Shown here piece after piece: positions 1 through 64,000 of a stretch of DNA of 64,000 bases. This DNA is from Anatilimnocola aggregata. Its GTDB lineage: Bacteria > Planctomycetota > Planctomycetia > Pirellulales > Pirellulaceae. Under the pieces are notes generated by a model, which saw only the letters and a list, made by a program, of their open reading frames with translations, was not told the DNA's origin and made no database searches. The DNA lies in assembly GCF_007747655.1 (NCBI RefSeq), contig NZ_CP036274.1, forward strand, positions 6,386,001 to 6,450,000, given 5' to 3'. The stretch's first letter is position 1. The number at the start of each line of letters is the position of its first letter. Made by a program: the position numbers and the translations under genes.

Positions 1-1376
1 CGCAACATTTTCTTGTGCACGTCGCTGAGCTGCAAACTTTGTGAACCGCTGAGAAAAAGAACCGGCGCTTCGAGCAGGTCGGCAACAGTGGCATCTTTCA
101 GGTCATATGTCTGCCAGGAAAGATCGCGGCGCCATTGTCGTTCCACTCGCCCCACCAGGTTCTGCAAACTGCGGCGATGGTGGTTCCAGTCGTTATTGGC
201 AGTGCCAGTGTTCAACCGGGCAATCGCCACGGGTCTGCGTCCCTTCGCCAAAAACAGCAGCGCGAGTGGTGTGGCAATGAGTGGATCGCGTTCGATCTCC
301 ATGCCGGCCCAGTTCTTTGTTAGCGCGTCTTGTTGTTCGAGCAAAACCTGGCAACCTTCGCGATACCAGTCGTATTTTGGCGTTGCGAAAGCACCGGTAT
401 TGGGATTGAGTTGCGGCTTGCCATAGAAAAACCGCTGGCCCGACATCCGACCGACCCGCTCCATGCCATACAGATAGTAGTAGAGCCAACGATTGGCCTG
501 TCCATCGTCGCCTGGGTTATTCCGCGCCGAAAAATTCCGACCCAGCCAATCGATGGCCCGTTCGACTTCGTCTTCTTGCGGTTCATTGCCGCAGCATTGA
601 ATTTGCTCGCCAACCACGCGCGACTCACCGTTCGCTAGCCGATCTCGCGCGATGATCAGCGATGAAATAGCCGCGCATGTCATGCTTCCCGACACACCGT
701 TGTGATAGCCAAATGCGCCGCGACCTTTGTCATAGACGGGATTCTTCAGCCAATAGTCCTTGGCCAATTGCCAGGTGCGATCGGGAATCTTGACGCCGAC
801 GCGTTCGGCCTCGTGCAGGGCAAGCATCGCGAACTGAGTATTTGAGTTGTCCGCAATCCCTACACTGGGCATATATGACCAGCCCCCTTTGCTCTTGCCA
901 TCGGCAACCACCTGGTGCGCTTCGAGCCAACTGGCGAGGCCCGTAATCTTCAGCTTGTAACGGAGCGGATCGGCTTGGCAAAATGCCATTACGTGTAACG
1001 ACGTGGCATACGTTGAACCGGGCGCAGGCTGGCTTTCGAGAAAGTCGAGAGCTGCCTTCACATGCGGTTCGTCGACGCGCTCGCCGCAATTAAGCAAGGC
1101 CAACGTAGTGAGTGCAGTCACCGCGCCCGGCTGTGCGAATGGACTTTCGAAATCGGCCCAACTCCCATTGGGTCGCTGCCTGCCATGCAAGTAGCCAACC
1201 CCAAAGCGAATCGCATCGTTGACGGTTGCTGGCGTAACTTCGCGATGGAGCGCAATGCCTGCCCCTTGTGCGAATACGGTCGCGGGGAACAACTGCTGAA
1301 GGCAAAGCGCAACAATTAGCAGTGTGATCCAGCGCGCTGGCGACAGTCCATCGACGATCCGGTAGGGGCCGGTCAT
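1..1376 (-). CDS. Terpenoid-cyclase/prenyltransferase-fold protein, probably with C-terminal DUF4159 (partial)
   Basis: The reading frame starts at the ATG at 1376 and stays open to the left edge, so about 458 N-terminal residues are visible and the C-terminus is missing. Residues 15-38 form a signal peptide or anchor ending near FPATVFAQ. The body has repeated helical motifs such as QRPNGSW, GGWSYMP and DNSNTQFAMLAL, typical of the alpha/alpha toroid of squalene-cyclase-like proteins. The last visible segment (WQTYDLKDATVADLLEAPV) resembles the beginning of a DUF4159 domain, an arrangement I associate with planctomycete proteins. It probably acts outside the cytoplasm. Its reaction is unknown; no cyclase catalytic DxDD motif is seen in the visible part. 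It is transcribed divergently from the MoxR gene. Confidence 0.75.
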   Translation of the reverse strand, partial: MTGPYRIVDGLSPARWITLLIVALCLQQLFPATVFAQGAGIALHREVTPATVNDAIRFGVGYLHGRQRPNGSWADFESPFAQPGAVTALTTLALLNCGERVDEPHVKAALDFLESQPAPGSTYATSLHVMAFCQADPLRYKLKITGLASWLEAHQVVADGKSKGGWSYMPSVGIADNSNTQFAMLALHEAERVGVKIPDRTWQLAKDYWLKNPVYDKGRGAFGYHNGVSGSMTCAAISSLIIARDRLANGESRVVGEQIQCCGNEPQEDEVERAIDWLGRNFSARNNPGDDGQANRWLYYYLYGMERVGRMSGQRFFYGKPQLNPNTGAFATPKYDWYREGCQVLLEQQDALTKNWAGMEIERDPLIATPLALLFLAKGRRPVAIARLNTGTANNDWNHHRRSLQNLVGRVERQWRRDLSWQTYDLKDATVADLLEAPVLFLSGSQSLQLSDVHKKML

Positions 1377-1642
1377 GCGGATTCTCCTGGCTGTCGAACG
1401 AATTCTGGCTGTGCCGCACCCGAGTTGGGCCGGCCTTCGTCACGGCAGTCTTGTTATTTTACTACGGATTCGGCGGTTGAAAGGGCTGCTGTTGTAGCAA
1501 TTTGCCGCCCGCCCTAGAATCGAGTGAGACGGTTCCTGGTGGCTGCCGATCTGGCCGGCCAAGGGGGCCCGCAATCATTCGGTCTCGTGAGACCGCCGAA
1601 AATGGATGCCGCGGAATCGCCACCGAGCGCAATCGAATCAAC
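1377..1642. promoter_or_regulatory. Divergent intergenic region
   Basis: This 266-base gap separates two divergent genes, so it must hold the promoters of both, unless moxR starts at the earlier in-frame codon at 1502. I cannot name a convincing -35/-10 pair. Confidence 0.4.
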
Positions 1643-2659
1643 ATGAGCGAAAAACCGAAGAGCCTGGGCGATATCCTGCAAGAATTCGCCAAGCACCGGC
1701 AGGTGATGCAGCAGGAACTGCAGCGCGTCATCGTGGGCCAGAATGAAGTCATCGAGCAGCTATTCGCGGCCATCTTTACGCGCGGCCACTGCCTGCTCGA
1801 AGGGGTGCCCGGGCTGGCCAAGACATTGATGGTCAGCACGCTAGCCAAGATCCTCGATGTCGGCTTTAAGCGGATTCAGTTCACACCTGACCTGATGCCC
1901 AGCGACATCACTGGCACTAATGTGCTTGAAGAAGACGAAAACGGCAAACGTAACTTCCGCTTTGTCGAAGGCCCTGTATTCACCAATATTCTCCTGGCCG
2001 ACGAAATCAACCGCACGCCCCCCAAGACACAAGCCGCGCTGCTGCAGGCCATGCAGGAACGCGAAATCACAGTCGGTCGCACCACTTATAACTTGCCCGA
2101 TCCATTCTTCACCATCGCCACACAAAACCCCATCGACCAGGAAGGAACGTATCCGCTGCCAGAAGCACAGCTGGATCGCTTTATGTTCAACATCAAGGTT
2201 GGCTATCCCTCCTCCGATGAAGAAGAAAAAATCCTCTCGTCGACCACGCGCCAAGAGAAGGTCGAAGTGCGACAGATCCTCAATGCCAAGCAGATCATCA
2301 ACGTTCAAAAGCTGGTCGGTGCTGTCGCCGTTAGTGAGTTCATTGTGAAATATGCCGCCCGCCTAGTCCGGGCAACTCGCCCCAAGGACGAAACCGCCCC
2401 GGCGTTTATCAAAGAACTTGTCGACTGGGGTGCGGGGCCGCGAGCAGGGCAATTCCTCATCAACGGCGGCAAAGCGATCGCCGCGATGGAAGGACGCTTC
2501 AGCGTTGCCATCGACGACATTCGCAAAATCGCCGTGCCCGTATTGCGGCACCGCATCAGCACTAACTTTCAGGCCCAGGCAGAAGGAATGACCAATGAAG
2601 ACGTTATTCTGCGACTCCTTAAAGAAGTGCCTGAACCTGAGATTAAAAAGTTCGTCTGA
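1643..2659 (+). CDS. moxR: MoxR-family AAA+ ATPase
   Basis: This 338-residue protein has a Walker A motif GVPGLAKT at residues 54-61, a Walker B NILLADE at about 114-120 followed by INRTPPKTQAALLQAMQE, and sensor-type ATQNP. These are hallmarks of MoxR ATPases, which work as chaperones with von Willebrand factor A or DUF58 partners in the assembly or activation of cell-envelope or metalloenzyme complexes. An in-frame extension reaches back to 1502, but the family usually begins close to the MSEKPKS start at 1643, and the extension is arginine-rich and unlike the family. No DUF58 or VWA partner follows; metF is next, about 75 bases downstream. Confidence 0.93.
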   Translation: MSEKPKSLGDILQEFAKHRQVMQQELQRVIVGQNEVIEQLFAAIFTRGHCLLEGVPGLAKTLMVSTLAKILDVGFKRIQFTPDLMPSDITGTNVLEEDENGKRNFRFVEGPVFTNILLADEINRTPPKTQAALLQAMQEREITVGRTTYNLPDPFFTIATQNPIDQEGTYPLPEAQLDRFMFNIKVGYPSSDEEEKILSSTTRQEKVEVRQILNAKQIINVQKLVGAVAVSEFIVKYAARLVRATRPKDETAPAFIKELVDWGAGPRAGQFLINGGKAIAAMEGRFSVAIDDIRKIAVPVLRHRISTNFQAQAEGMTNEDVILRLLKEVPEPEIKKFV

Positions 2660-2733
2660 GCTAAAATAGCGCCGTGTAAACTGTGGCCCTCAGTGAGGCC
2701 GCGAAGATTGAGCCTTCAAGATTATCGAACCCA

Positions 2734-3594
2734 ATGACGTTTTACCCTCCCGGCAAATTCACACTCTCGTTTGAGTTGTTCCCTCCGAAGACCAGTACAG
2801 CGGAAGCAGCGATGTACGACAACGTCGAACATCTGATGGCTTTCCGCCCCGACGTCATTACTTGCACTTATGGCGCGGGGGGCAGCACGCAGCAAAAGAC
2901 GCTCGAGATTACGAGCGAAGTGAAACGCCGGTTTGGTGTCCGCGTGGCTTCACATCTGACTTGCGTCGGTGCGACGGTCAACCAACTCCGAGAATACCTG
3001 CAAATTGCCGGTGACCGCGGCGTCGATAACATCGTCGCTCTCCGTGGCGATCCACCCAAGGGCGAGACATCGTTCACTCCAGTCGAAGGTGGCTTACGCT
3101 ATGCCAATGAATTGCTGTCGCTAATCAAGGCCGACTTTCCGCAGTACGGTGTGGCCGTGGCCGGCTACCCAGAAACGCATCAGGAAGCGCCCAGCTTCGA
3201 AGTCGATCTGCAAAACCTGCAACGAAAAGTAGCTGCCGGTGCAGATGTGGTGATTACTCAGTTGTTCTACGACAATGCCGACTTCTTTCGCTTTCGCGAC
3301 GCGTGCGGGCAACTGGGAATTAAAGTTCCGATCATCCCCGGAATTCTGCCGGTGACCAATCTCGGCCAGATTCAGCGGATCACTTCGCTCTGTAAAGCAA
3401 AGTTGCCAGCCGAGTTCATCGCAAAATTGGGCGAGAAAGACTCGCCCGAATGGCAGTTCGATGTCGGCGTCGAGTTCGCCACTCGTCAGGTGCAGGAGTT
3501 GATCGACAGCGGCATCCCCGGCGTTCACTTCTATGTGCTCAACAAGTCGCCGGCCACTTCGGCCGTCTTGCAGGCCGTGAAATACGCATCGTAG
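2734..3594 (+). CDS. metF: 5,10-methylenetetrahydrofolate reductase
   Basis: The enzyme reduces 5,10-methylene-THF to 5-methyl-THF for methionine synthesis, using FAD. Landmarks of the TIM-barrel family are the early SFELFPPKT, then TCTYGAGGSTQQKT, ALRGDPPKG, GVAVAGYPETH and ITQLFYD. The length of 286 residues fits bacterial MetF. I chose the ATG at 2734 because MTFYPPGKFTLSFE matches the family start; an in-frame GTG at 2683 would add 17 unrelated residues. It follows the MoxR gene on the same strand. Confidence 0.96.
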   Translation: MTFYPPGKFTLSFELFPPKTSTAEAAMYDNVEHLMAFRPDVITCTYGAGGSTQQKTLEITSEVKRRFGVRVASHLTCVGATVNQLREYLQIAGDRGVDNIVALRGDPPKGETSFTPVEGGLRYANELLSLIKADFPQYGVAVAGYPETHQEAPSFEVDLQNLQRKVAAGADVVITQLFYDNADFFRFRDACGQLGIKVPIIPGILPVTNLGQIQRITSLCKAKLPAEFIAKLGEKDSPEWQFDVGVEFATRQVQELIDSGIPGVHFYVLNKSPATSAVLQAVKYAS

Positions 3595-3621
3595 TCACGG
3601 CTTGGTTGCTCATACCCTCGC

Positions 3622-5070
3622 TCAAAACCCTGCTTGCGGATCGTCAGCAGATGCATCGTTATAAGTATCGAACTCGCGCAAGCGCTCTGGCGTGGGATCT
3701 TGAAACCGCGTGAACTCCTTGTGCCATTCAAGGTTCACATCCCCCACCGGGCCATTACGCTGTTTGGCGATGATGATCTGTGCTTGACCCGCTAGCCGGT
3801 CACGTTCTTCACCGCGCAGGTAGTATTCTTCGCGATGCACGAACATCACCACGTCGGCATCTTGCTCGATGGCTCCTGATTCGCGCAAGTGGCTCAAACG
3901 CGGAATGTTGTCCTTGCCCATTTCTGTCTGGCGATTCAACTGTGCCAGGCACATGACGGGCACCTTCAATTCGCGGGCGAGCCCCTTCAAACGACGGGCA
4001 ATTTTCGCGACTTGTTCTTGCCGCGGATCTTTGGCATTATCCGGCTCAATCAACTGCAAATAGTCGATGACCACGAGTCCCAGCGATCCGTGCCGGCGTT
4101 TGATCCGCCGAGCGGCAGCTGCGATTTCAGAAACGGTTCGACCGGGAGAATCATCGACAAACAGGGGAGCCTTGGCGACTTCTGCCGCTTTCTCAACAAG
4201 TCTCAACCGATCCTCTTGCGACACAGTGCCATTGCGCAAGCGATAGCCATTCACACGTGCCACCGAGCAAAGCAAGCGGTCGGCCAATTCGATCGACGAC
4301 ATTTCGAGGCTGACAAACAACGTGGGGACATTTTGCCCGAGAGAAACGTTCTCGGCCACGTTCATCGCGAATGCTGTTTTGCCCATTGAGGGACGAGCAG
4401 CGAGAATCACAAGTTCGCCGTTGTGTACGCCACCGGTCTTCGAATCGAGTTCGCGAAAGCCGTAGTCTCCGCCGCCAGCCGAGTGGGTTCCCATCATCAC
4501 GGCTTCGAGCCGATCCATCGCGTCGTGCAAGATGTCTTTGATCGGGCGAACGGCATTGTCGCTCCGATTGTCGAGGATCGAAAAGATTTTCTGTTCTGCC
4601 TGGCCCAGCAAATGCGCCGCTTCCTGCGACTCGTCGTAGGCCTCGCGGAGGATCTCGGTCGACGCGGTAATCAGCGAACGATAGGTCGCCTTCTCGCGCA
4701 CAATATCGGCGTAATAAGTCGCATGTGCCGCGTTGGGAACCGCGTTGATGATCTTGCTCAAATAGGCGCTTCCGCCGATGGCGTCATAATCGCCGGCTGT
4801 CTTCAAGCGATCGACAAGCAGCGTCGGATCAATTTTTTTGTTCGACTCATGCAAGCTGCACATGTGCTCGAACAGCTTGACGTGGGCATCGTCATAGAAG
4901 TCGCTCGGCCGAATGATCATGATCACATCGTCGAGCACATCGGGCAGCAGCACGATGCTACCGAGCACGCCGATTTCGGCCTGCAGGTCGAAAGGGGGCT
5001 GCCGTTGCAGCAGTTCGCCTTGCGTCTCTTTCTTTTGCCGCGGCTTATCCGTCCGCTGAACCGATGACAT
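3622..5070 (-). CDS. dnaB: Replicative DNA helicase DnaB
   Basis: This 482-residue protein is the hexameric helicase that unwinds DNA at the replication fork. The N-terminal helical domain begins at about residue 24 (PPFDLQAEIGVLGSIVL). The RecA-like motor has Walker A ARPSMGKTAFAMN at about 225-237, Walker B LGLVVIDYLQLI at about 340 and the arginine-rich motif KVPVMCLAQLNRQTE. No intein is present. It is the last gene of the minus-strand run rplY-pth-rpsF-ssb-rplI-dnaB, joining replication proteins to ribosomal proteins as in many bacteria. Confidence 0.97.
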   Translation of the reverse strand: MSSVQRTDKPRQKKETQGELLQRQPPFDLQAEIGVLGSIVLLPDVLDDVIMIIRPSDFYDDAHVKLFEHMCSLHESNKKIDPTLLVDRLKTAGDYDAIGGSAYLSKIINAVPNAAHATYYADIVREKATYRSLITASTEILREAYDESQEAAHLLGQAEQKIFSILDNRSDNAVRPIKDILHDAMDRLEAVMMGTHSAGGGDYGFRELDSKTGGVHNGELVILAARPSMGKTAFAMNVAENVSLGQNVPTLFVSLEMSSIELADRLLCSVARVNGYRLRNGTVSQEDRLRLVEKAAEVAKAPLFVDDSPGRTVSEIAAAARRIKRRHGSLGLVVIDYLQLIEPDNAKDPRQEQVAKIARRLKGLARELKVPVMCLAQLNRQTEMGKDNIPRLSHLRESGAIEQDADVVMFVHREEYYLRGEERDRLAGQAQIIIAKQRNGPVGDVNLEWHKEFTRFQDPTPERLREFDTYNDASADDPQAGF

Positions 5071-5343
5071 CTGTTACCTCCGTGCAGTAGGTCATGCCCG
5101 CCGGGCGTGACCTTAGTGTTGCAGTTTGAGCTGGAAACTGCGTACCGCGTATTCAAGCTGATAAGCAGCGCGACGAGCCATGTGCTTTTGGAGGTCACTT
5201 CCAGCGGAAGTGACCTACCCGCTGATTGTACCGCGCGCAATCGCTGCCAAACCAAACGCTGACGAAAAAAGGCCCACGCACTGTGATGCATGAGCCTTCT
5301 TAGCTTGCTTGTCGCCGGGGAAAACTTGTCGGCGTATCTCTCG
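5071..5343. repeat. Two related AGGTCA/TGACCT palindromes between dnaB and rplI
   Basis: The gap between rplI and dnaB carries a 25-base near-palindrome at 5089-5113 (12-base arms, one mismatch) and a second at 5192-5216 with perfect 11-base arms AGGTCACTTCC/GGAAGTGACCT around AGC. Both begin with AGGTCA and end with TGACCT. They look like copies of a short dispersed palindromic repeat and would form hairpins in the rplI-dnaB transcript. Confidence 0.7.
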
Positions 5344-5943
5344 TTATTTCTTCTCGGTCTTGGCGGGCTTAGCAGCCTTGTCAGCGGCAGCTGGCTTCGC
5401 GGCCTTCTCGGGAGCTGGCTCGTTGACCACCGTTGGCACGACCCACACCTTGAGTTCGGCGTTGATGTCGTGGTGCAAGTGAATTTTGACCGTATACAAA
5501 CCGAGTTCCTTCAGCGGGCCGTCCAGGCGAACCTGATCGGCCGTGATGTGGAAGTGCGCCTGCTTGAGCGAAGCGGCGATATCGTTGGCATTCACGCTGC
5601 CGTACAGATGGCCTTCTTCGTTGGCATTGGCTTCGATGGTGATGCTTTGCTTGGCAATCGCATCGGCCAATTGACGCAGCGTGGCCAGCCGTGCCTTTTC
5701 GATTTCTTGCAGCTTGGCCTTGTGCTTTTCGACCATCCGCTTGTGATGGTTCGTGGCGACGGTGGCCAGCCCTTGTGGCAACAGGTAATTGAGAGCGTAA
5801 CCGCGCTTCACATGCACGATATCGCCTTGCTTGCCGAGGTGATCGACCGATTGAATCAGCAGCAGTTGCACCGTGTGATGCGGACCGCGGGGCAGCTCTT
5901 GAAAACTGCCGCGAGCGGCGAGAGCACTTTTGGTGGCGGACAT
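5344..5943 (-). CDS. rplI: 50S ribosomal protein L9
   Basis: Residues 25-65 (VQLLLIQSVDHLGKQGD, then VKRGYALNYLLPQGLA) match the L9 N-terminal domain, followed by the connecting helix rich in Lys and Glu and the C-terminal domain. At 199 residues it is longer than the usual 150 or so: there is a 24-residue N-terminal extension and an Ala/Lys/Pro-rich tail (PAPEKAAKPAAADKAAKPAK). L9 binds 23S rRNA. The first methionine at 5943 is used because no closer one exists before the VQLLLIQ motif. Confidence 0.95.
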   Translation of the reverse strand: MSATKSALAARGSFQELPRGPHHTVQLLLIQSVDHLGKQGDIVHVKRGYALNYLLPQGLATVATNHHKRMVEKHKAKLQEIEKARLATLRQLADAIAKQSITIEANANEEGHLYGSVNANDIAASLKQAHFHITADQVRLDGPLKELGLYTVKIHLHHDINAELKVWVVPTVVNEPAPEKAAKPAAADKAAKPAKTEKK

Positions 5944-6033
5944 TTTCTCAATTCCTCTAGGTTTTGATATTTGCGGTGCAGCGGAAGGATTCGCCTCAGC
6001 TGCCGTTCAGTTCGGTTATTTTTTCGTAGTCAA

Positions 6034-6549
6034 TTAAAACGGAATGTCGTCAGCGGGCTGCGGAGGAGGGGACGATTGACGTCCGCCACCACCACGACTG
6101 GGCGGGGGAGCCGACATCGACTCACCACCATATTCAGATTCATCAAACGAGGGGCCTTCGTCGCCGCCGCCTCGATAGCCCCCACCACCTCCACCACCAC
6201 CGCGAGGTCCACCCTTGGCACCACCATTGGGAATCATTTGCATCTTCTCGCAAATAACTCGCATCTTCGATCGCTTCTGGCCATCTTTTTCCCACTGGTC
6301 GAGCTTCAAACGCCCTTCGACCAGAATAGGTGAGCCCTTGCCCAGATATTCGCCAGCGACTTCGGCAGTTCGACCCCACAGGGTGACATCGACAAACGTG
6401 GTCTCTTCGATCCACTGGCCGCCTTGGTCTTTGCGGCGATCATTCACCGCGATCCCAATTTCAGCGACTGCCATACCACTCTGCAGGTACTTGATTTCGA
6501 TATCGCGCGTGAGGTTACCCAGCAAGATTACACGGTTAAAACTGGCCAC
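6034..6549 (-). CDS. ssb: Single-stranded DNA-binding protein
   Basis: The 171-residue protein starts [19 protein letters not shown], the classical OB-fold opening, continues through [20 protein letters not shown], and ends in the acidic tip DDIPF that recruits partner proteins. Between them lies a Gly- and Pro-rich linker of about 60 residues with [12 protein letters not shown]. It sits between rpsF and rplI, the common bacterial order. Confidence 0.97.
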
Positions 6550-6650
6550 GGCGAGTTACTCCTAATCGGCGGCGAAAACAAACCCTAACTGCACAAACGT
6601 CAACTACAGTGTAAGGAGTTTGCCCTCGCGCCGGCAAGCACGAGAGAGAG

Positions 6651-7076
6651 CTAGTTCAGCTCGCCCACTTCTTCCAGGTCTGGCATTTCGATGTGGCGTT
6701 CTGGCGCACCGACGGTCGGCTCGGGAGCACGCGGACGCAAGCCACCCTTGGCATGTTCGACCAGCGCGTCGACGAGGCGGGGGTCAACATGCAACGTCAG
6801 CGAGCGGACAACCGTCTCATTGATTCGCAGATCGCGGTTAAATTCCACCAAACGACTACCGTCCAGGCGGAAATAAGTGAGCCAGTACGTCCCCTTCTTG
6901 TGGCCATCGATTGGGTAGGCCAACTTCTGGTCATTCCACAAGCGGCTGACGAGAACTTCGCCACCCAACTTGCCGACGAGGGCCGCAATCTGGCCGCCCA
7001 CCTTCGTGGCGTCTTGTGCATATTTGTTCGAATCGTAAATGACCATGCACTCGTAAACGCTTTGCTTCTGTGCCAA
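6651..7076 (-). CDS. rpsF: 30S ribosomal protein S6
   Basis: The protein YECMVIYDSNKYAQDAT...LRINETVVRSLTLHVD is S6, the small-subunit protein that binds S18 and 16S rRNA. An ATG at 7133 would add 19 residues with no family match. I prefer the TTG at 7076 (MAQKQSVYECM, 141 residues), because an AGGGAGAG ribosome-binding sequence lies 4-5 bases upstream of it. The C-terminal 30 residues extend beyond the usual S6 core. It is upstream of ssb. Confidence 0.9.
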   Translation of the reverse strand: MAQKQSVYECMVIYDSNKYAQDATKVGGQIAALVGKLGGEVLVSRLWNDQKLAYPIDGHKKGTYWLTYFRLDGSRLVEFNRDLRINETVVRSLTLHVDPRLVDALVEHAKGGLRPRAPEPTVGAPERHIEMPDLEEVGELN

Positions 7077-7173
7077 GTGACTCTCCCTCGCTGAAACGGA
7101 CCTAGTTGACGTTTGTTTGAATAATGTCTTCATCGCCCCCGCCTCGACAGCAGGGGGGCATGTTTTCGTAATT

Positions 7174-7764
7174 TCACGCAGCGTTGTACTGGTTCATGCA
7201 GTAACTCAGGCCTTTTTCGACCCAAGCTTCCGCACTTTCGGCTGCTCTCACGATGCTCTCGTCCGCAGCAGACTGTTCATCCGGTGCAAATCTGCCCAGC
7301 ACATAACCCGGAACATCGCGCCCCGGAGCAGGTGCCCCGATACCAATTCGCAGGCGAGGGATTTCATCACTCCCTAGCCGACGAATCACATCGTCCAAAC
7401 CTTTTTGCCCCCCCGACGATCCCTTGCCTCGAAATCGCAACTTGCCCAGTGGCAGTGCAAAGTCGTCGCAGATGACCAGGATATCGGGATGCTCGATCTT
7501 ATAAAAATCTCTTGCCGCCAGGACACTTGCCCCGCTGCCATTCATATAGGTGAGTGGCAACAGCAACAGTGATCGCTGACCGGCAATCGTTGCTTCGTAC
7601 AGTTCGCCTTGAAACTTCGCTTTCGCTGGACCGCTCGACCGCGTGGCAATCAACTTTGCGAGTGTCGCAAAACCGACATTGTGCCTTGTGCCCGTGTATT
7701 GCTTGCCAGGATTCCCCAGGCCGACGATCAGTTTCATCCTCGCCGGCCCTGCTGATTCGCTCAT
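7174..7764 (-). CDS. pth: Peptidyl-tRNA hydrolase
   Basis: Pth releases peptides from prematurely dropped peptidyl-tRNAs. The sequence has VGLGNPGKQYTGTRHNVGF with the catalytic His, LTYMNGSG, and the Asp-containing VICDDFALPLGKLRFR. Two starts are close: ATG at 7764 (196 residues, MSESAGPARMKLIVGLG) and ATG at 7737 (187 residues, MKLIVGLG). The second fits the family start, but its GAGG lies directly against the codon, so I annotate the longer form. The usual GGHNG segment reads GGQKG here. It follows rplY by about 26 bases. Confidence 0.93.
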   Translation of the reverse strand: MSESAGPARMKLIVGLGNPGKQYTGTRHNVGFATLAKLIATRSSGPAKAKFQGELYEATIAGQRSLLLLPLTYMNGSGASVLAARDFYKIEHPDILVICDDFALPLGKLRFRGKGSSGGQKGLDDVIRRLGSDEIPRLRIGIGAPAPGRDVPGYVLGRFAPDEQSAADESIVRAAESAEAWVEKGLSYCMNQYNAA

Positions 7765-7790
7765 CGACCAACCACTTATCAGGCAGCCGA

Positions 7791-8414
7791 TTACTCGGCA
7801 GCTTCGTCGCCCGTCTTTTCCTTGCGGATCAGTTCCGGCTCGACACTCGCCTCGGCAGCAGCCAATTCTTCTTCTGTCTTGGCGGCAATGCACGAAACGA
7901 TGACCAGGTGAGGATCGGTCGTCAGCTTGGCACCCTCCGGCAGCGCGATGTCGCTGGCGTGAATGCTCTTGCCCAAGTGCAGGTTGTTAATATTGGCAAA
8001 CAACTTGTCGGGAATGGCAATGGCCGGGCATTCGATGTGGAGTTCGTGCAGCACGAACTGCAACACACCACCTTCGGAAAGGCCCGGAGCAGTACCCTTC
8101 AGCTCGACAGCCACGGTGGTCTCGACGAGTTCCTTTTCCGACACGCGGATCAGGTCGACGTGAATAATGTCTTTCGAGTACGTGTCCCACTGCACTTCAC
8201 GCAGTAGAGCCGTCTCGGTGATATCGCCACTCAGCTTGACGAGCTTGCCACCGTGCTTGATGACAGCGTTCAACTGGGCGACCGGAACCGACAGCGGAGC
8301 GTTGGCTTCGCCGTGACCGTAAAGGATGGCGGGAACCAAGCCCGTGGTGCGCAACCGACGAGTTTCGGCGGTGCCCAACTTTTCGCGTTTCGTAACGACC
8401 AGCGTATCTGACAT
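7791..8414 (-). CDS. rplY: 50S ribosomal protein L25/general stress protein Ctc
   Basis: The 207-residue protein opens with an L25-type 5S rRNA-binding domain (KREKLGTAETRRLRTTGLVPAILYGHGE) and has the C-terminal TL5/CTC domain with EGGVLQFVLHELHIECPA. Longer L25 proteins of this kind are the Ctc form. The acidic end and the spacing of about 26 bases to pth suggest one transcript running into pth, rpsF, ssb, rplI and dnaB, with a promoter in the gap above 8414. Confidence 0.95.
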   Translation of the reverse strand: MSDTLVVTKREKLGTAETRRLRTTGLVPAILYGHGEANAPLSVPVAQLNAVIKHGGKLVKLSGDITETALLREVQWDTYSKDIIHVDLIRVSEKELVETTVAVELKGTAPGLSEGGVLQFVLHELHIECPAIAIPDKLFANINNLHLGKSIHASDIALPEGAKLTTDPHLVIVSCIAAKTEEELAAAEASVEPELIRKEKTGDEAAE

Positions 8415-8833
8415 GTCCGCTCATTCCTTCCGGCAAACAAAAACGACTTATTTCCCTAGCTATATTGCTCTTAGGGATGATTGTTCTTTAGGCGAGAAAC
8501 CCCCTATTGTGCCAAAAAACAGCGGGTTCGCAAGGGCATCCAAGCGAGAAATCCGAAAGGTTTTTGAAGATGATATGTCGGCTGGAAAACGCCCAGAAAT
8601 TCGCCCGACAAACGACTCAGCTAGCCCATATCAACTGCTTCAGAGTCGGCACGCGACTCGATGTAAGTTTTCTGACGCGAATTGGCTTTCCGCCCTACTT
8701 GTTGAATTAATCGGCGACTTTTTCAACAGCAGACACCGTATCTCTCGGGCCCGACGCGCCGGAGTGTTGAAAAAGTCCGGACTTATTCAACACTCCCCGA
8801 AAGAGCGTATTCGCAACTTAAGCCGCCTTTTGA
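8415..8833. other. Intergenic region with inverted repeats
   Basis: This 419-base gap contains no supported gene. Its left side should carry the promoter of the rplY cluster. Its right side, 8701-8796, holds the GTTGAAAAAGTC palindromes described separately, which lie just beyond the stop of the dioxygenase-like gene. Confidence 0.5.
8716..8796. repeat. GTTGAAAAAGTC inverted repeats
   Basis: A 36-base near-palindrome at 8761-8796 has 18-base arms starting GGAGTGTTGAA with a single mismatch. A third copy of its core, in the opposite direction (GACTTTTTCAAC), lies at 8716-8727 and can pair with 8766-8777. Only alternative foldings are possible, because the three arms compete. It lies 3' of the dioxygenase-like gene and may end its transcript. 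Confidence 0.75.
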
Positions 8834-9631
8834 CTAGGGTCGACGTGGCGGGCCTTCACCGGCTGGACCAGGTCCACCTGGGCCGCCAGGCCCCCTGCCT
8901 CCCGGGCCACGTCCACCACCTCCGGGTCCGCCGCGCATGCCACCTGCTTTAGCCACGCCAGCCTGAACAGTTCCTGGTGCCGGATCTTCAGCATTCTTGC
9001 CCAGCACGACATCGAAGTTCGCAGCCAACTCGCCGATTTTGGAGTTTTTTACCGGCTGGAACGGAACCAGCACCGACTTGGCTTGGTCACCCAAGTTGCG
9101 GAGGATTCCGTCTCGCTCGTTCCCCGGGTGACCATCGACAAACAACTGCGTCGTAAGCACTCGCTTCCCATTTCGACTGATACCGACGTGAATATGCGGC
9201 GTGCGACCCGGATAAGGCACCGGCTTGATCGTGCGGAAGTAGTACTCCCCTTTACTGTTCGTCAAAAAGCGGCCGTAGCCCTGAAAGTTCTTGTCGCGTT
9301 TGTCGGCGTTACTCGTTCCCGCGTGCAAGTATGCGCCGTGATGATCGACCTGCCAGATTTCAACAAAGGCATTCACGATCGGTTCGCCATTCAGGTCCAA
9401 AATCTTACCGGTCAGGTGTGTTACCTCACCCACCGCTGGAGTAATCGCATCGTTTAGCAACAGCAGGTCGTTGTCCGTATCGAGCGGCAACTTATCGGGA
9501 TAGAACGGCCCCTCGGTCATCGCCGGCGTTTGCGACAGCATCTCCGCATACAGGCCCGGCGTGGTAAACATCGCCGCGGTGAAGGCCGACTGAGCCAGAA
9601 AGTTACGGCGAGAAAAACTGCTTCGCAACAT
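8834..9631 (-). CDS. Exported intradiol ring-cleavage dioxygenase-like protein
   Basis: This 265-residue protein starts with a Tat-like signal (SRRNFLAQSAF at residues 7-17). The core resembles the protocatechuate 3,4-dioxygenase/catechol dioxygenase family: VEIWQVDHHGAYLHAG carries the first Tyr ligand, PVPYPGRTPHIHVGIS the second Tyr and the two His ligands of non-heme iron. About 45 C-terminal residues are almost pure Gly, Pro and Arg (GGPGGGGRGPGGRGPGG), which is unusual. The ATG at 9631 is chosen because it puts the twin arginines near the N-terminus; 9688 is a longer alternative. The substrate is unknown; exported members of this family are common in planctomycetes. Confidence 0.88.
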   Translation of the reverse strand: MLRSSFSRRNFLAQSAFTAAMFTTPGLYAEMLSQTPAMTEGPFYPDKLPLDTDNDLLLLNDAITPAVGEVTHLTGKILDLNGEPIVNAFVEIWQVDHHGAYLHAGTSNADKRDKNFQGYGRFLTNSKGEYYFRTIKPVPYPGRTPHIHVGISRNGKRVLTTQLFVDGHPGNERDGILRNLGDQAKSVLVPFQPVKNSKIGELAANFDVVLGKNAEDPAPGTVQAGVAKAGGMRGGPGGGGRGPGGRGPGGPGGPGPAGEGPPRRP

Positions 9632-9888
9632 AGCCGCCACTCCGAACAGAAAAGAATAGAAGTCGAATCGAGCGTGCCCTTGCCACACTCAACCCTCTCA
9701 ACGTACCAGAGTGCCGGACCAGCGCACAGCAAAGTTTCGTTTGCGGGGATTACGCAACTGCACCCCCACTTATCCCTTTAGTGCGTCATGCTCAACACCC
9801 TGTCACACATATCAGCACGACAACGCGCGCGACTATAATCGCCGGCATGCCTTTCCTTCTCTCCCGTTGCCACTGTATGCCAATCACC

Positions 9889-11772
9889 ATGACGAATATC
9901 AGCTTCTCATCCGTGGTTCAACACTTACGACAAACGGCAATTGTGCTGGCCAGCTTGCTCGCGATCTTCACTCCGGCAAGAGCTGCTCATGCTGCAGAAA
10001 TGGTCGACGTTCTCGTCTACGGCGCTACGCCGGGTGGAATTGCTGCAGCTATTGCGGCGGCGAAGGGAGGGAGCACGGTCGCTTTGATTGAACCGACACC
10101 GCGGATTGGTGGCCTGGTGACATCCGGGCTGTCGCACACCGACTTTCGCACGTTCGAAGGGCTAAATGGGACATTTCTCGATTTCGCTCGCCGCGTAGAA
10201 GCGCACTACGTCAAAGAGAACGGTGCGGACTCCGCTCAGGTTCGCGAATCGTTTCGCGGCACGTTCGGCGAACCGAAGGTTAATCTCGCGATCTTCGAGG
10301 CGATGCTGGTCGAGCAGCCGAAGATCACTGTCGAACGCGGACTTCGGCTCGCGTCCGTCAAGCTCGACAAGTCAGGTGATCGCGCTCGTGTTGAATCCGC
10401 GACCTTCACCAAATCGGTCGGCACGCCCGGCAGCACACAGCAGAGCGAGTTTCAGGCAAAGGTCTTTATCGACGGCACCTACGAAGGCGACTTGATGGCC
10501 ATGGCTGGCGCGCCGTGGCGAGTCGGCCGCGAAGGGAAAGCGGAATACAACGAGTCCCTCGCGCCAGACGAAGCAGACGACCAACTGCAAGCCTACAACT
10601 TCCGCTGGATCATGACGCGCGATCCCAAGAATCGCGTCACGCCAACCGCTCCCGCCGGTTATCGCCGCGAAGATTTTGTCGAAGTGCTTAAGGTGCTCGA
10701 AACGGGGAGCATCAAGAAGATCTTTGCTTACCCCAGCGGCTGCATCTTCAAAGCTCAGCTTCCGCCGCTGCCGAACGGCAAGTTCGATATCAACGATGTC
10801 TCCAACGGCCTGATTCGCCTTTCGCTTCCCGGCAAGAACCTCGCTTGGCCTAATGGCGACGCTGCTGCGCGGGCCGCGGTCTTTCAGGAGCACGTGCGCG
10901 ATCAGGTCGGCCTCCTTTACTTTCTGCAGAACGATCCCGAAGTTCCCGCCAAGTTCCGCGACGAAGCTCGCGAGTGGGGCTGGTGCCGGGACGAATTCGA
11001 AGCCAGCGGGCACATGCCGCCGCAACTTTACGTGCGCGAAGCGCGGCGTTTGAAGGGCGTGCATATCTACACGCAGCAAGACAGCGCCCAAGCACCCGGC
11101 GATGCGCGGGCGGTGCTCCATCGCCAGGCCATCGCGATGGGCGATTACGGCAACAACTGCCACGGCACCTTGCACCCCGGCCCACGATTTGGTGGCAAGC
11201 ACACGGGCGAGTTTTATAACGCGGTTCCTCCTTACCAGGTTCCGTACGGTGTCATCGTGCCGGCGATCGTGCAGAACCTGCTCGTGCCGGTGGCGGTCAG
11301 TTCGTCGCACGTCGGCTTCTGTGCGCTCCGTCTGGAGCCAATTTGGGCTTCGCTCGGGCAGGCAGCAGGTTACGCAGCAGCACACGCAGTGAAGAACAAG
11401 ATCGCCGTGCAAGAAGTGCCTGTGCCCGAACTGCAACGACAATTGCATGCCGATCAATCCGCGACGATTTACGTGAGCGATGTTCTTCCCGGGCACGCCG
11501 ACTTTGCCGCGGTGCAATGGTGGGGCTCAGCGGGCGGGCTGCATGGTTTGCAAGCTCCGTTTGCCAAACCCGGCCAGCGTGGCAAGAATATCAGCGGGCA
11601 ATATTACGAAGCCTATCAGGGACACGCTGCTGAACTCGACAAGAAGCTGGAGCCCGCCCAACTCGAGCGCTGGCTGGCCATCGCAAAAGAACTTCGATTG
11701 CCGCTCGACAAACTGCCCGCTGCCACAGCGAGCCCAACGCGCGGCGACTTCATCCGCGCTGCTTGGAAGTAG
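9889..11772 (+). CDS. Exported FAD-dependent oxidoreductase
   Basis: Residues 1-36 are a signal peptide (TAIVLASLLAIFTPARAAHA). A Rossmann FAD-binding motif follows at once: VLVYGATPGGIAAAIAAAK, with GATPGG in place of the usual GxGxxG, then IGGLVTSGLSHTDF. This is the FAD_oxidored family (PF12831) often seen in secreted planctomycete proteins of sugar metabolism. The C-terminal part includes FCALRLEPIWASLGQAAGYAA, the second FAD-contact region. Starts at 9847 and 9877 are also possible; 9889 gives the best signal peptide. The electron acceptor and substrate are unknown. A polysaccharide deacetylase follows on the same strand after about 140 bases. Confidence 0.85.
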   Translation: MTNISFSSVVQHLRQTAIVLASLLAIFTPARAAHAAEMVDVLVYGATPGGIAAAIAAAKGGSTVALIEPTPRIGGLVTSGLSHTDFRTFEGLNGTFLDFARRVEAHYVKENGADSAQVRESFRGTFGEPKVNLAIFEAMLVEQPKITVERGLRLASVKLDKSGDRARVESATFTKSVGTPGSTQQSEFQAKVFIDGTYEGDLMAMAGAPWRVGREGKAEYNESLAPDEADDQLQAYNFRWIMTRDPKNRVTPTAPAGYRREDFVEVLKVLETGSIKKIFAYPSGCIFKAQLPPLPNGKFDINDVSNGLIRLSLPGKNLAWPNGDAAARAAVFQEHVRDQVGLLYFLQNDPEVPAKFRDEAREWGWCRDEFEASGHMPPQLYVREARRLKGVHIYTQQDSAQAPGDARAVLHRQAIAMGDYGNNCHGTLHPGPRFGGKHTGEFYNAVPPYQVPYGVIVPAIVQNLLVPVAVSSSHVGFCALRLEPIWASLGQAAGYAAAHAVKNKIAVQEVPVPELQRQLHADQSATIYVSDVLPGHADFAAVQWWGSAGGLHGLQAPFAKPGQRGKNISGQYYEAYQGHAAELDKKLEPAQLERWLAIAKELRLPLDKLPAATASPTRGDFIRAAWK

Positions 11773-11912
11773 AGCCGCGAATCATTGTAATTTCTGAGCC
11801 GGAAGCGTTAGCGCCCGGAGAGTATTTTCTCCGTCTTTTGCGAATAGAACTTTCCCGGCCCTGAAGCTTCCAGTTCCAACGACGGTAACCAGATTCAATC
11901 GAAAGTCCTCCC

Positions 11913-12884
11913 ATGCGTCTGATTCTCTGCACCTTGAGTCTGCTGTTGTTTTCAACGCTCGTCCGCGCCGCTGAGACCGGCGAAACCAAAGTCGCTCAGT
12001 GGAACGATGACAAGCGGGCTCCCTTCATCCTGATGTTCGACGACAGCATGCAAGGGCACGTGAAAACGGTCCTCCCCGAGTTGAAGCGGCGAAATCTCGT
12101 CGGCACGTTCTATATCAACGCCGGGTCCGGGCATTACAAGGCTCAGAAGGCTGCGTGGGAAAAAGCGTTCACCGAAGCGGGCATGGTCCTCGCGAATCAC
12201 ACCTTCACCCACAAGGGTGCCGCCGATGTGGCCGATCTTGAACAGGAGATCGTGAAGTGCAACGAGGTGCTCTACGCCATCGCCGAAGCCAACGGTCAGC
12301 CCAAGCCCACGCTTTTGTCTTTCGGTCGCCCCGGTGTGCCGCAGGGTAAATGGAATGTCACCGAAGAGGAACTAAAAACGCAGCTGAGGAAGTACAACCT
12401 GGTGCTGCGGCAGAATGTGCTCTTCGCCCAAATCCATTTGAAAGACGCAGCGGCGATGATTGCCCGTGTCGAAAAAGCCCTCGCGAGCGGCAAGACCGAC
12501 GTCGTCGCGTTTCACGGCGTCGGTGGCGAATGGCTGAGCATCGACACGCCTTCGTTTCTCCAACTGCTCGACTTCATCGTCGAAAAACGCGATCAACTCT
12601 GGGTGACCGATCCGATCTCTATTCACAAGTACGAAACCGAGCGCGAATCAGCATCCGTCCGCACCCTGGAAGCAACCAAATCGCAGATCACACTTGAACT
12701 CACGACCAACGCCGACGCTGCCATCTACGATTCTCCGCTGACACTCATCACTCATGTTCCAGCCGATTGGAAGACCGTCCAAGTGACTCAAGGCAAGCAC
12801 ACGGCCAGTGTCATAGCAAAAGAGGGCAAGGTAGTATTCGACGCTCGGCCAGGGAAAGACACTGTTGTGTTGAAGAATAGGTGA
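11913..12884 (+). CDS. Exported polysaccharide deacetylase (NodB-like)
   Basis: This 323-residue protein has a signal peptide (LILCTLSLLLFSTLVRAAE) and a NodB-homology core: FILMFDDSM at about residue 38 provides the metal-binding Asp, and ANHTFTHKG the HxxxH pair. Such enzymes remove N- or O-acetyl groups from polysaccharides. The catalytic core ends near residue 240 and is followed by about 80 residues of probable beta structure. The neighbouring FAD oxidoreductase and esterases suggest a role in extracellular or periplasmic glycan processing. Confidence 0.85.
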   Translation: MRLILCTLSLLLFSTLVRAAETGETKVAQWNDDKRAPFILMFDDSMQGHVKTVLPELKRRNLVGTFYINAGSGHYKAQKAAWEKAFTEAGMVLANHTFTHKGAADVADLEQEIVKCNEVLYAIAEANGQPKPTLLSFGRPGVPQGKWNVTEEELKTQLRKYNLVLRQNVLFAQIHLKDAAAMIARVEKALASGKTDVVAFHGVGGEWLSIDTPSFLQLLDFIVEKRDQLWVTDPISIHKYETERESASVRTLEATKSQITLELTTNADAAIYDSPLTLITHVPADWKTVQVTQGKHTASVIAKEGKVVFDARPGKDTVVLKNR

Positions 12885-12902
12885 CCAGCGCTAGACTTGA
12901 TT

Positions 12903-13415
12903 TCATGGGTTTTCGTCGGAGTGTTCGAACGTGAGAACGAGCGACTCGTAGTACGGACCGTTCAGGTCCATCGCGCGCTTCGAACCATGCAAAATGATTG
13001 CGTGATAAAACTCGCCACCGTCAGCAACGTACAGCACCCACTTGTGATCCGTTGCAGGTACCGACACCAGTTCACGTTTCATCGCCGGCAGCGTGCCAAT
13101 GGTAATCGGCTGCCACTTGGAATCTGCCCATTGCTTCGCTTCCTTGGGTAAGAAGCCCGGTAAGATCGTGTCACCGCATTCGGTAAGTGATCCACTTCCT
13201 GCAGCCGTGAACATCACCGCATGAATGGCCGCATGGTTATCCGGAGATTCCAAGGAAAATGTGTTTCCTTCGTCTGTCGTTGTCCATTGCGAAGGTACCG
13301 TAAAGGTAACACCGAGCTGCGATGTTGCGGTGACGTAGATATCGCGTTCCATGGGAGTGCAGGCTCCGGCAATGAGCACCACAGTGAGAGCGACAAAGAA
13401 ATGGGGGCGTTTCAT
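12903..13415 (-). CDS. Small lipoprotein of unknown function
   Basis: The 170-residue sequence opens with a lipoprotein signal, LTVVLIAGAC, the Cys at about residue 19 being the lipidation site. The remaining sequence (VTFTVPSQWTTTDEGNTFSL, MKRELVSVPATDHKW) looks like a small mixed alpha/beta domain of the kind found in PsbP- or DcrB-like lipoproteins, but I do not recognise the family. It is convergent with the deacetylase and directly downstream of the acetylesterase gene. Confidence 0.7.
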   Translation of the reverse strand: MKRPHFFVALTVVLIAGACTPMERDIYVTATSQLGVTFTVPSQWTTTDEGNTFSLESPDNHAAIHAVMFTAAGSGSLTECGDTILPGFLPKEAKQWADSKWQPITIGTLPAMKRELVSVPATDHKWVLYVADGGEFYHAIILHGSKRAMDLNGPYYESLVLTFEHSDENP

Positions 13416-13427
13416 GAGTGTATCATT

Positions 13428-14210
13428 CTATCTCCTTACCATCGGCACTGGTCCTTGCTTCACCGACTTGGCCAGTTCTGGAACATTGGCGAGGATCTCC
13501 TCAACGGCCAAATCACAAACGCGTGAACCGCCGACAGCGTTGAGGTGCGTGCCATCTTTGAAGCCGTCAGGGTACTGCGGAAAGAGGCCCGGATCGACAT
13601 TGTTGAAAAGCAACTTCGAGCGTTCGGGGCCAAGTTGCTCGACGAGGGCCGCGGTCTTCTTGTTGAGGTCGAGCAGCGGAACCTTTAGTTCTTCCGCAAC
13701 CTTGCGAGCTGCCACAACATAATCGCCATGCGTATCGCGCAGCGATTGGTTGTCGGAGTTCCAGACGTTGCGGACGATCGACGTCGCGAGCATGGGAGTC
13801 GCCTGACGCTCACGAACTTCTTTGACGAAGCGAGTAAGGTTTTCGCTGAAGGAGCCAAAGGGGTCCGTATGTCGGCCCTCGTCAGGCTTATTGTCGTTGT
13901 GGCCGAACTGAATGATGACAAAATCGCCAGCCTTCATCAGCGGCAACATCTTTTCCCAGCGACCGCGAAAGCTCTTGGTGCTCTGCCCCGACGAGGCATG
14001 ATTCTGCACCTTCACATGATCCTGAAAATAAGGCTGCAGCATCTGCCCCCAGCCTCGCGCGGGAGTCGCCGGCACGACCTGCTGCGTGGCCATCGTCGAG
14101 TCGCCCGCCATGAAGATCGTGAAGGATTTCTGGCCTTCGTCACTCTCTTGCCCGTCGACTGCTCCAACGAATAGACCGCAGATCAACAGAATTGGGATGT
14201 ACTTGCTCAT
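13428..14210 (-). CDS. Rhamnogalacturonan acetylesterase-like SGNH hydrolase
   Basis: This exported enzyme of 260 residues (signal YIPILLICGLFVGAVDGQ) has the SGNH blocks in order: block I FMAGDSTMA with the catalytic Ser, block II NHASSGQSTKSF, block III IIQFGHNDNKP, and block V DGTHLNAVGG with Asp and His. The spacing fits carbohydrate esterase family 12, which deacetylates rhamnogalacturonan in pectin. The start at 14210 was chosen over 14270, since the signal peptide begins there. A second SGNH protein lies 70 bases upstream on the same strand, so the two may be co-expressed. Confidence 0.85.
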   Translation of the reverse strand: MSKYIPILLICGLFVGAVDGQESDEGQKSFTIFMAGDSTMATQQVVPATPARGWGQMLQPYFQDHVKVQNHASSGQSTKSFRGRWEKMLPLMKAGDFVIIQFGHNDNKPDEGRHTDPFGSFSENLTRFVKEVRERQATPMLATSIVRNVWNSDNQSLRDTHGDYVVAARKVAEELKVPLLDLNKKTAALVEQLGPERSKLLFNNVDPGLFPQYPDGFKDGTHLNAVGGSRVCDLAVEEILANVPELAKSVKQGPVPMVRR

Positions 14211-14280
14211 CTGGGCGAAAATCCAGTGCAACCGCGAAGAAGCAAACTCAATGCGGGGAAACCGATCCACCGATTGTCGC

Positions 14281-15006
14281 TTACTTCGCTCGCTCAGCCA
14301 ACTCGCGCAGCACCGACTTCGTCGCTTCAGTGGCCAGCAATTGATACGCTGCTGGTTTCCAATGAAATTGATCGCCCCGCGCGAGCGGCAGGTTATCGGC
14401 GAGCAGTGAATAAAAATCGTTCACCGGCACCTTCATTTCTTCCACCACCTTTGCAGCCAAGCGATTGTGCTCGACGATGACGGGATTGATCTCCGCATTG
14501 AGTTCTTCGGGCTTACCCTTTACGGTGACGGGCGTGCTGCTGGCCCAGATGATGCGAGTCTTGGGAGAAGCGTCGCGAATCACCTGCACATAGGCTTTCG
14601 TCAGCGGTTCAAAGGTTCCGGCTTTGATTCGTCCTTCTTGCCAGCCGTGCAAACCCATGTTGAAGTGGACGACGTCATAGGGCCCGTTCTTCAACACTTC
14701 GCCCAGCACCTTGTTGGTATGAGCCGACTGGCAATACGGATTCACCCAGACATCGACATACGCCTTGCCTTCGAGCGACTTCGTTACCTGCTTCAAGTAA
14801 CCATTCAAAATCGAATCGCCGATCAAGAGGACGCGCGGACGGGTCTTGTCTTCGACCTTGGCCATATCGACGCGCCAGCCTTTGCCGTCGGCATGCAGAC
14901 GAGTATCGGTTTCTGTTGCTGCGGGCAGCTTGGCCTTCTCTTGAGCGGCCAGTGGGAATGATGCGGCAAAGCACAACGAAAGAACAAAGACAAAGGTGCG
15001 CGTCAT
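14281..15006 (-). CDS. Exported SGNH/GDSL hydrolase
   Basis: The 241-residue protein has a signal peptide ([19 protein letters not shown]) and SGNH motifs: [12 protein letters not shown] with the catalytic Ser at about residue 59, [10 protein letters not shown] in the block III position and [13 protein letters not shown] near the C-terminus with the Asp/His region. It is probably an esterase acting on acylated sugars, but the substrate is not evident. ATG at 15006 is preferred over 15111 because the signal peptide starts there. It precedes the acetylesterase-like gene. Confidence 0.83.
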
Positions 15007-15205
15007 GAAATGCCTCTTGTCAGGAAGGCCGCAGCAAAGTCTCGCCCTGTTGTGCCGCAGGTCGATGGGAGAATGGCTGAGAAATCCGGATTGCCGGCAC
15101 CGCGTCAGCAAGGTTGCCAGAATAATCGGCTGCTCAGCACTGGCAAGATGCCAGTGGCACCAATATGGGCCACTGGCACTTAATTCTAAATGCGATCAGA
15201 GCCAA

Positions 15206-17032
15206 CTAGCTCGAAAAGCTGGCTTCCTTCCGCCCCGCGCGCTTGCGGTCGTTCTCGGTGAGGAACGTTTTGCGAAGGCGGATTTGGGTCGGCGTGATCT
15301 CGACCAGCTCATCGTCTTCGATGTACTCAAGCGCAGCTTCGAGATCCATCTTGCGCGGCGGCTTGAGCAGGATGTTGTCGTCAGTGCCGGAAGCTCGCAT
15401 GTTGGTGAGCTTCTTTTCCTTGGTGGGATTCACGGCCATGTCGTTATCGCGGCTGTTCTCGCCAACGATCATCCCTTCGTACACTTCGTCGTTATGTGTG
15501 ACGAACATGTCGGCCCGTTCTTGCAGCGTGTTCAGGCCGAAGGCATTCGCCTTGCCAGTGACCATGCTGACGTACACGCCGTTGGCTCGCTTGGGCACAT
15601 CGCCGATGACTGGCTTGTAACCGGCGAAGCGGTGATGAACGATCGCGGTCCCCTGGGTGGCATTGAGCAAGCGAGTTCGCAGGCCGATGAGACCGCGAGC
15701 GGGAATCAAAAACTTGCAGTGGGTGAAGTCGCCACGAATGTGCATCTCTTCGGTTTCGCCGCGGCGAGCGCCGACCAACTCCATCACCGGGCCGAGTTTG
15801 AGTGAAGGAACTTCGACAATCAGCGACTCGAACGGCTCTTCTTTCACGCCATCGACCTCACGCATGATGACCTGCGGCTTGCCGACGGAAAGTTCATAGC
15901 CTTCGCGCCGCATGCTTTCGATGAGGACCGAAAGATGGAGTACGCCGCGGCCAGAAACGGCAAACGCATCGCTGCCGGGAACCTGGCGAACGCGCAGGGC
16001 GACGTTTCGTTCCAGTTCTTTCGTCAAGCGTTCACGCAACTGACGATTGGTGACGAATTTCCCTTCGCGTCCGGCGAACGGGCTGCTGTTGATGGTAAAG
16101 ACCATCTCGAGCGTTGGTTCATCGACGGTCAGTCGTGGCATCGGTCGGACATGTTCGCGATGGCAAATGGTATCGCCGATTTCGACGTTCTCGATGCCAA
16201 CCACAGCGCACACATCGCCGGCCTGCACTTCTTCCGCCTCGACGCGGCCCAGTTTATCGAACAAGTAGAGCTTGAGGACTTTGGCTTCGGTAACCACTCC
16301 ATTCTTTTGTGCACAGGCGATCGTTTGCCCGCGCTTGATGCTGCCGGCCGTGATCCGACCAATGGCAATGCGGCCGACGAACTCCGACCAGTCGAGCGTG
16401 GTGACGAGCATTTGCAGCGGAGCATTTTCTTCGACTTCTGGTCCGGGAATCTGCTCCAGCACCATGTCGAGCAGGGGACGCATCGAGTCGGTGCGAACCT
16501 CAGGATCACTGGTGGCATAGCCTTCACGACCGCTGGCGAACAGATATTTGAAATCTTCCAGGTGATCTTCGGCACCCAAATCCATCAGCAGGGCGAACGC
16601 TTCGTCGAGCGTTTCGTGCGGACGGGCATCGGGGCGGTCGATCTTGTTGATGATGACGATCGGCTTGAGATTCGCTTCGAGCGCCTTCGAAAGCACAAAC
16701 CGAGTCTGTGGCATCGGCCCTTCGGCTGCATCCATCAGCACGACTGCCCCATCGGCCATGCGGACGACACGTTCGACCTCGCCACCAAAGTCGGCGTGGC
16801 CGGGAGTGTCGATGATGTTGATCTTCACGTCCTTGTAGTGCAGAGCGATGTTCTTCGCGAGGATCGTAATCCCGCGTTCCCGCTCCTGGTCGTTCGAGTC
16901 CAAGATGCAATCGCCTTGCAGTTGGCTTTCGCGGAACTCGCCACTTTGGCGAAGTAAGCAGTCGACGAGCGACGTTTTACCGTGGTCGACGTGGGCGATG
17001 ATGACAATGTTACGGATGTCGTTACGGCGCAT
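15206..17032 (-). CDS. typA: Translational GTPase TypA/BipA
   Basis: This ribosome-binding GTPase works in stress response and 50S assembly. G1 is AHVDHGKTSLVD at residues 12-23, G3 DTPGHADFGGEVER, G4 NKIDRPDARP, and the C-terminal TypA-specific region includes RGLIGLRTRLLNATQGTAI. The length of 608 residues matches the family. The reading frame extends 153 codons upstream of 17032, but that stretch is not family-like, so MRRNDIRNIVIIAHVDHGKT is the start. Confidence 0.97.
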   Translation of the reverse strand: MRRNDIRNIVIIAHVDHGKTSLVDCLLRQSGEFRESQLQGDCILDSNDQERERGITILAKNIALHYKDVKINIIDTPGHADFGGEVERVVRMADGAVVLMDAAEGPMPQTRFVLSKALEANLKPIVIINKIDRPDARPHETLDEAFALLMDLGAEDHLEDFKYLFASGREGYATSDPEVRTDSMRPLLDMVLEQIPGPEVEENAPLQMLVTTLDWSEFVGRIAIGRITAGSIKRGQTIACAQKNGVVTEAKVLKLYLFDKLGRVEAEEVQAGDVCAVVGIENVEIGDTICHREHVRPMPRLTVDEPTLEMVFTINSSPFAGREGKFVTNRQLRERLTKELERNVALRVRQVPGSDAFAVSGRGVLHLSVLIESMRREGYELSVGKPQVIMREVDGVKEEPFESLIVEVPSLKLGPVMELVGARRGETEEMHIRGDFTHCKFLIPARGLIGLRTRLLNATQGTAIVHHRFAGYKPVIGDVPKRANGVYVSMVTGKANAFGLNTLQERADMFVTHNDEVYEGMIVGENSRDNDMAVNPTKEKKLTNMRASGTDDNILLKPPRKMDLEAALEYIEDDELVEITPTQIRLRKTFLTENDRKRAGRKEASFSS

Positions 17033-17346
17033 GGCTGGGCGTCCTACCGGACTCTTCTCGTTTGCAGAACCGCCAAATTGCGAGGGGCGGCCTAAGGGGC
17101 TCAGGGAGAGCGTCAAAATGACGTGCAATAACTCTATTTTTAGGGGCCAAAGGCAAAACAGCCAAGGGGAAAGGCAAGGTTGGAGGCAGGAGGCGAGGGA
17201 CGGGCGACGTGAGAATGAGCAATTGCGAGGCAAATGCAGGAAACCTAGGCCCGCCGTCGGAATGAGAATTCCGGGTTTGGAATTAATGAAGGTCGCGGCA
17301 CCATCAGTATGATCTCGCCCTACTCCCGCCCCTCGACCCCCGTCCC
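17033..17346. other. Intergenic region with G-rich repeat copies
   Basis: No gene is supported in this gap. It carries a purine-rich element GGAGGCGAGGGACGGGCGAC at about 17189-17208. Its right end, 17320-17350, reads on the minus strand as a related G-rich element (GGGGACGGGGGTCGAGGGGC). The right-hand copy overlaps the 3' end of the DUF1080 gene. A third relative occurs inside ileS. Confidence 0.55.
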
Positions 17347-17997
17347 CTACTTCCCCAACTCCTTGATCCGAATGTTGCGATACGAGGCCTGGGCCGGTTT
17401 GCCGCCATGAATTTGGAGGGCGATTTTGCCCGTCGTGGCAATGTTCGGTTCGGTTTCGGAGTAGTCCACCGTGGGGACTTCGTTGACCCAAAGTTGGATT
17501 CGCGGCCCTTGGCAGCGAATGACGACGTGATTCCAGCCGTCCGCATTCACCTTCTTTTGCAGAACGACGTCGTCGCCAGTTGCCAGAAACTTCCGCCGAC
17601 GCGATTCGTCGTACAGCGCGCCCCAGATTGATTTGCCCGCTGCGAGTCCCATATCACATTGATAGCCGATCACTTCGTGATGGTTTGGAATTCGCTCGCT
17701 GCGGAACTGAATGCCGGCGTTTTCACCCGGTCCGACCAGTTTGGCTTCGAGTCGCAACTCAAAATCGCCGTAGTCCTTCTTGGTGCAGAGAAACTCGTTG
17801 TTCTTGATGTTCTCTTTCAACGAGCCGGCGGTTATTGCCCCTTCTTCCACTCGAAACACGTCTTCCTTCCCTTCCCAGCCGGACAGCGTCTTGCCGTCGA
17901 AGAGCGAAGTGAAGCCCTCCTCGGCCGCGTGAACATTTACGGCGACGAATCCCAGTAAGAGCGATACAATCGGCAAGACCGGAAGACGGCGAGACAT
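17347..17997 (-). CDS. Exported DUF1080 (3-keto-disaccharide hydrolase) domain protein
   Basis: After a signal peptide (PVLPIVSLLLGFVAVNVHA) the 216-residue protein has the DUF1080 pattern: SLFDGKTLSGWEG, CTKKDYGDFELRLEAKL, NAGIQFRSERIP and a C-terminal YRNIRIKELGK. This concanavalin-like jelly roll is amplified in planctomycetes; some members hydrolyse 3-keto-glycosides. The start at 17997 was chosen over 18075, as the signal peptide begins there. It stands alone between typA and a divergent polysaccharide gene. Confidence 0.9.
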   Translation of the reverse strand: MSRRLPVLPIVSLLLGFVAVNVHAAEEGFTSLFDGKTLSGWEGKEDVFRVEEGAITAGSLKENIKNNEFLCTKKDYGDFELRLEAKLVGPGENAGIQFRSERIPNHHEVIGYQCDMGLAAGKSIWGALYDESRRRKFLATGDDVVLQKKVNADGWNHVVIRCQGPRIQLWVNEVPTVDYSETEPNIATTGKIALQIHGGKPAQASYRNIRIKELGK

Positions 17998-18222
17998 GGG
18001 AGGTCCTTCAGAGTGTTGAGATGGCGAAATTTTTCTGTGCCGGAAGATTGTATCCCGTAGGAGGATTCGCCGCATCTTGGCCGATTCTGCTCAAGTCCGC
18101 GGTGCGCACTCCTAGAAAGGATCATTTCTCGCAACTACGATGAAATCCCAGCAGCAATTGCCCGGTACGCCTGCCACGCGACCCGCAGGCAGCAGGCCGA
18201 ACATCAAGCTGGGTTGGTATTT

Positions 18223-19833
18223 ATGGAAAATCTCTTTCAGCCCGAAATCAGTTTCGCCCAAGCAAGCGACGCCCTTTGGCGTCACAAGGGGAAGGCCCTG
18301 CTTGCGTTCGTGCTCGTCTGCTCAGCTGCGGCGTTCTATCTTTCGACCGCCAAGCGAGTCTACGAATCCGAAGCCAAGCTCTACGTCCGCGTGGGCCGCG
18401 AGAGCGTATCGCTCGATCCTTCCGCTACGACGGGCCAAGTGGTCACACTTACCGATTCGCGCGAAGGCGAAGTCAACGCCATTGAGCAACTTCTCGTCAG
18501 CCGCCAATTGGCCGAGCAGGTCGTCGACAAATTGGGGCCGGATACCATTTTTGGTCGCAAAACCGGCGGCTCAGCGAATTGGTCGCCGAAACAGGCGATT
18601 AAAGACGCGCTCGAAAAGTTGGAACCGTATAATCTCAACCCGCTCAAGGTCTACGACATTCGCGACAAAGCCATCACCACGCTGCAAAAGAACCTGCGTG
18701 TGACGGCCGTTCGCAAAACGAGCATCGTGACCGTTGCCTATTCGGCCGACGATCCGGACACCGCCCGGGACGTCGTCGAAACATTGATTGACCAGGCCCA
18801 GGGCGAACACCTGCGCATCAACCGAACCAAAGGCTCGCACGATTTCTTCGAAAAGAAAGAAAGCCAATTACGCGGCGACCTGGAAGCGCTTGAAGCTCAG
18901 CTGCGCGATCTGAAGAACGAATCGGGATTTGCCGAACTCACCACCCAGAGGCAGCTGCTGCTCCAGCGCATCTCGTCGATCAAGGGGCAACTGCTCGATA
19001 CAGAAGCCGATCTATCTTCTGCGACGGCGGAAGTGAAGGCCCGCGAAGCTGAACTGGCTCGCATTCCTGAACTAGTGACTGCGGAAGAGACGACCGGTCA
19101 GCCGGAAACTCCGGAAAATCAGATGCGCACCAAGCTCTTCGACCTTGAAGTGCTGGAACGCGGGCTGGCCACCCGTCAAACCGATGAATCGCCACAGTTG
19201 ATTGCGGTACGCGAACAAATCAAACAAGCCAAGTCGATTGTCGGCGACGAGGGAGTCAAAACGCAGACGACGAAATCTCTCAATAAGGTACGGCAGGAAA
19301 GCGAACTTGCCCTGAGCGCTCGCCAATCGCAAATGGCTTCCCTCGAAGCGAAACAAATCGCGCTCACGAGGCATCTGGATGAAGCCCGGGCCGAACTGCG
19401 GGCTTTCAATCAAACCGAAATCCAGATTGCACAACTGCAACGGTCGATCGATCTGGCTGCCGGGCAGTACGGCAAGTATTCCGAGTTCGTCGAGCAAACA
19501 CGCATCGATCAGGAACTGCAAAATGCCAAGATCTCCAGCCTCAATTTCATGCAGCGGCCGTCGCACTCGATCACGCCCGTGAACCCAAAACCGCTGCAAG
19601 TGATCGCGGGGGGCTTTGTCCTCGCCTGCATCGCCAGCGGCGGAATCGTGTTCCTCGCTGAACGCCGACGGCTGTCTCTGCTTCCCCCTGCTGGCCCGCC
19701 CACGGAATCCATGCAGCCCGAACCGGCCCGGCAACCGGCACCAGCACGCGAGCGGGAACCGGTGGAAGAATCTGCCAGTATCGCGGCGATGACCCTGCGC
19801 CGCAGCGAAGCTACGCCGAGCTTGCCGCGGTAA
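18223..19833 (+). CDS. Wzz/GumC-type polysaccharide chain-length determinant protein
   Basis: The 536-residue protein has a first membrane helix at about residues 28-46 (ALLAFVLVCSAAAFYLS), a Wzz domain with YESEAKLYVRVGRESVSLDP, a long coiled coil of roughly residues 200-420, and a second helix near the C-terminus (VIAGGFVLACIASGGIVFLA) preceded by NPKPLQ. Such inner-membrane proteins control chain length or export of polysaccharide. The cytoplasmic tail of about 60 residues is Pro/Glu/Arg-rich and has no kinase domain. The in-frame GTG at 18214 is an alternative start. Confidence 0.87.
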   Translation: MENLFQPEISFAQASDALWRHKGKALLAFVLVCSAAAFYLSTAKRVYESEAKLYVRVGRESVSLDPSATTGQVVTLTDSREGEVNAIEQLLVSRQLAEQVVDKLGPDTIFGRKTGGSANWSPKQAIKDALEKLEPYNLNPLKVYDIRDKAITTLQKNLRVTAVRKTSIVTVAYSADDPDTARDVVETLIDQAQGEHLRINRTKGSHDFFEKKESQLRGDLEALEAQLRDLKNESGFAELTTQRQLLLQRISSIKGQLLDTEADLSSATAEVKAREAELARIPELVTAEETTGQPETPENQMRTKLFDLEVLERGLATRQTDESPQLIAVREQIKQAKSIVGDEGVKTQTTKSLNKVRQESELALSARQSQMASLEAKQIALTRHLDEARAELRAFNQTEIQIAQLQRSIDLAAGQYGKYSEFVEQTRIDQELQNAKISSLNFMQRPSHSITPVNPKPLQVIAGGFVLACIASGGIVFLAERRRLSLLPPAGPPTESMQPEPARQPAPAREREPVEESASIAAMTLRRSEATPSLPR

Positions 19834-19846
19834 GGCCTACCGCGGC
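19824..19846. terminator. Bidirectional hairpin at the end of the Wzz-like gene
   Basis: The arms GCCGCGGTA (19824-19832) and TACCGCGGC (19838-19846) pair perfectly around AGGCC and overlap the stop codon of the Wzz-like gene. It lies between convergent genes and could end transcription of both, although T-tracts are weak. Confidence 0.55.
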
Positions 19847-19866
19847 TCAGTGCTACTCAGTTTGGG

Positions 19867-22098
19867 CTACGCATCAAACGTAACCAGCTTCTCTGGTTTG
19901 AGCACCACGGTTGCCAAAGGTGGCAGCGTGACGTTGATCTTGTGAGACCGGAAGTGCCAGCCTGGTTCTTCGGCCTGGCGACCGGGGAAATTTCCCTTGT
20001 TCGACCCGCCGTAATACTGCGAATCGCTGTTGAAGACTTCTTGGTACCAGCCACCGCGGGGCACACCGATGGGGTAGTTCTCGCGAACGACCGGCGTGAA
20101 GTTGTGGATCACGATCAGGAAGTCTTCTGGATCCTTCGCCTTTCGCATGTAGCTAAGCACGCTATCGGCGTGGGCATTGCAGTCGATCCATTCGAAGCCT
20201 TCCTTGTCGAAGTCTTTTTCGTACAAGGCTGGCTCGCGAACGAGCAGAGCGTTCGCGTCGGCGACCATCTTCTTTAGGCCGCTATGCGATTCCCACTGCA
20301 GCAGATCCCATTGCAGTTCGGCATCGTGGTTCCATTCATTCCATTGACCGAAGTCGCTGCCCATGTAGAGCAGCTTCTTGCCGGGATGGGTCCACATGTA
20401 CGAATAGAGCAACCGGAGATTAGCGAACCGCTGCCAGAGATCGCCAGGCATCTGAGCCAGCAGCGACTTCTTGCCGTGAACCACTTCGTCGTGAGACAGC
20501 GGCAAGCAGAAGTTCTCGGTGAAGGCATAAATCAAGCTGAAGGTCAGCTCGTTGTGGTGATATTGGCGATGAATGGGCTCGTGCTTCATGAAGCGGAGCG
20601 TGTCGTTCATCCAGCCCATATTCCACTTGATGCTGAAACCCAGACCGCCGGTTTCGACGGGTCGCGAAACGCCACCCCAAGCGGTCGATTCTTCGGCAAT
20701 CGTCAACACACCGGGGAAATTACCGTGCGCTTCGTAGTTGAATTCACGCAGCAGCGAAATCGCTTCAATGTTTTCGCGGCCGCCGTATTCATTGGGAATC
20801 CATTCGCCTTCTTTACGGCTGTAATCGAGGTACAGCATCGAGGCGACCGCATCGACCCGCAAGCCATCAATGTGATACTTGTCGAACCAGAACAAGGCAT
20901 TCGACAGCAGGAAGTTGCGCACTTCGTGCCGGCCGTAATTGAAGATCATCGTTCCCCAGTCGGGATGTTCGCCCTTGCGCGGATCTTCGTGTTCGAACAT
21001 GGCCGTGCCATCGAACCGACGCAGACCATGGCCATCTTTGGGGAAGTGGGCAGGAACCCAGTCGACGATCACACCAATATCGTTCTGATGGCAGTAATCG
21101 ACGAAGTACATGAAGTCTTCAGGAGTGCCATGTCGGCTGGTGACGCCAAAATAGCCGACCGTTTGATATCCCCAACTCCCCGAGTACGGATGCTCGCTAA
21201 TGGGGAGGAGCTCGATGTGCGTGTAACCCATCTCGCGACAATAATCGACCAACTGATGAGCCAGGTCGCGATACGACAGCCATCCGTGTTGGCGCGATGG
21301 ATCGCGTCGCCAGCTCCCTAGGTGGACTTCGTAGCAACTGAAGGGCTTCTCGAGCGGATTAGCCGCGGCCCGGCGCGCCATCCAGTCAGCGTCTTTCCAC
21401 TGGTGCTGCGTCAGGTCGGTGACGATCGACGCGGTGCGCGGCGGCAACTCGGCGGCAAAACCAAATGGGTCGGACTTATCGACGACCTCGCCCCACTTGG
21501 TTTTCACGCGATACTTGTACTTTTCGCCGGCCTTGAGGGCGGGGACGAATAGTTCCCACACGCCACTCCCTTCGCGGCGACGCATCAAGTGCCGACGAGC
21601 ATCCCATTGGTTAAAATCGCCGACGACCGAAATGCTTTGCGCGTTTGGAGCCCAAACTGCAAAGTTGACCCCCTTCACGCCATTCACATCGCGCAATTGA
21701 GCGCCGAGTTTTTCGTAAGCTTTGAGTAAGCGTCCTTCGCCGAACAAATGCAGGTCAAACGGAGAAAGCATTGGTTCGAACGAATACGGATCATGCTGCG
21801 TTTTCATCTCGCCCCCTTCAGTGGCAAACTTAAGCTGATATTGTGGCCGCTCCGAGCCCGAGGGCAACGGGCAGAACGCTTCAAACAGGCCGGCAGGATG
21901 AATTTTGCGCATGGGGCGCGAGACGCGATGCGACTCGTCGACCACCCAGGCTTGATGCGATTCGGGCGAAAATGCCCGCACTGCAACGTGCGAACGGCCC
22001 TCATGTTGCACTAAGGCAGGCCCGAGCACACGATCGGGATCGTGCAAATTGCCTTCCAACAGAGAGTTCATATTTTGCAAAGAAACAGTCGTACGCAC
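19867..22098 (-). CDS. glgB: 1,4-alpha-glucan branching enzyme GlgB
   Basis: The 743-residue protein adds alpha-1,6 branches to glycogen. It has two N-terminal beta domains (CBM48 with VKGVNFAVWAPNAQSISVVG near residue 145) and a GH13 barrel: region II GLRVDAVASMLYLDY contains the nucleophile Asp, region III VLTIAEESTAW the acid Glu, and region IV LPLSHDEVVHGKK the second Asp. The all-beta C-domain ends at residue 743. No other glg gene is near, so it stands alone. The start at 22098 gives the full N1 domain. Confidence 0.96.
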   Translation of the reverse strand: MRTTVSLQNMNSLLEGNLHDPDRVLGPALVQHEGRSHVAVRAFSPESHQAWVVDESHRVSRPMRKIHPAGLFEAFCPLPSGSERPQYQLKFATEGGEMKTQHDPYSFEPMLSPFDLHLFGEGRLLKAYEKLGAQLRDVNGVKGVNFAVWAPNAQSISVVGDFNQWDARRHLMRRREGSGVWELFVPALKAGEKYKYRVKTKWGEVVDKSDPFGFAAELPPRTASIVTDLTQHQWKDADWMARRAAANPLEKPFSCYEVHLGSWRRDPSRQHGWLSYRDLAHQLVDYCREMGYTHIELLPISEHPYSGSWGYQTVGYFGVTSRHGTPEDFMYFVDYCHQNDIGVIVDWVPAHFPKDGHGLRRFDGTAMFEHEDPRKGEHPDWGTMIFNYGRHEVRNFLLSNALFWFDKYHIDGLRVDAVASMLYLDYSRKEGEWIPNEYGGRENIEAISLLREFNYEAHGNFPGVLTIAEESTAWGGVSRPVETGGLGFSIKWNMGWMNDTLRFMKHEPIHRQYHHNELTFSLIYAFTENFCLPLSHDEVVHGKKSLLAQMPGDLWQRFANLRLLYSYMWTHPGKKLLYMGSDFGQWNEWNHDAELQWDLLQWESHSGLKKMVADANALLVREPALYEKDFDKEGFEWIDCNAHADSVLSYMRKAKDPEDFLIVIHNFTPVVRENYPIGVPRGGWYQEVFNSDSQYYGGSNKGNFPGRQAEEPGWHFRSHKINVTLPPLATVVLKPEKLVTFDA

Positions 22099-22273
22099 GC
22101 TCGGCTCCTTCGAGAGATCGATATCCTGAATGGTGTAAATCGTGGGCTCGCTCGTTGCTGGGGACTAATTGGGGCTTCGTTCGGCCTTCTGTGCGAGCCA
22201 TAACGAGGGTGGACCTTCGGCTGCAAGTGGCGACTTTGGCGGTCCGAAATGCGGACCCAGTGGACGCTTTTGG

Positions 22274-22942
22274 TTAACGGCCAAACAACTGCTGGACGCT
22301 ACTCCACGTTCGCTCAATCAGCGAACCTGCCACGGCCGGCTGCCGGGCTCGAGTGCGCCGCGGCGTCAGCTTGGCAGGTGTGGAGTCGTCCGCCGCATCT
22401 GTCGTCGGCGTACCAGGGTCAAATCGCAGCTGCCGTTCGCGCAGTTGGCGCGTCGTGCTGCGGGCCTGTCCGGGAGAAGAGGACGGCTGAGGCATGTTCA
22501 AATCATCGCTTCCTCCGCTCGTCGCGAGCCGGCATTTCACTTGATGAATACTCATTGCTTGATCGACTCGTCGCCACAAGTCGCTGTTCTTGACTGGCGT
22601 CAAACTGCCGAAGCGTTCCCACTGCCAATCGTTTTCGCGCCACTGCACCAGCCCTTCGGTAAGGCCTCGGCTGACCGCGCGGCTATGCGTGACCAGGGTG
22701 ACCTGCGAAGGCTGATCGAGCGCTTCCAAACCGCGGACAATTGCCAGCAGTTCCAAACGCTCGCGCGAATCCCCGTCTTCTTCGTCCTCGGCATCGAGCA
22801 CGGTTTTGCCGTCATCCGACTGAATGACGAACCGCCATCGACCGCCGATTTCGGCTTCACTTGGTGTGGAAGCCCCAGCGCCAACCAGCATGTTGCCGGT
22901 GGCCTGGGCGAACAACAAAAAGTGCGGAGCGGAGACGCTCAT
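22274..22942 (-). CDS. Degenerate RNase HI-fold protein
   Basis: This 222-residue protein follows the RNase HI layout: RERLELLAIVRGLEAL corresponds to the NRMELMAAI helix with the catalytic Glu, VTLVTHSRAVSRGL to the strand VTLYTDSQYV, and NDWQWERFGSLTPVKNSDLWRRV to the following helix. The Asp of the TDS motif is His here, and the first-strand catalytic Asp is not seen in GGRWRFVIQSDDG. The C-terminal 60 residues are Ser/Pro/Arg-rich. Two or more metal ligands therefore seem lost and the protein is probably not an active nuclease. Its partner is unknown. It lies about 175 bases upstream of glgB. Confidence 0.75.
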   Translation of the reverse strand: MSVSAPHFLLFAQATGNMLVGAGASTPSEAEIGGRWRFVIQSDDGKTVLDAEDEEDGDSRERLELLAIVRGLEALDQPSQVTLVTHSRAVSRGLTEGLVQWRENDWQWERFGSLTPVKNSDLWRRVDQAMSIHQVKCRLATSGGSDDLNMPQPSSSPGQARSTTRQLRERQLRFDPGTPTTDAADDSTPAKLTPRRTRARQPAVAGSLIERTWSSVQQLFGR

Positions 22943-23335
22943 GGGTACATGCGCCGGGGTGAGAGGTCTGGTGCCGGTCAGGAATCACCAATGTGCGTGC
23001 ATCCTGCCAACGTCCAGAGGCTGTCCCGCGCCTCCGCCGAGCCACTGCGTAAACAGCGGCTCCGTGAAGAAATCTATCGTCACCTCTTATCCTAGCTCTC
23101 CAGATTATCCAGCCGGGAAAGTTTGCTTCGGCGGAAATAGGAGCTAGTGCGCAGCCCGGTTACGCGGATGGGAAGGAAGGGGCGAGCTCGCGGACAGATT
23201 CAATAACGCCACCACCCCTGCGGTGGTGGTTCATTGGCTTTTACGCTAGCAATTGAGGAGAGGGCAAACGACTCGCCACTTGTGCAAAAGCCGCTAAACC
23301 CCCGGGACAGGCCCGGGGGCGTGAGGAAACGAGGT
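22943..23335. other. Intergenic region between mqnE and the RNase H-like gene
   Basis: No gene is supported in this 393-base gap. It holds two hairpins: CCACCACC/GGTGGTGG at 23209-23229 and the GC-rich stem at 23299-23319 that probably ends mqnE transcription. The promoter of the RNase H-like gene should lie between 22943 and 23200. Confidence 0.5.
23299..23319 (-). terminator. Probable Rho-independent terminator of mqnE
   Basis: Perfect arms CCCCCGGG and CCCGGGGG enclose ACAGG about 17 bases past the mqnE stop. In the direction of mqnE transcription the stem is followed by TTTAGCGGCTTTT. Confidence 0.65.
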
Positions 23336-24481
23336 CTACACCGCCGCCAGAATCTGCTCTCCCACGCTCCAGCGGGCGGGATTCGAAGGGTCGCGTTCGA
23401 TGCGGCGATAGAGCGTATCGCGTTCGATCGGTTCGCGGCCAGCTTCGACAATCAGCCGGCGAATCTGCTCGGTGGTGAGCAGTTCGGGGGTGGTGGCTCC
23501 CGCATCGTGGTAGATCAACTCGTGACGAACGGTACCGTCCAAATCGTCGGCACCGTAAGCTAGCGCCGATTGGGCGGTGCCAATACCGAGCATGATCCAA
23601 TAGGCCTTGATATGTGCGATGTTATCGAGCATCAGTCGGCTGACGGCGATCGTGCGCAAATCCATCAATGCCGAGGGCTTCTTGATGTGCGAAAGACCCG
23701 TGTTTTCTGGGTGAAAAGCGAGCGGAATGAAGGTCTGGAAGCCCCCCGTTTCGTCCTGCAATTCGCGCAGCCGAATCAGGTGATCGATCCGGTGAAAGGC
23801 GTTTTCGATATGTCCATACAGCATCGTGCAGTTGGTCTTCAGTCCCAGTTGATGTGCTGTGCGATGAATATCGAACCAGTTCCGCGCATCCGCCTTATGT
23901 TCGCAGATCTTGCTGCGAACTTCCGGATGGAAAATCTCCGCGCCACCACCGGGCATCGAGCCTAGCCCGGCTGCCATTTGCTCTTCGAGAATCGAGCGGA
24001 TGCTGCGCTTAGTGAGGAACTCGAACCAGTTGATTTCGACCGCGGTCCAGGCCTTTAAATGCAGGTCTGGATAGGCGTTGTGCAATGTCTGCACCACGTG
24101 CAAATACCATTCGTACTTACGCTGGTGGTGCAGGCCGCCCACGATGTGCATTTCGGTGCAACCGTTGTCGATTGCTTCCTGCCCGCGAGCGAGAATTTGC
24201 TCGTCGCTCATGGCGTAGCCCTTGGCCTCGCGCAAGTCGGAGCGGAATGCGCAAAACGTGCAGCGATAGACGCAGATGTTTGTCGCGTTCAGGTGCGTAT
24301 TGATGTTGTAATACGCGGCGTTGCCATTCTTCCGTTCGCGAACGATGTTGGCCAGTTGCCCCACCTCATGCAGTGGAGTGGCCGGATCGTACAGCACCAG
24401 CCCATCGTCGAGCGACAAGCGCTCTCCGGCCAGCACCTTGTCCTTGATTGCGTCGAACGCGGCAGACGTAAAACCAGCCAT
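23336..24481 (-). CDS. mqnE: Aminofutalosine synthase MqnE (radical SAM)
   Basis: The 381-residue protein carries the radical-SAM cluster motif CVYRCTFC (C-x3-C-x2-C) at about residues 71-78, preceded by THLNATNIC, and the MqnE/MqnC/CofH family blocks EMHIVGGLHHQ, KAWTAVEINWF and GGGAEIF. MqnE joins SAM and enolpyruvyl-oxybenzoate to aminofutalosine in the futalosine route to menaquinone. CofH and MqnC are relatives, but the EINWFE and LGSMPGGGAEIF blocks favour MqnE. Other mqn genes are not in the window. Confidence 0.9.
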   Translation of the reverse strand: MAGFTSAAFDAIKDKVLAGERLSLDDGLVLYDPATPLHEVGQLANIVRERKNGNAAYYNINTHLNATNICVYRCTFCAFRSDLREAKGYAMSDEQILARGQEAIDNGCTEMHIVGGLHHQRKYEWYLHVVQTLHNAYPDLHLKAWTAVEINWFEFLTKRSIRSILEEQMAAGLGSMPGGGAEIFHPEVRSKICEHKADARNWFDIHRTAHQLGLKTNCTMLYGHIENAFHRIDHLIRLRELQDETGGFQTFIPLAFHPENTGLSHIKKPSALMDLRTIAVSRLMLDNIAHIKAYWIMLGIGTAQSALAYGADDLDGTVRHELIYHDAGATTPELLTTEQIRRLIVEAGREPIERDTLYRRIERDPSNPARWSVGEQILAAV

Positions 24482-24630
24482 GAAAATTACTTGGGGAAGA
24501 AGTCTCGATGCCTCGAACGCGACTTCGCGTTCGTTTCTATCGCTCTAACCGCCGAGTGTATGGCTGAGATAACCGCTTGTCCATGCGGTGCGTCGGGAGT
24601 GGGCAGACGTGCTGCCAAGAAACGAAAAAA

Positions 24631-24690
24631 CGCTTGGTTACAATGCGCTGCCTCAGTCCTGCCCCTTTGGCCGCATTGTAATCCAAGCGT
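24631..24690 (-). terminator. Long hairpin followed by T-tract (minus strand)
   Basis: On the minus strand CGCTTGGATTACAATGCG pairs with CGCATTGTAACCAAGCG (one unpaired base, loop of 24 bases) and TTTTTTCG follows. This is a plausible terminator of the membrane-protein transcript; the large loop is unusual. Confidence 0.6.
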
Positions 24691-24837
24691 CTAAAGGTGA
24701 TATCGGCGCGGACGCTATCGTCCACTACGCCAAAATTACGACCTGCGCAAAGCCGCACCCCGCAAGCGGTTAGGTAACTACGTCGCTTCGGAGGACGATT
24801 TGACTACTTTAGATTGTGGTGGCCAGAAAGTGATCGC

Positions 24838-24869
24838 AGCGGGCTCGCAGTGGTTGTTTCGAGCCCGCT
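24838..24869 (-). terminator. Hairpin directly after the small membrane protein gene
   Basis: Perfect 10-base arms AGCGGGCTCG/CGAGCCCGCT enclose a 12-base loop about 20 bases beyond the stop codon of the upstream minus-strand gene. Confidence 0.5.
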
Positions 24870-24888
24870 AATCTCGGGGGCACCCTCG

Positions 24889-25188
24889 CTACCCACCAGG
24901 CTTCTTCAGCGACAAGCTGTGCAGAATCAGCACGCTTCCTACGGACACCAGCGCCCAGCCCAGCCACTTCGGCGGATTCACACGGTGGTTCGCTCCAGAA
25001 GTTGCCGCCACCATCGCCGGCAAACTACCCGCGCTCGCCATTTGCGGTTGTCGCCAGGCTTGCACGCGCTCGGCAAGAAACTGCGTCGACCGCTCGTTCA
25101 AAACGAATGTTTCGACCGCGCGAAACTGAACGCCGAGCAAAAATACCAACAACCCGGCCATAAAATACTGGTTGCGATTGAACTCCAT
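24889..25188 (-). CDS. Small two-helix membrane protein, unknown function
   Basis: The 99-residue protein has membrane helices at about residues 9-24 (FMAGLLVFLLGVQFRAV) and 76-92 (LGWALVSVGSVLILHSL), joined by a soluble loop with VLNERSTQFLAERV. I do not recognise a named family. The reading frame extends to 25356, but MEFNRNQYFMAGLLVF at 25188 is the more natural start. It is divergent from lpxB. Confidence 0.65.
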   Translation of the reverse strand: MEFNRNQYFMAGLLVFLLGVQFRAVETFVLNERSTQFLAERVQAWRQPQMASAGSLPAMVAATSGANHRVNPPKWLGWALVSVGSVLILHSLSLKKPGG

Positions 25189-25474
25189 GATGCATTTCTC
25201 CGCGGGCTGCCCCAGGTCTTCGTGGGCCCATTCCGGAAGGACCGCTTCCGAATGGTGACAGGAGTAGCTAATCGACCTATCGAAATTCTCTGCTAGCAGA
25301 CTGAAGTTCAGCTGGCAAAAGTCCGCATGTGCAAATGCCGGAAAGCTTGCGGCCACTCACCCAGCGAGCATTGAACTTTGCGATTCCGGTCGTAGGGCCT
25401 AAACTGCCCGCCGACTCGTCGGGTGCAGAACGGAACTGTACTTGGGCGGTCAGGGTTCACGGAGGAACACCGCG

Positions 25475-26689
25475 ATGAAGTTGTTTTTTTCGGTAGGCGA
25501 ACCGAGCGGCGATTTGCATGGGGCCAACCTCATTCGCCAACTGGAGCACAAGGCCGGCAAAGTCGAAACGCTCGGTCTTGGCGGCCCGCGCATGCGTGCC
25601 GCTGGTTGCCATTTGCTCCGCGATATGACCGATTTGGCAATCATGGGGCTCGTTCCGGCGCTGGCCAAACTGCCGCAGTTCCTCAAATTGCTGGCGCAGG
25701 TCGAACAATCGCTGAAAACCGAACGACCCGACGCAGTCGTGCTGATCGACTATCCGGGCTTTAATTGGCACGTCGCGAAGAAGGCCAAGGCGCTGGGCAT
25801 TCCGGTCGTCTACTATGGGCTGCCGCAACTGTGGGCGTGGCTCTCGTGGCGAGTCGAGAAGGTTCGCAAGTACATCGATCACCCGCTGTGCAAACTACCA
25901 TTTGAAGAAGCTTGGTTTCGCGCGCAAGGCTGCCCCAAAACGACTTACGTCGGCCACCCATACTTCGACGAATTGAAAACGCAAAAGCTGGACGAACAGT
26001 TCCTCGCGCAATTCAAGCAAGGTTCGCAGCGGCTGGTGACAATTCTGCCCGGCTCGCGCCGCAGCGAAGTGACCAAGAACTTCGCCTCGCAAGTGCGCGC
26101 TGCCGAACTCATTCATCGGGCGGTTCCCGATGTCCGCTTTGCCGTAGCCAGCTATAACCAGCAGCAGGCGGCCATGGCAATGAAGATTCTCGGCCAAACT
26201 CGCTTGCCGCTGACGATCATTCCCGGCAAGACTGCCGAGCTCATTCACGCGGCCACTTGTACGCTGGCGGTCTCCGGCTCCGTTTCGCTGGAGTTGCTTT
26301 ATCACGCCAAGCCCACAGTGGTGCAATACACACTGCCGATGCTGACGTACTACGCGATGAAAGCGCTGGTTCGCGTCAACTACATGTCGCTCGTCAATTT
26401 ACTCACGACCGACGAGTTGCATCCTCGCAATAAACTGAAATACGACCGGCATTCGCCGCAGCATGCCAAGGCACTCTTTCCCGAGTATCCCGATTGGCGA
26501 GACCGGAGCGCCGATGTCGCTAGCCATGCAATCGAATGGCTGCAAGATGAGCCAGGTCGCTTAGCACTCGTTCGCAAGCTCGAAGACCTGCGTTCGACTC
26601 TCGCCATTGGCGGAGCCTCTGCCAATGCGGCAGATTACATTCTGAACAATGTGGTGAAGATTCAACAGACATACACTCGGGCCGCGTGA
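25475..26689 (+). CDS. lpxB: Lipid-A-disaccharide synthase LpxB
   Basis: LpxB joins UDP-diacylglucosamine and lipid X to the lipid A disaccharide on the inner membrane. The 404-residue protein starts MKLFFSVGEPSGDLHGA, the classical opening, and contains VLIDYPGFNWHVAKKAK, PQLWAWLSWRVEKV, LPGSRRSEV and the C-terminal ATCTLAVSGSVSLELLYHAKPTVVQY. GGAGG lies about 10 bases upstream of the ATG at 25475, which settles the start. It shows that the organism makes lipopolysaccharide. Confidence 0.95.
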   Translation: MKLFFSVGEPSGDLHGANLIRQLEHKAGKVETLGLGGPRMRAAGCHLLRDMTDLAIMGLVPALAKLPQFLKLLAQVEQSLKTERPDAVVLIDYPGFNWHVAKKAKALGIPVVYYGLPQLWAWLSWRVEKVRKYIDHPLCKLPFEEAWFRAQGCPKTTYVGHPYFDELKTQKLDEQFLAQFKQGSQRLVTILPGSRRSEVTKNFASQVRAAELIHRAVPDVRFAVASYNQQQAAMAMKILGQTRLPLTIIPGKTAELIHAATCTLAVSGSVSLELLYHAKPTVVQYTLPMLTYYAMKALVRVNYMSLVNLLTTDELHPRNKLKYDRHSPQHAKALFPEYPDWRDRSADVASHAIEWLQDEPGRLALVRKLEDLRSTLAIGGASANAADYILNNVVKIQQTYTRAA

Positions 26690-26690
26690 A

Positions 26691-27293
26691 TCAAACGGCT
26701 TGCAGCCGATACATCCAGCGATGCGTGGCCGACTGGTCTGCTACAGGCTGGCCAAAATGAATGTGCAGCTCGCGATCGCTAAGTTCGAGCGTCGGTACCG
26801 GTGAATCTTTCACCGACTCACCCACGAGTTCAAACGTCGCCCCCGCCGCTCGAAGCACAATGCGGTCGCCCAGCGCTTCGACCGATTCCACTCGCGGAGC
26901 CAGCCGATAGCGAGAACCTAAGTTCATTGGCTCTCCTTTCACCCGACAGGCAACATCGAACCGCAAGGCCTGCTCGGCCGGTTGCTGCTCGATGCTTGCC
27001 GACCAGTGACTGCCGCCGGCCATTCCCATTAGCAGTGCGACGGGGGGTTTCTTCGGTCGCGTCTCAATGCTCACGAATTGCAGCGGCGGGCTGACCGGCC
27101 AATCTTCGTGCGAAGTCCCTTCGATGCTTTCGAACAGGAGCAACGGACTAACCGCCGAACTTCCCTCCGGCAACACCAGCGACACACGATGCCGCCAGCG
27201 ATCGTGCGAGCGGTCGAAGTTCACTTGCAACAGCTTGCCATCGTTTAAGGGAAGGTCGAGACGGTTAGCAATAGGTGGCGCGATCCGCGACAT
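26691..27293 (-). CDS. Conserved-looking hypothetical protein
   Basis: The 200-residue protein has no signal peptide or recognisable motif. It seems rich in beta structure (LPLNDGKLLQVNFDRSHDRW, LQFVSIETRP, RELHIHFGQPVA), and ends WMYRLQAV. It is convergent with lpxB, its stop lying one base from the lpxB stop. Codon use resembles neighbouring genes and the frame is open throughout, so it is probably real. Confidence 0.6.
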   Translation of the reverse strand: MSRIAPPIANRLDLPLNDGKLLQVNFDRSHDRWRHRVSLVLPEGSSAVSPLLLFESIEGTSHEDWPVSPPLQFVSIETRPKKPPVALLMGMAGGSHWSASIEQQPAEQALRFDVACRVKGEPMNLGSRYRLAPRVESVEALGDRIVLRAAGATFELVGESVKDSPVPTLELSDRELHIHFGQPVADQSATHRWMYRLQAV

Positions 27294-27354
27294 GCTCGTG
27301 CGAGTTCTTTCTAGTCAATTCGGCCTATTTCTTTGCGGCCAGGTGCGTGACTTA

Positions 27355-27549
27355 TCAGTCGATCATCGCCGGGGCAATGATTGCAGTGTGCTGCGCGTTG
27401 AACGCCTGTCCGGCCCCTTCGATAGTAAGCAGTTTATGCACTCCCTTCACTTTTTCGAAGGCGGCAGCCATCTTTTGGATAGGTTCGATTGGCACTCGCG
27501 AATCGTCGGGGGACTTCGCAACATCAAACATCAGCGGAGGCTTGAGCAC
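27355..27549 (-). pseudogene. Remnant of an alpha/beta-hydrolase C-terminus
   Basis: The 64-residue frame reads LMFDVAKSPDDSRVPIEP, then KLLTIEGAGQAF, resembling the end of a dienelactone-hydrolase-like protein, where an acidic residue in the DDSRVP loop and the His of GAGHGF are catalytic. Here the His is Gln, no start codon or N-terminal part exists, and the frame runs back into the PDZ gene. It is most likely a decayed fragment. Confidence 0.4.
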
Positions 27550-27559
27550 CGCCGGAAGT

Positions 27560-28792
27560 CTACTCGCGAGCAGCGCCAGTAATGAACTGATTTACGTCCC
27601 ATTCGCCGAGGGTGACCTTGATCTTCAGGTTCTTATGTTCCGGACGACCATCATCGGCCAAGCCCACGCGGCGCAGCGACAACTCCGCCACATCGCCGGC
27701 CCGCAGTTTAGAGATGATTGCCGTAAGCGTCTCGAAATCGGGAACCACTTCGCCATTGAAGGCCAGCACCATGTCGTCTTGCCGCACCCCTGCTTTGTCG
27801 GCGGGGCTGCCGGTATGCACGCGGCTAATCGCGCAGTTGGTATCGATCGTCACGCAACCCACGCCCAAAAACGCTCCGTGACGAAAATCGACTTTTCCAG
27901 CCCCCAGGTTTGCCTGCAGTTCTGTGGCAACTTCCGGCGTCGACCGCGTGCCATAGACGCGCACGCTTGTCAGCGCCTTAAGTTCCTTGAGCGTATGAAG
28001 TGAGGCATTCGTGAGCGGAATATAGTACAGCCCGACATCCTCCAACTGAGCGCAATTGACCAGCGCTTTGATCCCCTCGTCAGTAATATTGGCTCGATAG
28101 GCTTGCAACGAGCGCAGGCCCTTCATCGCGGCAACATGTGGCAGCGCCGCATCGGTCACGCGATCGCCGACCAATGCCACCTGGCGCACATCGCTCAGCC
28201 AGCGCAGCCGGCGAAAGTCGTTTTCGGTGCCCCGCCATTCGCTACCAATTTCGAGCGACGAAATCACTTCATCCACGGCAATGCCGTTAAAGATTTGCGT
28301 GCGACGAATGCGAGCGCCCAGTTGTTCGAGTTCGGCTAGCGTGATGGCCTGCTTCTGCGAATTGAGCAGCGTCAACACTTCGTCAGCCCGGGCTTTAAGC
28401 GGCGTGGTCTTTCCCTGCGAAACTTCTTCGAGCCCATTGCGGGCAGTTTCGAGCACATCAAGATCGTTCGACAGAGCCAATTGATGCAGCACGTGCAGTG
28501 CGCGCGAACCGGTCTCGGGAGTCGGGTCCTTCAGAATTTTGCGACAGACATCGACCGCGGCCTTCCCCGCGCGAATCAACTGATGAGTCGCCTCTTCACG
28601 AATCACAAACGAATCGTGGTCCAGATCTTTCGCCCACTGAGCCAGGTTCTCTGGCGTGGCCCGCTGTTTCGCAATTGGTTCCGGCGAAAGTGGGCGCTGG
28701 GCGAATGCAACGCTTGTGTTTAAGGCGGCCCAAAGGACGAACGCGGGGAGCGGAGTCCAGGTTTGGAAGATTCTGCAATCAACGAGCAACAT
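27560..28792 (-). CDS. HEAT-like/LRR/PDZ domain exported protein
   Basis: The 410-residue protein has an N-terminal signal (PAFVLWAALNTSVAFAQ), a helical HEAT-like part at about residues 50-150 (DHDSFVIREEATHQLIRAG), leucine-rich repeats at about 190-290 (DAALPHVAAMKGLRSLQAY, ITDEGIKALVNCAQLEDV), and a PDZ domain at about 305-390 (SRVHTGSPADKAGVRQDDMV, with GEVVPDFETLTAII). There is no protease triad. It probably binds proteins or peptides outside the cytoplasm. The partner is unknown. Confidence 0.8.
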   Translation of the reverse strand: MLLVDCRIFQTWTPLPAFVLWAALNTSVAFAQRPLSPEPIAKQRATPENLAQWAKDLDHDSFVIREEATHQLIRAGKAAVDVCRKILKDPTPETGSRALHVLHQLALSNDLDVLETARNGLEEVSQGKTTPLKARADEVLTLLNSQKQAITLAELEQLGARIRRTQIFNGIAVDEVISSLEIGSEWRGTENDFRRLRWLSDVRQVALVGDRVTDAALPHVAAMKGLRSLQAYRANITDEGIKALVNCAQLEDVGLYYIPLTNASLHTLKELKALTSVRVYGTRSTPEVATELQANLGAGKVDFRHGAFLGVGCVTIDTNCAISRVHTGSPADKAGVRQDDMVLAFNGEVVPDFETLTAIISKLRAGDVAELSLRRVGLADDGRPEHKNLKIKVTLGEWDVNQFITGAARE

Positions 28793-28944
28793 GCGCGGCC
28801 TCCTGTGGCACCGCTAGCACCTCGCCGGCGGCGTCGGATCGTACTTGTCCGATTATAGCTGAATGATCGCAATCAGGCTGCGGGAAAATACACGCGTGTT
28901 TGCCGGCAACCTTTGCTCGTTTCACCTGGCGACCACTTTCGTTA

Positions 28945-31008
28945 CTAGCCCAGCCGTTGCCAAAGCTGGCGAATTGCCACCTCACCAACCGCGGGAGCCT
29001 GACAGGCAAAATCCTGGCAGACAAAAACCCGCGGCTGCCCATCGACCGCGTCCGTTTTGCCGGCTAGTAACGGTTGCAAGACGGCGGGGACCACTTGCCC
29101 GGGCTGATGCGCCGCCAACACACGACGAGGGATGAATCGCTGCTGAAACTCTCGCAGCAGCGACGCAGTTGGCTCAGAACTGGCGTCGCCAATCACGACA
29201 AGCTCCGACGTTGGCACGAGGAGCAAATCGAGCGCGATGAATAGCTGCCCCGCGGCCGTTGGCGTCCGTTGCATTACGCCCATCGCAGCCCGCAAGGCAC
29301 CCTCGGCCGCATTCAAATACGTCTGGTTGCCGGTCAACTTTCCCAGGCGAACAAGCGCCGTCGCAGCCATCGCATTCCCACTCGGCACGCTACTGTCGTG
29401 CAAGTCTTTATTCCGAAAGATCAACTGCTCGTGGTCGTCAGCCGTGAAATAGAAACCACCACCTTCGGCATCAGCAAAGTGCTGGAGAAGTGTCTCGCAC
29501 AACTCACTAGCCCGTTCCAACCAGCGAGCGTCGAAGTTGGCTTCATAGAGCGAGATCCAGGCATTCGCCAAATACGCATAGTCGTCGAGATAGGCCGCTA
29601 ATTTGGCCTTGCCATGCCGCCAACAGTGCAACAGGCGGCCATCGGCTGCTCGCAATTGCTCGTGCAGAAACGTCGAAGCTTTTTCCGCAGCCTGCAGATA
29701 GCGCGGCTCATGGAGCACCCCTGCTGCTTTGGCCAGCGAGTCGATCATGAGCGCATTCCAACTAACGAGAATTTTGTCATCCTTGCCTGGCCGAATACGC
29801 CGCTCGCGAACCTGCAGCAACTCCTGCCGGCACTTGGCGAGTTCAACAGCCAATATGGTTTCCTCCTGACCAAGTTCCGCAGCAACCTGGCTCAGTGGAC
29901 GGGGCAGATTCAAAATGCTGTGACCGTGTTCGAAGTTGCCGCGGGGCGTCACATCGTAGGCGGCGCAAAAGACACGGCCCCGTTCCTGGCCCAAAATGGC
30001 CGTGATTTCGTCCGGCTTCCAGACGTAGAACTTTCCTTCTTCACCTTCGCTATCGGCATCTTCCGTACTGTGAAAGCCGCCCGCTTCGTCGGTCATCCAG
30101 CCCAGGATGTAGTCGCACGTCTCGCGCGCGACCATCGCGAATTGCGGATTCGCCGTCGCTTGAAAAACTTCAAGGTACGCGCTGGTTAGCAACGCGTTGT
30201 CGTAGAGCATCTTTTCGAAATGCGGCACCAGCCAACGTTCGTCTACGCTATATCGGGCAAAGCCCCCAGCCAGGTGATCGTAGATGCCGCCACGGGCCAT
30301 TTGATCGAGCGTATGCGTGACAATATGGAGCAGTGCTGGATCCTGGTTTCTGCTCCACGCCCGCAGCAGCACCTGCAGATCGAGTGAGTGTGGAAATTTT
30401 GGCGCTCGCCCGAAGCCGCCGAACTGTGGATCGAATGCCCGCTGCAATTGCTGGCAGTCATGGTCGAGTAAATCGAGTTCGAGCGGATCGCTGGCCGACT
30501 CGTCCGCACCAATTTGCTTCAAGTGCTCGGTCATCTCGCTCGCTTGTTGCACGGCCAGATGCCGGCGATTTTGCCAGGCATCGGCCACAGCTCGCACCAC
30601 ATCGAGAAAGCCGGGCATTCCCATCCGCGCGGTGGGGGGCCAATACGTGCCGCCATAGAACGGGCTCAGGTCGGGAGTGAGAAACACCGACATGGGCCAA
30701 CCGCCGCGCCCCGTCATCAGTTGCACCGCGTTCATGTAGATCTGATCGAGATCGGGCCGCTCTTCGCGATCGACCTTAATGCAGACAAACAAACGGTTCA
30801 GCTCGTTCGCAATTCCCACATTCTCAAAGCTCTCGTGCTCCATCACGTGGCACCAGTGACAGGCCGAGTAGCCGATCGACAGAAAGATCGGCTTCTCTTC
30901 CGCCTTGCTCCGCTGCAGCGCCTCTTCACCCCACGGATACCAATCCACGGGATTGTTCTGATGCTGCAGTAGATAAGGACTTGATTCGGCGGCGAGACGG
31001 TTGGGCAC
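28945..31008 (-). CDS. Thioredoxin-domain DUF255 protein (YyaL/SSP411-like)
   Basis: The 687-residue protein begins [20 protein letters not shown] with the strongly conserved [10 protein letters not shown], then the thioredoxin-like [18 protein letters not shown] with CxxC, and a long (alpha/alpha)6 part containing [10 protein letters not shown] and [18 protein letters not shown]. The family spans bacteria to mammals (SPATA20). Its activity is not settled; a glycan- or sugar-isomerase-like fold joined to thioredoxin is known from sequence. It is complete and lies alone on this stretch. Confidence 0.93.
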
Positions 31009-31050
31009 TTAATTTCTCATTCAAGCAAAGTGGATGTATCGATACGCTTG

Positions 31051-31124
31051 AAGTTCTGAGTTTGAGGTATTAAGGCCGAACGGAGACCATGGCTGGCATC
31101 GGCCGGTCGCAGAACTCAGAACTT
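31051..31124. repeat. 12-base perfect inverted repeat
   Basis: AAGTTCTGAGTT (31051-31062) and AACTCAGAACTT (31113-31124) are perfect inverse copies 50 bases apart, just beyond the stop of the GlcG-like gene. It may be part of a dispersed palindromic element or a terminator. Confidence 0.6.
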
Positions 31125-31136
31125 TAGAACGCTGAA

Positions 31137-31655
31137 CTACTTCACCGCTGTCAAACCCGCAGCAGCGACGAGGCCATCCTCGTTCGACTTCACACCCGAG
31201 ACACCAATGGCACCGACGATTTTGCCGTCGACCATGATCGGCACGCCACCTTCGATTGGTAAGCCCGGAATGCGGAGGACTTTCACGTTCGCGCCACCTT
31301 TTTCGAGCACTTCTTCAAACGCCTTGGTCGGACGACGAAAGTGAGCTGCTGTCTTGGCCTTCTCGATCGAGATCTCGACGCTCGCGAGTTGCGTGTTATC
31401 GAGCCGATGGAACAGCACGAGAAACCCCGAACTATCGACGATGGCAATGGCAACCGGCCAGCCTTGCTTCTTCGCTTCCACTTCGGCAGCTTCCACAATC
31501 TTGTGGGCCAATTCGAGCTTGATTGGCGCACCGTATTCCGGTGGCGCAACAGGCGGCGGAATCGGGGGCTGAGCAGTGGTTCCTTGGGCAACGGCGAAAT
31601 TCGCGGCTGCCATCGCGAGTGCTAAACCAACAACGAACGAGAGAGCTTTCGACAT
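31137..31655 (-). CDS. Exported GlcG/HbpS-family (DUF336) protein
   Basis: The 172-residue protein has a signal peptide (LSFVVGLALAMAAANFAVAQ) and a DUF336 domain: ELAHKIVEAAEVEAKKQGWP, VAIVDSSGFLVLFHRLD, IEKAKTAAHFRRPT and GGVPIMVDGKIVGAIGVSG. Relatives include GlcG and heme-binding HbpS of Streptomyces; a heme-binding or redox-sensing role is possible but not shown. A Pro-rich linker separates signal and domain. ATG at 31655 is chosen over 31745. Confidence 0.87.
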   Translation of the reverse strand: MSKALSFVVGLALAMAAANFAVAQGTTAQPPIPPPVAPPEYGAPIKLELAHKIVEAAEVEAKKQGWPVAIAIVDSSGFLVLFHRLDNTQLASVEISIEKAKTAAHFRRPTKAFEEVLEKGGANVKVLRIPGLPIEGGVPIMVDGKIVGAIGVSGVKSNEDGLVAAAGLTAVK

Positions 31656-31828
31656 CCGAGTTTCCTCATCAGGATGAAATGAACGATCCGAGACAGACCG
31701 CGAATATAACGCGCGACCGTTGCTGCGGGTGGCAAGTACACTCACAGCCTGCGCATAAAATCAGCCGCGGACTTACATCCGCGGCTGAGGGGTTTTCCAG
31801 CAGTGAGTAAACCAACACCGCGCTCGGA

Positions 31829-32302
31829 CTACTTCGCCGGTGGTGCCGGAGCAGCAGGTGGGTTGTTGCCCGGCATGGTGCCAGCCTTGATTAAATCGCC
31901 GAAGACTTTGCCATCGGCGTTCTTCAGTTCCTCGGCCTTCTTCAACGCACCAACCAATAAATCCATCGCCTTCGTCTTGGCAGCCGCCTTTTGTTCGGCA
32001 GTTGCCTTTTCGTCGATGGTGATGGCATGTTCAGCCATGAACAACTTGTGCTTCAGGTTGTCGTGGACTGCCTTACCAAAGTCGTTCAGGCCATGCCCCT
32101 TCGCCTTTTTGTCGGCACCGGGAATGTGGCACATCGCGCATTTGCCGGTTTGCATTTTCAGCGTTTCGGTAATCTTCGCGCCGTTCGGATCTTTGGCATA
32201 GTGCTCGGCTACATAGGGGGGAATGGGTGGCAGCGCCATAGCCGTCGAGACGGCGAAGAGCGTGACTGCCGAACCTGCCAGTAGCGTTAAACTTCGTTTC
32301 AT
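31829..32302 (-). CDS. Exported c-type-cytochrome-like protein
   Basis: A signal peptide (LTLLAGSAVTLFAVSTAMA) is followed by a 130-residue domain with one CAMCH heme c attachment motif at about residue 50 and HGLNDFGKAVHDNLKHK. Met residues near LFMAEH and at the C-terminus could be distal ligands. The C-terminal part is Ala/Lys-rich and ends in a Pro/Ala tail. It may be a small electron carrier. The start at 32302 is preferred over 32344, as the signal begins there. Confidence 0.75.
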   Translation of the reverse strand: MKRSLTLLAGSAVTLFAVSTAMALPPIPPYVAEHYAKDPNGAKITETLKMQTGKCAMCHIPGADKKAKGHGLNDFGKAVHDNLKHKLFMAEHAITIDEKATAEQKAAAKTKAMDLLVGALKKAEELKNADGKVFGDLIKAGTMPGNNPPAAPAPPAK

Positions 32303-32366
32303 AGATGTCCTTGCCATGTGAACTTGGAGTGTAAGGGAAAGCATAGCATTCTTGGCGAATGCTGGC

Positions 32367-33899
32367 TTACTTTTTGATCGCGGTTGTCAGCGGCCAATCG
32401 TCGGTGCGGAACGGCGAAGCTGGCAGACCAGCCTTGTTCGCGAAATTAGGTTCCGCGATTGCAACCCAGCAAAAGCGCACCGCTGCCGGCTTGGGAACCG
32501 ACTCACTGCTCACGACAACCGTGTCTCCTTCGATCTTGGCCTGAGCGGGCACAAACTTCTGGTCTTCACCGGCGATCTGGAAGAACGTCAGCGGCTTTTC
32601 GTCTTTGGCGGTCAGACCACCACCAACGCTCTTGAACTTCACGCGGATCTTGTTCCCCTCAATCTCGTGCGAATCGTACAGCGGGCCCGAATAGACGAGA
32701 TCCTTTTTGCCATACGTATTGGCGAGCGCCCACAGCGCCAGCCGCTTGCCCACGTCTTGCTTGTTCTTGGGATGAATATCGGCAATGTTCGTTATATCGG
32801 TCGTCACGCACATGCCCGTGTTCTTCGAGAGCGACAGCGTCTTGAGCTGCGAGTCCCACAGTTCGGCCAGCTTGTTGCTGCCATCGTAATTGTTGGCATC
32901 CATGACCTTGCCATCGTACTTGTACGGAGCAAGTTGCACGAACAAGAAGGGGAAGTCCCCCTGACCAAAACGAGTCCGCCAGTCCTTAATCATCGTCGGA
33001 AACAGCGTGCGATATTCGTCGGCACGACCCACGTTCGACTCACCCTGATACCAAATTGCTCCAGCGATGGTGAATGGAATTACTGGGCTGAGCATGCCGT
33101 TAAATAGCACCGTGGGCTGATTGGGATTCTTGCTCGCCGGAAGTGTCTTGGTCGAATCTTTCGGATCAGGTCGTGCGTCAGTGACGACGACCTGGCGGTC
33201 GGCCATGTACTTGAGCGAGGGAACTTCCGCGAGGGCTTCCTTGCTGGTCCAAGCCTCGCAGATGGTGCCGCCCCAACTAGTGTTGATGATGCCGACCGGC
33301 ACCTTCAATTCTTGAGCCAGGTGACGAGCGAAGAAATAGCCACAGGCCGAGAAGCTTGGTACGGTTTCAGGAGCGGCTACAGCCCAGCCGCTGGTGGGCG
33401 TGGTCTTCACAGTGCCTGGATCAACCGGGATATCATCGACGGGCTTTTCGGCAGGAACCTTTTGCACCTTGATCATGCGGATCAGCGGGTGGCTGCCGTT
33501 CTTGGCCTCTTCCTGCGGATTCGCCGAAGCTGCGACGGTCCATTCCATGTTCGATTGCCCCGAAGCGATCCAGACTTCGCCGCTGTAAACATCCTTCAGG
33601 GTGATTTCGTTCGTTCCCTTGAACTTCAACTCGTGAGGACCGCCCGCCTGCGGCGTCTTGATCTTGGTCATCCACTTGCCGTCGGCATCAGCTTTGGCCG
33701 AAGCAGTGGCTTCGCCGAGCGTGATCCTTACTTCCTCGTTCGGTGCCGCCCAACCCCACAGGTTGGCTTCGGTCTCACGCTGCAGCACCATGTGGTCGCC
33801 AAATAGCTTGGGCAGTTTGATTTCGGCCTGGGCCGATTGCGCGCCGATGGTCGCGGCAACCGTGGCCAGGGCGACGAGAAAGCGGACGGAGAGTCTCAT
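32367..33899 (-). CDS. Exported sialate O-acetylesterase-like protein
   Basis: The 510-residue protein has a signal peptide (VRFLVALATVAATIGAQSAQA) and the family's N-terminal motif FGDHMVLQRE. The catalytic Ser lies in WIASGQSNMEWTV at about residue 115, and IWYQGESNVGRADEYR provides another conserved block; DIHPKNKQDVGKRLA holds the Asp/His pair. Such enzymes remove O-acetyl groups from sialic acids and other acetylated sugars such as xylans. It matches the theme of sugar esterases in this window. Confidence 0.92.
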   Translation of the reverse strand: MRLSVRFLVALATVAATIGAQSAQAEIKLPKLFGDHMVLQRETEANLWGWAAPNEEVRITLGEATASAKADADGKWMTKIKTPQAGGPHELKFKGTNEITLKDVYSGEVWIASGQSNMEWTVAASANPQEEAKNGSHPLIRMIKVQKVPAEKPVDDIPVDPGTVKTTPTSGWAVAAPETVPSFSACGYFFARHLAQELKVPVGIINTSWGGTICEAWTSKEALAEVPSLKYMADRQVVVTDARPDPKDSTKTLPASKNPNQPTVLFNGMLSPVIPFTIAGAIWYQGESNVGRADEYRTLFPTMIKDWRTRFGQGDFPFLFVQLAPYKYDGKVMDANNYDGSNKLAELWDSQLKTLSLSKNTGMCVTTDITNIADIHPKNKQDVGKRLALWALANTYGKKDLVYSGPLYDSHEIEGNKIRVKFKSVGGGLTAKDEKPLTFFQIAGEDQKFVPAQAKIEGDTVVVSSESVPKPAAVRFCWVAIAEPNFANKAGLPASPFRTDDWPLTTAIKK

Positions 33900-33985
33900 C
33901 GAGTTTTCCTCACTGGGGCAGATAGTTCATCAAAACCGGTTCATCAGTTGAATCCGCCGCGCGGGCAGAATCAAGAGTGGGGCCT

Positions 33986-34351
33986 CTAGGAACCATCGCG
34001 ATGGACCGTGCTCGGCGCAAATGCGGGGAGGCAGACCGCGATATATTCAGCCCCCTCGCTTCCCGGCGTGCTATAGCGAATCCACTCCCCCGCCTGACAG
34101 ATAATCGCCTGCCCCGCAGCGACCACAAACGTCTCGCTGGCGGTCTCCACCCGCAACTCCCCCCGCAGCACGACCGTGTATTCAGCGAACTCTGGCGTTT
34201 GCCCCGGCTCACTCCAACCGCTCGGGCTGGTCATCCGCGCAATGCTCAGCGCGTCGGTTTTTGAATTCACCCGGCCGATGAACTCTTCGATCTTCTTCGG
34301 CGGCGTCCCCGCTGCTTCAATGCGCGTAGGCTCGGTAATCAACTGCGGCAT
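33986..34351 (-). CDS. Cupin-domain protein
   Basis: The 121-residue protein is one cupin barrel: EFAEYTVVLRGELRVET with FVVAAGQAIICQAGEWIRYS. The usual first motif G(X)5HXH is not clear here, and the Glu and Tyr of EYTV take its place, so metal binding may differ. The partner enzyme is unknown. MPQLITEP at 34351 is taken as start; the frame extends to 34459. Confidence 0.75.
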   Translation of the reverse strand: MPQLITEPTRIEAAGTPPKKIEEFIGRVNSKTDALSIARMTSPSGWSEPGQTPEFAEYTVVLRGELRVETASETFVVAAGQAIICQAGEWIRYSTPGSEGAEYIAVCLPAFAPSTVHRDGS

Positions 34352-34642
34352 GGCCCTTCTCCGGAAGTTAGCGTGTGGAAGTATCGACTCAGTTTTATCA
34401 GTTGTCGTTCGCTGGATTGCACGTAAGTCAGCCGTTGCTTCCGACGATGGCCGCAGCACCTCTAGCTGGAAGACTCGGTTAATTTTCCGCGCGGTTGCGA
34501 AAATGTCCTGTCCCGTTCAGCCTCGTGAATGGCATGCGGCGAGTAAGATTATTTCGCCTGTCGCGGCATTTTCCCTGGCCTTGGCACACGATTTCTCGCT
34601 GAACTGCCCCTGATTGAAGTGAACCGACATGGTAAAATGTTC

Positions 34643-34648
34643 GATAAT
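34643..34648 (+). promoter_or_regulatory. Possible -10 element of the candidate ncRNA
   Basis: GATAAT lies about 6-12 bases before the first hairpin. TAAAAT at 34633-34638 is an alternative. No strong -35 accompanies either, so this is weak. Confidence 0.3.
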
Positions 34649-34653
34649 GACAG

Positions 34654-34895
34654 TGCGAGTGGAGCAGCGAAGGTCAGTCGCCGCTCAGCCACACTTCGCA
34701 ACGTACAATTGGTAAACAGCCTTTGGTGTGCATTCTGACCGAGGGACCTATTAATACGGGATGGCTCGAGTCACCAAGGTGCAAGTGCAGTAGCACGCCC
34801 GACTCCGCCAATCTCCCAGCGACTCCATCGCTGTCGAAATCCTCCAAAGGTTTGTTCTAAACACTGAGCCCCGCGCAACACGCGGGGCTCGGTCG
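34654..34895 (+). ncRNA. Candidate structured non-coding RNA (novel or unrecognised)
   Basis: Nested complementary segments indicate a folded RNA of about 240 nt. Domain 1 is a hairpin of 16 pairs: 34654-34658 with 34696-34700, 34659-34661 with 34690-34692, 34662-34665 with 34683-34686, and 34667-34670 with 34678-34681. Domain 2 is closed by CCTTTGG (34720-34726) with CCAAAGG (34844-34850) and encloses TGGC/GCCA (34762-34765, 34807-34810), GAGTC/GACTC (34768-34772, 34801-34805), GTGC/GCAC (34779-34782, 34793-34796) and CAGCGA/TCGCTG (34817-34822, 34828-34833). A strong terminator follows. I did not match it to tmRNA, RNase P, SRP or 6S RNA. Strand is inferred from the terminator position. Confidence 0.6.
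34866..34890 (+). terminator. Terminator hairpin of the candidate ncRNA
   Basis: Perfect 10-base arms GAGCCCCGCG (34866-34875) and CGCGGGGCTC (34881-34890) enclose CAACA; three more pairs, one a G-T wobble, can extend the stem. It is followed by GGTCGTTTCTT, a short T-rich run. Confidence 0.7.
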
Positions 34896-35063
34896 TTTCT
34901 TGGGTGAACCCTCCGGCCTCTCCCCCTCCCGACTCCCGACTTCTGCATTTCGTCCCGTAGGGACGCTGTCTGTCGCCACGGGTGCAACCCGTGGTAAAAA
35001 CCAAAAAAATGCACTCGTCCCCAAGGGACGACGGAGTTCCTGCTTCTCGTTTGTGTGCGATAC

Positions 35064-35699
35064 CTACTTCGTCACCGGAATCAACCTCGGCCGCGAGACT
35101 CGTTGGCCGGTGACGCGGCCCCAGCGGGCGTGCAGTTGGTTGAAGTCGAGCTTGAGAAAGCTCCAGAGGGCTTCGGGGGGGCGTTGTGCGAGCCACTCGT
35201 CGACGAGAACTCCCATGTGCTCGTCGTACTTAGCTTGCGAGCCCGTGTGGGCGAAGCAGCGACCTTCGTGACGGCGAATGTCGCCATCGAACTTTGGGCT
35301 GATGTGCCAGAGTTCGTGAAAGATGGTGATCAGCTTCTCGCGCAGGTCGAGATCCTGAAAGCGCGGCAGGTAGAACGTCAGGATGTAGAGCAATTCGTTC
35401 CCCGCCGAGTCGTGCAGCCGTTGCACGGTATACATACGGCCGCGGCGCTTGGTCGTCGTCGTGCCGTCTTTGAACCGCAGTGGGGTGAGGGAGGCGTAGA
35501 GCCCGTAGTTCACTCGCTTGCGCGCCTGCGCGAAGACCGTGGCGATCTTGGTGAAGTCGACATGCCCCAGCGAAGGTGTGCGGGCGACCATGTCCTGGCC
35601 GAGGAGTCGCATCGCCAAACAAAAATCAAAGGGAGGAAGGGGAGCTGCGTCTGGTAAGAGCCAGCGCGCTTGATTCGGCTGCTTGGAAAGAGGAGCCAT
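35064..35699 (-). CDS. SprT-like zinc metallopeptidase-like protein
   Basis: The 211-residue protein has the HExxH zinc motif in TIFHELWHISPKFDGD at about residue 127, with a further His in RRHEGRCFAHTG as likely third ligand. Upstream, YTVQRLHDSAGNELLYILTF could form the beta sheet. The arrangement resembles putative metallopeptidases such as the SprT and DUF45 groups, but I cannot assign it firmly. No signal peptide is present, so it is probably cytoplasmic. Confidence 0.7.
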   Translation of the reverse strand: MAPLSKQPNQARWLLPDAAPLPPFDFCLAMRLLGQDMVARTPSLGHVDFTKIATVFAQARKRVNYGLYASLTPLRFKDGTTTTKRRGRMYTVQRLHDSAGNELLYILTFYLPRFQDLDLREKLITIFHELWHISPKFDGDIRRHEGRCFAHTGSQAKYDEHMGVLVDEWLAQRPPEALWSFLKLDFNQLHARWGRVTGQRVSRPRLIPVTK

Positions 35700-35739
35700 C
35701 CTTGCTCTCCAGCTCGAGTCCCTTTTGCTTCCGCGTTGC

Positions 35740-35817
35740 GTGGGCTTTAGCCCACGTTTGAGGAAATCACCTGTGGGCTAAAGCCCACGTTACAAATTCA
35801 TGTGGACTGAAATCCAC
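35740..35817. repeat. Three GTGGGCTTTAGCCCAC palindromes
   Basis: Perfect or near-perfect 16-base palindromes at 35740-35755 and 35773-35788, and a diverged one, GTGGACTGAAATCCAC, at 35802-35817. They lie 10-90 bases beyond the rplQ stop and before the metalloprotease gene, and could act as terminators or be a dispersed repeat. Confidence 0.75.
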
Positions 35818-35825
35818 ACTACCAA

Positions 35826-36398
35826 TTAGGAAGCTGCTTCGTCGAAGGCGGGCTTCTGGCTCTTCATGACCTTACGGTCGCGAACGCCGGTGAACTCGAG
35901 AATGCCGCGGATACCGGCATCGCCCAAGCGAGGCTTTGCCAGACGGAGAACGCGGGTGTAACCACCTTCGCGGTCCTTGAAGCGAGGAGCCACGGTGCTG
36001 AACAGCAACCGGACGGCCTGCTTGTCGCCGAGCAACTGAATGCAGCGGCGGCGAGCATTGACGACCGGAGCCATCGCAGCGGCCCACTTCTGCCACTTAT
36101 CGCTCTTGCGCCAGGTCTTCCAAGCTTCACTCTGACGTTCGGCCGAGGTGGCAAACTCAGCAGCAGCTTCCTGCTTGATGAGAGCCTTCTTGGCGATCGT
36201 GATGGTCTTCTCGACCAGCGAGCGGACTTCCTTGGCCTTGTGCAGGGTGGTGACAATCCGGCCCTTGATCTTGGGGGCGTTTTCTTCACCCTCGGCATCG
36301 CGCTCGGTCAAGAAGATGGCGCTGGCCAGGTTCTTGAGCATGGCTTTGCGGTGGCTGGGGGAGCGGCCGAGAACGCGGCTTCGTCGACGATGTCGCAT
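35826..36398 (-). CDS. rplQ: 50S ribosomal protein L17
   Basis: The start MRHRRRSRVLGRSPSHRKAM is diagnostic for L17, with IVTTLHKAKEVRSLVEK following. At 190 residues it is longer than the usual 120-130, with a C-terminal extension and an insertion around the Lys/Ala-rich AEFATSAERQSEAWKTW. It is the last gene of the minus-strand ribosomal cluster, after rpoA, the usual order. Confidence 0.96.
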   Translation of the reverse strand: MRHRRRSRVLGRSPSHRKAMLKNLASAIFLTERDAEGEENAPKIKGRIVTTLHKAKEVRSLVEKTITIAKKALIKQEAAAEFATSAERQSEAWKTWRKSDKWQKWAAAMAPVVNARRRCIQLLGDKQAVRLLFSTVAPRFKDREGGYTRVLRLAKPRLGDAGIRGILEFTGVRDRKVMKSQKPAFDEAAS

Positions 36399-36468
36399 GG
36401 CATTAAACCGTTATGCAAAAACTAACTTTGAATCCAATTCAAACTGCAGGATAGGACCGGAGACTGCG

Positions 36469-37479
36469 TTAGCGAGCAGCAGTGGCCGGCGGCACTCGCA
36501 TGCCAAGGTACATACCCAGGTCGTGCAGCTTTTCTTTGACTTCGTGGAGGGTGGTTTCGCCGAAGTTGCGCACTTCGAGCAATTGATCTTCGGTCTTTTG
36601 GACCAGGTCGCGAACCGTGTGGATGTTTTCCGATTCCAAGCAGTTCATGGCCCGAACCGACAGCTTCATCTCGGCCAGGCTCAGGGCGAGCTTGGTTTCG
36701 AGAGCACCATCACCACCTGGAGCACCGCCGCGCGGGGCAGCGTGCACGCGAGGCCCCAGTTCGGCGTACTGCACGAACGGGTTCAAGTGCTTGCGGAGAA
36801 TCTTGGCGGCTTCGACCAGGGCCATTTCTGGATGAATGGCACCGTTGGTCCAAATTTCGAGATTCATACGGTCGAAGTTCGTCTTTTGACCGACGCGAGT
36901 CTCTTCGATTTCGTAGCGCACGCGAACAATCGGGCTGAAGATCGCATCGACAGGGATGATGCCGATTTCGTGATCGCCGGCGCTGTGTTCGGTCGACGGA
37001 ATGTAACCACGACCGTTTTCGACGACCATTTCCATCATGAAAGGAACGTTGTCGGTCAGCGTGCAGAGGACGTGATCCTTGTTGATGATTTCAACGTCGG
37101 AATCGGTCTGCACATCGGCCCCGGTGATGACGCCGGCGGTGTTCTTTTCAACGGTGATCACGCGGGTCGAATCGCTGTGATTCTTGACGACCAGGGCCTT
37201 CACGTTGAGGACGATGTCGGTCACGTCTTCCAGCACACCGGCGATGGTGGTGAATTCGTGCTGGGCACCGCGAATCTTGATTTGCGTAACTGCCGAGCCT
37301 TCCAAGCTGGAAAGGAGCACGCGACGGATGCTGTTGCCCACCGTGGTGCCGAAGCCACGCTCGAAGGGTTCGGCGACGAACTTACCGTAGGTCGACGAAA
37401 GGGTCGAAGCGTCGCAATTGACCAAGCTGGGCAATTCCAAACCGCGCCACCGAACGTGCATCGCTGCTTTGCCTTGCAT
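36469..37479 (-). CDS. rpoA: RNA polymerase alpha subunit
   Basis: The 336-residue protein has the dimerisation domain ([20 protein letters not shown] at about residues 33-52 with [17 protein letters not shown]) and the C-terminal DNA- and factor-binding domain [18 protein letters not shown], ending with [14 protein letters not shown]. It is the main polymerase scaffold. A separate protein with two more copies of the C-terminal domain lies 3.3 kb away (40754-42079). Confidence 0.97.
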
Positions 37480-37595
37480 TCTCTATCCCCCTGAACCGCG
37501 AAGTTGATCGTTGTGATGTTGCCTAATCTTTCATGTAGCCATTACGCTCCGCGTAATGTTCCTCTAGCGAAGCGAGAGGACTACAACTGCCAACC
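37480..37595. repeat. Palindromes between rpsK and rpoA
   Basis: CATTACGC/GCGTAATG at 37540-37558 and CCTCT/AGAGG with inner pairs at 37561-37579 form two adjacent hairpins. In the position usually held by rpsD only this spacer is found. Confidence 0.6.
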
Positions 37596-37976
37596 TTAGA
37601 CGCGACGGCGTTTTGGTGGGCGGCAACCGTTGTGTGGAATGGGCGTGCAATCTTCGATGGTCTTTACCGTCATGCCAGCCGTCTGCAGAGCGGTGATCGC
37701 GCTTTCGCGGCCCGAACCCGGACCCTTGACGCGAACTTCCAACTCTTTGACGCCATACTTCGAGGCCTTTTCCGCGGCCTGCTGACCAGCGCATTGGCCG
37801 GCGAAGGGCGTGCTCTTACGGCTTCCCTTGAAGCCGCTGGTGCCGGCGCTCGCCCAGCACAGCGTGTCACCCTTCGTGTCCGTAATGGTCACGGTGGTGT
37901 TGTTGAACGTGGCCCGCACGTGTGCGATGGCCACTGTCACATTACGACGAATTTTCTTCTTCTTAACCTTCGACAC
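37596..37976 (-). CDS. rpsK: 30S ribosomal protein S11
   Basis: The 126-residue protein contains [37 protein letters not shown] and the C-terminal [14 protein letters not shown], which are diagnostic. S11 lies on the platform of the small subunit. It follows rpsM by about 98 bases. Confidence 0.97.
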
Positions 37977-38074
37977 CGCTTGCTACTCCTGATGTGACCC
38001 GCCCGGCACGATTTGTCGACGGGAAGAGCCAATCAACTGGCAATGTTGTGGACAGAACGAAAACAAGGATCCGC

Positions 38075-38458
38075 CTAGCGGAGATCCTTCACACCCTTCT
38101 TGCCGGCGACCGTCTTCTTCGGTCCCTTGCGGGTGCGAGCGTTGGTCTTGGTACGCTGACCGCGAACTGGCAGGCCGAGGCCGTGCCGAATGCCGCGATA
38201 GCAGCGAACGTGCCGCAACCGGCCAATGTTCTGCTGAATCTGGCGACGCAGCGGTCCTTCGACCGTGTAATCGCGTTCCAGCAACGTGGCCAGACGGGCA
38301 ACTTCTTCTTCCGTCAGTTCGCGAGCGTGCTTTTGCTGATTGATGCCAGCCTTGTGGCACAATTCGCGCGCGATCTGATCGCCCACTCCGTACAAATAAC
38401 GGAGGGAGATAAATACGGGTTTGTCGTTGGGAATATCGACACCGAGCAGACGTGGCAT
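38075..38458 (-). CDS. rpsM: 30S ribosomal protein S13
   Basis: The 127-residue protein starts MPRLLGVDIPNDKPVFISL and contains the helix-two-turn-helix DQIARELCHKAGINQ and the C-terminal GQRTKTNARTRKGPKKT, all typical. S13 contacts tRNA and S19. It follows rpmJ in the usual order. Confidence 0.97.
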   Translation of the reverse strand: MPRLLGVDIPNDKPVFISLRYLYGVGDQIARELCHKAGINQQKHARELTEEEVARLATLLERDYTVEGPLRRQIQQNIGRLRHVRCYRGIRHGLGLPVRGQRTKTNARTRKGPKKTVAGKKGVKDLR

Positions 38459-38502
38459 AGCCTTCGGTTCCTAAAAATACCGCCTGAAAAAGCGTGTGCT
38501 AA

Positions 38503-38616
38503 TTAACCCTGGCGCTGCTTGTGCCGGGCATTCGTGCAAACAACGTAAACGCGTCCTTTGCGGCGCACGACCTTGCAATTCTCGCAAATCTTTTTGACGC
38601 TTGCTCTTACCTTCAT
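38503..38616 (-). CDS. rpmJ: 50S ribosomal protein L36
   Basis: Read from the ATG at 38616, this 37-residue frame begins [17 protein letters not shown] and ends ARHKQRQG before TAA at 38503. The zinc-type residues Cys, Cys, Cys and His of the family are present (CENC, VCTNARH). It is the first gene of the rpmJ-rpsM-rpsK-rpoA-rplQ run. No infA is found upstream; a 399-base gap follows instead. Confidence 0.95.
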
Positions 38617-39015
38617 GTCCAACTCTCCAAGATTCGGCTGAAGCAGGGTAGTATATCGCTATCATCCGCCCAGCCACAAGGGCCGTTCCGAAAAATAACA
38701 GCTATCGCGGCTGAAGCTGGCGTTTTCGGCATGAAAGTCTCGCTGCATGAGGAAATCGCTCTCGACTTCGCCCCTTCCCAATCCAGTTCTCCTAACACGT
38801 AAACGTCCAACTTGGACCCTGCTAATTGGACACCAATTGTTGCCAAACAAGAGAGTTGCGCTGCCTGCTGTCCAATTAGGGATGCGTTAATTGAACACCC
38901 CCCCGTTTGCGGTTTGCGATCTTCCTGGGGTCGGGAGTCTTTGGCGAAAGGCAATTCAGCGACATAGCCAGGTCATGCCTCGCCAAAGACTCCCGACCCC
39001 GGCGAGGTTGCGATT
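38617..39015. other. Intergenic region between tgt and rpmJ
   Basis: The gap holds no supported gene. The left part must carry the promoter of the ribosomal cluster, and the right part the long inverted repeat at 38927-39000. Confidence 0.5.
38927..39000. repeat. 21-base perfect inverted repeat downstream of tgt
   Basis: Arms at 38927-38947 and 38980-39000 are perfect inverse copies (GGGGTCGGGAGTCTTTGGCG core) with a 32-base loop, 16 bases past the tgt stop. Strong enough to end tgt transcription, though no T-tract follows. It could also be a short mobile element. Confidence 0.7.
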
Positions 39016-40143
39016 CTAGGCAGCTGCCTCGGTCGACTTCTTCCAGCCAGCCAATTTCTGGTCGTAGTACTGCACGAACCGGTCCTGCTCGATCGCTTCG
39101 CGCGCGCCCGTCAGGAGTCGCTGGTAGTAAGTAAGGTTGTGGGCCGAGAGGAGCATGGGGCCGAGCATTTCGTCGGCCATGAACAGGTGGCGAACGTAGC
39201 CGCGGCTATGCTGGCAGCAGGGGCACGGACAGCCCGCTTCGACCGGTTGGGTATCGAGCTGATGTTTGAGGTTCTTCAGTTTAAGCGGGCCGTTGTCGGT
39301 GAAGGCCATGCCGTTGCGGCCGTTGCGAGTTGGCAGCACGCAGTCGAACAGGTCGATGCCGCGGCGCACGGCGTTGAGCAAGTCTTGCGGAGTGCCTACG
39401 CCCATCAAGTACCGCGGCTTGTTCACCGGCATCGCCGGACAAACTTCATCGAGCACCGCGTACATTTCAGCCGGCGTTTCGCCGACGCTCAGGCCGCCGA
39501 CCGCGTAGCCCGGGAAATCGAGCTTGGCCAGTTCTTCCGCGCACCAAACACGCATCTTGGGGTTAAGTCCCCCTTGGACAATCGCAAACTGCGCTTGCTC
39601 TGGCCGCTTGGCTGCTGCCTGGCAGCGGCCGGCCCAGCGGATGGTTCGTTCGCAGGCCGCGCGAATCGCGACGTCTTCGGCGGGCAGGGCGATCACATGA
39701 TCCAGCACCATGGCCACGTCGCTACCCAGATCTTCCTGAATCTGAATCGCCCGCTCGGGCGATAACTCCAGCAGGCTGCCATCGATGTGCGAACGAAAAA
39801 CAGCCGCTTGCTCGGTGATTTTCGTCATCTGCGCCAAGCTGAAGAGTTGAAAGCCGCCGCTATCGGTCAGAATCGGCCCAGCCCACCGCATGAAGCCGTG
39901 CAGCCCGCCCAACTCTTTCACAACCTTTTCGGTCGGCCGCAGCGCCAAGTGATAGGTATTGCTCAGCACCATCTGCGCTTTTGTCTCACGCACCATGTCG
40001 ATGGTCAGGCCCTTCACCGTTCCCTGCGTTCCCACTGGCATGAACGCCGGCATCTCCACCGGGCCATGCGGCGTGTGAAACGTGCTGCGGCGAGCCCGGC
40101 TATGAGCGTCGGTGTGATGCAAATCGAATTGGAATTGGCTCAT
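39016..40143 (-). CDS. tgt: Queuine/archaeosine tRNA-ribosyltransferase Tgt
   Basis: Tgt exchanges the wobble guanine of Asn, Asp, His and Tyr tRNAs for preQ1. Landmarks are the start [15 protein letters not shown], the [16 protein letters not shown] block with a catalytic Asp, [38 protein letters not shown] and the zinc site [15 protein letters not shown] with a further His. The 375 residues match the family. Its ATG overlaps the stop of the CYTH gene (ATGA), so the two are translationally coupled. Confidence 0.96.
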
Positions 40144-40634
40144 GACGTTCTCAGTTCAACCGCGGCGAGTGCCGCGCCGCTGTATTCCGGCTGCTGGGTA
40201 ATTTCTTCTACTACAAACGACGGCGGCAGGTACCTAAGTGCGGCGAGTTCGTTGTTGAATTCGCGTTCAAAGACCGTGAAACCTGTCCGCGGAAACTCAT
40301 ACACATCCAGCGCACCATCGCTGATCAAATAGCGAACCTTACTAGCACGATCACCTGGCAACGAATCGAATATCGCATGCTCTGCTGCCGTGAGATATAG
40401 ATTCGTGACAGGCTCGCCACTGCTGTCAGTCGCTCCATACTTTTTACCCAGTTTGTAGATGATGTTCCCATCTGCGGAAGTCATCTTGCGCAGGCGAAGT
40501 TGCGAGCCTGCGATGTAGAGATCTTCAATGCACCGCGCCGTTGACGGATCCAGTGAACCAATGGCTTGCCGATTCACCAGCCAACGGCGTTCGATTTCGA
40601 GCAGCGAGTATTTCGGAGCGATGAAATCAGCCAT
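40140..40634 (-). CDS. CYTH-like protein
   Basis: The 164-residue protein opens with [17 protein letters not shown], which matches the ExExK-type motif of the CYTH (triphosphate tunnel) family in a slightly altered form (EIERR). Further family-like charged strands are [20 protein letters not shown], and FTVFEREF. These enzymes bind triphosphates or nucleotides. The true substrate is unknown. It overlaps tgt by four bases and uses MADFIAPKY at 40634 as start; the frame extends to 40670. Confidence 0.75.
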
Positions 40635-40659
40635 GCCACTCGTGCTGCCCAAAAAAGTA

Positions 40660-40742
40660 GGACGGACCAATGGTCCGTCCTGGAAGCGGCAAACGATAAC
40701 TTTGTCGACTTGCGTCGCGCGGGACGGAGCAGTCCTCCGTCC
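40660..40742. repeat. Pair of GGACGGA palindromes
   Basis: GGACGGACCA/TGGTCCGTCC at 40660-40680 has perfect 10-base arms. GGACGGAG/CTCCGTCC at 40722-40742 has 8-base arms. They lie between the CYTH gene and the TPR/alpha-CTD gene. Confidence 0.65.
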
Positions 40743-40753
40743 GACAGCAGAGA

Positions 40754-42079
40754 TTAGTCCCCGCGCAACTTTAGGTTCATGATCGTCAGCTTTTCGCGGA
40801 CTTCATTGAGACTGGTCACGCCGAAGTTCTTGCATTCGAGCAAGTCGTCGGCCGTTTTGCGAACGAGTTCGGCGATCAGCGTGAGACCCAAACGAGCCAT
40901 GCACTTGCGAGCACGAACCGAGAGGTTGAGCTCCGAGATCGGCCGTTCGAGCAAGGCTTGCTCATCGGGCGACATCGAAGACATGTCCATGACCGGCTCG
41001 GGAGCGGCCTTTTCGGCAGCGAACTGGCCGAGTTCCAAGCCCTTGCTGTGGAGCATGTCGCGAATTTCGACGAGCGAAGTCTCGCCAAAATTCTTGCTGG
41101 CGAGAAGCTCTGCTTCCGAAATGCGAGTCAAGTCGCCGAGCGTACGAACGCCCATCTTTTGCAAGCAATTGCGGCTGCGAACCGACAATTCGAAGTCGGT
41201 AACAGGGACGTTGAGCACGGCGGCCAGGCGATCTTGCCGGCGCTGGGCTTCTTCGTCCAGCATGACGTTGCCAGATGCCGAAGCGTCCTTCACGTACAGC
41301 CGAGCCCGTTGGTGATCGGGATACGCATCGAGCACCCGCTGATAACACATTTGAGCGCGATCGTATTGAGCGCGATCTTCGTACAACAGGCCCAGATTGA
41401 TCAAAGCGCCCATGCTCGGCGGGAAGACGGCAACAGCCCGTTGATACAAGCCGAGAGCCGTTTCGTCGTTACCGCGACGATCGTTTTCGGTCGCCAGACC
41501 GAACAGCGCGCCAGGATGGCGGCCATCGACTTCCACGGCCCGTTCGTACAGGCGGCAGACTTCGACCGGATTGCCACACATGGCAGACACGGTCGCGCCC
41601 CGTTGATACAGATATTCCGCGGTCTGCTCGATGGCACCCGACAAATGGTCGAGTACTTCGAGAGCCTTCTGCGGATTCTTTTGATAGCGCAGAGCTTCGG
41701 CAGTGGCCAGGGCACATTCGTCGGCATTGAAGCCGGCGACTTTGGCCGAGGCGTAGCCCTTGATCGCTTCGGCATAGTCGCCCATCGCGAAGCGGGACTT
41801 GCCGAGATAAAAGTGAGCTACCGCGCCACCATCGGCGCTGCTTAGCGTTTCGATCGCGAGGCGAAAGCGGCCCAGCAGGTAATAGCAAACGCCAAGGCGA
41901 ACCTTGGAGGCCGGCGTGCGATCTTCTCGCATTTCCAGCTCGCCGACGGCATCGCGCAGCACGCCATATTGCGAGTAATCTTCGGCAATCGTTTGCTGAA
42001 GTTGGGCGATTTCTCGCGGCCCGAATGAGTTGTTCGAAAGTACAATGTCGCGAAAATCTACAGCTACCGCAGTCGTCAT
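40754..42079 (-). CDS. TPR protein with two RNA polymerase alpha C-terminal domains
   Basis: This 441-residue protein has no alpha N-terminal (dimerisation) domain. Residues about 55-265 are tetratricopeptide repeats (VRLGVCYYLLGRFRLAIE, MGALINLGLLYEDRAQYDRA). Two alpha-CTD-like domains follow: CTD1 at about 293-350 (ELSVRSRNCLQKMGVRTLGD, NFGETSLVEIRDML) and CTD2 at about 378-439 (NLSVRARKCMARLGLTLIAE, NFGVTSLNEVREKL). CTD1 keeps Arg and Asn of VRSRN, which in E. coli alpha contact DNA; CTD2 has Lys in place of Asn. The frame extends to 42244, but MTTAVAVDF at 42079 is chosen. It may bind UP-element DNA or regulators. Confidence 0.85.
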   Translation of the reverse strand: MTTAVAVDFRDIVLSNNSFGPREIAQLQQTIAEDYSQYGVLRDAVGELEMREDRTPASKVRLGVCYYLLGRFRLAIETLSSADGGAVAHFYLGKSRFAMGDYAEAIKGYASAKVAGFNADECALATAEALRYQKNPQKALEVLDHLSGAIEQTAEYLYQRGATVSAMCGNPVEVCRLYERAVEVDGRHPGALFGLATENDRRGNDETALGLYQRAVAVFPPSMGALINLGLLYEDRAQYDRAQMCYQRVLDAYPDHQRARLYVKDASASGNVMLDEEAQRRQDRLAAVLNVPVTDFELSVRSRNCLQKMGVRTLGDLTRISEAELLASKNFGETSLVEIRDMLHSKGLELGQFAAEKAAPEPVMDMSSMSPDEQALLERPISELNLSVRARKCMARLGLTLIAELVRKTADDLLECKNFGVTSLNEVREKLTIMNLKLRGD

Positions 42080-42186
42080 TTTGCCGCGACTCCTTTTGCC
42101 TATACCTGATTGCCTAGGAAGCGAGCAATCAGTCTGAGACGAAGAGCATGAATTGGGGGGGCGACCAGTGGGCGAATTGCTCGAAG

Positions 42187-42260
42187 AGCCAGCAATGGGA
42201 GTCGAACCCATAACCCCCGCATTACGAATGCGGTGCTCTGCCAATTGAAGCTATGCTGGC
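42187..42260 (-). tRNA. tRNA-Thr (anticodon CGT)
   Basis: On the minus strand a 74-base cloverleaf runs from GCCAGCA to TGCTGGC plus discriminator T. The anticodon stem CCGCA/TGCGG encloses TTCGTAA with anticodon CGT, and the T arm is ATGGG TTCGACT CCCAT. CCA is not encoded. It reads the ACG codon. Confidence 0.95.
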
Positions 42261-42351
42261 CGAAGTTTACCTAAATCCATCGCCCGCAACGCGTTAGTTG
42301 CCATCGCGGGAACAAATTCGACCGAGCGCATTCGCCGACTGCAATTCCTTA

Positions 42352-42380
42352 AACCTATAAGCCGTCACGGATTCCGTCAA
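42352..42380 (-). promoter_or_regulatory. Probable promoter of tRNA-Thr
   Basis: On the minus strand TTGACG (42380-42375) is followed after 17 bases by TAGGTT (42357-42352), with TATAGG at 15 bases as alternative. The tRNA starts about 90 bases downstream. Confidence 0.4.
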
Positions 42381-42464
42381 GCCCCGAGAAGCTTGCCCGT
42401 TGCTGCGAAGTTCGGGCAGTGACTTTGGCATTGGGAGTGCTACCAACGGCCAAGTACCTAAACT

Positions 42465-43118
42465 TCATATTGCGGAGGCTCTTTGTGGTGACGAAAGATG
42501 ATAGCTGCCGCTGGCGGTAAAGAGACTCTGGAGCTTCCCTCTCCCTTCTTCAAAATTTTCGGCGACATACTCCAACTCTGCTGGCATCAGCAATTTGGCG
42601 GTTACTACCTTTGCCCTGCCAGCTGGAAGGTGCCATGTCGTTTCACGGCCAGGAGCCGTCAGTCCCAAAAGGATTCCAACATTACCTGCTGGACTCGCGA
42701 CGGAGCGGAGTTGACTGGGTGCTTGAATTTCGAGGGACAAGAGTCCTAGTTCATCGATTAATTCGCGGAAGCCACCATGAGCGGCCGCTTGTTGCGAAAC
42801 TGCGTACACGAGTTCGAATAACCACGATCTGGGCAATTGGTGGGGAAGCGGATCTGCCGTCTCAGCTAGGATCTCAATCCCAAAACCAGTACTCGGCTCT
42901 ATCTCATCGTCGAACGCATCAGAAAGGCCATCGCTAATAATTACTGTTCGAGCGCCGTTGCGAACGACTTGCCACGATTGGCGCAGTGCCGGCCAGCGAG
43001 GCCCTCCCATTAATGAAGGATTCATGAGAGGCGCGAGCAAGTCGCGGTCAATGTTGCCCCATTGCTGCAAGTACGACCGGCGGCAATCAAAGGTGCGCAG
43101 CAGCAGTTCTTCGCTCAT
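42465..43118 (-). CDS. SUFU-like domain protein (tentative)
   Basis: The 217-residue protein carries the patterns TVIISDGLSDAFDD and GFGIEILAETADPLP with SWLFELVYAVSQQAA, which resemble the suppressor-of-fused (SUFU) domain found in many bacteria, often with immunity or regulatory roles. The match is by eye only. MSEELLLRTFD at 43118 is the preferred start. It follows the tandem BMC gene by 77 bases on the same strand. Confidence 0.5.
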   Translation of the reverse strand: MSEELLLRTFDCRRSYLQQWGNIDRDLLAPLMNPSLMGGPRWPALRQSWQVVRNGARTVIISDGLSDAFDDEIEPSTGFGIEILAETADPLPHQLPRSWLFELVYAVSQQAAAHGGFRELIDELGLLSLEIQAPSQLRSVASPAGNVGILLGLTAPGRETTWHLPAGRAKVVTAKLLMPAELEYVAENFEEGRGKLQSLFTASGSYHLSSPQRASAI

Positions 43119-43195
43119 CCTGCCTCCGTGCAAAGGAGCCCCGCTTTTCAAGTTCGATCCTACGATCGCATCTTGCCAGCCCTGCAACCGGCTAA

Positions 43196-43837
43196 CTATT
43201 TAGGCAGCAGCGCGAGGACGGCGGCGCTGGGGCGGGCGATGACGTGGCCAGCGATCAGCTTGCCGAGTGCGCCGACCTTGGCGGTGCCGGCTTCGACGGC
43301 TGCCTTCACCGCGGCGACGTCACCCTTAACGATGACGGTGATGTAGCCGCCGCCGAGCTTTTCTTTGCCCAGCACTTCGACATTGGCGGCTTTGCAGGCG
43401 CTGTCGATGGCTTCGAACACGGCGGTGAAGCCTTGCGTTTCGATGAATCCGAGGGCAAAGGAAGGAGAGTCAGACACAGTTCGCTCCTGCGCGGTAATCG
43501 CGCCCAACGCTTCGTAATTAGGATTCTTAACAGTCGGTTGTTGTAGCAACGGGCTCGATTCGATCGGGCTGATCAACGCGGCGCGGGCTCGGTCGTCGGG
43601 ACGGTTCAGCACCGTGCCGACAGGCTTACCCTTCATCCGTTCGGCCACTTCCTTGCCGGCCTCGATGGCGGCCTGCACGGAAGAGACGTCCCCTTGAACC
43701 TTCAGGACCATGCCCAGCCAATCGTTCGATTCAGCTTGGACCAGCCGAATGCCGGCTGCTTTTTCCATGGCATCGAGCGCAGCCATTGCCGGCGTAAAAC
43801 CGGTGACTTCCAAAATGCCAAGTGCTTCGCTGGCCAT
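43196..43837 (-). CDS. Tandem BMC-domain shell protein
   Basis: The 213-residue protein consists of two BMC domains: residues 4-80 (EALGILEVTGFTPAMAALDA, VQGDVSSVQAAIEAGKEVAE) and 127-205 (ALGFIETQGFTAVFEAIDS, KEKLGGGYITVIVKGDVAAV, AGHVIARP). The order of elements is canonical, not permuted. The usual pore segment is LGGG in the second domain and NDWLG in the first. The two are joined by about 43 residues (84-126), much longer than in typical BMC-T proteins. It is about 18 kb from the main BMC locus and in another transcription unit. Confidence 0.85.
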   Translation of the reverse strand: MASEALGILEVTGFTPAMAALDAMEKAAGIRLVQAESNDWLGMVLKVQGDVSSVQAAIEAGKEVAERMKGKPVGTVLNRPDDRARAALISPIESSPLLQQPTVKNPNYEALGAITAQERTVSDSPSFALGFIETQGFTAVFEAIDSACKAANVEVLGKEKLGGGYITVIVKGDVAAVKAAVEAGTAKVGALGKLIAGHVIARPSAAVLALLPK

Positions 43838-44026
43838 AGGTGGGCTAGGGAGAGTTTTTTCAGGGGGCGAAACGACGCGAAAATCGGGCGCTGAGGTAGT
43901 ATAGCTTGCGCATTTTACCAGCGTAGGGGTTTGCCGGCAGGTTTGGGGCGAAAATCTGGCAAGCCGCGCCGAGTTTGCGGGGTGTGTGGAAGTTACCGCC
44001 CCCGCCCCTGCGGCGGGTGCAACAGG

Positions 44027-47000
44027 TTAATCCTGCCGGGTCGTCCAGTGGTCGAGCTGTTGCCTGGCCTGATCGAGCGTGAGAAGGCGGGGCGGAAGGA
44101 TGGCGGCGAGATCTTCTTCCTGCTGACGCTGGTCGGTGGGGCGGAGTGCGAGGTCAACTTCTTCTTCGAGCGCGACGAGCCAGGCGGGAACATCGAGACC
44201 AACGCCGGTGGGCTCGCGCGTGAGCGTGGCCGTTTCGAACTCCAGCATTTCGAACTTGGGAGACTCGCCACCCTGGCGAGCTTCTTCGATGGCTGGCTCG
44301 ACGAGGGCGCGAATGCGATCGATGGTGAGTGGACGAACGAAGCGCTCGGCCAGGCGGTCGGCAACCGTCGGCATTCGCATGGCATATTTCTTTTGCAGAT
44401 CGGCCAGCCGCGTCAGGTATTGTTCCGCTTCATCCTGAATCCGCTCCGAAAGTGCCCGCCGCCAAACACGGGCCGCGATCTCTTCGCCACGGCGCACGAG
44501 AATTTCGTGAGCGAGAACCACGGGCTTCAGATTCCAGCAGACGCGGTCATAACGGGTTCGCAGGCGGAGAAAATCGAGCAGCATGTACAGCAGCTCGCCC
44601 CGGTCAGACTGGGTCGTCGTGCTGTTGTAGTCCCGATATTCGCCGTAGTTTTCGACGATCGACTCGAGCACCATGCCAAGCAGTTCGGCCGTTTCTTCCA
44701 GCGGCAAATCGCCTTGCAGATCGTCGAGCAGCTTTTGCGGAGCATCGTCGGGGCGATCGTCTTTCAAACTGGTGAGCCAACGGGCCGGGCCCTGATGCAT
44801 GATCGCGCGAATGTTGCCGAGATTCAAAAATCGCTGCGTGAAGAGCTCTTCGCCATACTTTTCGACGAATGCGACCACGCGCTTCCAAGTTGACTTATCG
44901 TGTACTCGCTCGAGCGCACTGAGCCTCAGCGTGCGGCTATGAGCCAGCCAGCTGGTGAGCATGCTCTCGGTCAATTGTTCGAGGCAAGCGACGAGGGGCT
45001 CAGCAGCTTGATCGTCCGTGGCTCCCGCCGCTCGCGGCCACGATTGACCCGAAACAACCAGGCTCTCGACAATCGCCTTGTAGCCAATTTTGAACAGCTC
45101 GTCGAACTCGGTGACCGCGCCAGGCCCGACCGGATGCTCGCGTTCCATTTGCCTAGCCACATCGAGCAGTTGACACGTTTCGATCCAGAGTCCGCAGCGG
45201 GGGAGCCAGGCCAGTAGATCTTGAATCGCATGCTGACGCGTGCGGACGACGACGATCTCTGGCGGATTGCCACCTTTGCCCAGCGGCACATACAGCAGCG
45301 GTAACTGCAACAACGTCTTGAAGAGCGATTCGCAGGCCGACTTAACAGCAGCCTCGTCTCGTCGCAACAATGCGGTGAACACTGCAATCAGTCGCTCGGC
45401 CTCTTCGTTGGCGGCAACGGGTGCCGCCGGAGCAGCCTGGTTGAGCGCGGCCTGAGCAGCGATGAGGAGCCGGGCTGCATCGGCCATTTCGACGCTGCAA
45501 CTCACGACCCGTTCGAGCAACGATTCCTTAATCATCCGGCGACGGTCGTATTCAACCATCGAATCGTGATCGCCCGAGGGAGTCGGGATGCGGTAGTCGC
45601 GCACTGCCGCCACCAGCCGAGTGAGGCCGGTCATGTTCGTCTGCGCTTGTTCAATCCAGCGCTGCATGGCCGAGGTGCGTCGTTGTTGCGCAGCATCGGA
45701 CTGATTCGTGGGGTTGTTTGCTTCGCGCGTAATCGCCGCAAACGCGGGGCTGACAATCGTCTGCTTCCACAGCCGAGCAACCGTGGCGAGGAACGCCAAC
45801 CGATCGGCAACTTGCTTTGATTGATGCTGCAGCTCGTCGTGCGTATCGTCGCCCGTTTCGAAAATCGCCCCCTCGACGCCATCGTCGGTGCTATCTCGAT
45901 AGACCATGTCCTCGTAGGCCGAGTCGAAGCGATTTCCCTCTTCTTCATCCTCTTCGGCAATCGTCGTAGCGGCACTCGCTCCGCGCTTGCCACCCCCCAG
46001 TTCAAACTTGGGAACGTTCCATAGCCCCTCGGCATTCGCTTCTAAATAGTCGAGGAACTTGCGGGCACTGTCCCAGGCCTTGAGTGCGACTTCAGGCTGC
46101 GCGTCGCTGGTGGCCGTGGTGGCTGTTACCCAGCGCTGTACCTGGTCGTGAAACGAAGCATCGCCATGCTCCAGTCCAATCGCATCGGCCCGGCTGAGCC
46201 AGCTCATGAGCAGCGCCATCGAGGCCACAAAGTCGCCACGTTCGAGCAGCGAATCGATGACCATCGAATAGGCTTTGGGCGAATCAAATACTTCGGCATG
46301 AGGTGCCCAGAAACCAACATCGCCCGCAGCTGCCCCCGCTTTATGCCACACCTGCAGCGCCTTCGCGACTCGTTCGGCCGCGCGAAAGACGACGAGCGAA
46401 TCGACGGCTTCGACTGTCGACACTTCGTGCGCCGCAAATTGATTCCACCAGCCAGCGGTGTTTTTGAATTGGCGCGCAATGCGATCGGCCACTTCGGTTC
46501 GGTCGCTGGCGGCCGCTTCGCTCCAGATCAAAGAGTACAGCGCCCAAATTCGCTCCATGAGCGCGACCAGTTCGTCGGCCCGATGGTCGCGCACGCTGTT
46601 TTCGAGTGCCGGGAACAAGCTGAAGTGGGCATCGAAGCCGAGGATATTCCAAGGGTCGATAATCGCGCCGCAATGGATGGCCCGCTTGAGCATGTCGATG
46701 ATCTGCGGCATCGCATCGGCGGCCGCTTCCAGCTTGCCGGCCGCACAGGCGAGCTGTCCCGTCGTCAGCAGGCAATCGATCTGGCAGAGCATGCGGGCTG
46801 AAGCGCAAGGAACAACATTCGCTTGCCGGGCAGCTGCTTCCACATGTCCAAGTCGGGCGAAAATACGAGCCAGATGAACATGCTCTAACTGCGACGCACG
46901 CGAGCGTGCAAGTTGAGCATTCAGATGCTGCCGAGCGCCACCGAAGGGCTGACGTTTTTGCGCCGCTTCGGCCTTAAGGCGTTCGCGATGTTCGCCATTG

Positions 47001-48004
47001 GTCCGGTCGAGCAACTGTTCATAGAACGCATCGCGATACTTGGCGATACGCGGCAACAACTTGGCCAGCGTCACGTTCGAATCGTGCGCGCCGGGCCCTT
47101 CGCCACTGATGCCCGACGCCATCAGCACGGTGCCGGCCAGCACCGCGGCCGCTTCAAACTTCAATTCATCGGCCGGAATCTGGTTTTCTTCGGTCAGACG
47201 CCGCATGAGGGCATCGAGCGTGATCTGCTGCACGACAAAGCGACGATAGAAGCCGTGATGATCGATTTGATGCGGATCCCACTGGCCGAAATGATAATTC
47301 GGCCGCTTGTTCGCCGGATGATCGAAATCGTAAGCCCGCGGATCGATGGCCAACTCTTCGAGCCGATGCGGAAAGAAGCAGGCCTGCCGCAGCAGGTTCT
47401 CGTCGGTTCCGTCGAGCAGTTTGAGGGCGATCTCGATGACCTCTCGCTCGGGGCCGTAGCTGATGCCAACGCCACGAATGTAAAGCGGCACGGGGCGGCA
47501 GAATTCATGGGCATAAGGCTCGATCCGCTGCGTCTCCAGTGCCGCCACCGGACGATGACCAATGTAATCGCTCAGCTGCTTAATGGCTCCGGTAACGATT
47601 CGGTCCGATTGATCCCACGGTTGTCCTTGCCGCAACACTGCTTCGAAAGCTCGGGCCAGGAAAAACGGACGAAACAACGCTTCTGGCGTTTGATGAAAGA
47701 GCAGATCGCGATGAAAGTCGCGGTAAGCGGGCAAGAGTTTCTCGAACGTCAGCTCCAGCACGGCAGTGGCTTGTTGCACGTCTTGGAACGCTGGATTGCT
47801 CCCGGGCAGCTGTTGCAAGTCACTCTGCAGCAACTCGTACAGTCGCTGCCAACTTCGGTCGCCCAGGGCCTGCTGATCGACTTGTTCGAACAATTGGTTC
47901 AGGCTGGCCAAGAACTGCGGATCCGTGCTGCCGGACGAGAAATTCAGGTAGCCGAGGACCCTGTCCAGGGCCAAACGCCCGGCCTCGGTTTCTCGTCCTG
48001 TCAT
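44027..48004 (-). CDS. 1325-residue orphan protein
   Basis: A continuous frame of 1325 residues starts MTGRETEAGRLALDRVLGYL at 48004. It has no signal peptide or membrane helix and seems almost entirely helical with Arg/Glu/Ala/Leu-rich character, e.g. VKSACESLFKTLLQLPLLYV and ESIVENYGEYRDYN. An acidic segment EEDEEEGNRF lies near residue 690. I do not recognise any domain. The length and coding character make it clearly real. It is transcribed toward the tandem BMC gene (190-base gap). Confidence 0.75.
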   Translation of the reverse strand: MTGRETEAGRLALDRVLGYLNFSSGSTDPQFLASLNQLFEQVDQQALGDRSWQRLYELLQSDLQQLPGSNPAFQDVQQATAVLELTFEKLLPAYRDFHRDLLFHQTPEALFRPFFLARAFEAVLRQGQPWDQSDRIVTGAIKQLSDYIGHRPVAALETQRIEPYAHEFCRPVPLYIRGVGISYGPEREVIEIALKLLDGTDENLLRQACFFPHRLEELAIDPRAYDFDHPANKRPNYHFGQWDPHQIDHHGFYRRFVVQQITLDALMRRLTEENQIPADELKFEAAAVLAGTVLMASGISGEGPGAHDSNVTLAKLLPRIAKYRDAFYEQLLDRTNGEHRERLKAEAAQKRQPFGGARQHLNAQLARSRASQLEHVHLARIFARLGHVEAAARQANVVPCASARMLCQIDCLLTTGQLACAAGKLEAAADAMPQIIDMLKRAIHCGAIIDPWNILGFDAHFSLFPALENSVRDHRADELVALMERIWALYSLIWSEAAASDRTEVADRIARQFKNTAGWWNQFAAHEVSTVEAVDSLVVFRAAERVAKALQVWHKAGAAAGDVGFWAPHAEVFDSPKAYSMVIDSLLERGDFVASMALLMSWLSRADAIGLEHGDASFHDQVQRWVTATTATSDAQPEVALKAWDSARKFLDYLEANAEGLWNVPKFELGGGKRGASAATTIAEEDEEEGNRFDSAYEDMVYRDSTDDGVEGAIFETGDDTHDELQHQSKQVADRLAFLATVARLWKQTIVSPAFAAITREANNPTNQSDAAQQRRTSAMQRWIEQAQTNMTGLTRLVAAVRDYRIPTPSGDHDSMVEYDRRRMIKESLLERVVSCSVEMADAARLLIAAQAALNQAAPAAPVAANEEAERLIAVFTALLRRDEAAVKSACESLFKTLLQLPLLYVPLGKGGNPPEIVVVRTRQHAIQDLLAWLPRCGLWIETCQLLDVARQMEREHPVGPGAVTEFDELFKIGYKAIVESLVVSGQSWPRAAGATDDQAAEPLVACLEQLTESMLTSWLAHSRTLRLSALERVHDKSTWKRVVAFVEKYGEELFTQRFLNLGNIRAIMHQGPARWLTSLKDDRPDDAPQKLLDDLQGDLPLEETAELLGMVLESIVENYGEYRDYNSTTTQSDRGELLYMLLDFLRLRTRYDRVCWNLKPVVLAHEILVRRGEEIAARVWRRALSERIQDEAEQYLTRLADLQKKYAMRMPTVADRLAERFVRPLTIDRIRALVEPAIEEARQGGESPKFEMLEFETATLTREPTGVGLDVPAWLVALEEEVDLALRPTDQRQQEEDLAAILPPRLLTLDQARQQLDHWTTRQD

Positions 48005-48042
48005 GCCCACACTCCGTCCCAGCACATGCGCCGGCAGTCGAT

Positions 48043-48106
48043 TTACTGCCGGAATCCGGCCCACTATCGTTAAATTACTGCCGGAATCCGGCCCACTATC
48101 GTTAAA
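48043..48106. repeat. Perfect tandem direct repeat, 2 x 32 bases
   Basis: 48043-48074 and 48075-48106 are identical (TTACTGCCGGAATCCGGCCC at the start of each copy, ending GTTAAA). It lies just upstream of the orphan gene, in its 5' region. Each copy contains the palindrome GCCGGAATCCGGC, so hairpins are possible. Confidence 0.9.
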
Positions 48107-48304
48107 CATTGGCTCTTTGGCTTGCCTCGCCCCCACCTTCGGGTCAATTCCCAAGGGAAGTGCCGCTGATCGTGCGAGGCATAGGCGCAAGTCATCTATC
48201 CTAGAAAACAGCCTGCCATTTGGTCTAGCGGGTAAGAAGGGCTAGCAGCTGGTTGCGCGAGCATGGACGCATCGAAATGGCGTGAATGCGTCAGATCGTC
48301 GCGG

Positions 48305-48793
48305 CTAGGCAATTTCCAGCCGAACTTCGCCAATCAGGCCGCCGGGCAAGTGCTCACGGCCTGCACGTTCGATGTGCCGGTCGGTGTAACTCCCTCCGGC
48401 ATTCCCAACAGCGGGAAGTTCGACGACGATCTGCAGCAGGTTACGAAACTTGAGCAGTGCCGTGATCTCATACGTCCGCAGGCCGTCCGCATAGAGTTGA
48501 TCGCCGAGCACCTGGCCGTTGAGTTCGATCGTTCCCTGCCAGTCGAGACGTTCGATCACCAGCGACACGCGCTCTTCTGGCGAGAGATTTGTCGGCAGGC
48601 CAAACCGCCGCGTATAGCGCACCCGGCCGCAAACAAAGTCGTTTCCCAGGACGTGGCCCCAATCCGCCGGGACATCGGTCGTGGTCGCTGCAGGCAGATT
48701 CGTCGTTTCTTCGGCGATGTTGCCGTCTGAGGACAGGCGAAAGCGAGCCAGGGGCTCGATTTGCCACGGGCCGCGAAGTCGAACTGCGTGCAT
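48305..48793 (-). CDS. GH2-type jelly-roll (sugar-binding domain) protein
   Basis: The 162-residue protein resembles the N-terminal sugar-binding domain of family-2 glycosidases: DVPADWGHVLGNDFVCGRVR, FGLPTNLSPEERVSLVIERL, WQGTIELNGQVLG and LLQIVVELPAVGNAGG. No catalytic barrel is attached, so it may bind glycan or be part of a complex. MHAVRLRGPW at 48793 is the start; the frame extends to 49021. The AhpD-like gene ends 17 bases upstream, suggesting an operon. Confidence 0.7.
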   Translation of the reverse strand: MHAVRLRGPWQIEPLARFRLSSDGNIAEETTNLPAATTTDVPADWGHVLGNDFVCGRVRYTRRFGLPTNLSPEERVSLVIERLDWQGTIELNGQVLGDQLYADGLRTYEITALLKFRNLLQIVVELPAVGNAGGSYTDRHIERAGREHLPGGLIGEVRLEIA

Positions 48794-48809
48794 AAAAAAC
48801 GAGACTCGC

Positions 48810-49256
48810 TTACTCAACCGGTGGCAGGACGTCGGGCTCGATCTGGTAGCCATCGGCGAGCGAGTTCGTGCCATTGAACAGCGCGACGATCGCCAGCACT
48901 TCGCCCAGCGTTTCGGAATCGACACCCTGCTTCCGTAATGCGGTGGTGTGCGAGTTGACGCAATACGAACAGCCGTTGGTGGCCGAAACCGCCAGCGCGA
49001 TGATCTCTCGCGTTTTCGCATCGAGTTTGCTCGTGCGGCCAGTCGCCTCGGGGTGCATGAGCGCTTTTAGCTGCCCCCAAATTAATTCCAGATGAGCGGG
49101 CGAAGTAGCGAGCACTCGCCAGAAGTTGGGGACGTGGTCGAGATTCTTCGTTTTCTTGATGTCGTCGAAAATCTGCCGGACTTTTCCGCTGGCCCCTTGT
49201 TCGTCGACCAAGCGCACGGTGGCAGAACGTGCAGCAACGGCAGAAGTCTTTCCCAC
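48810..49256 (-). CDS. AhpD/carboxymuconolactone decarboxylase-family protein
   Basis: The 148-residue protein has the CxxC redox pair with downstream His in NGCSYCVNSHTTALR at about residues 95-109, and the preceding KLDAKTREIIALAVSA, the AhpD signature. Such proteins reduce peroxides or organic hydroperoxides, alone or with a partner. It precedes the GH2-like jelly-roll gene by 17 bases. Confidence 0.88.
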   Translation of the reverse strand: MGKTSAVAARSATVRLVDEQGASGKVRQIFDDIKKTKNLDHVPNFWRVLATSPAHLELIWGQLKALMHPEATGRTSKLDAKTREIIALAVSATNGCSYCVNSHTTALRKQGVDSETLGEVLAIVALFNGTNSLADGYQIEPDVLPPVE

Positions 49257-49360
49257 TGGCAGGTTACCTCTTTCTTACTCTCCAATTTCCAAACTCCCTC
49301 TCCTCGGTACTCCGGGGAGAGGGAATAAGAGTATGACATTTTTACAAAAAAACGTACTAC

Positions 49361-52300
49361 TTACTCGCGTACTTGTTCCAAGTAAAACACGCCTCGTTTA
49401 TTCGCGACGATCACATCGAGCCAGCCATCGCCGTTCATATCGTGAACTTCGAATTGCGTGCCGACGCCGCTGTTGTCGTCGATTTCGTGCCGCGTCCACT
49501 TGGGTTGGCCCGCATCGCGACTTAGCTCATACCAGGCGATGACCGGCGGCTCGTCTTCCCCTGGGTCGTTGCCATTGTGCGCATAAAACCGCTTGCCCGT
49601 CACGAGGTCAGGAAGCCCGTCGCCGTTGATATCGGCAAGAATGAGTGCGTGCGTCTGCGCGAGCTTGTTCTCAATTTCGTGCTGCACGAAACCTTTATCC
49701 GTCTGCTCGTACCACCAGATGCCCGTGCGGTGCGCGCTGGTGCCGACAATGTCGGCGTCCCCATCGCCGTCGAAGTCGTAAGCATACATGTGAGCCTGCG
49801 CAGGGCCGAGCTTGACGTCGGTTCGTTGCCACGGCTCTTTCTCGGCCGTTGCTTTGTCCGCAGGCTGCGCGAACCAGGCATTCGGCGTGAAGAGGTCGAG
49901 CTTACCGTCCTTGTTCAAGTCGCCGACACCGAGCCCGTGATAAAACTTTTGAATGTTCGGATTCGCTTCGGCCGCGATCGGTTGAATCCGCCAATCGAGA
50001 TTGGGCTGTTTGGCGGGACGAGCCAGGGCTAACTTGCCGGAGGCTTCGCCGAAGATCAACTCGCGCTGGCCGTCACCATCGACGTCCGCATATTGCGGGC
50101 TCTCGTTGTTGGTGACGGGGACCGCGCGATGCTTCGGCCAGGGAGTATCGGTGTTGCCGGGATTCTCGAACCACCAGGTCGGCTTGCCGGGAAAATCGAC
50201 GACCAGCAAATCCTGCCGGCCGTCGCCATTAAAATCCTCCGCCCAATTGCAGAACGTATCGCCGTACGTCTTGATGTTGAACTCGTTGGGCTGGGGGGTG
50301 ATCGCGTGCATCTTCCAGCCAGATTTGTCGCCGGGACTACCCGGTGCTTCATACCACACGCTGCCGGCGGCGATATCCAGTTTGCCATCGTTGTTGAAAT
50401 CACCCATCGCGACCCCTTCGCTGCGGAAGCGCTGATCGAGCGTGGTCTTCTTGAAGGTGATTTTGCCCGCTAATTTTCCTGCCGGATTTGGCTTCGATGC
50501 AGGATAGCCCACCGCGAGCTGGCTGCCGGTTGGAATGCTGACCTGAAAATTCTTGTAGCGAACTTCGGTCGCGCCGCCGGAATGCAATTGCAGCGCGATG
50601 ACGCCTTGCCGCGAACCAGTCGGATCATCGAGATCGACGCACTTCTGGCCATTGATCCACGTCTGCACGCGACTGCCAACAGCGAGAATCTCGTACTTGT
50701 TCCAATCACCGAGTTTCACGTGCTTTTCGCCGCTCTCTTTCCACAAGAGTGCGCGGCCATGTTCCTCGTACAACTTGCCCCACCAACCTGCGCCAATATC
50801 AGCCTGGTATCCCTTCACCTCGCCATTGGCGATGGGCTCGCTACGGAACTGAATGCCGCTGTTCCCTTCGTTCCTTGCCAGCTTCACGTCGACGGAGAAG
50901 CGAAAATCACGCAGCGAATACTGACTCGTGAGCCAATGATTTCGCTTGAGGCCCGTAGTGCGGCCGACGATCTCGCCATCTTCGACACTCCATAGGCTCA
51001 TGTCACCGCTGATCCAGCCTGAGAGATCTTTGCCGTTGAAGATGGAACCGGCCGTGTCGTTGTTCGCCAATTGCGGCACTTGCCCGCTACTTGCCAGATA
51101 GGCGACCAGCGACCGCGATTCATGCTGCGAAAGAGGCCGCAGCAGATCGTCGGGCATCATCGAGTTCGCGCTGATCTTCCGCTCTTCGATTTCGCTCTTG
51201 GCAATGGTCAGCAATTCGGTTGGGAGTTGCACGGTAACCGTCGCGTCGTTCTCTTCTTTGAGAATGCCGGTCACCACTCGGCCGTTGCTCAGTAACAACA
51301 CTGTCGGTTGGTATTCCTTCGCCATGACCGCGCTCGGGTCGATCACGTTGCTCAGCAGATAATCGAGATTCGCCCGGTTCGAACCCGTGAGATCGGGACC
51401 GACCTTGCCACCAGTGCCGAACAGCGTATGACACTGCTGACAAGTGCGGGCAAAGACCGCGCGACCAAGCTGCACGTCGTGCGCAATGGCCGGCGGCGAA
51501 GCGAGCAGACTCTTGTACTGCGTAATCAGCAGCGCCTTATCAGCAGCCGTCTCGCGCGACGAACCCCAAACTTTCTCGAGCTGCGCTTGCAGCCCGGCAT
51601 CTTTCAGATTCCGCAGATTCACGACCAGATCAGCAGTGAGATGATTGGCAGGGACTCGCTTGGCTTCGATGGCCGACAGAAGTTCTTTGGCGAATGACGC
51701 GCGACTGCAGAGCGTGGCTAAAACGTCGCGCCGCTCGTCGACGGAGAACTTGTCGTAGACATCGAGCAAGCGAGCAGGAGTCTTCGGATCATCGAGCGTG
51801 GCCAGTCCTCGAATGGCCACGGCGCGCATGGCCGGATCGGTCAGCAGGGCGGCCAGCATGGGGCCCAACTCGTCGTCTTTCACACTTAGTAGGGCGGCTA
51901 ATGCGGCTTGTCGTTCTGCGAGCCGGTGGCTTGGATCCGCAGCTATTCTACGGAGCGAAATAGCGGCGGCGGCATCTCCAAAAGTCAAAGCGAGAATGGT
52001 CGTCTGTCGCTTCAAATCAGGGTCTGACACGTTCGCTAGTTTGGCTGCAACCGTTTTCCAAATCTCCGGAGGGACAACTTTTCCACGCCCCTGCAACGCC
52101 ACATTCAAGCCTCGCAGAAAGGCCAGTTGTCGGCCCGCGTCGTCTGTCGAACCCAAACCGGTAAGCAGTAGCTCGAGTGATTTCTCGGGCGTGCTACCTA
52201 GACGACGAACCATATAGTCGGCGATTTTGGGAAACCGATCTCGGGCCCCCATCGCAATCGCCAGCACGCGTTGTTCGTCGACAACTGTCCGTTGTTCAAG

Positions 52301-54691
52301 CCCATACCAATACATGAGCGGCAAGTTGTGGTCAGTGGCGTCTTCGCCGTGAGTCAGCAGGGCTTCGACAAGCGGCAGAGTAAGTTGCCAATCCATTCGC
52401 TTGGCAGCAGATGCCAACTCCAAACGCACGGTCCGCGAACCAGGCTGTTCCTTAGCGAGTTCCAGCCAACGAGGGCCTAAATCTTCGTGATCGAAGGTGC
52501 CTGCCCGTTCCGACTGCAGACGAATGGTCCATCCCCGCACCGCTGCGCTCGGGTGCGAAAGGAGTTTCAATCCCAACTCCTTGGTCAGCCCTCCCGTCAA
52601 CCGGAGTGTCCATAGGCCTCGCAGCGCATGCGATTCATTTTCAGATTGCAACGCCAGTTTCGCGACTGCGTCGCGAGCGCTGAGATCGCCGTCGATCGGA
52701 CGTACGTTCGGTTCCGACCTGCCACGCAAGTAATAGCGTTCCTGCAGAATTCGCTGCGCATGCCGCTGATACCACTGATTGGGATTTGTCAGATAGGCGG
52801 TTAACTCTTCGTCCGTACACTTCTGCAAGTCCACTTTCACCGGCTTCGCGTCGTTGTAACTAATTCGATAGATCCGGCCGTTCGTGCGGTCGTGCCCTTC
52901 GGTGTTCTTGTGGTGGCATTGGTTGCGGTCGTACCAGTCGATGACCCAGACCTGGCCATCGGGGCCGTAGGTCATGTAGAGCATCTGCGACCATTGGTCG
53001 CGGGTGAAGAGAAAGTCGGGAGCAAAGTTTCCTTCATAGCCGCTCCCCTTCTGCGTGAGCAGGTCGACGTTCATCCGGTTGCCGTGGATGTTGTTCATGA
53101 TAATCTGGTTGCGATACTTTTCCGGCCAACTCCCGCCGAGATAGATCATCGCCCCGGCGTGGGCATGACCACCGCCGAGTTCATCCGACTGCCGCCGGTT
53201 GTCGGTGTTCCACTGATTGCCGACGTAGTGCCGATGGACGGCAATCGTCTTGATGTCGTCGTAAGTGTGCGGGTTGAAGTGCTGCCCCGCTTGTCGCTGG
53301 TAACGAGCACCGGGAATGATGTGATAGAGGTGAGGAATGACGCAGGCGGTAACGAAGGCCTGCCCTTGCTCGTTGAAGTCGAGCCCCCACGGATTGCTCG
53401 TGCCGTGGGCGAAAACCTCGAACTCATGACGCGTGGGATGATAACGCCACACGCCGGCGTTGAGCGGAACGCGTTTGTCCTTCGGCGTCCCCGGTTTGCC
53501 GACGAGGCTGTGCGTGAAGACACCGTGGCAGCCATACAGCCAGCCATCGGGGCCCCAGATAAAACTGTTGAGCGTTTCGTGCGTATCTTCTTGGCCCCAG
53601 CCATCGAGCAGAATCTGCGGCTCGCTGTCGGGGACGTCGTCGCCGTTCTTGTCGGGAATGAAGAGGAGGTAAGGAGCAGCACCGACCCAAACACCGCCGA
53701 AGCCGAGTTCCATGCCGCTGACGAGGTTCAACTTCTCGGCAAAGATGGTCCGCTTATCAAGCGAGCCGTTGAGGTCGGTATCTTCGAAAATGAGTATCCG
53801 GTCGCGGCCTTTCCCTTCGGGCGCACGGACCGGGTATTCGTACGCTTCAGCGATCCAGACTCGCCCGCGGTCATCAATGGCCATGGCAATGGGCTGATTC
53901 ACGTCGGGCTCGGATGCCCCGACTTCGACTTTGAAGCCTGGGGGAACCTGCATCTGCTTGACGGCTTCCGCGGCAGTGAGCCCCGCGTGCGGATACAACT
54001 GCTCCAGCGCCGGCGCGGAAGTGTTGGGAACGTTCACCGGCCCGCGCGGAGCTTCGCGAAACTTGGGCCGCGCGGCATGCAGACGAAAATCGTCGAAGTT
54101 AATGTGTCCCCAGCCTCCGGAGTGATCGTCGACGAGGCGAATGTAGATTAGCTTGCCGAGGTGCGGCGTCAGATCGACCACCATCGGGCGCAGGCTTTCG
54201 GTATTCGTGCCGCGCGACGTGCTGATGACTCGCTCTTGGGAATCCTTGACCGCGGGATCGGGTAGAAGAACCAACTCCAGCCTTGTTTCCGGATGATTGC
54301 CGCCGGCGAGCAAGAAACTGGCGAAAGGCTCCGTCACTTTGAAGGGTTTTGAACTGAGCGTCCCCTTCGGTTTGTCGAGCAGTTTTTCGAACGTGCCGAT
54401 CCAATATTGGCCGGTGTGATCCGCCTTCTTGCCGACGCCGTAGGGACGCTTCGGATCGATCTCCCCCTTGATGGGCTGGCCGTTGAACGCGTCGCCGGTG
54501 GCGGTCCAATCTTTCAGCGTGCCATCTTCGAAACTGAGATTCAGCGGCTGGCCATCTTCGCCAACGGGAATGACGCCCGGCTTCTCGAGCGGCTCGTTGA
54601 ACAGGTTGGGTTTGTCTTGCGCTAGCGAGGCACAAGCGAAAATTAACCAGGACGCAACGAGGAGACCGGACCAGCGAAGACGGATACGCAT
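49361..54691 (-). CDS. Giant exported PVC-type dehydrogenase with heme, DUF1080 and FG-GAP modules
   Basis: The 1776-residue protein has a signal peptide (LLVASWLIFACASLAQ). The N-terminal quarter has a possible carbohydrate-binding jelly roll, then the PVC-type dehydrogenase beta propeller (PPGFKVEVGASEPDVNQPIA, WGQEDTHETLNSFIWGPDGW, with PVRAPEGKGRD). HEAT-like repeats follow. A heme c site RTCQQCHTLFG lies near residue 1084 with VVTGILKEENDATVTVQLP after it. DUF1080 covers about 1210-1395 (SIFNGKDLSGW, NSGIQFRSEPI). At least six FG-GAP/VCBS repeats follow (DFNNDGKLDIAAG, DFNGDGRQDLLVV, DLNKDGKLDLF, DMNGDGWLDVIV). It probably oxidises sugars outside the cytoplasm; substrate unknown. Confidence 0.9.
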   Translation of the reverse strand: MRIRLRWSGLLVASWLIFACASLAQDKPNLFNEPLEKPGVIPVGEDGQPLNLSFEDGTLKDWTATGDAFNGQPIKGEIDPKRPYGVGKKADHTGQYWIGTFEKLLDKPKGTLSSKPFKVTEPFASFLLAGGNHPETRLELVLLPDPAVKDSQERVISTSRGTNTESLRPMVVDLTPHLGKLIYIRLVDDHSGGWGHINFDDFRLHAARPKFREAPRGPVNVPNTSAPALEQLYPHAGLTAAEAVKQMQVPPGFKVEVGASEPDVNQPIAMAIDDRGRVWIAEAYEYPVRAPEGKGRDRILIFEDTDLNGSLDKRTIFAEKLNLVSGMELGFGGVWVGAAPYLLFIPDKNGDDVPDSEPQILLDGWGQEDTHETLNSFIWGPDGWLYGCHGVFTHSLVGKPGTPKDKRVPLNAGVWRYHPTRHEFEVFAHGTSNPWGLDFNEQGQAFVTACVIPHLYHIIPGARYQRQAGQHFNPHTYDDIKTIAVHRHYVGNQWNTDNRRQSDELGGGHAHAGAMIYLGGSWPEKYRNQIIMNNIHGNRMNVDLLTQKGSGYEGNFAPDFLFTRDQWSQMLYMTYGPDGQVWVIDWYDRNQCHHKNTEGHDRTNGRIYRISYNDAKPVKVDLQKCTDEELTAYLTNPNQWYQRHAQRILQERYYLRGRSEPNVRPIDGDLSARDAVAKLALQSENESHALRGLWTLRLTGGLTKELGLKLLSHPSAAVRGWTIRLQSERAGTFDHEDLGPRWLELAKEQPGSRTVRLELASAAKRMDWQLTLPLVEALLTHGEDATDHNLPLMYWYGLEQRTVVDEQRVLAIAMGARDRFPKIADYMVRRLGSTPEKSLELLLTGLGSTDDAGRQLAFLRGLNVALQGRGKVVPPEIWKTVAAKLANVSDPDLKRQTTILALTFGDAAAAISLRRIAADPSHRLAERQAALAALLSVKDDELGPMLAALLTDPAMRAVAIRGLATLDDPKTPARLLDVYDKFSVDERRDVLATLCSRASFAKELLSAIEAKRVPANHLTADLVVNLRNLKDAGLQAQLEKVWGSSRETAADKALLITQYKSLLASPPAIAHDVQLGRAVFARTCQQCHTLFGTGGKVGPDLTGSNRANLDYLLSNVIDPSAVMAKEYQPTVLLLSNGRVVTGILKEENDATVTVQLPTELLTIAKSEIEERKISANSMMPDDLLRPLSQHESRSLVAYLASSGQVPQLANNDTAGSIFNGKDLSGWISGDMSLWSVEDGEIVGRTTGLKRNHWLTSQYSLRDFRFSVDVKLARNEGNSGIQFRSEPIANGEVKGYQADIGAGWWGKLYEEHGRALLWKESGEKHVKLGDWNKYEILAVGSRVQTWINGQKCVDLDDPTGSRQGVIALQLHSGGATEVRYKNFQVSIPTGSQLAVGYPASKPNPAGKLAGKITFKKTTLDQRFRSEGVAMGDFNNDGKLDIAAGSVWYEAPGSPGDKSGWKMHAITPQPNEFNIKTYGDTFCNWAEDFNGDGRQDLLVVDFPGKPTWWFENPGNTDTPWPKHRAVPVTNNESPQYADVDGDGQRELIFGEASGKLALARPAKQPNLDWRIQPIAAEANPNIQKFYHGLGVGDLNKDGKLDLFTPNAWFAQPADKATAEKEPWQRTDVKLGPAQAHMYAYDFDGDGDADIVGTSAHRTGIWWYEQTDKGFVQHEIENKLAQTHALILADINGDGLPDLVTGKRFYAHNGNDPGEDEPPVIAWYELSRDAGQPKWTRHEIDDNSGVGTQFEVHDMNGDGWLDVIVANKRGVFYLEQVRE

Positions 54692-54817
54692 GAGAGAAGA
54701 TCACTTACTCGCGGGCACGAAAAGAGAGGCCTGTTGCCAGAACAGGTCTATTCTCGGTGGCCCAGCGGTGAAGTCAATCAAGGAGCGGGCTCGTACGGCG
54801 ATGCCTGCGCCCTTCAG

Positions 54818-54912
54818 GTAGCCCGAAACGTAATTGAGGAGAAATTGAGATAACGGTTCGCTGCAGCAGAACGTGACTTCAGAATAGCTCCCTCGCTGAC
54901 GCGTCGGGCTAC
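54818..54912. repeat. GTAGCCCGA/TCGGGCTAC inverted repeat
   Basis: Perfect 9-base arms at 54818-54826 and 54904-54912, 77 bases apart, lie beyond the stop of the response regulator. The pair looks like the ends of a dispersed palindromic element. Confidence 0.55.
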
Positions 54913-54936
54913 TTAGGAACGAGTGGCACTTAGCGA

Positions 54937-55656
54937 TTACTCGACATCTTCGCTGACGACGTTGGCGGGGTCGTGATCGCGGAAGCGATAACCGACGCCG
55001 CGAACGGTTTCGATCACGTCGGCGTAGTTGCCGAGTTTTCGGCGGAGGGCACGAATGTGGACGTCGATCGTTCGTTCCATCACCATCGTGTCTTCGCCGA
55101 GGGCGGCGTCGATCAGTTCAGTCCGATCGAACACGCGGCCAGGCTGGCGAATGAGCGTATCGAGAAGGCGGAACTCGCTGCGCGTGAGGGGCAAAGGCTG
55201 ATCGTCGATCGAAGCTTGGTGGCGGCGGCGATTGACTGTCACCCCTTGGCGCTTGGTGATTTCGTCGGGAATGCCATCCCCCATTCGTCGGCGACGGAGC
55301 GCCTTGATCCGTTCCAGCAACACCTTCACGCTGAAGGGCTTGGTTACGTAATCGTCGGCACCGAGTGAGAAGCCGATCAGTTCGTCGGACTCTTCTGCTT
55401 TGGCGGTGAGCATGACGATGAGGGTTTCTCGCGTCGCGGCATCGGCTCGCAAGCGGCGGCAAACGTCGAGCCCGTCGACAACGGGAAGCATCAAATCGAG
55501 CAGGATGATATCGGGCGATTTGAGCTGCGCTTGCAGCAGTCCATCTTGACCGTCGGAAGCCGCGAGAACGTCGTAACCGGCTTGCTTCAAGTTGTAGGTC
55601 AGCACTTCGCTGAGCGAACGGTCGTCTTCAATTACCAGAATCTTGGTCTTGGCCAT
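54937..55656 (-). CDS. phoB: OmpR/PhoB-family response regulator
   Basis: The 239-residue protein has a receiver domain (ILVIEDDRSLSEVLTYNL, phospho-acceptor Asp in PDIILLDLMLPVVDGLDV, conserved Lys in VTKPFSVKVLLERI) and a winged-helix DNA-binding domain (PLPLTRSEFRLLDTLIRQPG, IDVHIRALRRKLGN). The adjacent phoU makes PhoB, the phosphate-limitation regulator, the most probable identity. No histidine kinase is in the window. It lies 21 bases after phoU on the same strand. Confidence 0.9.
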   Translation of the reverse strand: MAKTKILVIEDDRSLSEVLTYNLKQAGYDVLAASDGQDGLLQAQLKSPDIILLDLMLPVVDGLDVCRRLRADAATRETLIVMLTAKAEESDELIGFSLGADDYVTKPFSVKVLLERIKALRRRRMGDGIPDEITKRQGVTVNRRRHQASIDDQPLPLTRSEFRLLDTLIRQPGRVFDRTELIDAALGEDTMVMERTIDVHIRALRRKLGNYADVIETVRGVGYRFRDHDPANVVSEDVE

Positions 55657-55677
55657 AAGCGCGCCTTAAGGGCAGTG

Positions 55678-56355
55678 TCAGGAAGGCGATTCCGAAAGTT
55701 TGGCGTGGCGATGCCGCACGATGTCACCTTCCACCAGATAGATCACATCTTCGGCGATGTTGGTGGCGTGATCGGCAATGCGTTCCAAATGTCGGACGCC
55801 GGAAAAACAATGCAGCGAGGCCGCGACCATGTCGGGCTGCTTCTGCATGCGGGACTGTAATTCGTCAATGATGTCGCAGTTGTATTGGTCGACCTGCTGA
55901 TCCATGGCCAGAATGCGGCGGGCTGCGTGCGAGTCGAGATTCACGAACGAATCCATCGCGCCGCGCACCATCTGGGTCGCAAGGACAACCATCTTCGGCA
56001 AGCGATCGGGGACGATGAAGGCTGGATGCTCGCTGATGGCGCGGGCACGATTCGCAATGCTCACGGCCAGGTCGGCGATTCGTTCCAGGTCGGCATTGAT
56101 CTTGAGCACGGTCGCGATGCGACGCAGGTCGATCGCCACCGGCTGGTGGAGCGCCAGCATCTTCAGGCACTCTTCTTCCAAGTGCACTTCGTGCTGGTCG
56201 ACGAATTCGTCGCTGCTGATGACCTGGTCGGCGAGGTCGAAGCGGCGTTCGCTGAGGGCCTGGGTTGCCCGGTCGATCATTTCTTCCACCATCGACGAAA
56301 TGGTCAAGAGCTCGTTGATGAGTCCGTCGATGTCGCGTTGTAGATGTTTGCTCAT
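55678..56355 (-). CDS. phoU: Phosphate signalling protein PhoU
   Basis: The 225-residue helical protein starts MSKHLQRDIDGLINELLT and has two PhoU repeats: EEMIDRATQALSERRFDLAD with VIS(S)DEFVDQHEVHLEEECL, and IADLAVSIANRARAIS with RHLERIADHATNIAEDVIY. PhoU represses the phosphate regulon through PhoR and Pst when phosphate is sufficient. The frame is open to 56748, but the family start is 56355. Confidence 0.94.
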   Translation of the reverse strand: MSKHLQRDIDGLINELLTISSMVEEMIDRATQALSERRFDLADQVISSDEFVDQHEVHLEEECLKMLALHQPVAIDLRRIATVLKINADLERIADLAVSIANRARAISEHPAFIVPDRLPKMVVLATQMVRGAMDSFVNLDSHAARRILAMDQQVDQYNCDIIDELQSRMQKQPDMVAASLHCFSGVRHLERIADHATNIAEDVIYLVEGDIVRHRHAKLSESPS

Positions 56356-56535
56356 GGATTTTCCAAGCGGGCGGTTCACCCTCAGGGCGTAGAGAAGTTT
56401 GACGCAAGCAGAGAGGTTACTCGTGAAGATACGATGAAGAAACGGTGAAGCCCATCCCCCCGCCAAAGTGGCTATTGGCCCTGCGTGCCTTACCGCGACT
56501 TCGCAGCGCAAGTTTTGCCAGCCGCAAAAGGGGGG

Positions 56536-56629
56536 TGTCCAACAATGCGGGCCATTGTTGGACAGTACCGAGCGCAACTCTCGGGTTTGGCGGGCAGGTG
56601 GTGTCCAACAATCGGGCTTTCGTTGGACA
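56536..56629. repeat. Two TGTCCAAC palindromes
   Basis: TGTCCAACAAT/ATTGTTGGACA (56536-56564) has perfect 11-base arms and TGTCCAAC/GTTGGACA (56602-56629) 8-base arms. They lie 180-270 bases upstream of phoU. Confidence 0.75.
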
Positions 56630-56703
56630 ATTACGTTGAAATCGAGGGCCAGGCTTTCCCGACTTACGTCGCCATTGGCGGGGTCAGTGCCAGCAGCCAG
56701 TCG

Positions 56704-56732
56704 TTGACAAACGCCCATGGCTCGGATAACTA
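56704..56732 (+). promoter_or_regulatory. Probable promoter of the acidic-protein gene
   Basis: A consensus -35 TTGACA at 56704-56709 is 17 bases from TAACTA at 56727-56732. Transcription would begin near 56739, which excludes the upstream ATG at 56717 and leaves 56798 or 56981 as start. Confidence 0.45.
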
Positions 56733-56797
56733 GGGTAGTTTGGCGCATCGTGGACGATCACGCCTTTCCCTACTTATTGTCCTCTTACGCAACCACC

Positions 56798-57334
56798 ATG
56801 CGCATCGATCACTCCGCCAGCACCATCACGGCCCCCCACTTTGCCGTGATTGACGATCTAACTTCGGGCGACCTGAATTCCAGCGATACCCTGGTTTGTG
56901 ATCCTGCCACTGAACCCAGCGAGGGCGATCAGCCTCTCACTTGGGAGGCGACTTCGTTTCCAGGCTTGCCGTCGATTGTGATGGCTGACGAAGAAGAAGC
57001 TGGCGAGATTGACGACTTCGACGAAGAGGATTTTGACGACGAGTTCGACGACGACTTCGAAGAAGAACTCGAAGACGAGTACGACCTGGCCGACCTGGAA
57101 GAGGTCTCGGACGACGACCTGGCTGCCGACGATGTCGAAATCCCCATCGGTGGCGACTTTGTCGACGAAGACGAAGAGCCCGAAGAGCCAGTGCTCCCCG
57201 AAGATCCCGATGCTCCTCCGGCGGACGAAGAGAAACCCGCCAAGGGAAAAGGTAAAGCCAAGGGGAAGGGCAAAGGCAAGGCCAAGGATGAAGATGAGGA
57301 CGATGAAGATTTGGATCTGGACGACGACGAATAG
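56798..57334 (+). CDS. Very acidic protein with Lys/Gly-rich tail
   Basis: The 178-residue protein has an N-terminal 60 residues of mixed composition, then an extended run of Asp and Glu (EIDDFDEEDFDDEFDDDFEE, SDDDLAADDVEIP), then a basic KGKGKAKGKGKGKAK stretch and a final acidic tip DEDEDDEDLDLDDDE. The ATG at 56981 (MADEEEAG) is a credible alternative start. Blocks of opposite charge suggest a disordered or condensate-type protein. I know no function. It lies before ileS on the same strand. Confidence 0.6.
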   Translation: MRIDHSASTITAPHFAVIDDLTSGDLNSSDTLVCDPATEPSEGDQPLTWEATSFPGLPSIVMADEEEAGEIDDFDEEDFDDEFDDDFEEELEDEYDLADLEEVSDDDLAADDVEIPIGGDFVDEDEEPEEPVLPEDPDAPPADEEKPAKGKGKAKGKGKGKAKDEDEDDEDLDLDDDE

Positions 57335-57474
57335 TTTGCTTTCGCCTTAGCAAACTGAGCGGGGGACGAAGCTCGTGTTGAGCCGATTCCGGTGGAAAAT
57401 CGCGGCTCGGCCGGAGCCTCGCCCTCCCGAACGATTAGGACACATCTGCCCGCTATCGGAGCTTCGCGACGACC

Positions 57475-60400
57475 ATGTTTCAGCCTGTGCCGGCCAGCGC
57501 GCCGTTTCCCCGCATGGAAGAGGAAGTCCTCGCGTTCTGGAAAGAACAGGCGATCTATGAGAAATCGCTCGAGCGCCGCCGTGGCAGCAAAAAGTTCGTC
57601 TTCTTTGAAGGTCCGCCCACGGCCAACGGCATGCCTCATCCCGGGCACTGCCTGACGCGGGCCATCAAAGACCTCTTTCCCCGCTACCGCACCATGCGGG
57701 GCTACTTCTGCGAACGCAAAGCAGGCTGGGATACGCACGGCCTGCCGGTCGAAGTTGAAGTCTGCAAAGAGTTGGGCATCCACAGCAAAGAGGAGATTGA
57801 AAACTACGGCGTCGAGCCCTTCATCCATCGCTGCCAGGAGAGTGTCTGGCGGTACATGCAGGAGTGGGAACGACTCACCGAACGCCTCGGCTTTTGGGTC
57901 AATCTCAAAGAGGCTTACGTCACCTATCACCAATCGTTCGTCGAGAGCGTCTGGTGGTCGCTGAAGAACCTGTACGACCGCGGCCTGCTCTATCAAGGTC
58001 ACAAGATTGTCTGGTGGTGGGCCCAGGGTGGCACCGCGCTCTCTTCAGGCGAAGTGGGCCAAGGCTATCGTGAAGTGGCCGACCCGAGCGTGTATGTCCT
58101 CTTTCCGCTGCTGGACGATGCCGACCAGAAGACCGATACATCGCTGCTCGTCTGGACGACGACGCCCTGGACTTTGCCGAGTAATCAGTTTGCGGCCGTG
58201 CATCCGGATTTGGATTATGCCACCGTAGTCGATAGCCAAACCGGCCAGCGGCTTATCATTGCTGCGGCCCTCGTGGAAACGCTTGCGGGGAAGATCAAGC
58301 GAGAATTGACAGTTGAGAGCACCAGCAAGGGAAGCACGTTGCTTGGTAAGCGATATGTGCCGCCGTATGACTATTACTATCAAGCTCACGGCAACGAAAC
58401 GGGCAAACTGAAAGATGGTGGCAAGCTGCCGGTTGCTTGGCGCGTTGTCGCAGCCGACTTTGTAACCACCGACAGCGGTTCTGGCGTTGTCCATCAAGCT
58501 CCCGCCTTCGGCGAAGTCGACTTTGATGTACTCGTCGCTGAACAAGCCAAGTTCGAAGCGGGACAGGGCCCGCATTTGATCTGCGCCGTCGGACCCGACG
58601 GCAAGTTCACCAAGGATGCGCCCGAGTACGAAGGCCGCTGGGTGAAGGATTGCGATAAAGACATCCAGCGCGAGCTCAAGGCAAAGGGCCTGCTCTATCA
58701 CCAAGAGCAATATCTGCACGACTATCCGTTTTGCTGGCGGGCGGATCAGGATCCGCTGATTCAATATCCGCGGCGCAGTTGGTTCGTGAAGACGACGCAG
58801 TTCAAAGACGAAATGCTGGCAAATAACCAGCAGATCAACTGGTTGCCCGAGCACATCAAGGATGGTCGCTTCGGCAACTTCTTGGAGTCGAATGTCGACT
58901 GGGCACTTTCACGCGAACGTTACTGGGGCACGCCGCTGCCGATCTGGGTTTGCCAGCAAACGGGGCAGATGGAAGCCGTCGGTAGTTACGAAGAACTGCT
59001 GCAGAAGCCCGGCGTCAAAGGGACCGATGTTTGGGATAAGGCCAAAGCGGTCAATCCCAAGCTGCCCGATGACTTGAAGGTTCATAAGCCATACATCGAC
59101 GAAATCACCTACGACTCGCCGTTCGCCAAGGGCGCGCACATGCGCCGCGTCAGCGAAGTGATCGACTGCTGGTACGACAGCGGCGCGATGCCGTTCGCCC
59201 AGTGGGGCTATCCACATCAGGGCGTCGACAAGTTCGCTGAGCAATTCCCAGCGGATTTCATCAGCGAAGCCATCGATCAAACGCGTGGTTGGTTTTATAG
59301 CCAGTTGGCGATCAGTACGTTGCTGTTTGGGAAGGGGACGGGAGGCGAGGGACGAGAGGCGGGGGCAGAGAAGCCGTACCCACATCCGTTCAAGAACTGC
59401 ATCGTCCTTGGGCTGATGATGGGTGAAGACGGCACGAAGATGTCGAAGAGCAAGCGGAACTACCGCGAGCCGCGCGAGATCTTCGATAAGTACGGGGCAG
59501 ATGCGCTGCGCTGGTACTTCTTCGCCAATCAGCCGCCGTGGACGACGATCCGTTACGCCGAGCGGGCCATCAAGGACAGCATCCCCGAGTTCTTGCTGCG
59601 GCTGTGGAACTGCTACAGCTTTTTTGTCATCTACTCGAACATCGATGGCTTTGATCCTGGCCAGCGAGTTGCGCCGAATACGGCCGATCTCTCGAAGGGA
59701 AAGGGTTACCGGCCGGTGAAGAAGCGAGGCGAACTCGATCGCTGGATTTTGAGCGAGTTGAACCGTACCCTCGCGGCCGTCATCGAGCGGATGGACGCCT
59801 ACGACAACTTCGAAGCCTGCAAGCAGATCAATGCGTTTGTCGACGGCCTGTCGAATTGGTACGTGCGCCGCAGCCGCGATCGCTTCTGGTCGAGTGACAA
59901 GGAAGGGCAAGAGAAGCTCGATGCTTATTGGACGCTGTACGAGTGCCTACTAACGACCGCCAAGCTGATCGCGCCGTTCACGCCCTTCCTGTCGGAAACG
60001 CTATGGCGAAATCTCACCGGCGTTTTCGGCGAGCGAGCACTCGAATCGGTTCACCTGTGCGATTATCCCGAGCCCGATGCCGCAGCCATCGATGAAACGC
60101 TCTCTGCCCGCATGCAACTGCTGCGTGAAATTGCCTCACTCGGCCGCAGTGCGCGAATGGACAACAAGTTGAAGGTTCGCCAGCCGCTGGCAAAGGTTGA
60201 AGTGATTCTCTCGGCCGCGACTCACCAGGCTTGGCTGCAGCAGCACGACGCTCTGCTGCGCGACGAACTCAACGTTAAGCAGATCGAATACGCCGAGGAC
60301 GCGAACAAGTACATCACCTACCAGATTCAGCCCAACTTCAAACGGCTGGGCCCACGCATTGGCAAGTTGCTGCCCGAGTGCAAAAAAGTTCTCGGTGCGG

Positions 60401-60843
60401 CCAATGGTGGCGAGTTGCTCGCGCAAATGACCGCCAACGGCACCGTCGATCTCAAGGTTGGCAGTGAGACGATCAGGCTCGATGGCGAAGACCTGCAAGT
60501 TCGCTTGCAAGCCAAGCCGGGCTGGGCCGCCGCTCAAGGCCGCGGCGTGGTGGTGGTGCTGTCGACGGAGATCACACCGGAGCTAGTGCGAGAAGGCTAC
60601 GCCAACGATCTGGTCCGCGCGATTCAAGACCGCCGGAAGGATTTGCAACTCGAATATACCGCCCGAATTACAATTCGCGTTGCTGCCGAAGACCCAGAAG
60701 TATCTGAGGCAATTCAGGAGCATGGTGAGTTTATTCGCAATGAGACGCTATGCGATGAACTTACCGAGGGCGTCAATGAGCATTCGACGGAGATCGAACT
60801 TGGTGCCGGCAAGTTGCAATTGAGCGTTAAGGAAAAGATTTAG
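57475..60843 (+). CDS. ileS: Isoleucyl-tRNA synthetase
   Basis: The 1122-residue enzyme charges tRNA-Ile. Class I signatures are the HIGH motif [14 protein letters not shown] at about residues 49-62 and KMSKS in [12 protein letters not shown] at about residue 655. The editing domain lies between them ([15 protein letters not shown]-like [12 protein letters not shown]) and the anticodon-binding domain follows. It is of the long, eukaryote-like type. Between residues 619 and 637 an insertion [16 protein letters not shown] appears to come from a G-rich repeat. purN follows after 7 bases. Confidence 0.95.
59331..59372. repeat. G-rich repeat element inside ileS
   Basis: GGGGACGGGAGGCGAGGGAC at about 59335, followed by GAGAGGCGGGGGCAG, resembles the G-rich elements at 17189-17208 and 17320-17350. 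In ileS it stays in frame and codes for about 18 Gly/Glu/Arg/Ala residues. Confidence 0.6.
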
Positions 60844-60850
60844 ACCCGCT

Positions 60851-61486
60851 GTGACTGCCGCATTCACTTCACCGCTCCCCATTGCCGTGCTGATCTCCGG
60901 CGGTGGGACGACGCTGCGCAACCTGATTGAGCGGCAACAGCACGACGAACTGCCGATTGATCTTCGGCTGGTGATCTCGAGCAGCCCGACTGCGAAGGGT
61001 TTGCAATTCGCTGCTGATACCGGGATTCAGTCGCTGGTGATCGAGAAGAAAAAGAAAGACTCGCCTGCGGACTATGAGCGGGCGATGTTCGAACCTTGCC
61101 GTGCGGCCGGTGTCCAGTATGTGGTGATGGCCGGCTTCTTGAAGCACGTCCCGATTCCGGCCGACTTTGAGAATCGCGTGATTAATATTCACCCTTCGCT
61201 CATTCCGGCCTTTTGTGGGCAAGGGATGTACGGGCTGAAGGTTCATCAGGCTGTGATTGATTACGGCGCGAAGATCACCGGTTGCACGGTTCACTTCGTC
61301 GACAATCAATACGACCATGGCCCGATCATCGGGCAATGGCCGGTGCCGGTTCGTGACGACGACACTGCCGAGACTCTGCAAGCCCGCGTTTTCGCCGCCG
61401 AGTGCGAAGCCTATCCGGCAGTGCTGCGAGCCTTGGCCGCAGGACAGATCTCCGCCACGGGGCGCCGCATTTCCTGGCTCCGCTAA
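60851..61486 (+). CDS. purN: Phosphoribosylglycinamide formyltransferase PurN
   Basis: PurN transfers a formyl group from 10-formyl-THF to GAR in purine synthesis. The 211-residue protein has AVLISGGGTTLRNLIERQQ near the start, the catalytic Asn and His in VINIHPSLIPAFCGQGMYG at about residues 116-134, and TGCTVHFVDNQYDHGPII with the Asp. It starts with GTG at 60851, 7 bases after the ileS stop, so the two are one transcript. Confidence 0.94.
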   Translation: MTAAFTSPLPIAVLISGGGTTLRNLIERQQHDELPIDLRLVISSSPTAKGLQFAADTGIQSLVIEKKKKDSPADYERAMFEPCRAAGVQYVVMAGFLKHVPIPADFENRVINIHPSLIPAFCGQGMYGLKVHQAVIDYGAKITGCTVHFVDNQYDHGPIIGQWPVPVRDDDTAETLQARVFAAECEAYPAVLRALAAGQISATGRRISWLR

Positions 61487-61730
61487 TCCAGCGATCCTGG
61501 CAATCTGGAGCCGGTTCTGCGTGAATTCTGTCGCATTCTGGCGACAATTTCGCTCGATACAGCTTTCCCATGCCTCCAAGTGCTCGCATTTTGAAATTTG
61601 TCGCGCATAATAGCTTGCCCTTTCTACCTGTCTAACCGCAATCTGAGACAGATTTCGCGCACAATCGGTAGATTTCTTTCATTCAGTTGCTTGATTTCTA
61701 CCACTCTGTTGGGCAGAATAGGTAAATCAG
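61487..61730. promoter_or_regulatory. Regulatory region upstream of the BMC locus
   Basis: The gap holds TGTCGC/GCGACA at 61529-61546, a possible terminator of purN. Further right, TTGTCGCGCATAATAGC (61598-61614) and TTTCGCGCACAATCGG (61653-61668) look like two related sites and may be operators. A -35 TTGATT (61691-61696) and -10 CAGAAT (61714-61719) 17 bases apart form a candidate promoter for the regulator and the BMC operon. Confidence 0.5.
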
Positions 61731-62600
61731 GTGAAAGGAAACGAACGGTTGATCAAGCAGTTGCTAGCAGACGAGCGCCGGGGCCGATTGTCGGAGCTGA
61801 TCCGACAACGCGGGTTCGCGTCGTTGCCGGAGCTGGCTTCTCAGCTACAAGTCTCGGAATCGACGGTCCGCCGCGACCTAGATTTTCTGGAAGAGACCGG
61901 GGTCGCAAGGCGTACGCATGGCGGCGTCTTCTACACCGGCCCCAGTCCCAAGCTGGCCCACTTCGATCAACGTCAGTCTTCGAATTGGGATAAGAAGCGG
62001 CGGATAGCTGCGGCTGCGGCCCGACTGATCGAGGACAACGATACTGTTCTGCTCGACGGCGGCAGCACGACCTATGAACTGGCTCAATTGCTCGTCGGTC
62101 GTCCGTTGCAAGTCGTTACCAATTCATTGCCGGTTGCCAACTTGTTCACTTCCAGCGATCAAGCCGATTTGGTGTTTGTGGGTGGCTATGTCCATTCCCG
62201 GACCGGCGTTTCGCTTGGGCCTTATGCCAATCAAATGCTCGCGTCGCTGAACGCTCGACGAGCGGTACTGAGTGTGGCCGGCATCAACGAACGAGGCTGT
62301 TACAACAGCAACCTGCTGCTGGTCGAAACCGAGCGAGCCATGATGGCCGCCGCGGAACAAGTCATTGTGGTTGCCGACAGCACGAAGTTCGGCCACACCA
62401 GCCTGGCGCTGATGTGCCCGCTCGACAAGATCGATGTGCTGGTGAGCGATCACGAACTGTCACGCGAATGGCAACACACTTTAGCCCAGTCCGGCACCGT
62501 GGTGCGCTTGGCTGCTGAGTCGGGCGATACGACCAGCCCAGAAACCGCGAGCCCCGATGCCACGGCCGAAACCAATTCATCCTCCACGCATATTGCTTGA
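61731..62600 (+). CDS. DeoR-family regulator of the BMC locus
   Basis: The 289-residue protein has an N-terminal winged helix with the DeoR pattern ERRGRLSELIRQRGFASLPE and the recognition helix QVSESTVRRDLDFLEETGVA at about residues 46-65, then a sugar-phosphate sensor domain (TVLLDGGSTTYELAQLLVG, VADSTKFGHTSLALMCPLD). DeoR proteins respond to phosphorylated sugar intermediates. The annotated start is GTG at 61731; TTG at 61749, with AAAGGAA 8 bases upstream, is an alternative. It lies 12 bases before pduL. The C-terminal 25 residues are Thr/Ser-rich. Confidence 0.92.
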   Translation: MKGNERLIKQLLADERRGRLSELIRQRGFASLPELASQLQVSESTVRRDLDFLEETGVARRTHGGVFYTGPSPKLAHFDQRQSSNWDKKRRIAAAAARLIEDNDTVLLDGGSTTYELAQLLVGRPLQVVTNSLPVANLFTSSDQADLVFVGGYVHSRTGVSLGPYANQMLASLNARRAVLSVAGINERGCYNSNLLLVETERAMMAAAEQVIVVADSTKFGHTSLALMCPLDKIDVLVSDHELSREWQHTLAQSGTVVRLAAESGDTTSPETASPDATAETNSSSTHIA

Positions 62601-62612
62601 GATTTTGCCGCT

Positions 62613-63332
62613 ATGAGTACCTCTCCTACGCTTGACCGCGCGGTCGTCGAACAGATCGTTCGCCAACTCGTTTTGGGGGGCGCGACGAAATCTCCTGCCG
62701 CTGAAACGGCTCCTGCTGCGTCCGGCAAAGTGCCCGAGTTGATCGTCAGCATTTCGGCCCGCCATTGCCACCTGAGCGATGCCGATGTCGAAACGCTGTT
62801 TGGTCCCGGCGCTAAGCTGACCCCTGAGAAGGATCTGTATCAGGACGGTTTTTATGCGGCTGCCGAAACGGTGATGATCGTTGGTCCGCGCCGTCGCATG
62901 TTGCCGAACGTGCGTGTGCTGGGACCGACCCGACCGTACAGCCAGGTCGAATTAGCTTTCACCGACAGCATCTCGCTGGGTATCGATGCTCCGGTTCGAC
63001 ATAGCGGCAACATCAAGGGAACACCGGGTTGCGTGCTGGTTGGCCCCAAGGGCGTAGTTGAATTGCAGGAAGGTGTGATTCGCGCTGCCCGCCACGTTCA
63101 CATGAACAACAAAGACGCCGAGCGCTATGGCGTGAAGAACGGCGACTTTATGAAGCTGCGGATCGAGTCGCCGCAATGCACGGTGGTTTTCGAAGACCTG
63201 CTGGTGCGGGCCGATGCGACGAGCAAGCTCGAAGTGCATATCGACACGGATGAAGGAAACGCTTGTTTCCTGGATGGTGCCACGAAGGTGGAACTGCAGC
63301 CTCAAGCTCACGACTGCAAGTGCAAACACTGA
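62613..63332 (+). CDS. pduL: Phosphate propanoyltransferase PduL
   Basis: The 239-residue enzyme converts acyl-CoA to acyl-phosphate inside microcompartments. Both zinc-site motifs are seen: [20 protein letters not shown] and [18 protein letters not shown]. The N-terminal 40 residues ([15 protein letters not shown], then an Ala/Pro-rich linker) look like an encapsulation peptide, a short amphipathic helix that targets cargo to the shell. The ATG at 62613 lies 12 bases after the DeoR stop. Confidence 0.95.
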
Positions 63333-63348
63333 GCTAACTCACAAATCA

Positions 63349-63364
63349 AATCACTCCGGTGATT
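63349..63364 (+). other. UNCG-tetraloop hairpin between pduL and the first BMC-H gene
   Basis: AATCAC/GTGATT encloses TCCG, an extra-stable UNCG loop (C TCCG G). The hairpin lies 16 bases past the pduL stop. It may protect or attenuate the transcript. Confidence 0.5.
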
Positions 63365-63375
63365 GGCTTCTTTGG

Positions 63376-63404
63376 TTGACAATTGAAACGGTTCGTTTTT
63401 TATT
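63376..63404 (+). promoter_or_regulatory. Possible internal promoter before the first BMC-H gene
   Basis: A perfect -35 TTGACA (63376-63381) is 17 bases from TTTATT (63399-63404). The implied start near 63411 would remove the GGAG ribosome-binding site at 63407-63410, which is a reason for doubt. Confidence 0.3.
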
Positions 63405-63416
63405 TCGGAGATTGCA

Positions 63417-63716
63417 ATGGCTAAGAATTCAGAAGCGATCGGCATGATTGAGACGAAGGGCTTCATTGCCCTGGTCGAAGCAACCGACGCAATGCTCAAA
63501 GCTGCCAACGTGCAGTTGGTCGGTTGGGACAAGGTCGGCAGCGGCCTGGTTTCGGCCTTCGTCACGGGCGACGTGGCTGCTGTGAAGAGCGCCACCGATG
63601 CGGGTGCTGCTGCTGCGGGCCGCATTGGCGAAGTCGTCAGCGTGCATGTGATTCCTCGCCCGCACGAAGACCTGGGCATCGTGTTGCCACCATCGATCAA
63701 GCGAGTTGCCAAGTAA
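63417..63716 (+). CDS. BMC-H shell protein (first)
   Basis: The 99-residue protein is a typical single-domain [63 protein letters not shown] and [15 protein letters not shown]. The pore segment reads KVGSGL. Hexamers of such proteins tile the shell facets. GGAG at 63407-63410 lies 6 bases upstream of the ATG. A second BMC-H follows 54 bases later. Confidence 0.97.
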
Positions 63717-63770
63717 CGGCCGACTCTGCAAGCTTTCGAACATTCATCACAAACAGACAGGTAACGGTTC

Positions 63771-64000
63771 ATGAATACGGCAATTGGTTTGATTGAAACG
63801 AAGGGCCTCGTCGGCCTGGTCGAAGCGACCGACGCGATGGCGAAGGCCGCCAACGTGCAAATCGTCAAGCGGATCGGCATCGGCGGCGCGCTGGTTACGA
63901 CCATCGTCACCGGTGACGTCGGCAGCGTGCGGGCTGCGGTTGAAGCGGGCGCTCATGCTGCTTCGCAAGTGGGCGAACTCGTGGGGAGCCACGTGATTCC
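63771..64000 (+). CDS. BMC-H shell protein (second, partial)
   Basis: The frame starts MNTAIGLIETKGLVGLVEAT and continues with RIGIGGALVTTIVTGDVGSV to GSHVIP at the window end, so 76 residues are visible and the last 15 or so are cut off. The pore segment IGIGG differs from KVGSG of the first copy, so the two hexamers may have different permeability. The rest of the BMC locus should follow beyond 64000. Confidence 0.95.
   Translation, partial: MNTAIGLIETKGLVGLVEATDAMAKAANVQIVKRIGIGGALVTTIVTGDVGSVRAAVEAGAHAASQVGELVGSHVI

Follow-up and report, generated by a model that had tools for sequence, protein, structure and literature searches.

The window analysed here is a stretch of 64,000 nucleotides from the genome of Anatilimnocola aggregata, and all positions without a prefix are counted from its first letter. 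A cupin-domain gene and a metallopeptidase-like gene, which are both encoded on the minus strand, are separated by a gap of up to about 710 bases, its size varying with the start that is picked for the cupin gene. An earlier note on this DNA had described the gap as free of genes, and the mechanical ORF list by which we judged it also gave no evident gene. The gap almost certainly harbors a standalone gene for a small structured RNA, made up of a conserved core and an intrinsic terminator and located on the plus strand, as had been deduced from the terminator. The parts of this gene are collected in Table 1.

Table 1. Features of the RNA gene in the window (positions in the window, plus strand; P, paired region; J1/2, junction strand).
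Feature	Position	Strand	Basis and remarks
Promoter -10-like hexamer TACAAT	34704..34709	+	Top-scoring hexamer in the 65-base stretch before the core
Conserved RNA core (P1, junction strand, P2, P3)	34714..34854	+	Match to model R1 at G000:C1:6420714-6420854, E 8.1e-30 (this sequence is a member of the R1 training set)
Whole transcript, about 180 nt (predicted)	34716..34899	+	Deduced from the positions of terminator and -10-like hexamer
P1 closing stem, 5' side	34718..34726	+	Pairs with 34844-34852; letters CCUUUGG/CCAAAGG in the stem
P1 closing stem, 3' side	34844..34852	+	Sequence and covariation of the P1 model pairs
J1/2 conserved junction strand	34735..34748	+	CUGACCGAGGGACC in the window; approximately CCGNCNGAGGNNCC in relatives
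Putative pseudoknot strand CGAGGGA in J1/2	34740..34746	+	6 of 7 Watson-Crick pairs with the P3 loop
P2 long hairpin with internal loops, cap GUGC-AGUA-GCAC	34758..34817	+	Covariation, 98 sequences
P3 small hairpin	34818..34837	+	Covariation, 98 sequences
P3 loop UCCAUCG, putative pseudoknot partner	34824..34830	+	Cross-sequence permutation; column covariation
Intrinsic terminator, 13 pairs (10 G-C), 5-base loop	34863..34893	+	Followed by CGTTTCTTGG; T-rich tail to about 34903

The transcript of 200-240 nt that the earlier note expected is replaced by one of about 180 nt that would start near 34716. Hexamers resembling a -10 box and scoring at least 7 bits were found upstream of 18 of 98 loci, where block shuffles gave an expectation of 4.1. 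As their distance from the core varies, and as a consensus scan of 34300-35100 returned no full promoter of the sigma-70 type in the gap, we infer the start of the window RNA (about 34715-34718). In some relatives (L033, L017, and L006) P1 seemed, on inspection by eye, to be preceded by an extra hairpin, such as GTGCGAGT...ACTCGCAC in L033; the start of the transcript may thus vary from genus to genus.

The terminator hairpin that had been noticed in the sequence was found again, with a stem of 13 pairs, as was the closing stem around further helices (P1). A near copy of the hairpin and its tail, without the core, occurs elsewhere in the same genome (G000:C1:8922546-8922584, L021:1501-1539). 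Directly past the terminator, at 34950-35031, two TCGTCCC..GGGACGA palindromes surround a CCACGGGT/ACCCGTGG hairpin, which is possibly a REP-type intergenic repeat. A second group of palindromes, CGTGGGCTTTAGCCCACG and TGTGGGCTAAAGCCCACG, is located at 35739-35789, shortly upstream of the metallopeptidase-like gene, and has four matches in the window with both strands counted, against 0.09 expected.

Two structured domains had been claimed upstream of the terminator, and only the second, which corresponds to the core in Table 1, stood. The first (34643 to about 34704) is upstream sequence with a fold at chance level: for 34643-34712 the folding energy z-score was -1.03 and 34 of 200 shuffled sequences folded equally well. 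The match in the congener begins only at query base 102, position 34701 of the window; the first domain is therefore not conserved there, as judged on this one congener, the sole other genome of the genus sampled. The -10-like hexamer TACAAT sits between this domain and the conserved RNA. The whole segment 34643-34895 had a z-score of -3.72, while without the terminator the value was -1.42, with 16 of 200 shuffles equally good, and for the window core alone it was -1.76 (7 of 200). The score of the segment thus owes much to the terminator, and the fold of this single sequence is no proof of an RNA. In 11 relatives the core had z-scores of -2.08 to -5.68. The argument that so much pairing is unlikely by chance is therefore weak from folding alone, and the actual proof comes from conservation and covariation among relatives.

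When 34600-34910 was used as a plain DNA query, without any model, 20 of 60 genomes, including the own one, gave matches at E<=0.01, mostly within 34725-34827. Eight of these 20 loci were on the minus strand, and after orientation all 20 could be aligned across the core of about 140 nt. In the resulting MAFFT alignment (A1), which is not fitted to the structure, 38 helix pairs and 6 trial pseudoknot pairs were named, with the structure taken from one member, L005, and changes on both sides that keep the pair were present at 24 of these 44. The shuffle and slide controls remove the relatedness of the sequences only partly; with this in mind, not one of the five measures was equalled in 500 shuffles of A1, and when the partners were displaced by 1-3 columns, the pairing fell from 87.8% to 35.3-43.7%. 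In an alignment of 98 sequences made with the model (A3), which leans towards the structure, both-side changes were found at all 38 helix pairs, namely at 12 of 12 model pairs in P1, 21 of 21 in P2, and 5 of 5 in P3. The cells of A3 were paired in 89.9% of cases compared to 72.7% in the shuffles, both figures including five pseudoknot pairs, and within P2 the value ranged from 86.1 to 99.7% per helix. In an all-against-all test of the columns of A3, 25 pairs of the structure headed the list ahead of any other pair. The earlier note had proposed a new structured RNA equipped with a terminator of its own and had named covariation in relatives as the check. This covariation is present, and together with the conservation and the terminators of the relatives it strongly supports the proposal.

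These data also bear on the reading of the locus as a mobile repeat or as a fold arisen by chance. The palindromic repeats nearby (34950-35031 and 35739-35789) and the unremarkable fold energy of the window sequence would agree with it, but the RNA has a single match in its own genome as well as in 319 of the 321 matched genomes of the order, and all helices covary over the 98 sequences. This reading is refuted by the covariation, and we regard its probability as practically negligible.

Beyond the nested helices, the P3 loop likely pairs back with the J1/2 junction strand to form a pseudoknot, although the support, which comes from sequence comparison, is mixed. Among the pairs of A3 that do not belong to the nested structure, the top one connects columns 27 and 117 (z 9.0), which are G-C in 51 of the 98 sequences and A-U in 20. 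For 48 distinct combinations of strand and loop, after three rows without a usable loop were left out, the mean best helix scored 10.96, compared to 9.98 (SD 0.20) when the loops were re-dealt among the sequences (0 of 5000 as high) and to 10.19 (SD 0.25) when the letters of the loops were shuffled (0 of 1000). Agreeing cases, with registers set by eye, are GGGUGGA-ACCACC, GGAAGCA-UUUCCA, and GGGAGGA-UCCUCC, together with CGAGGGA-UCCAUCG in the window, while AGAGAGA with UCCGUUU is a poor one (score 5). The covariation score of the pseudoknot columns (0.222 vs. 0.156) exceeded that of all 500 shuffles and of every slide. On the other hand, the number of covarying pseudoknot pairs was no better than in the shuffles, 490 of 500 being as high, one of the five pairs was unpaired in 79 of 96 cells, and two of six slid registers paired more cells (81.4% and 76.5%) than the true one (73.6%). 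In the window species, a shifted P3 of five base pairs (AGCGA/UCGCU) is predicted as an alternative, and it would consume three bases of the loop UCCAUCG.

The columns of J1/2 rank among the most conserved unpaired columns in the aligned relatives. A second possible partner of the junction is the 3' side of P3, where GUCG could pair with CGNC of the junction; three of these positions are conserved and the remaining one is unpaired in 48 of 97 sequences. In the family group f8, P3 appeared by eye to be degenerate or lost in six of nine aligned loci (L139, L140, L142, L143, L144, and L147), and these six keep the junction strand CCGUCGGAGGUGCCAA, L142 with one base changed. The retention of the strand without P3 is a hint that the junction has a role beyond the pseudoknot.

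A terminator-like hairpin with a run of T residues followed the core in 73 of 98 loci but in only 6 of 184 control places (custom scan), and its stem begins at a median of 8 nt past the core. No neighboring protein family was common to more than 7 of the 98 loci, 20 of which spanned less than 1,500 bases in all. By rough gene calling, the main downstream ORF was antiparallel to the RNA in 47 of 77 loci, while the other 30 had it in the same direction. The unconserved neighbors and the mixed orientation of the ORFs fit an independent trans-acting gene. A cis-acting riboswitch or attenuator, whose terminator would control the downstream gene, could be recognized in the aptamer-like conserved junction, in the intrinsic terminator at a nearly fixed distance, and in the 30 loci with the main ORF on the same strand. 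Yet the downstream genes are not conserved, the main ORF is opposite in the 47 other loci, and both flanking genes in the window (cupin and metallopeptidase-like) are on the minus strand; because of this gene orientation the explanation is largely refuted and we consider it highly improbable. A protein-coding core was rejected as well: the three frames are open in 32, 40, and 29 of the 98 sequences and the core lengths modulo 3 fall into classes of 37, 30, and 31, so no frame is conserved.

To describe the distribution of the RNA we used model R1, trained on 20 sequences out of the 60 relatives. At E<=0.01, with the 8 best first-look candidates scored per genome, R1 matched 321 of 396 genomes of the order Pirellulales, 319 of them once and two (G079 and G110) twice; among genomes of good quality the count was 224 of 253. 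No match was obtained in 75 of the 396 genomes, including 29 of the 253 good-quality ones, and as the RNA is absent or undetected there, it is not strictly universal. With 54 candidates scored per genome, 55 of the 60 relatives had one match each. The large searches use strict filters, so their misses are no proof of absence.

In a sample of the phylum, R1 matched 37 of 392 genomes: 12 of 12 in the order, 24 of 27 in f21 (a family group in another order of the class, with no genome in the R1 training), 0 of 1 in f22, and one outside the class (G501). The broader model R3, whose training set included 14 of the f21 matches, found 43 of 392, that is 16 of 16 in the order, 26 of 32 in f21, 0 of 4 in f22 and f118 together, and G501 among 340 genomes outside the class; the class denominators assume that all misses beyond those listed in order of kinship lie outside the class. 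Our guess is that f21 represents Planctomycetaceae/Planctomycetales. The match in G501 is doubtful: its E value with R1 was 6.6e-5, several conserved bases are missing, and G408, the other listed genome of the same genus, gave no match. Its E value with R3 is circular because the sequence is in the training set of that model. An exact pattern of the P3 region retrieved 38 stretches from 84,980 named species genomes, 35 of which are titled as planctomycete taxa, while the other three are from Blastopirellula, Pirellula, and Candidatus Anammoximicrobium, all Pirellulaceae.

Identity with 6S RNA, which was initially favored on the usually single copy, the topology, and the lack of an RF00013 match at cut-off in the own genome, was dropped. 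The closing stem, the asymmetric central loop, whose 3' strand bears a small hairpin, and the long terminal hairpin form a topology that resembles 6S. RF00013 gave no match over this RNA in the window (at the gathering score and at E<=5), in the 19 relatives (at the gathering score), or in the 20 loci (at E<=1), and its match in the own genome lies elsewhere, at 18 bits and below the cut-off. Full-length RF00013 matches were located at other places in 10 of the 60 relatives, three of them over the cut-off, and from these ten a lineage 6S model (R2) was built. R2 detected 6S in 25 of the 60 relatives (e.g., L169, L171, and L179), compared to 55 for the present RNA, but neither in the own genome nor in the congener. 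Both RNAs were found in 23 genomes, always at different places, this RNA alone in 32, 6S alone in two (G010 and G041), and neither in three (G018, G047, and G053). As the two coexist at separate places, this RNA is neither 6S nor simply its replacement, and membership in the 6S family, to which the earlier note had likened it, is unsupported.

As a side result, the 6S RNA of this lineage is divergent and lineage-specific, being recognizable in 25 of the 60 sampled genomes of the order with only three over the cut-off of Rfam, despite a reported absence: the Thermogutta paper mentions RNase P, SRP, and tmRNA identified by Infernal but no 6S, and 6S was reported absent in the two Pirellulales species named there (PMC5673643).

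A function close to that of 6S could still be imagined, in which a 6S-like or Ms1-like regulator binds RNA polymerase. P1 and P2 would then mimic the two arms of an open promoter, and its bubble would be mimicked by the junction. The topology, which resembles 6S, would suit this, as would the lack of a 6S in the own genome by either the RF00013 cut-off or the lineage model and the patchy occurrence of 6S (25 of 60) relative to this RNA (55 of 60). Nevertheless, 23 of the 25 relatives with 6S carry both RNAs at different places, P1 has merely about 9-12 pairs, no 6S family matches this RNA, and the junction is conserved in sequence and probably pseudoknotted rather than an open bubble. We therefore hold polymerase binding to be improbable.

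Bacteria have few RNAs that are both single-copy and deeply conserved, and the majority of the known ones run core machinery. In our opinion, the present RNA is best explained as a new standalone class acting in trans, the RNA part of an RNA-protein particle of the housekeeping type, to which we give a probability of about 0.45. The presence of usually one copy over two orders, the conservation of the whole fold and of the junction, and the loop folded back onto it suggest such a particle rather than an antisense RNA that follows its targets. According to this model, the gene would use its own predicted promoter and the intrinsic terminator to produce an RNA of about 180 nt, in which the closing stem P1, the long hairpin P2, and the small hairpin P3 meet at the junction, with the P3 loop probably paired back onto the junction strand. 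The RNA would act in trans, and a conserved protein or machine would presumably recognize the junction core. Since the P3 loop and, in part, a strand of the P3 stem are potential pairing partners of the junction strand, a switch between pairings is conceivable, and the J1/2-P3 pairing, as it opens and closes, could be the moving part. A slightly more tentative version states that Pirellulales and a family of another order possess an additional, nearly universal particle beside RNase P, SRP, tmRNA, and 6S, whose pseudoknotted junction would switch its pairings upon binding of the partner.

UCC is present in the exposed P3 loop of 86 of 98 sequences, which would be in keeping with a base-pairing regulator, too. 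The riboregulator suggested in the earlier note is a possible role, in the form of a trans-acting small RNA whose freed UCC loop would pair with GGA ribosome-binding sites of mRNAs and block translation. The standalone gene with its terminator and the unconserved neighbors also agree with such a function. However, the loop varies (UCCACC, UCCACUC, GCAUCCG, UUUCCA, and ACCACC) in step with its internal partner, so the variation is better explained by the internal pseudoknot than by an unchanging target outside the RNA, and the entire fold is conserved, beyond a seed. We thus consider a base-pairing regulator unlikely, though less so than a polymerase-binding RNA, and prefer the RNA-protein particle. 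Two other candidates were rejected. A sponge for CsrA would have only two GGA motifs in the core, at 34744 and 34759, the second within P2, and for ribosome binding via GGAGGUG, which is complementary to the 16S tail, the motif is not conserved in the clade of the window (GAGGGA there). Taken together, most sampled members of a large and cell-biologically unusual order, and relatives in another, have kept an RNA that matches nothing in Rfam 15, and the alignments and coordinates make it directly testable in cultured species.

Regarding known RNAs, neither the window nor the 19 relatives gave a match to any family of Rfam 15 at the gathering score where this RNA lies. The earlier note had not been able to match it to tmRNA, RNase P, SRP, or 6S; these RNAs are elsewhere or distinct. 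The genome has its tmRNA (RF00023) over the cut-off at G000:C1:7415930-7416290 (E 6.3e-60; seven weaker matches, none here) and its RNase P RNA (RF00010) at G000:C1:6381318-6381795 (E 4.7e-97). The bacterial small SRP RNA (RF00169) resembles this RNA in being small and folded and has one match over the cut-off in the genome, at G000:C1:8369005-8369099. At E<=5, two sub-threshold matches of isrJ fell on the terminator hairpin in the window, one of them extending back to 34834. At E<=1, just two matches fell on or next to the RNA in the 20 loci, namely BSnc120, which overlaps the final 8 bases of the core in L119, and STnc420 just beyond the L074 core, both on the other strand and far below the cut-off.

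Acido-Lenti-1 RNA (RF01687) has a sub-threshold match at 34951-34994 on the minus strand (15.5 bits, gathering score 37), which does not overlap this RNA and lies in the palindromic repeat-like sequence just downstream. Over the cut-off it was found only in the flanks of one of the 19 relatives, L014, where two matches in opposed orientation (L014:1764-1809, minus strand, and L014:1915-1960, plus strand) are near the RNA. This opposed pair suggests that RF01687 may be a repeat.

No description of this RNA was found in the titles and the first parts of the abstracts of the open-licence PMC literature, and an earlier description elsewhere is possible. Judged from sequence comparison, the class is new relative to Rfam 15, with no family match, and Rhodopirellula-1 was considered by its description only. 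A table row in the paper on 104 motifs lists Rhodopirellula-1 for Proteobacteria and Planctomycetes as a doubtful RNA, with a cis-regulatory assignment (PMC2864571). It shares with the present RNA the status of a planctomycete candidate motif, and as far as this row alone allows a comparison, the two may be identical (PMC2864571). The Rfam scans are no test of Rhodopirellula-1, because the row shows no Rfam accession. The Ms1 RNA of Actinobacteria, which binds the core RNA polymerase, is described in two papers as a lineage-specific RNA beside or instead of 6S (PMC9130861, PMC11077062). By this description our RNA is similar to Ms1 as a lineage-specific RNA beside 6S, with polymerase binding being hypothetical here, but it is without any Rfam match. 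With 6S RNA itself (RF00013) it has in common that it is usually single-copy, standalone, and of comparable size, and it differs from 6S in its sequence-conserved junction and in the probable pseudoknot between loop and junction.
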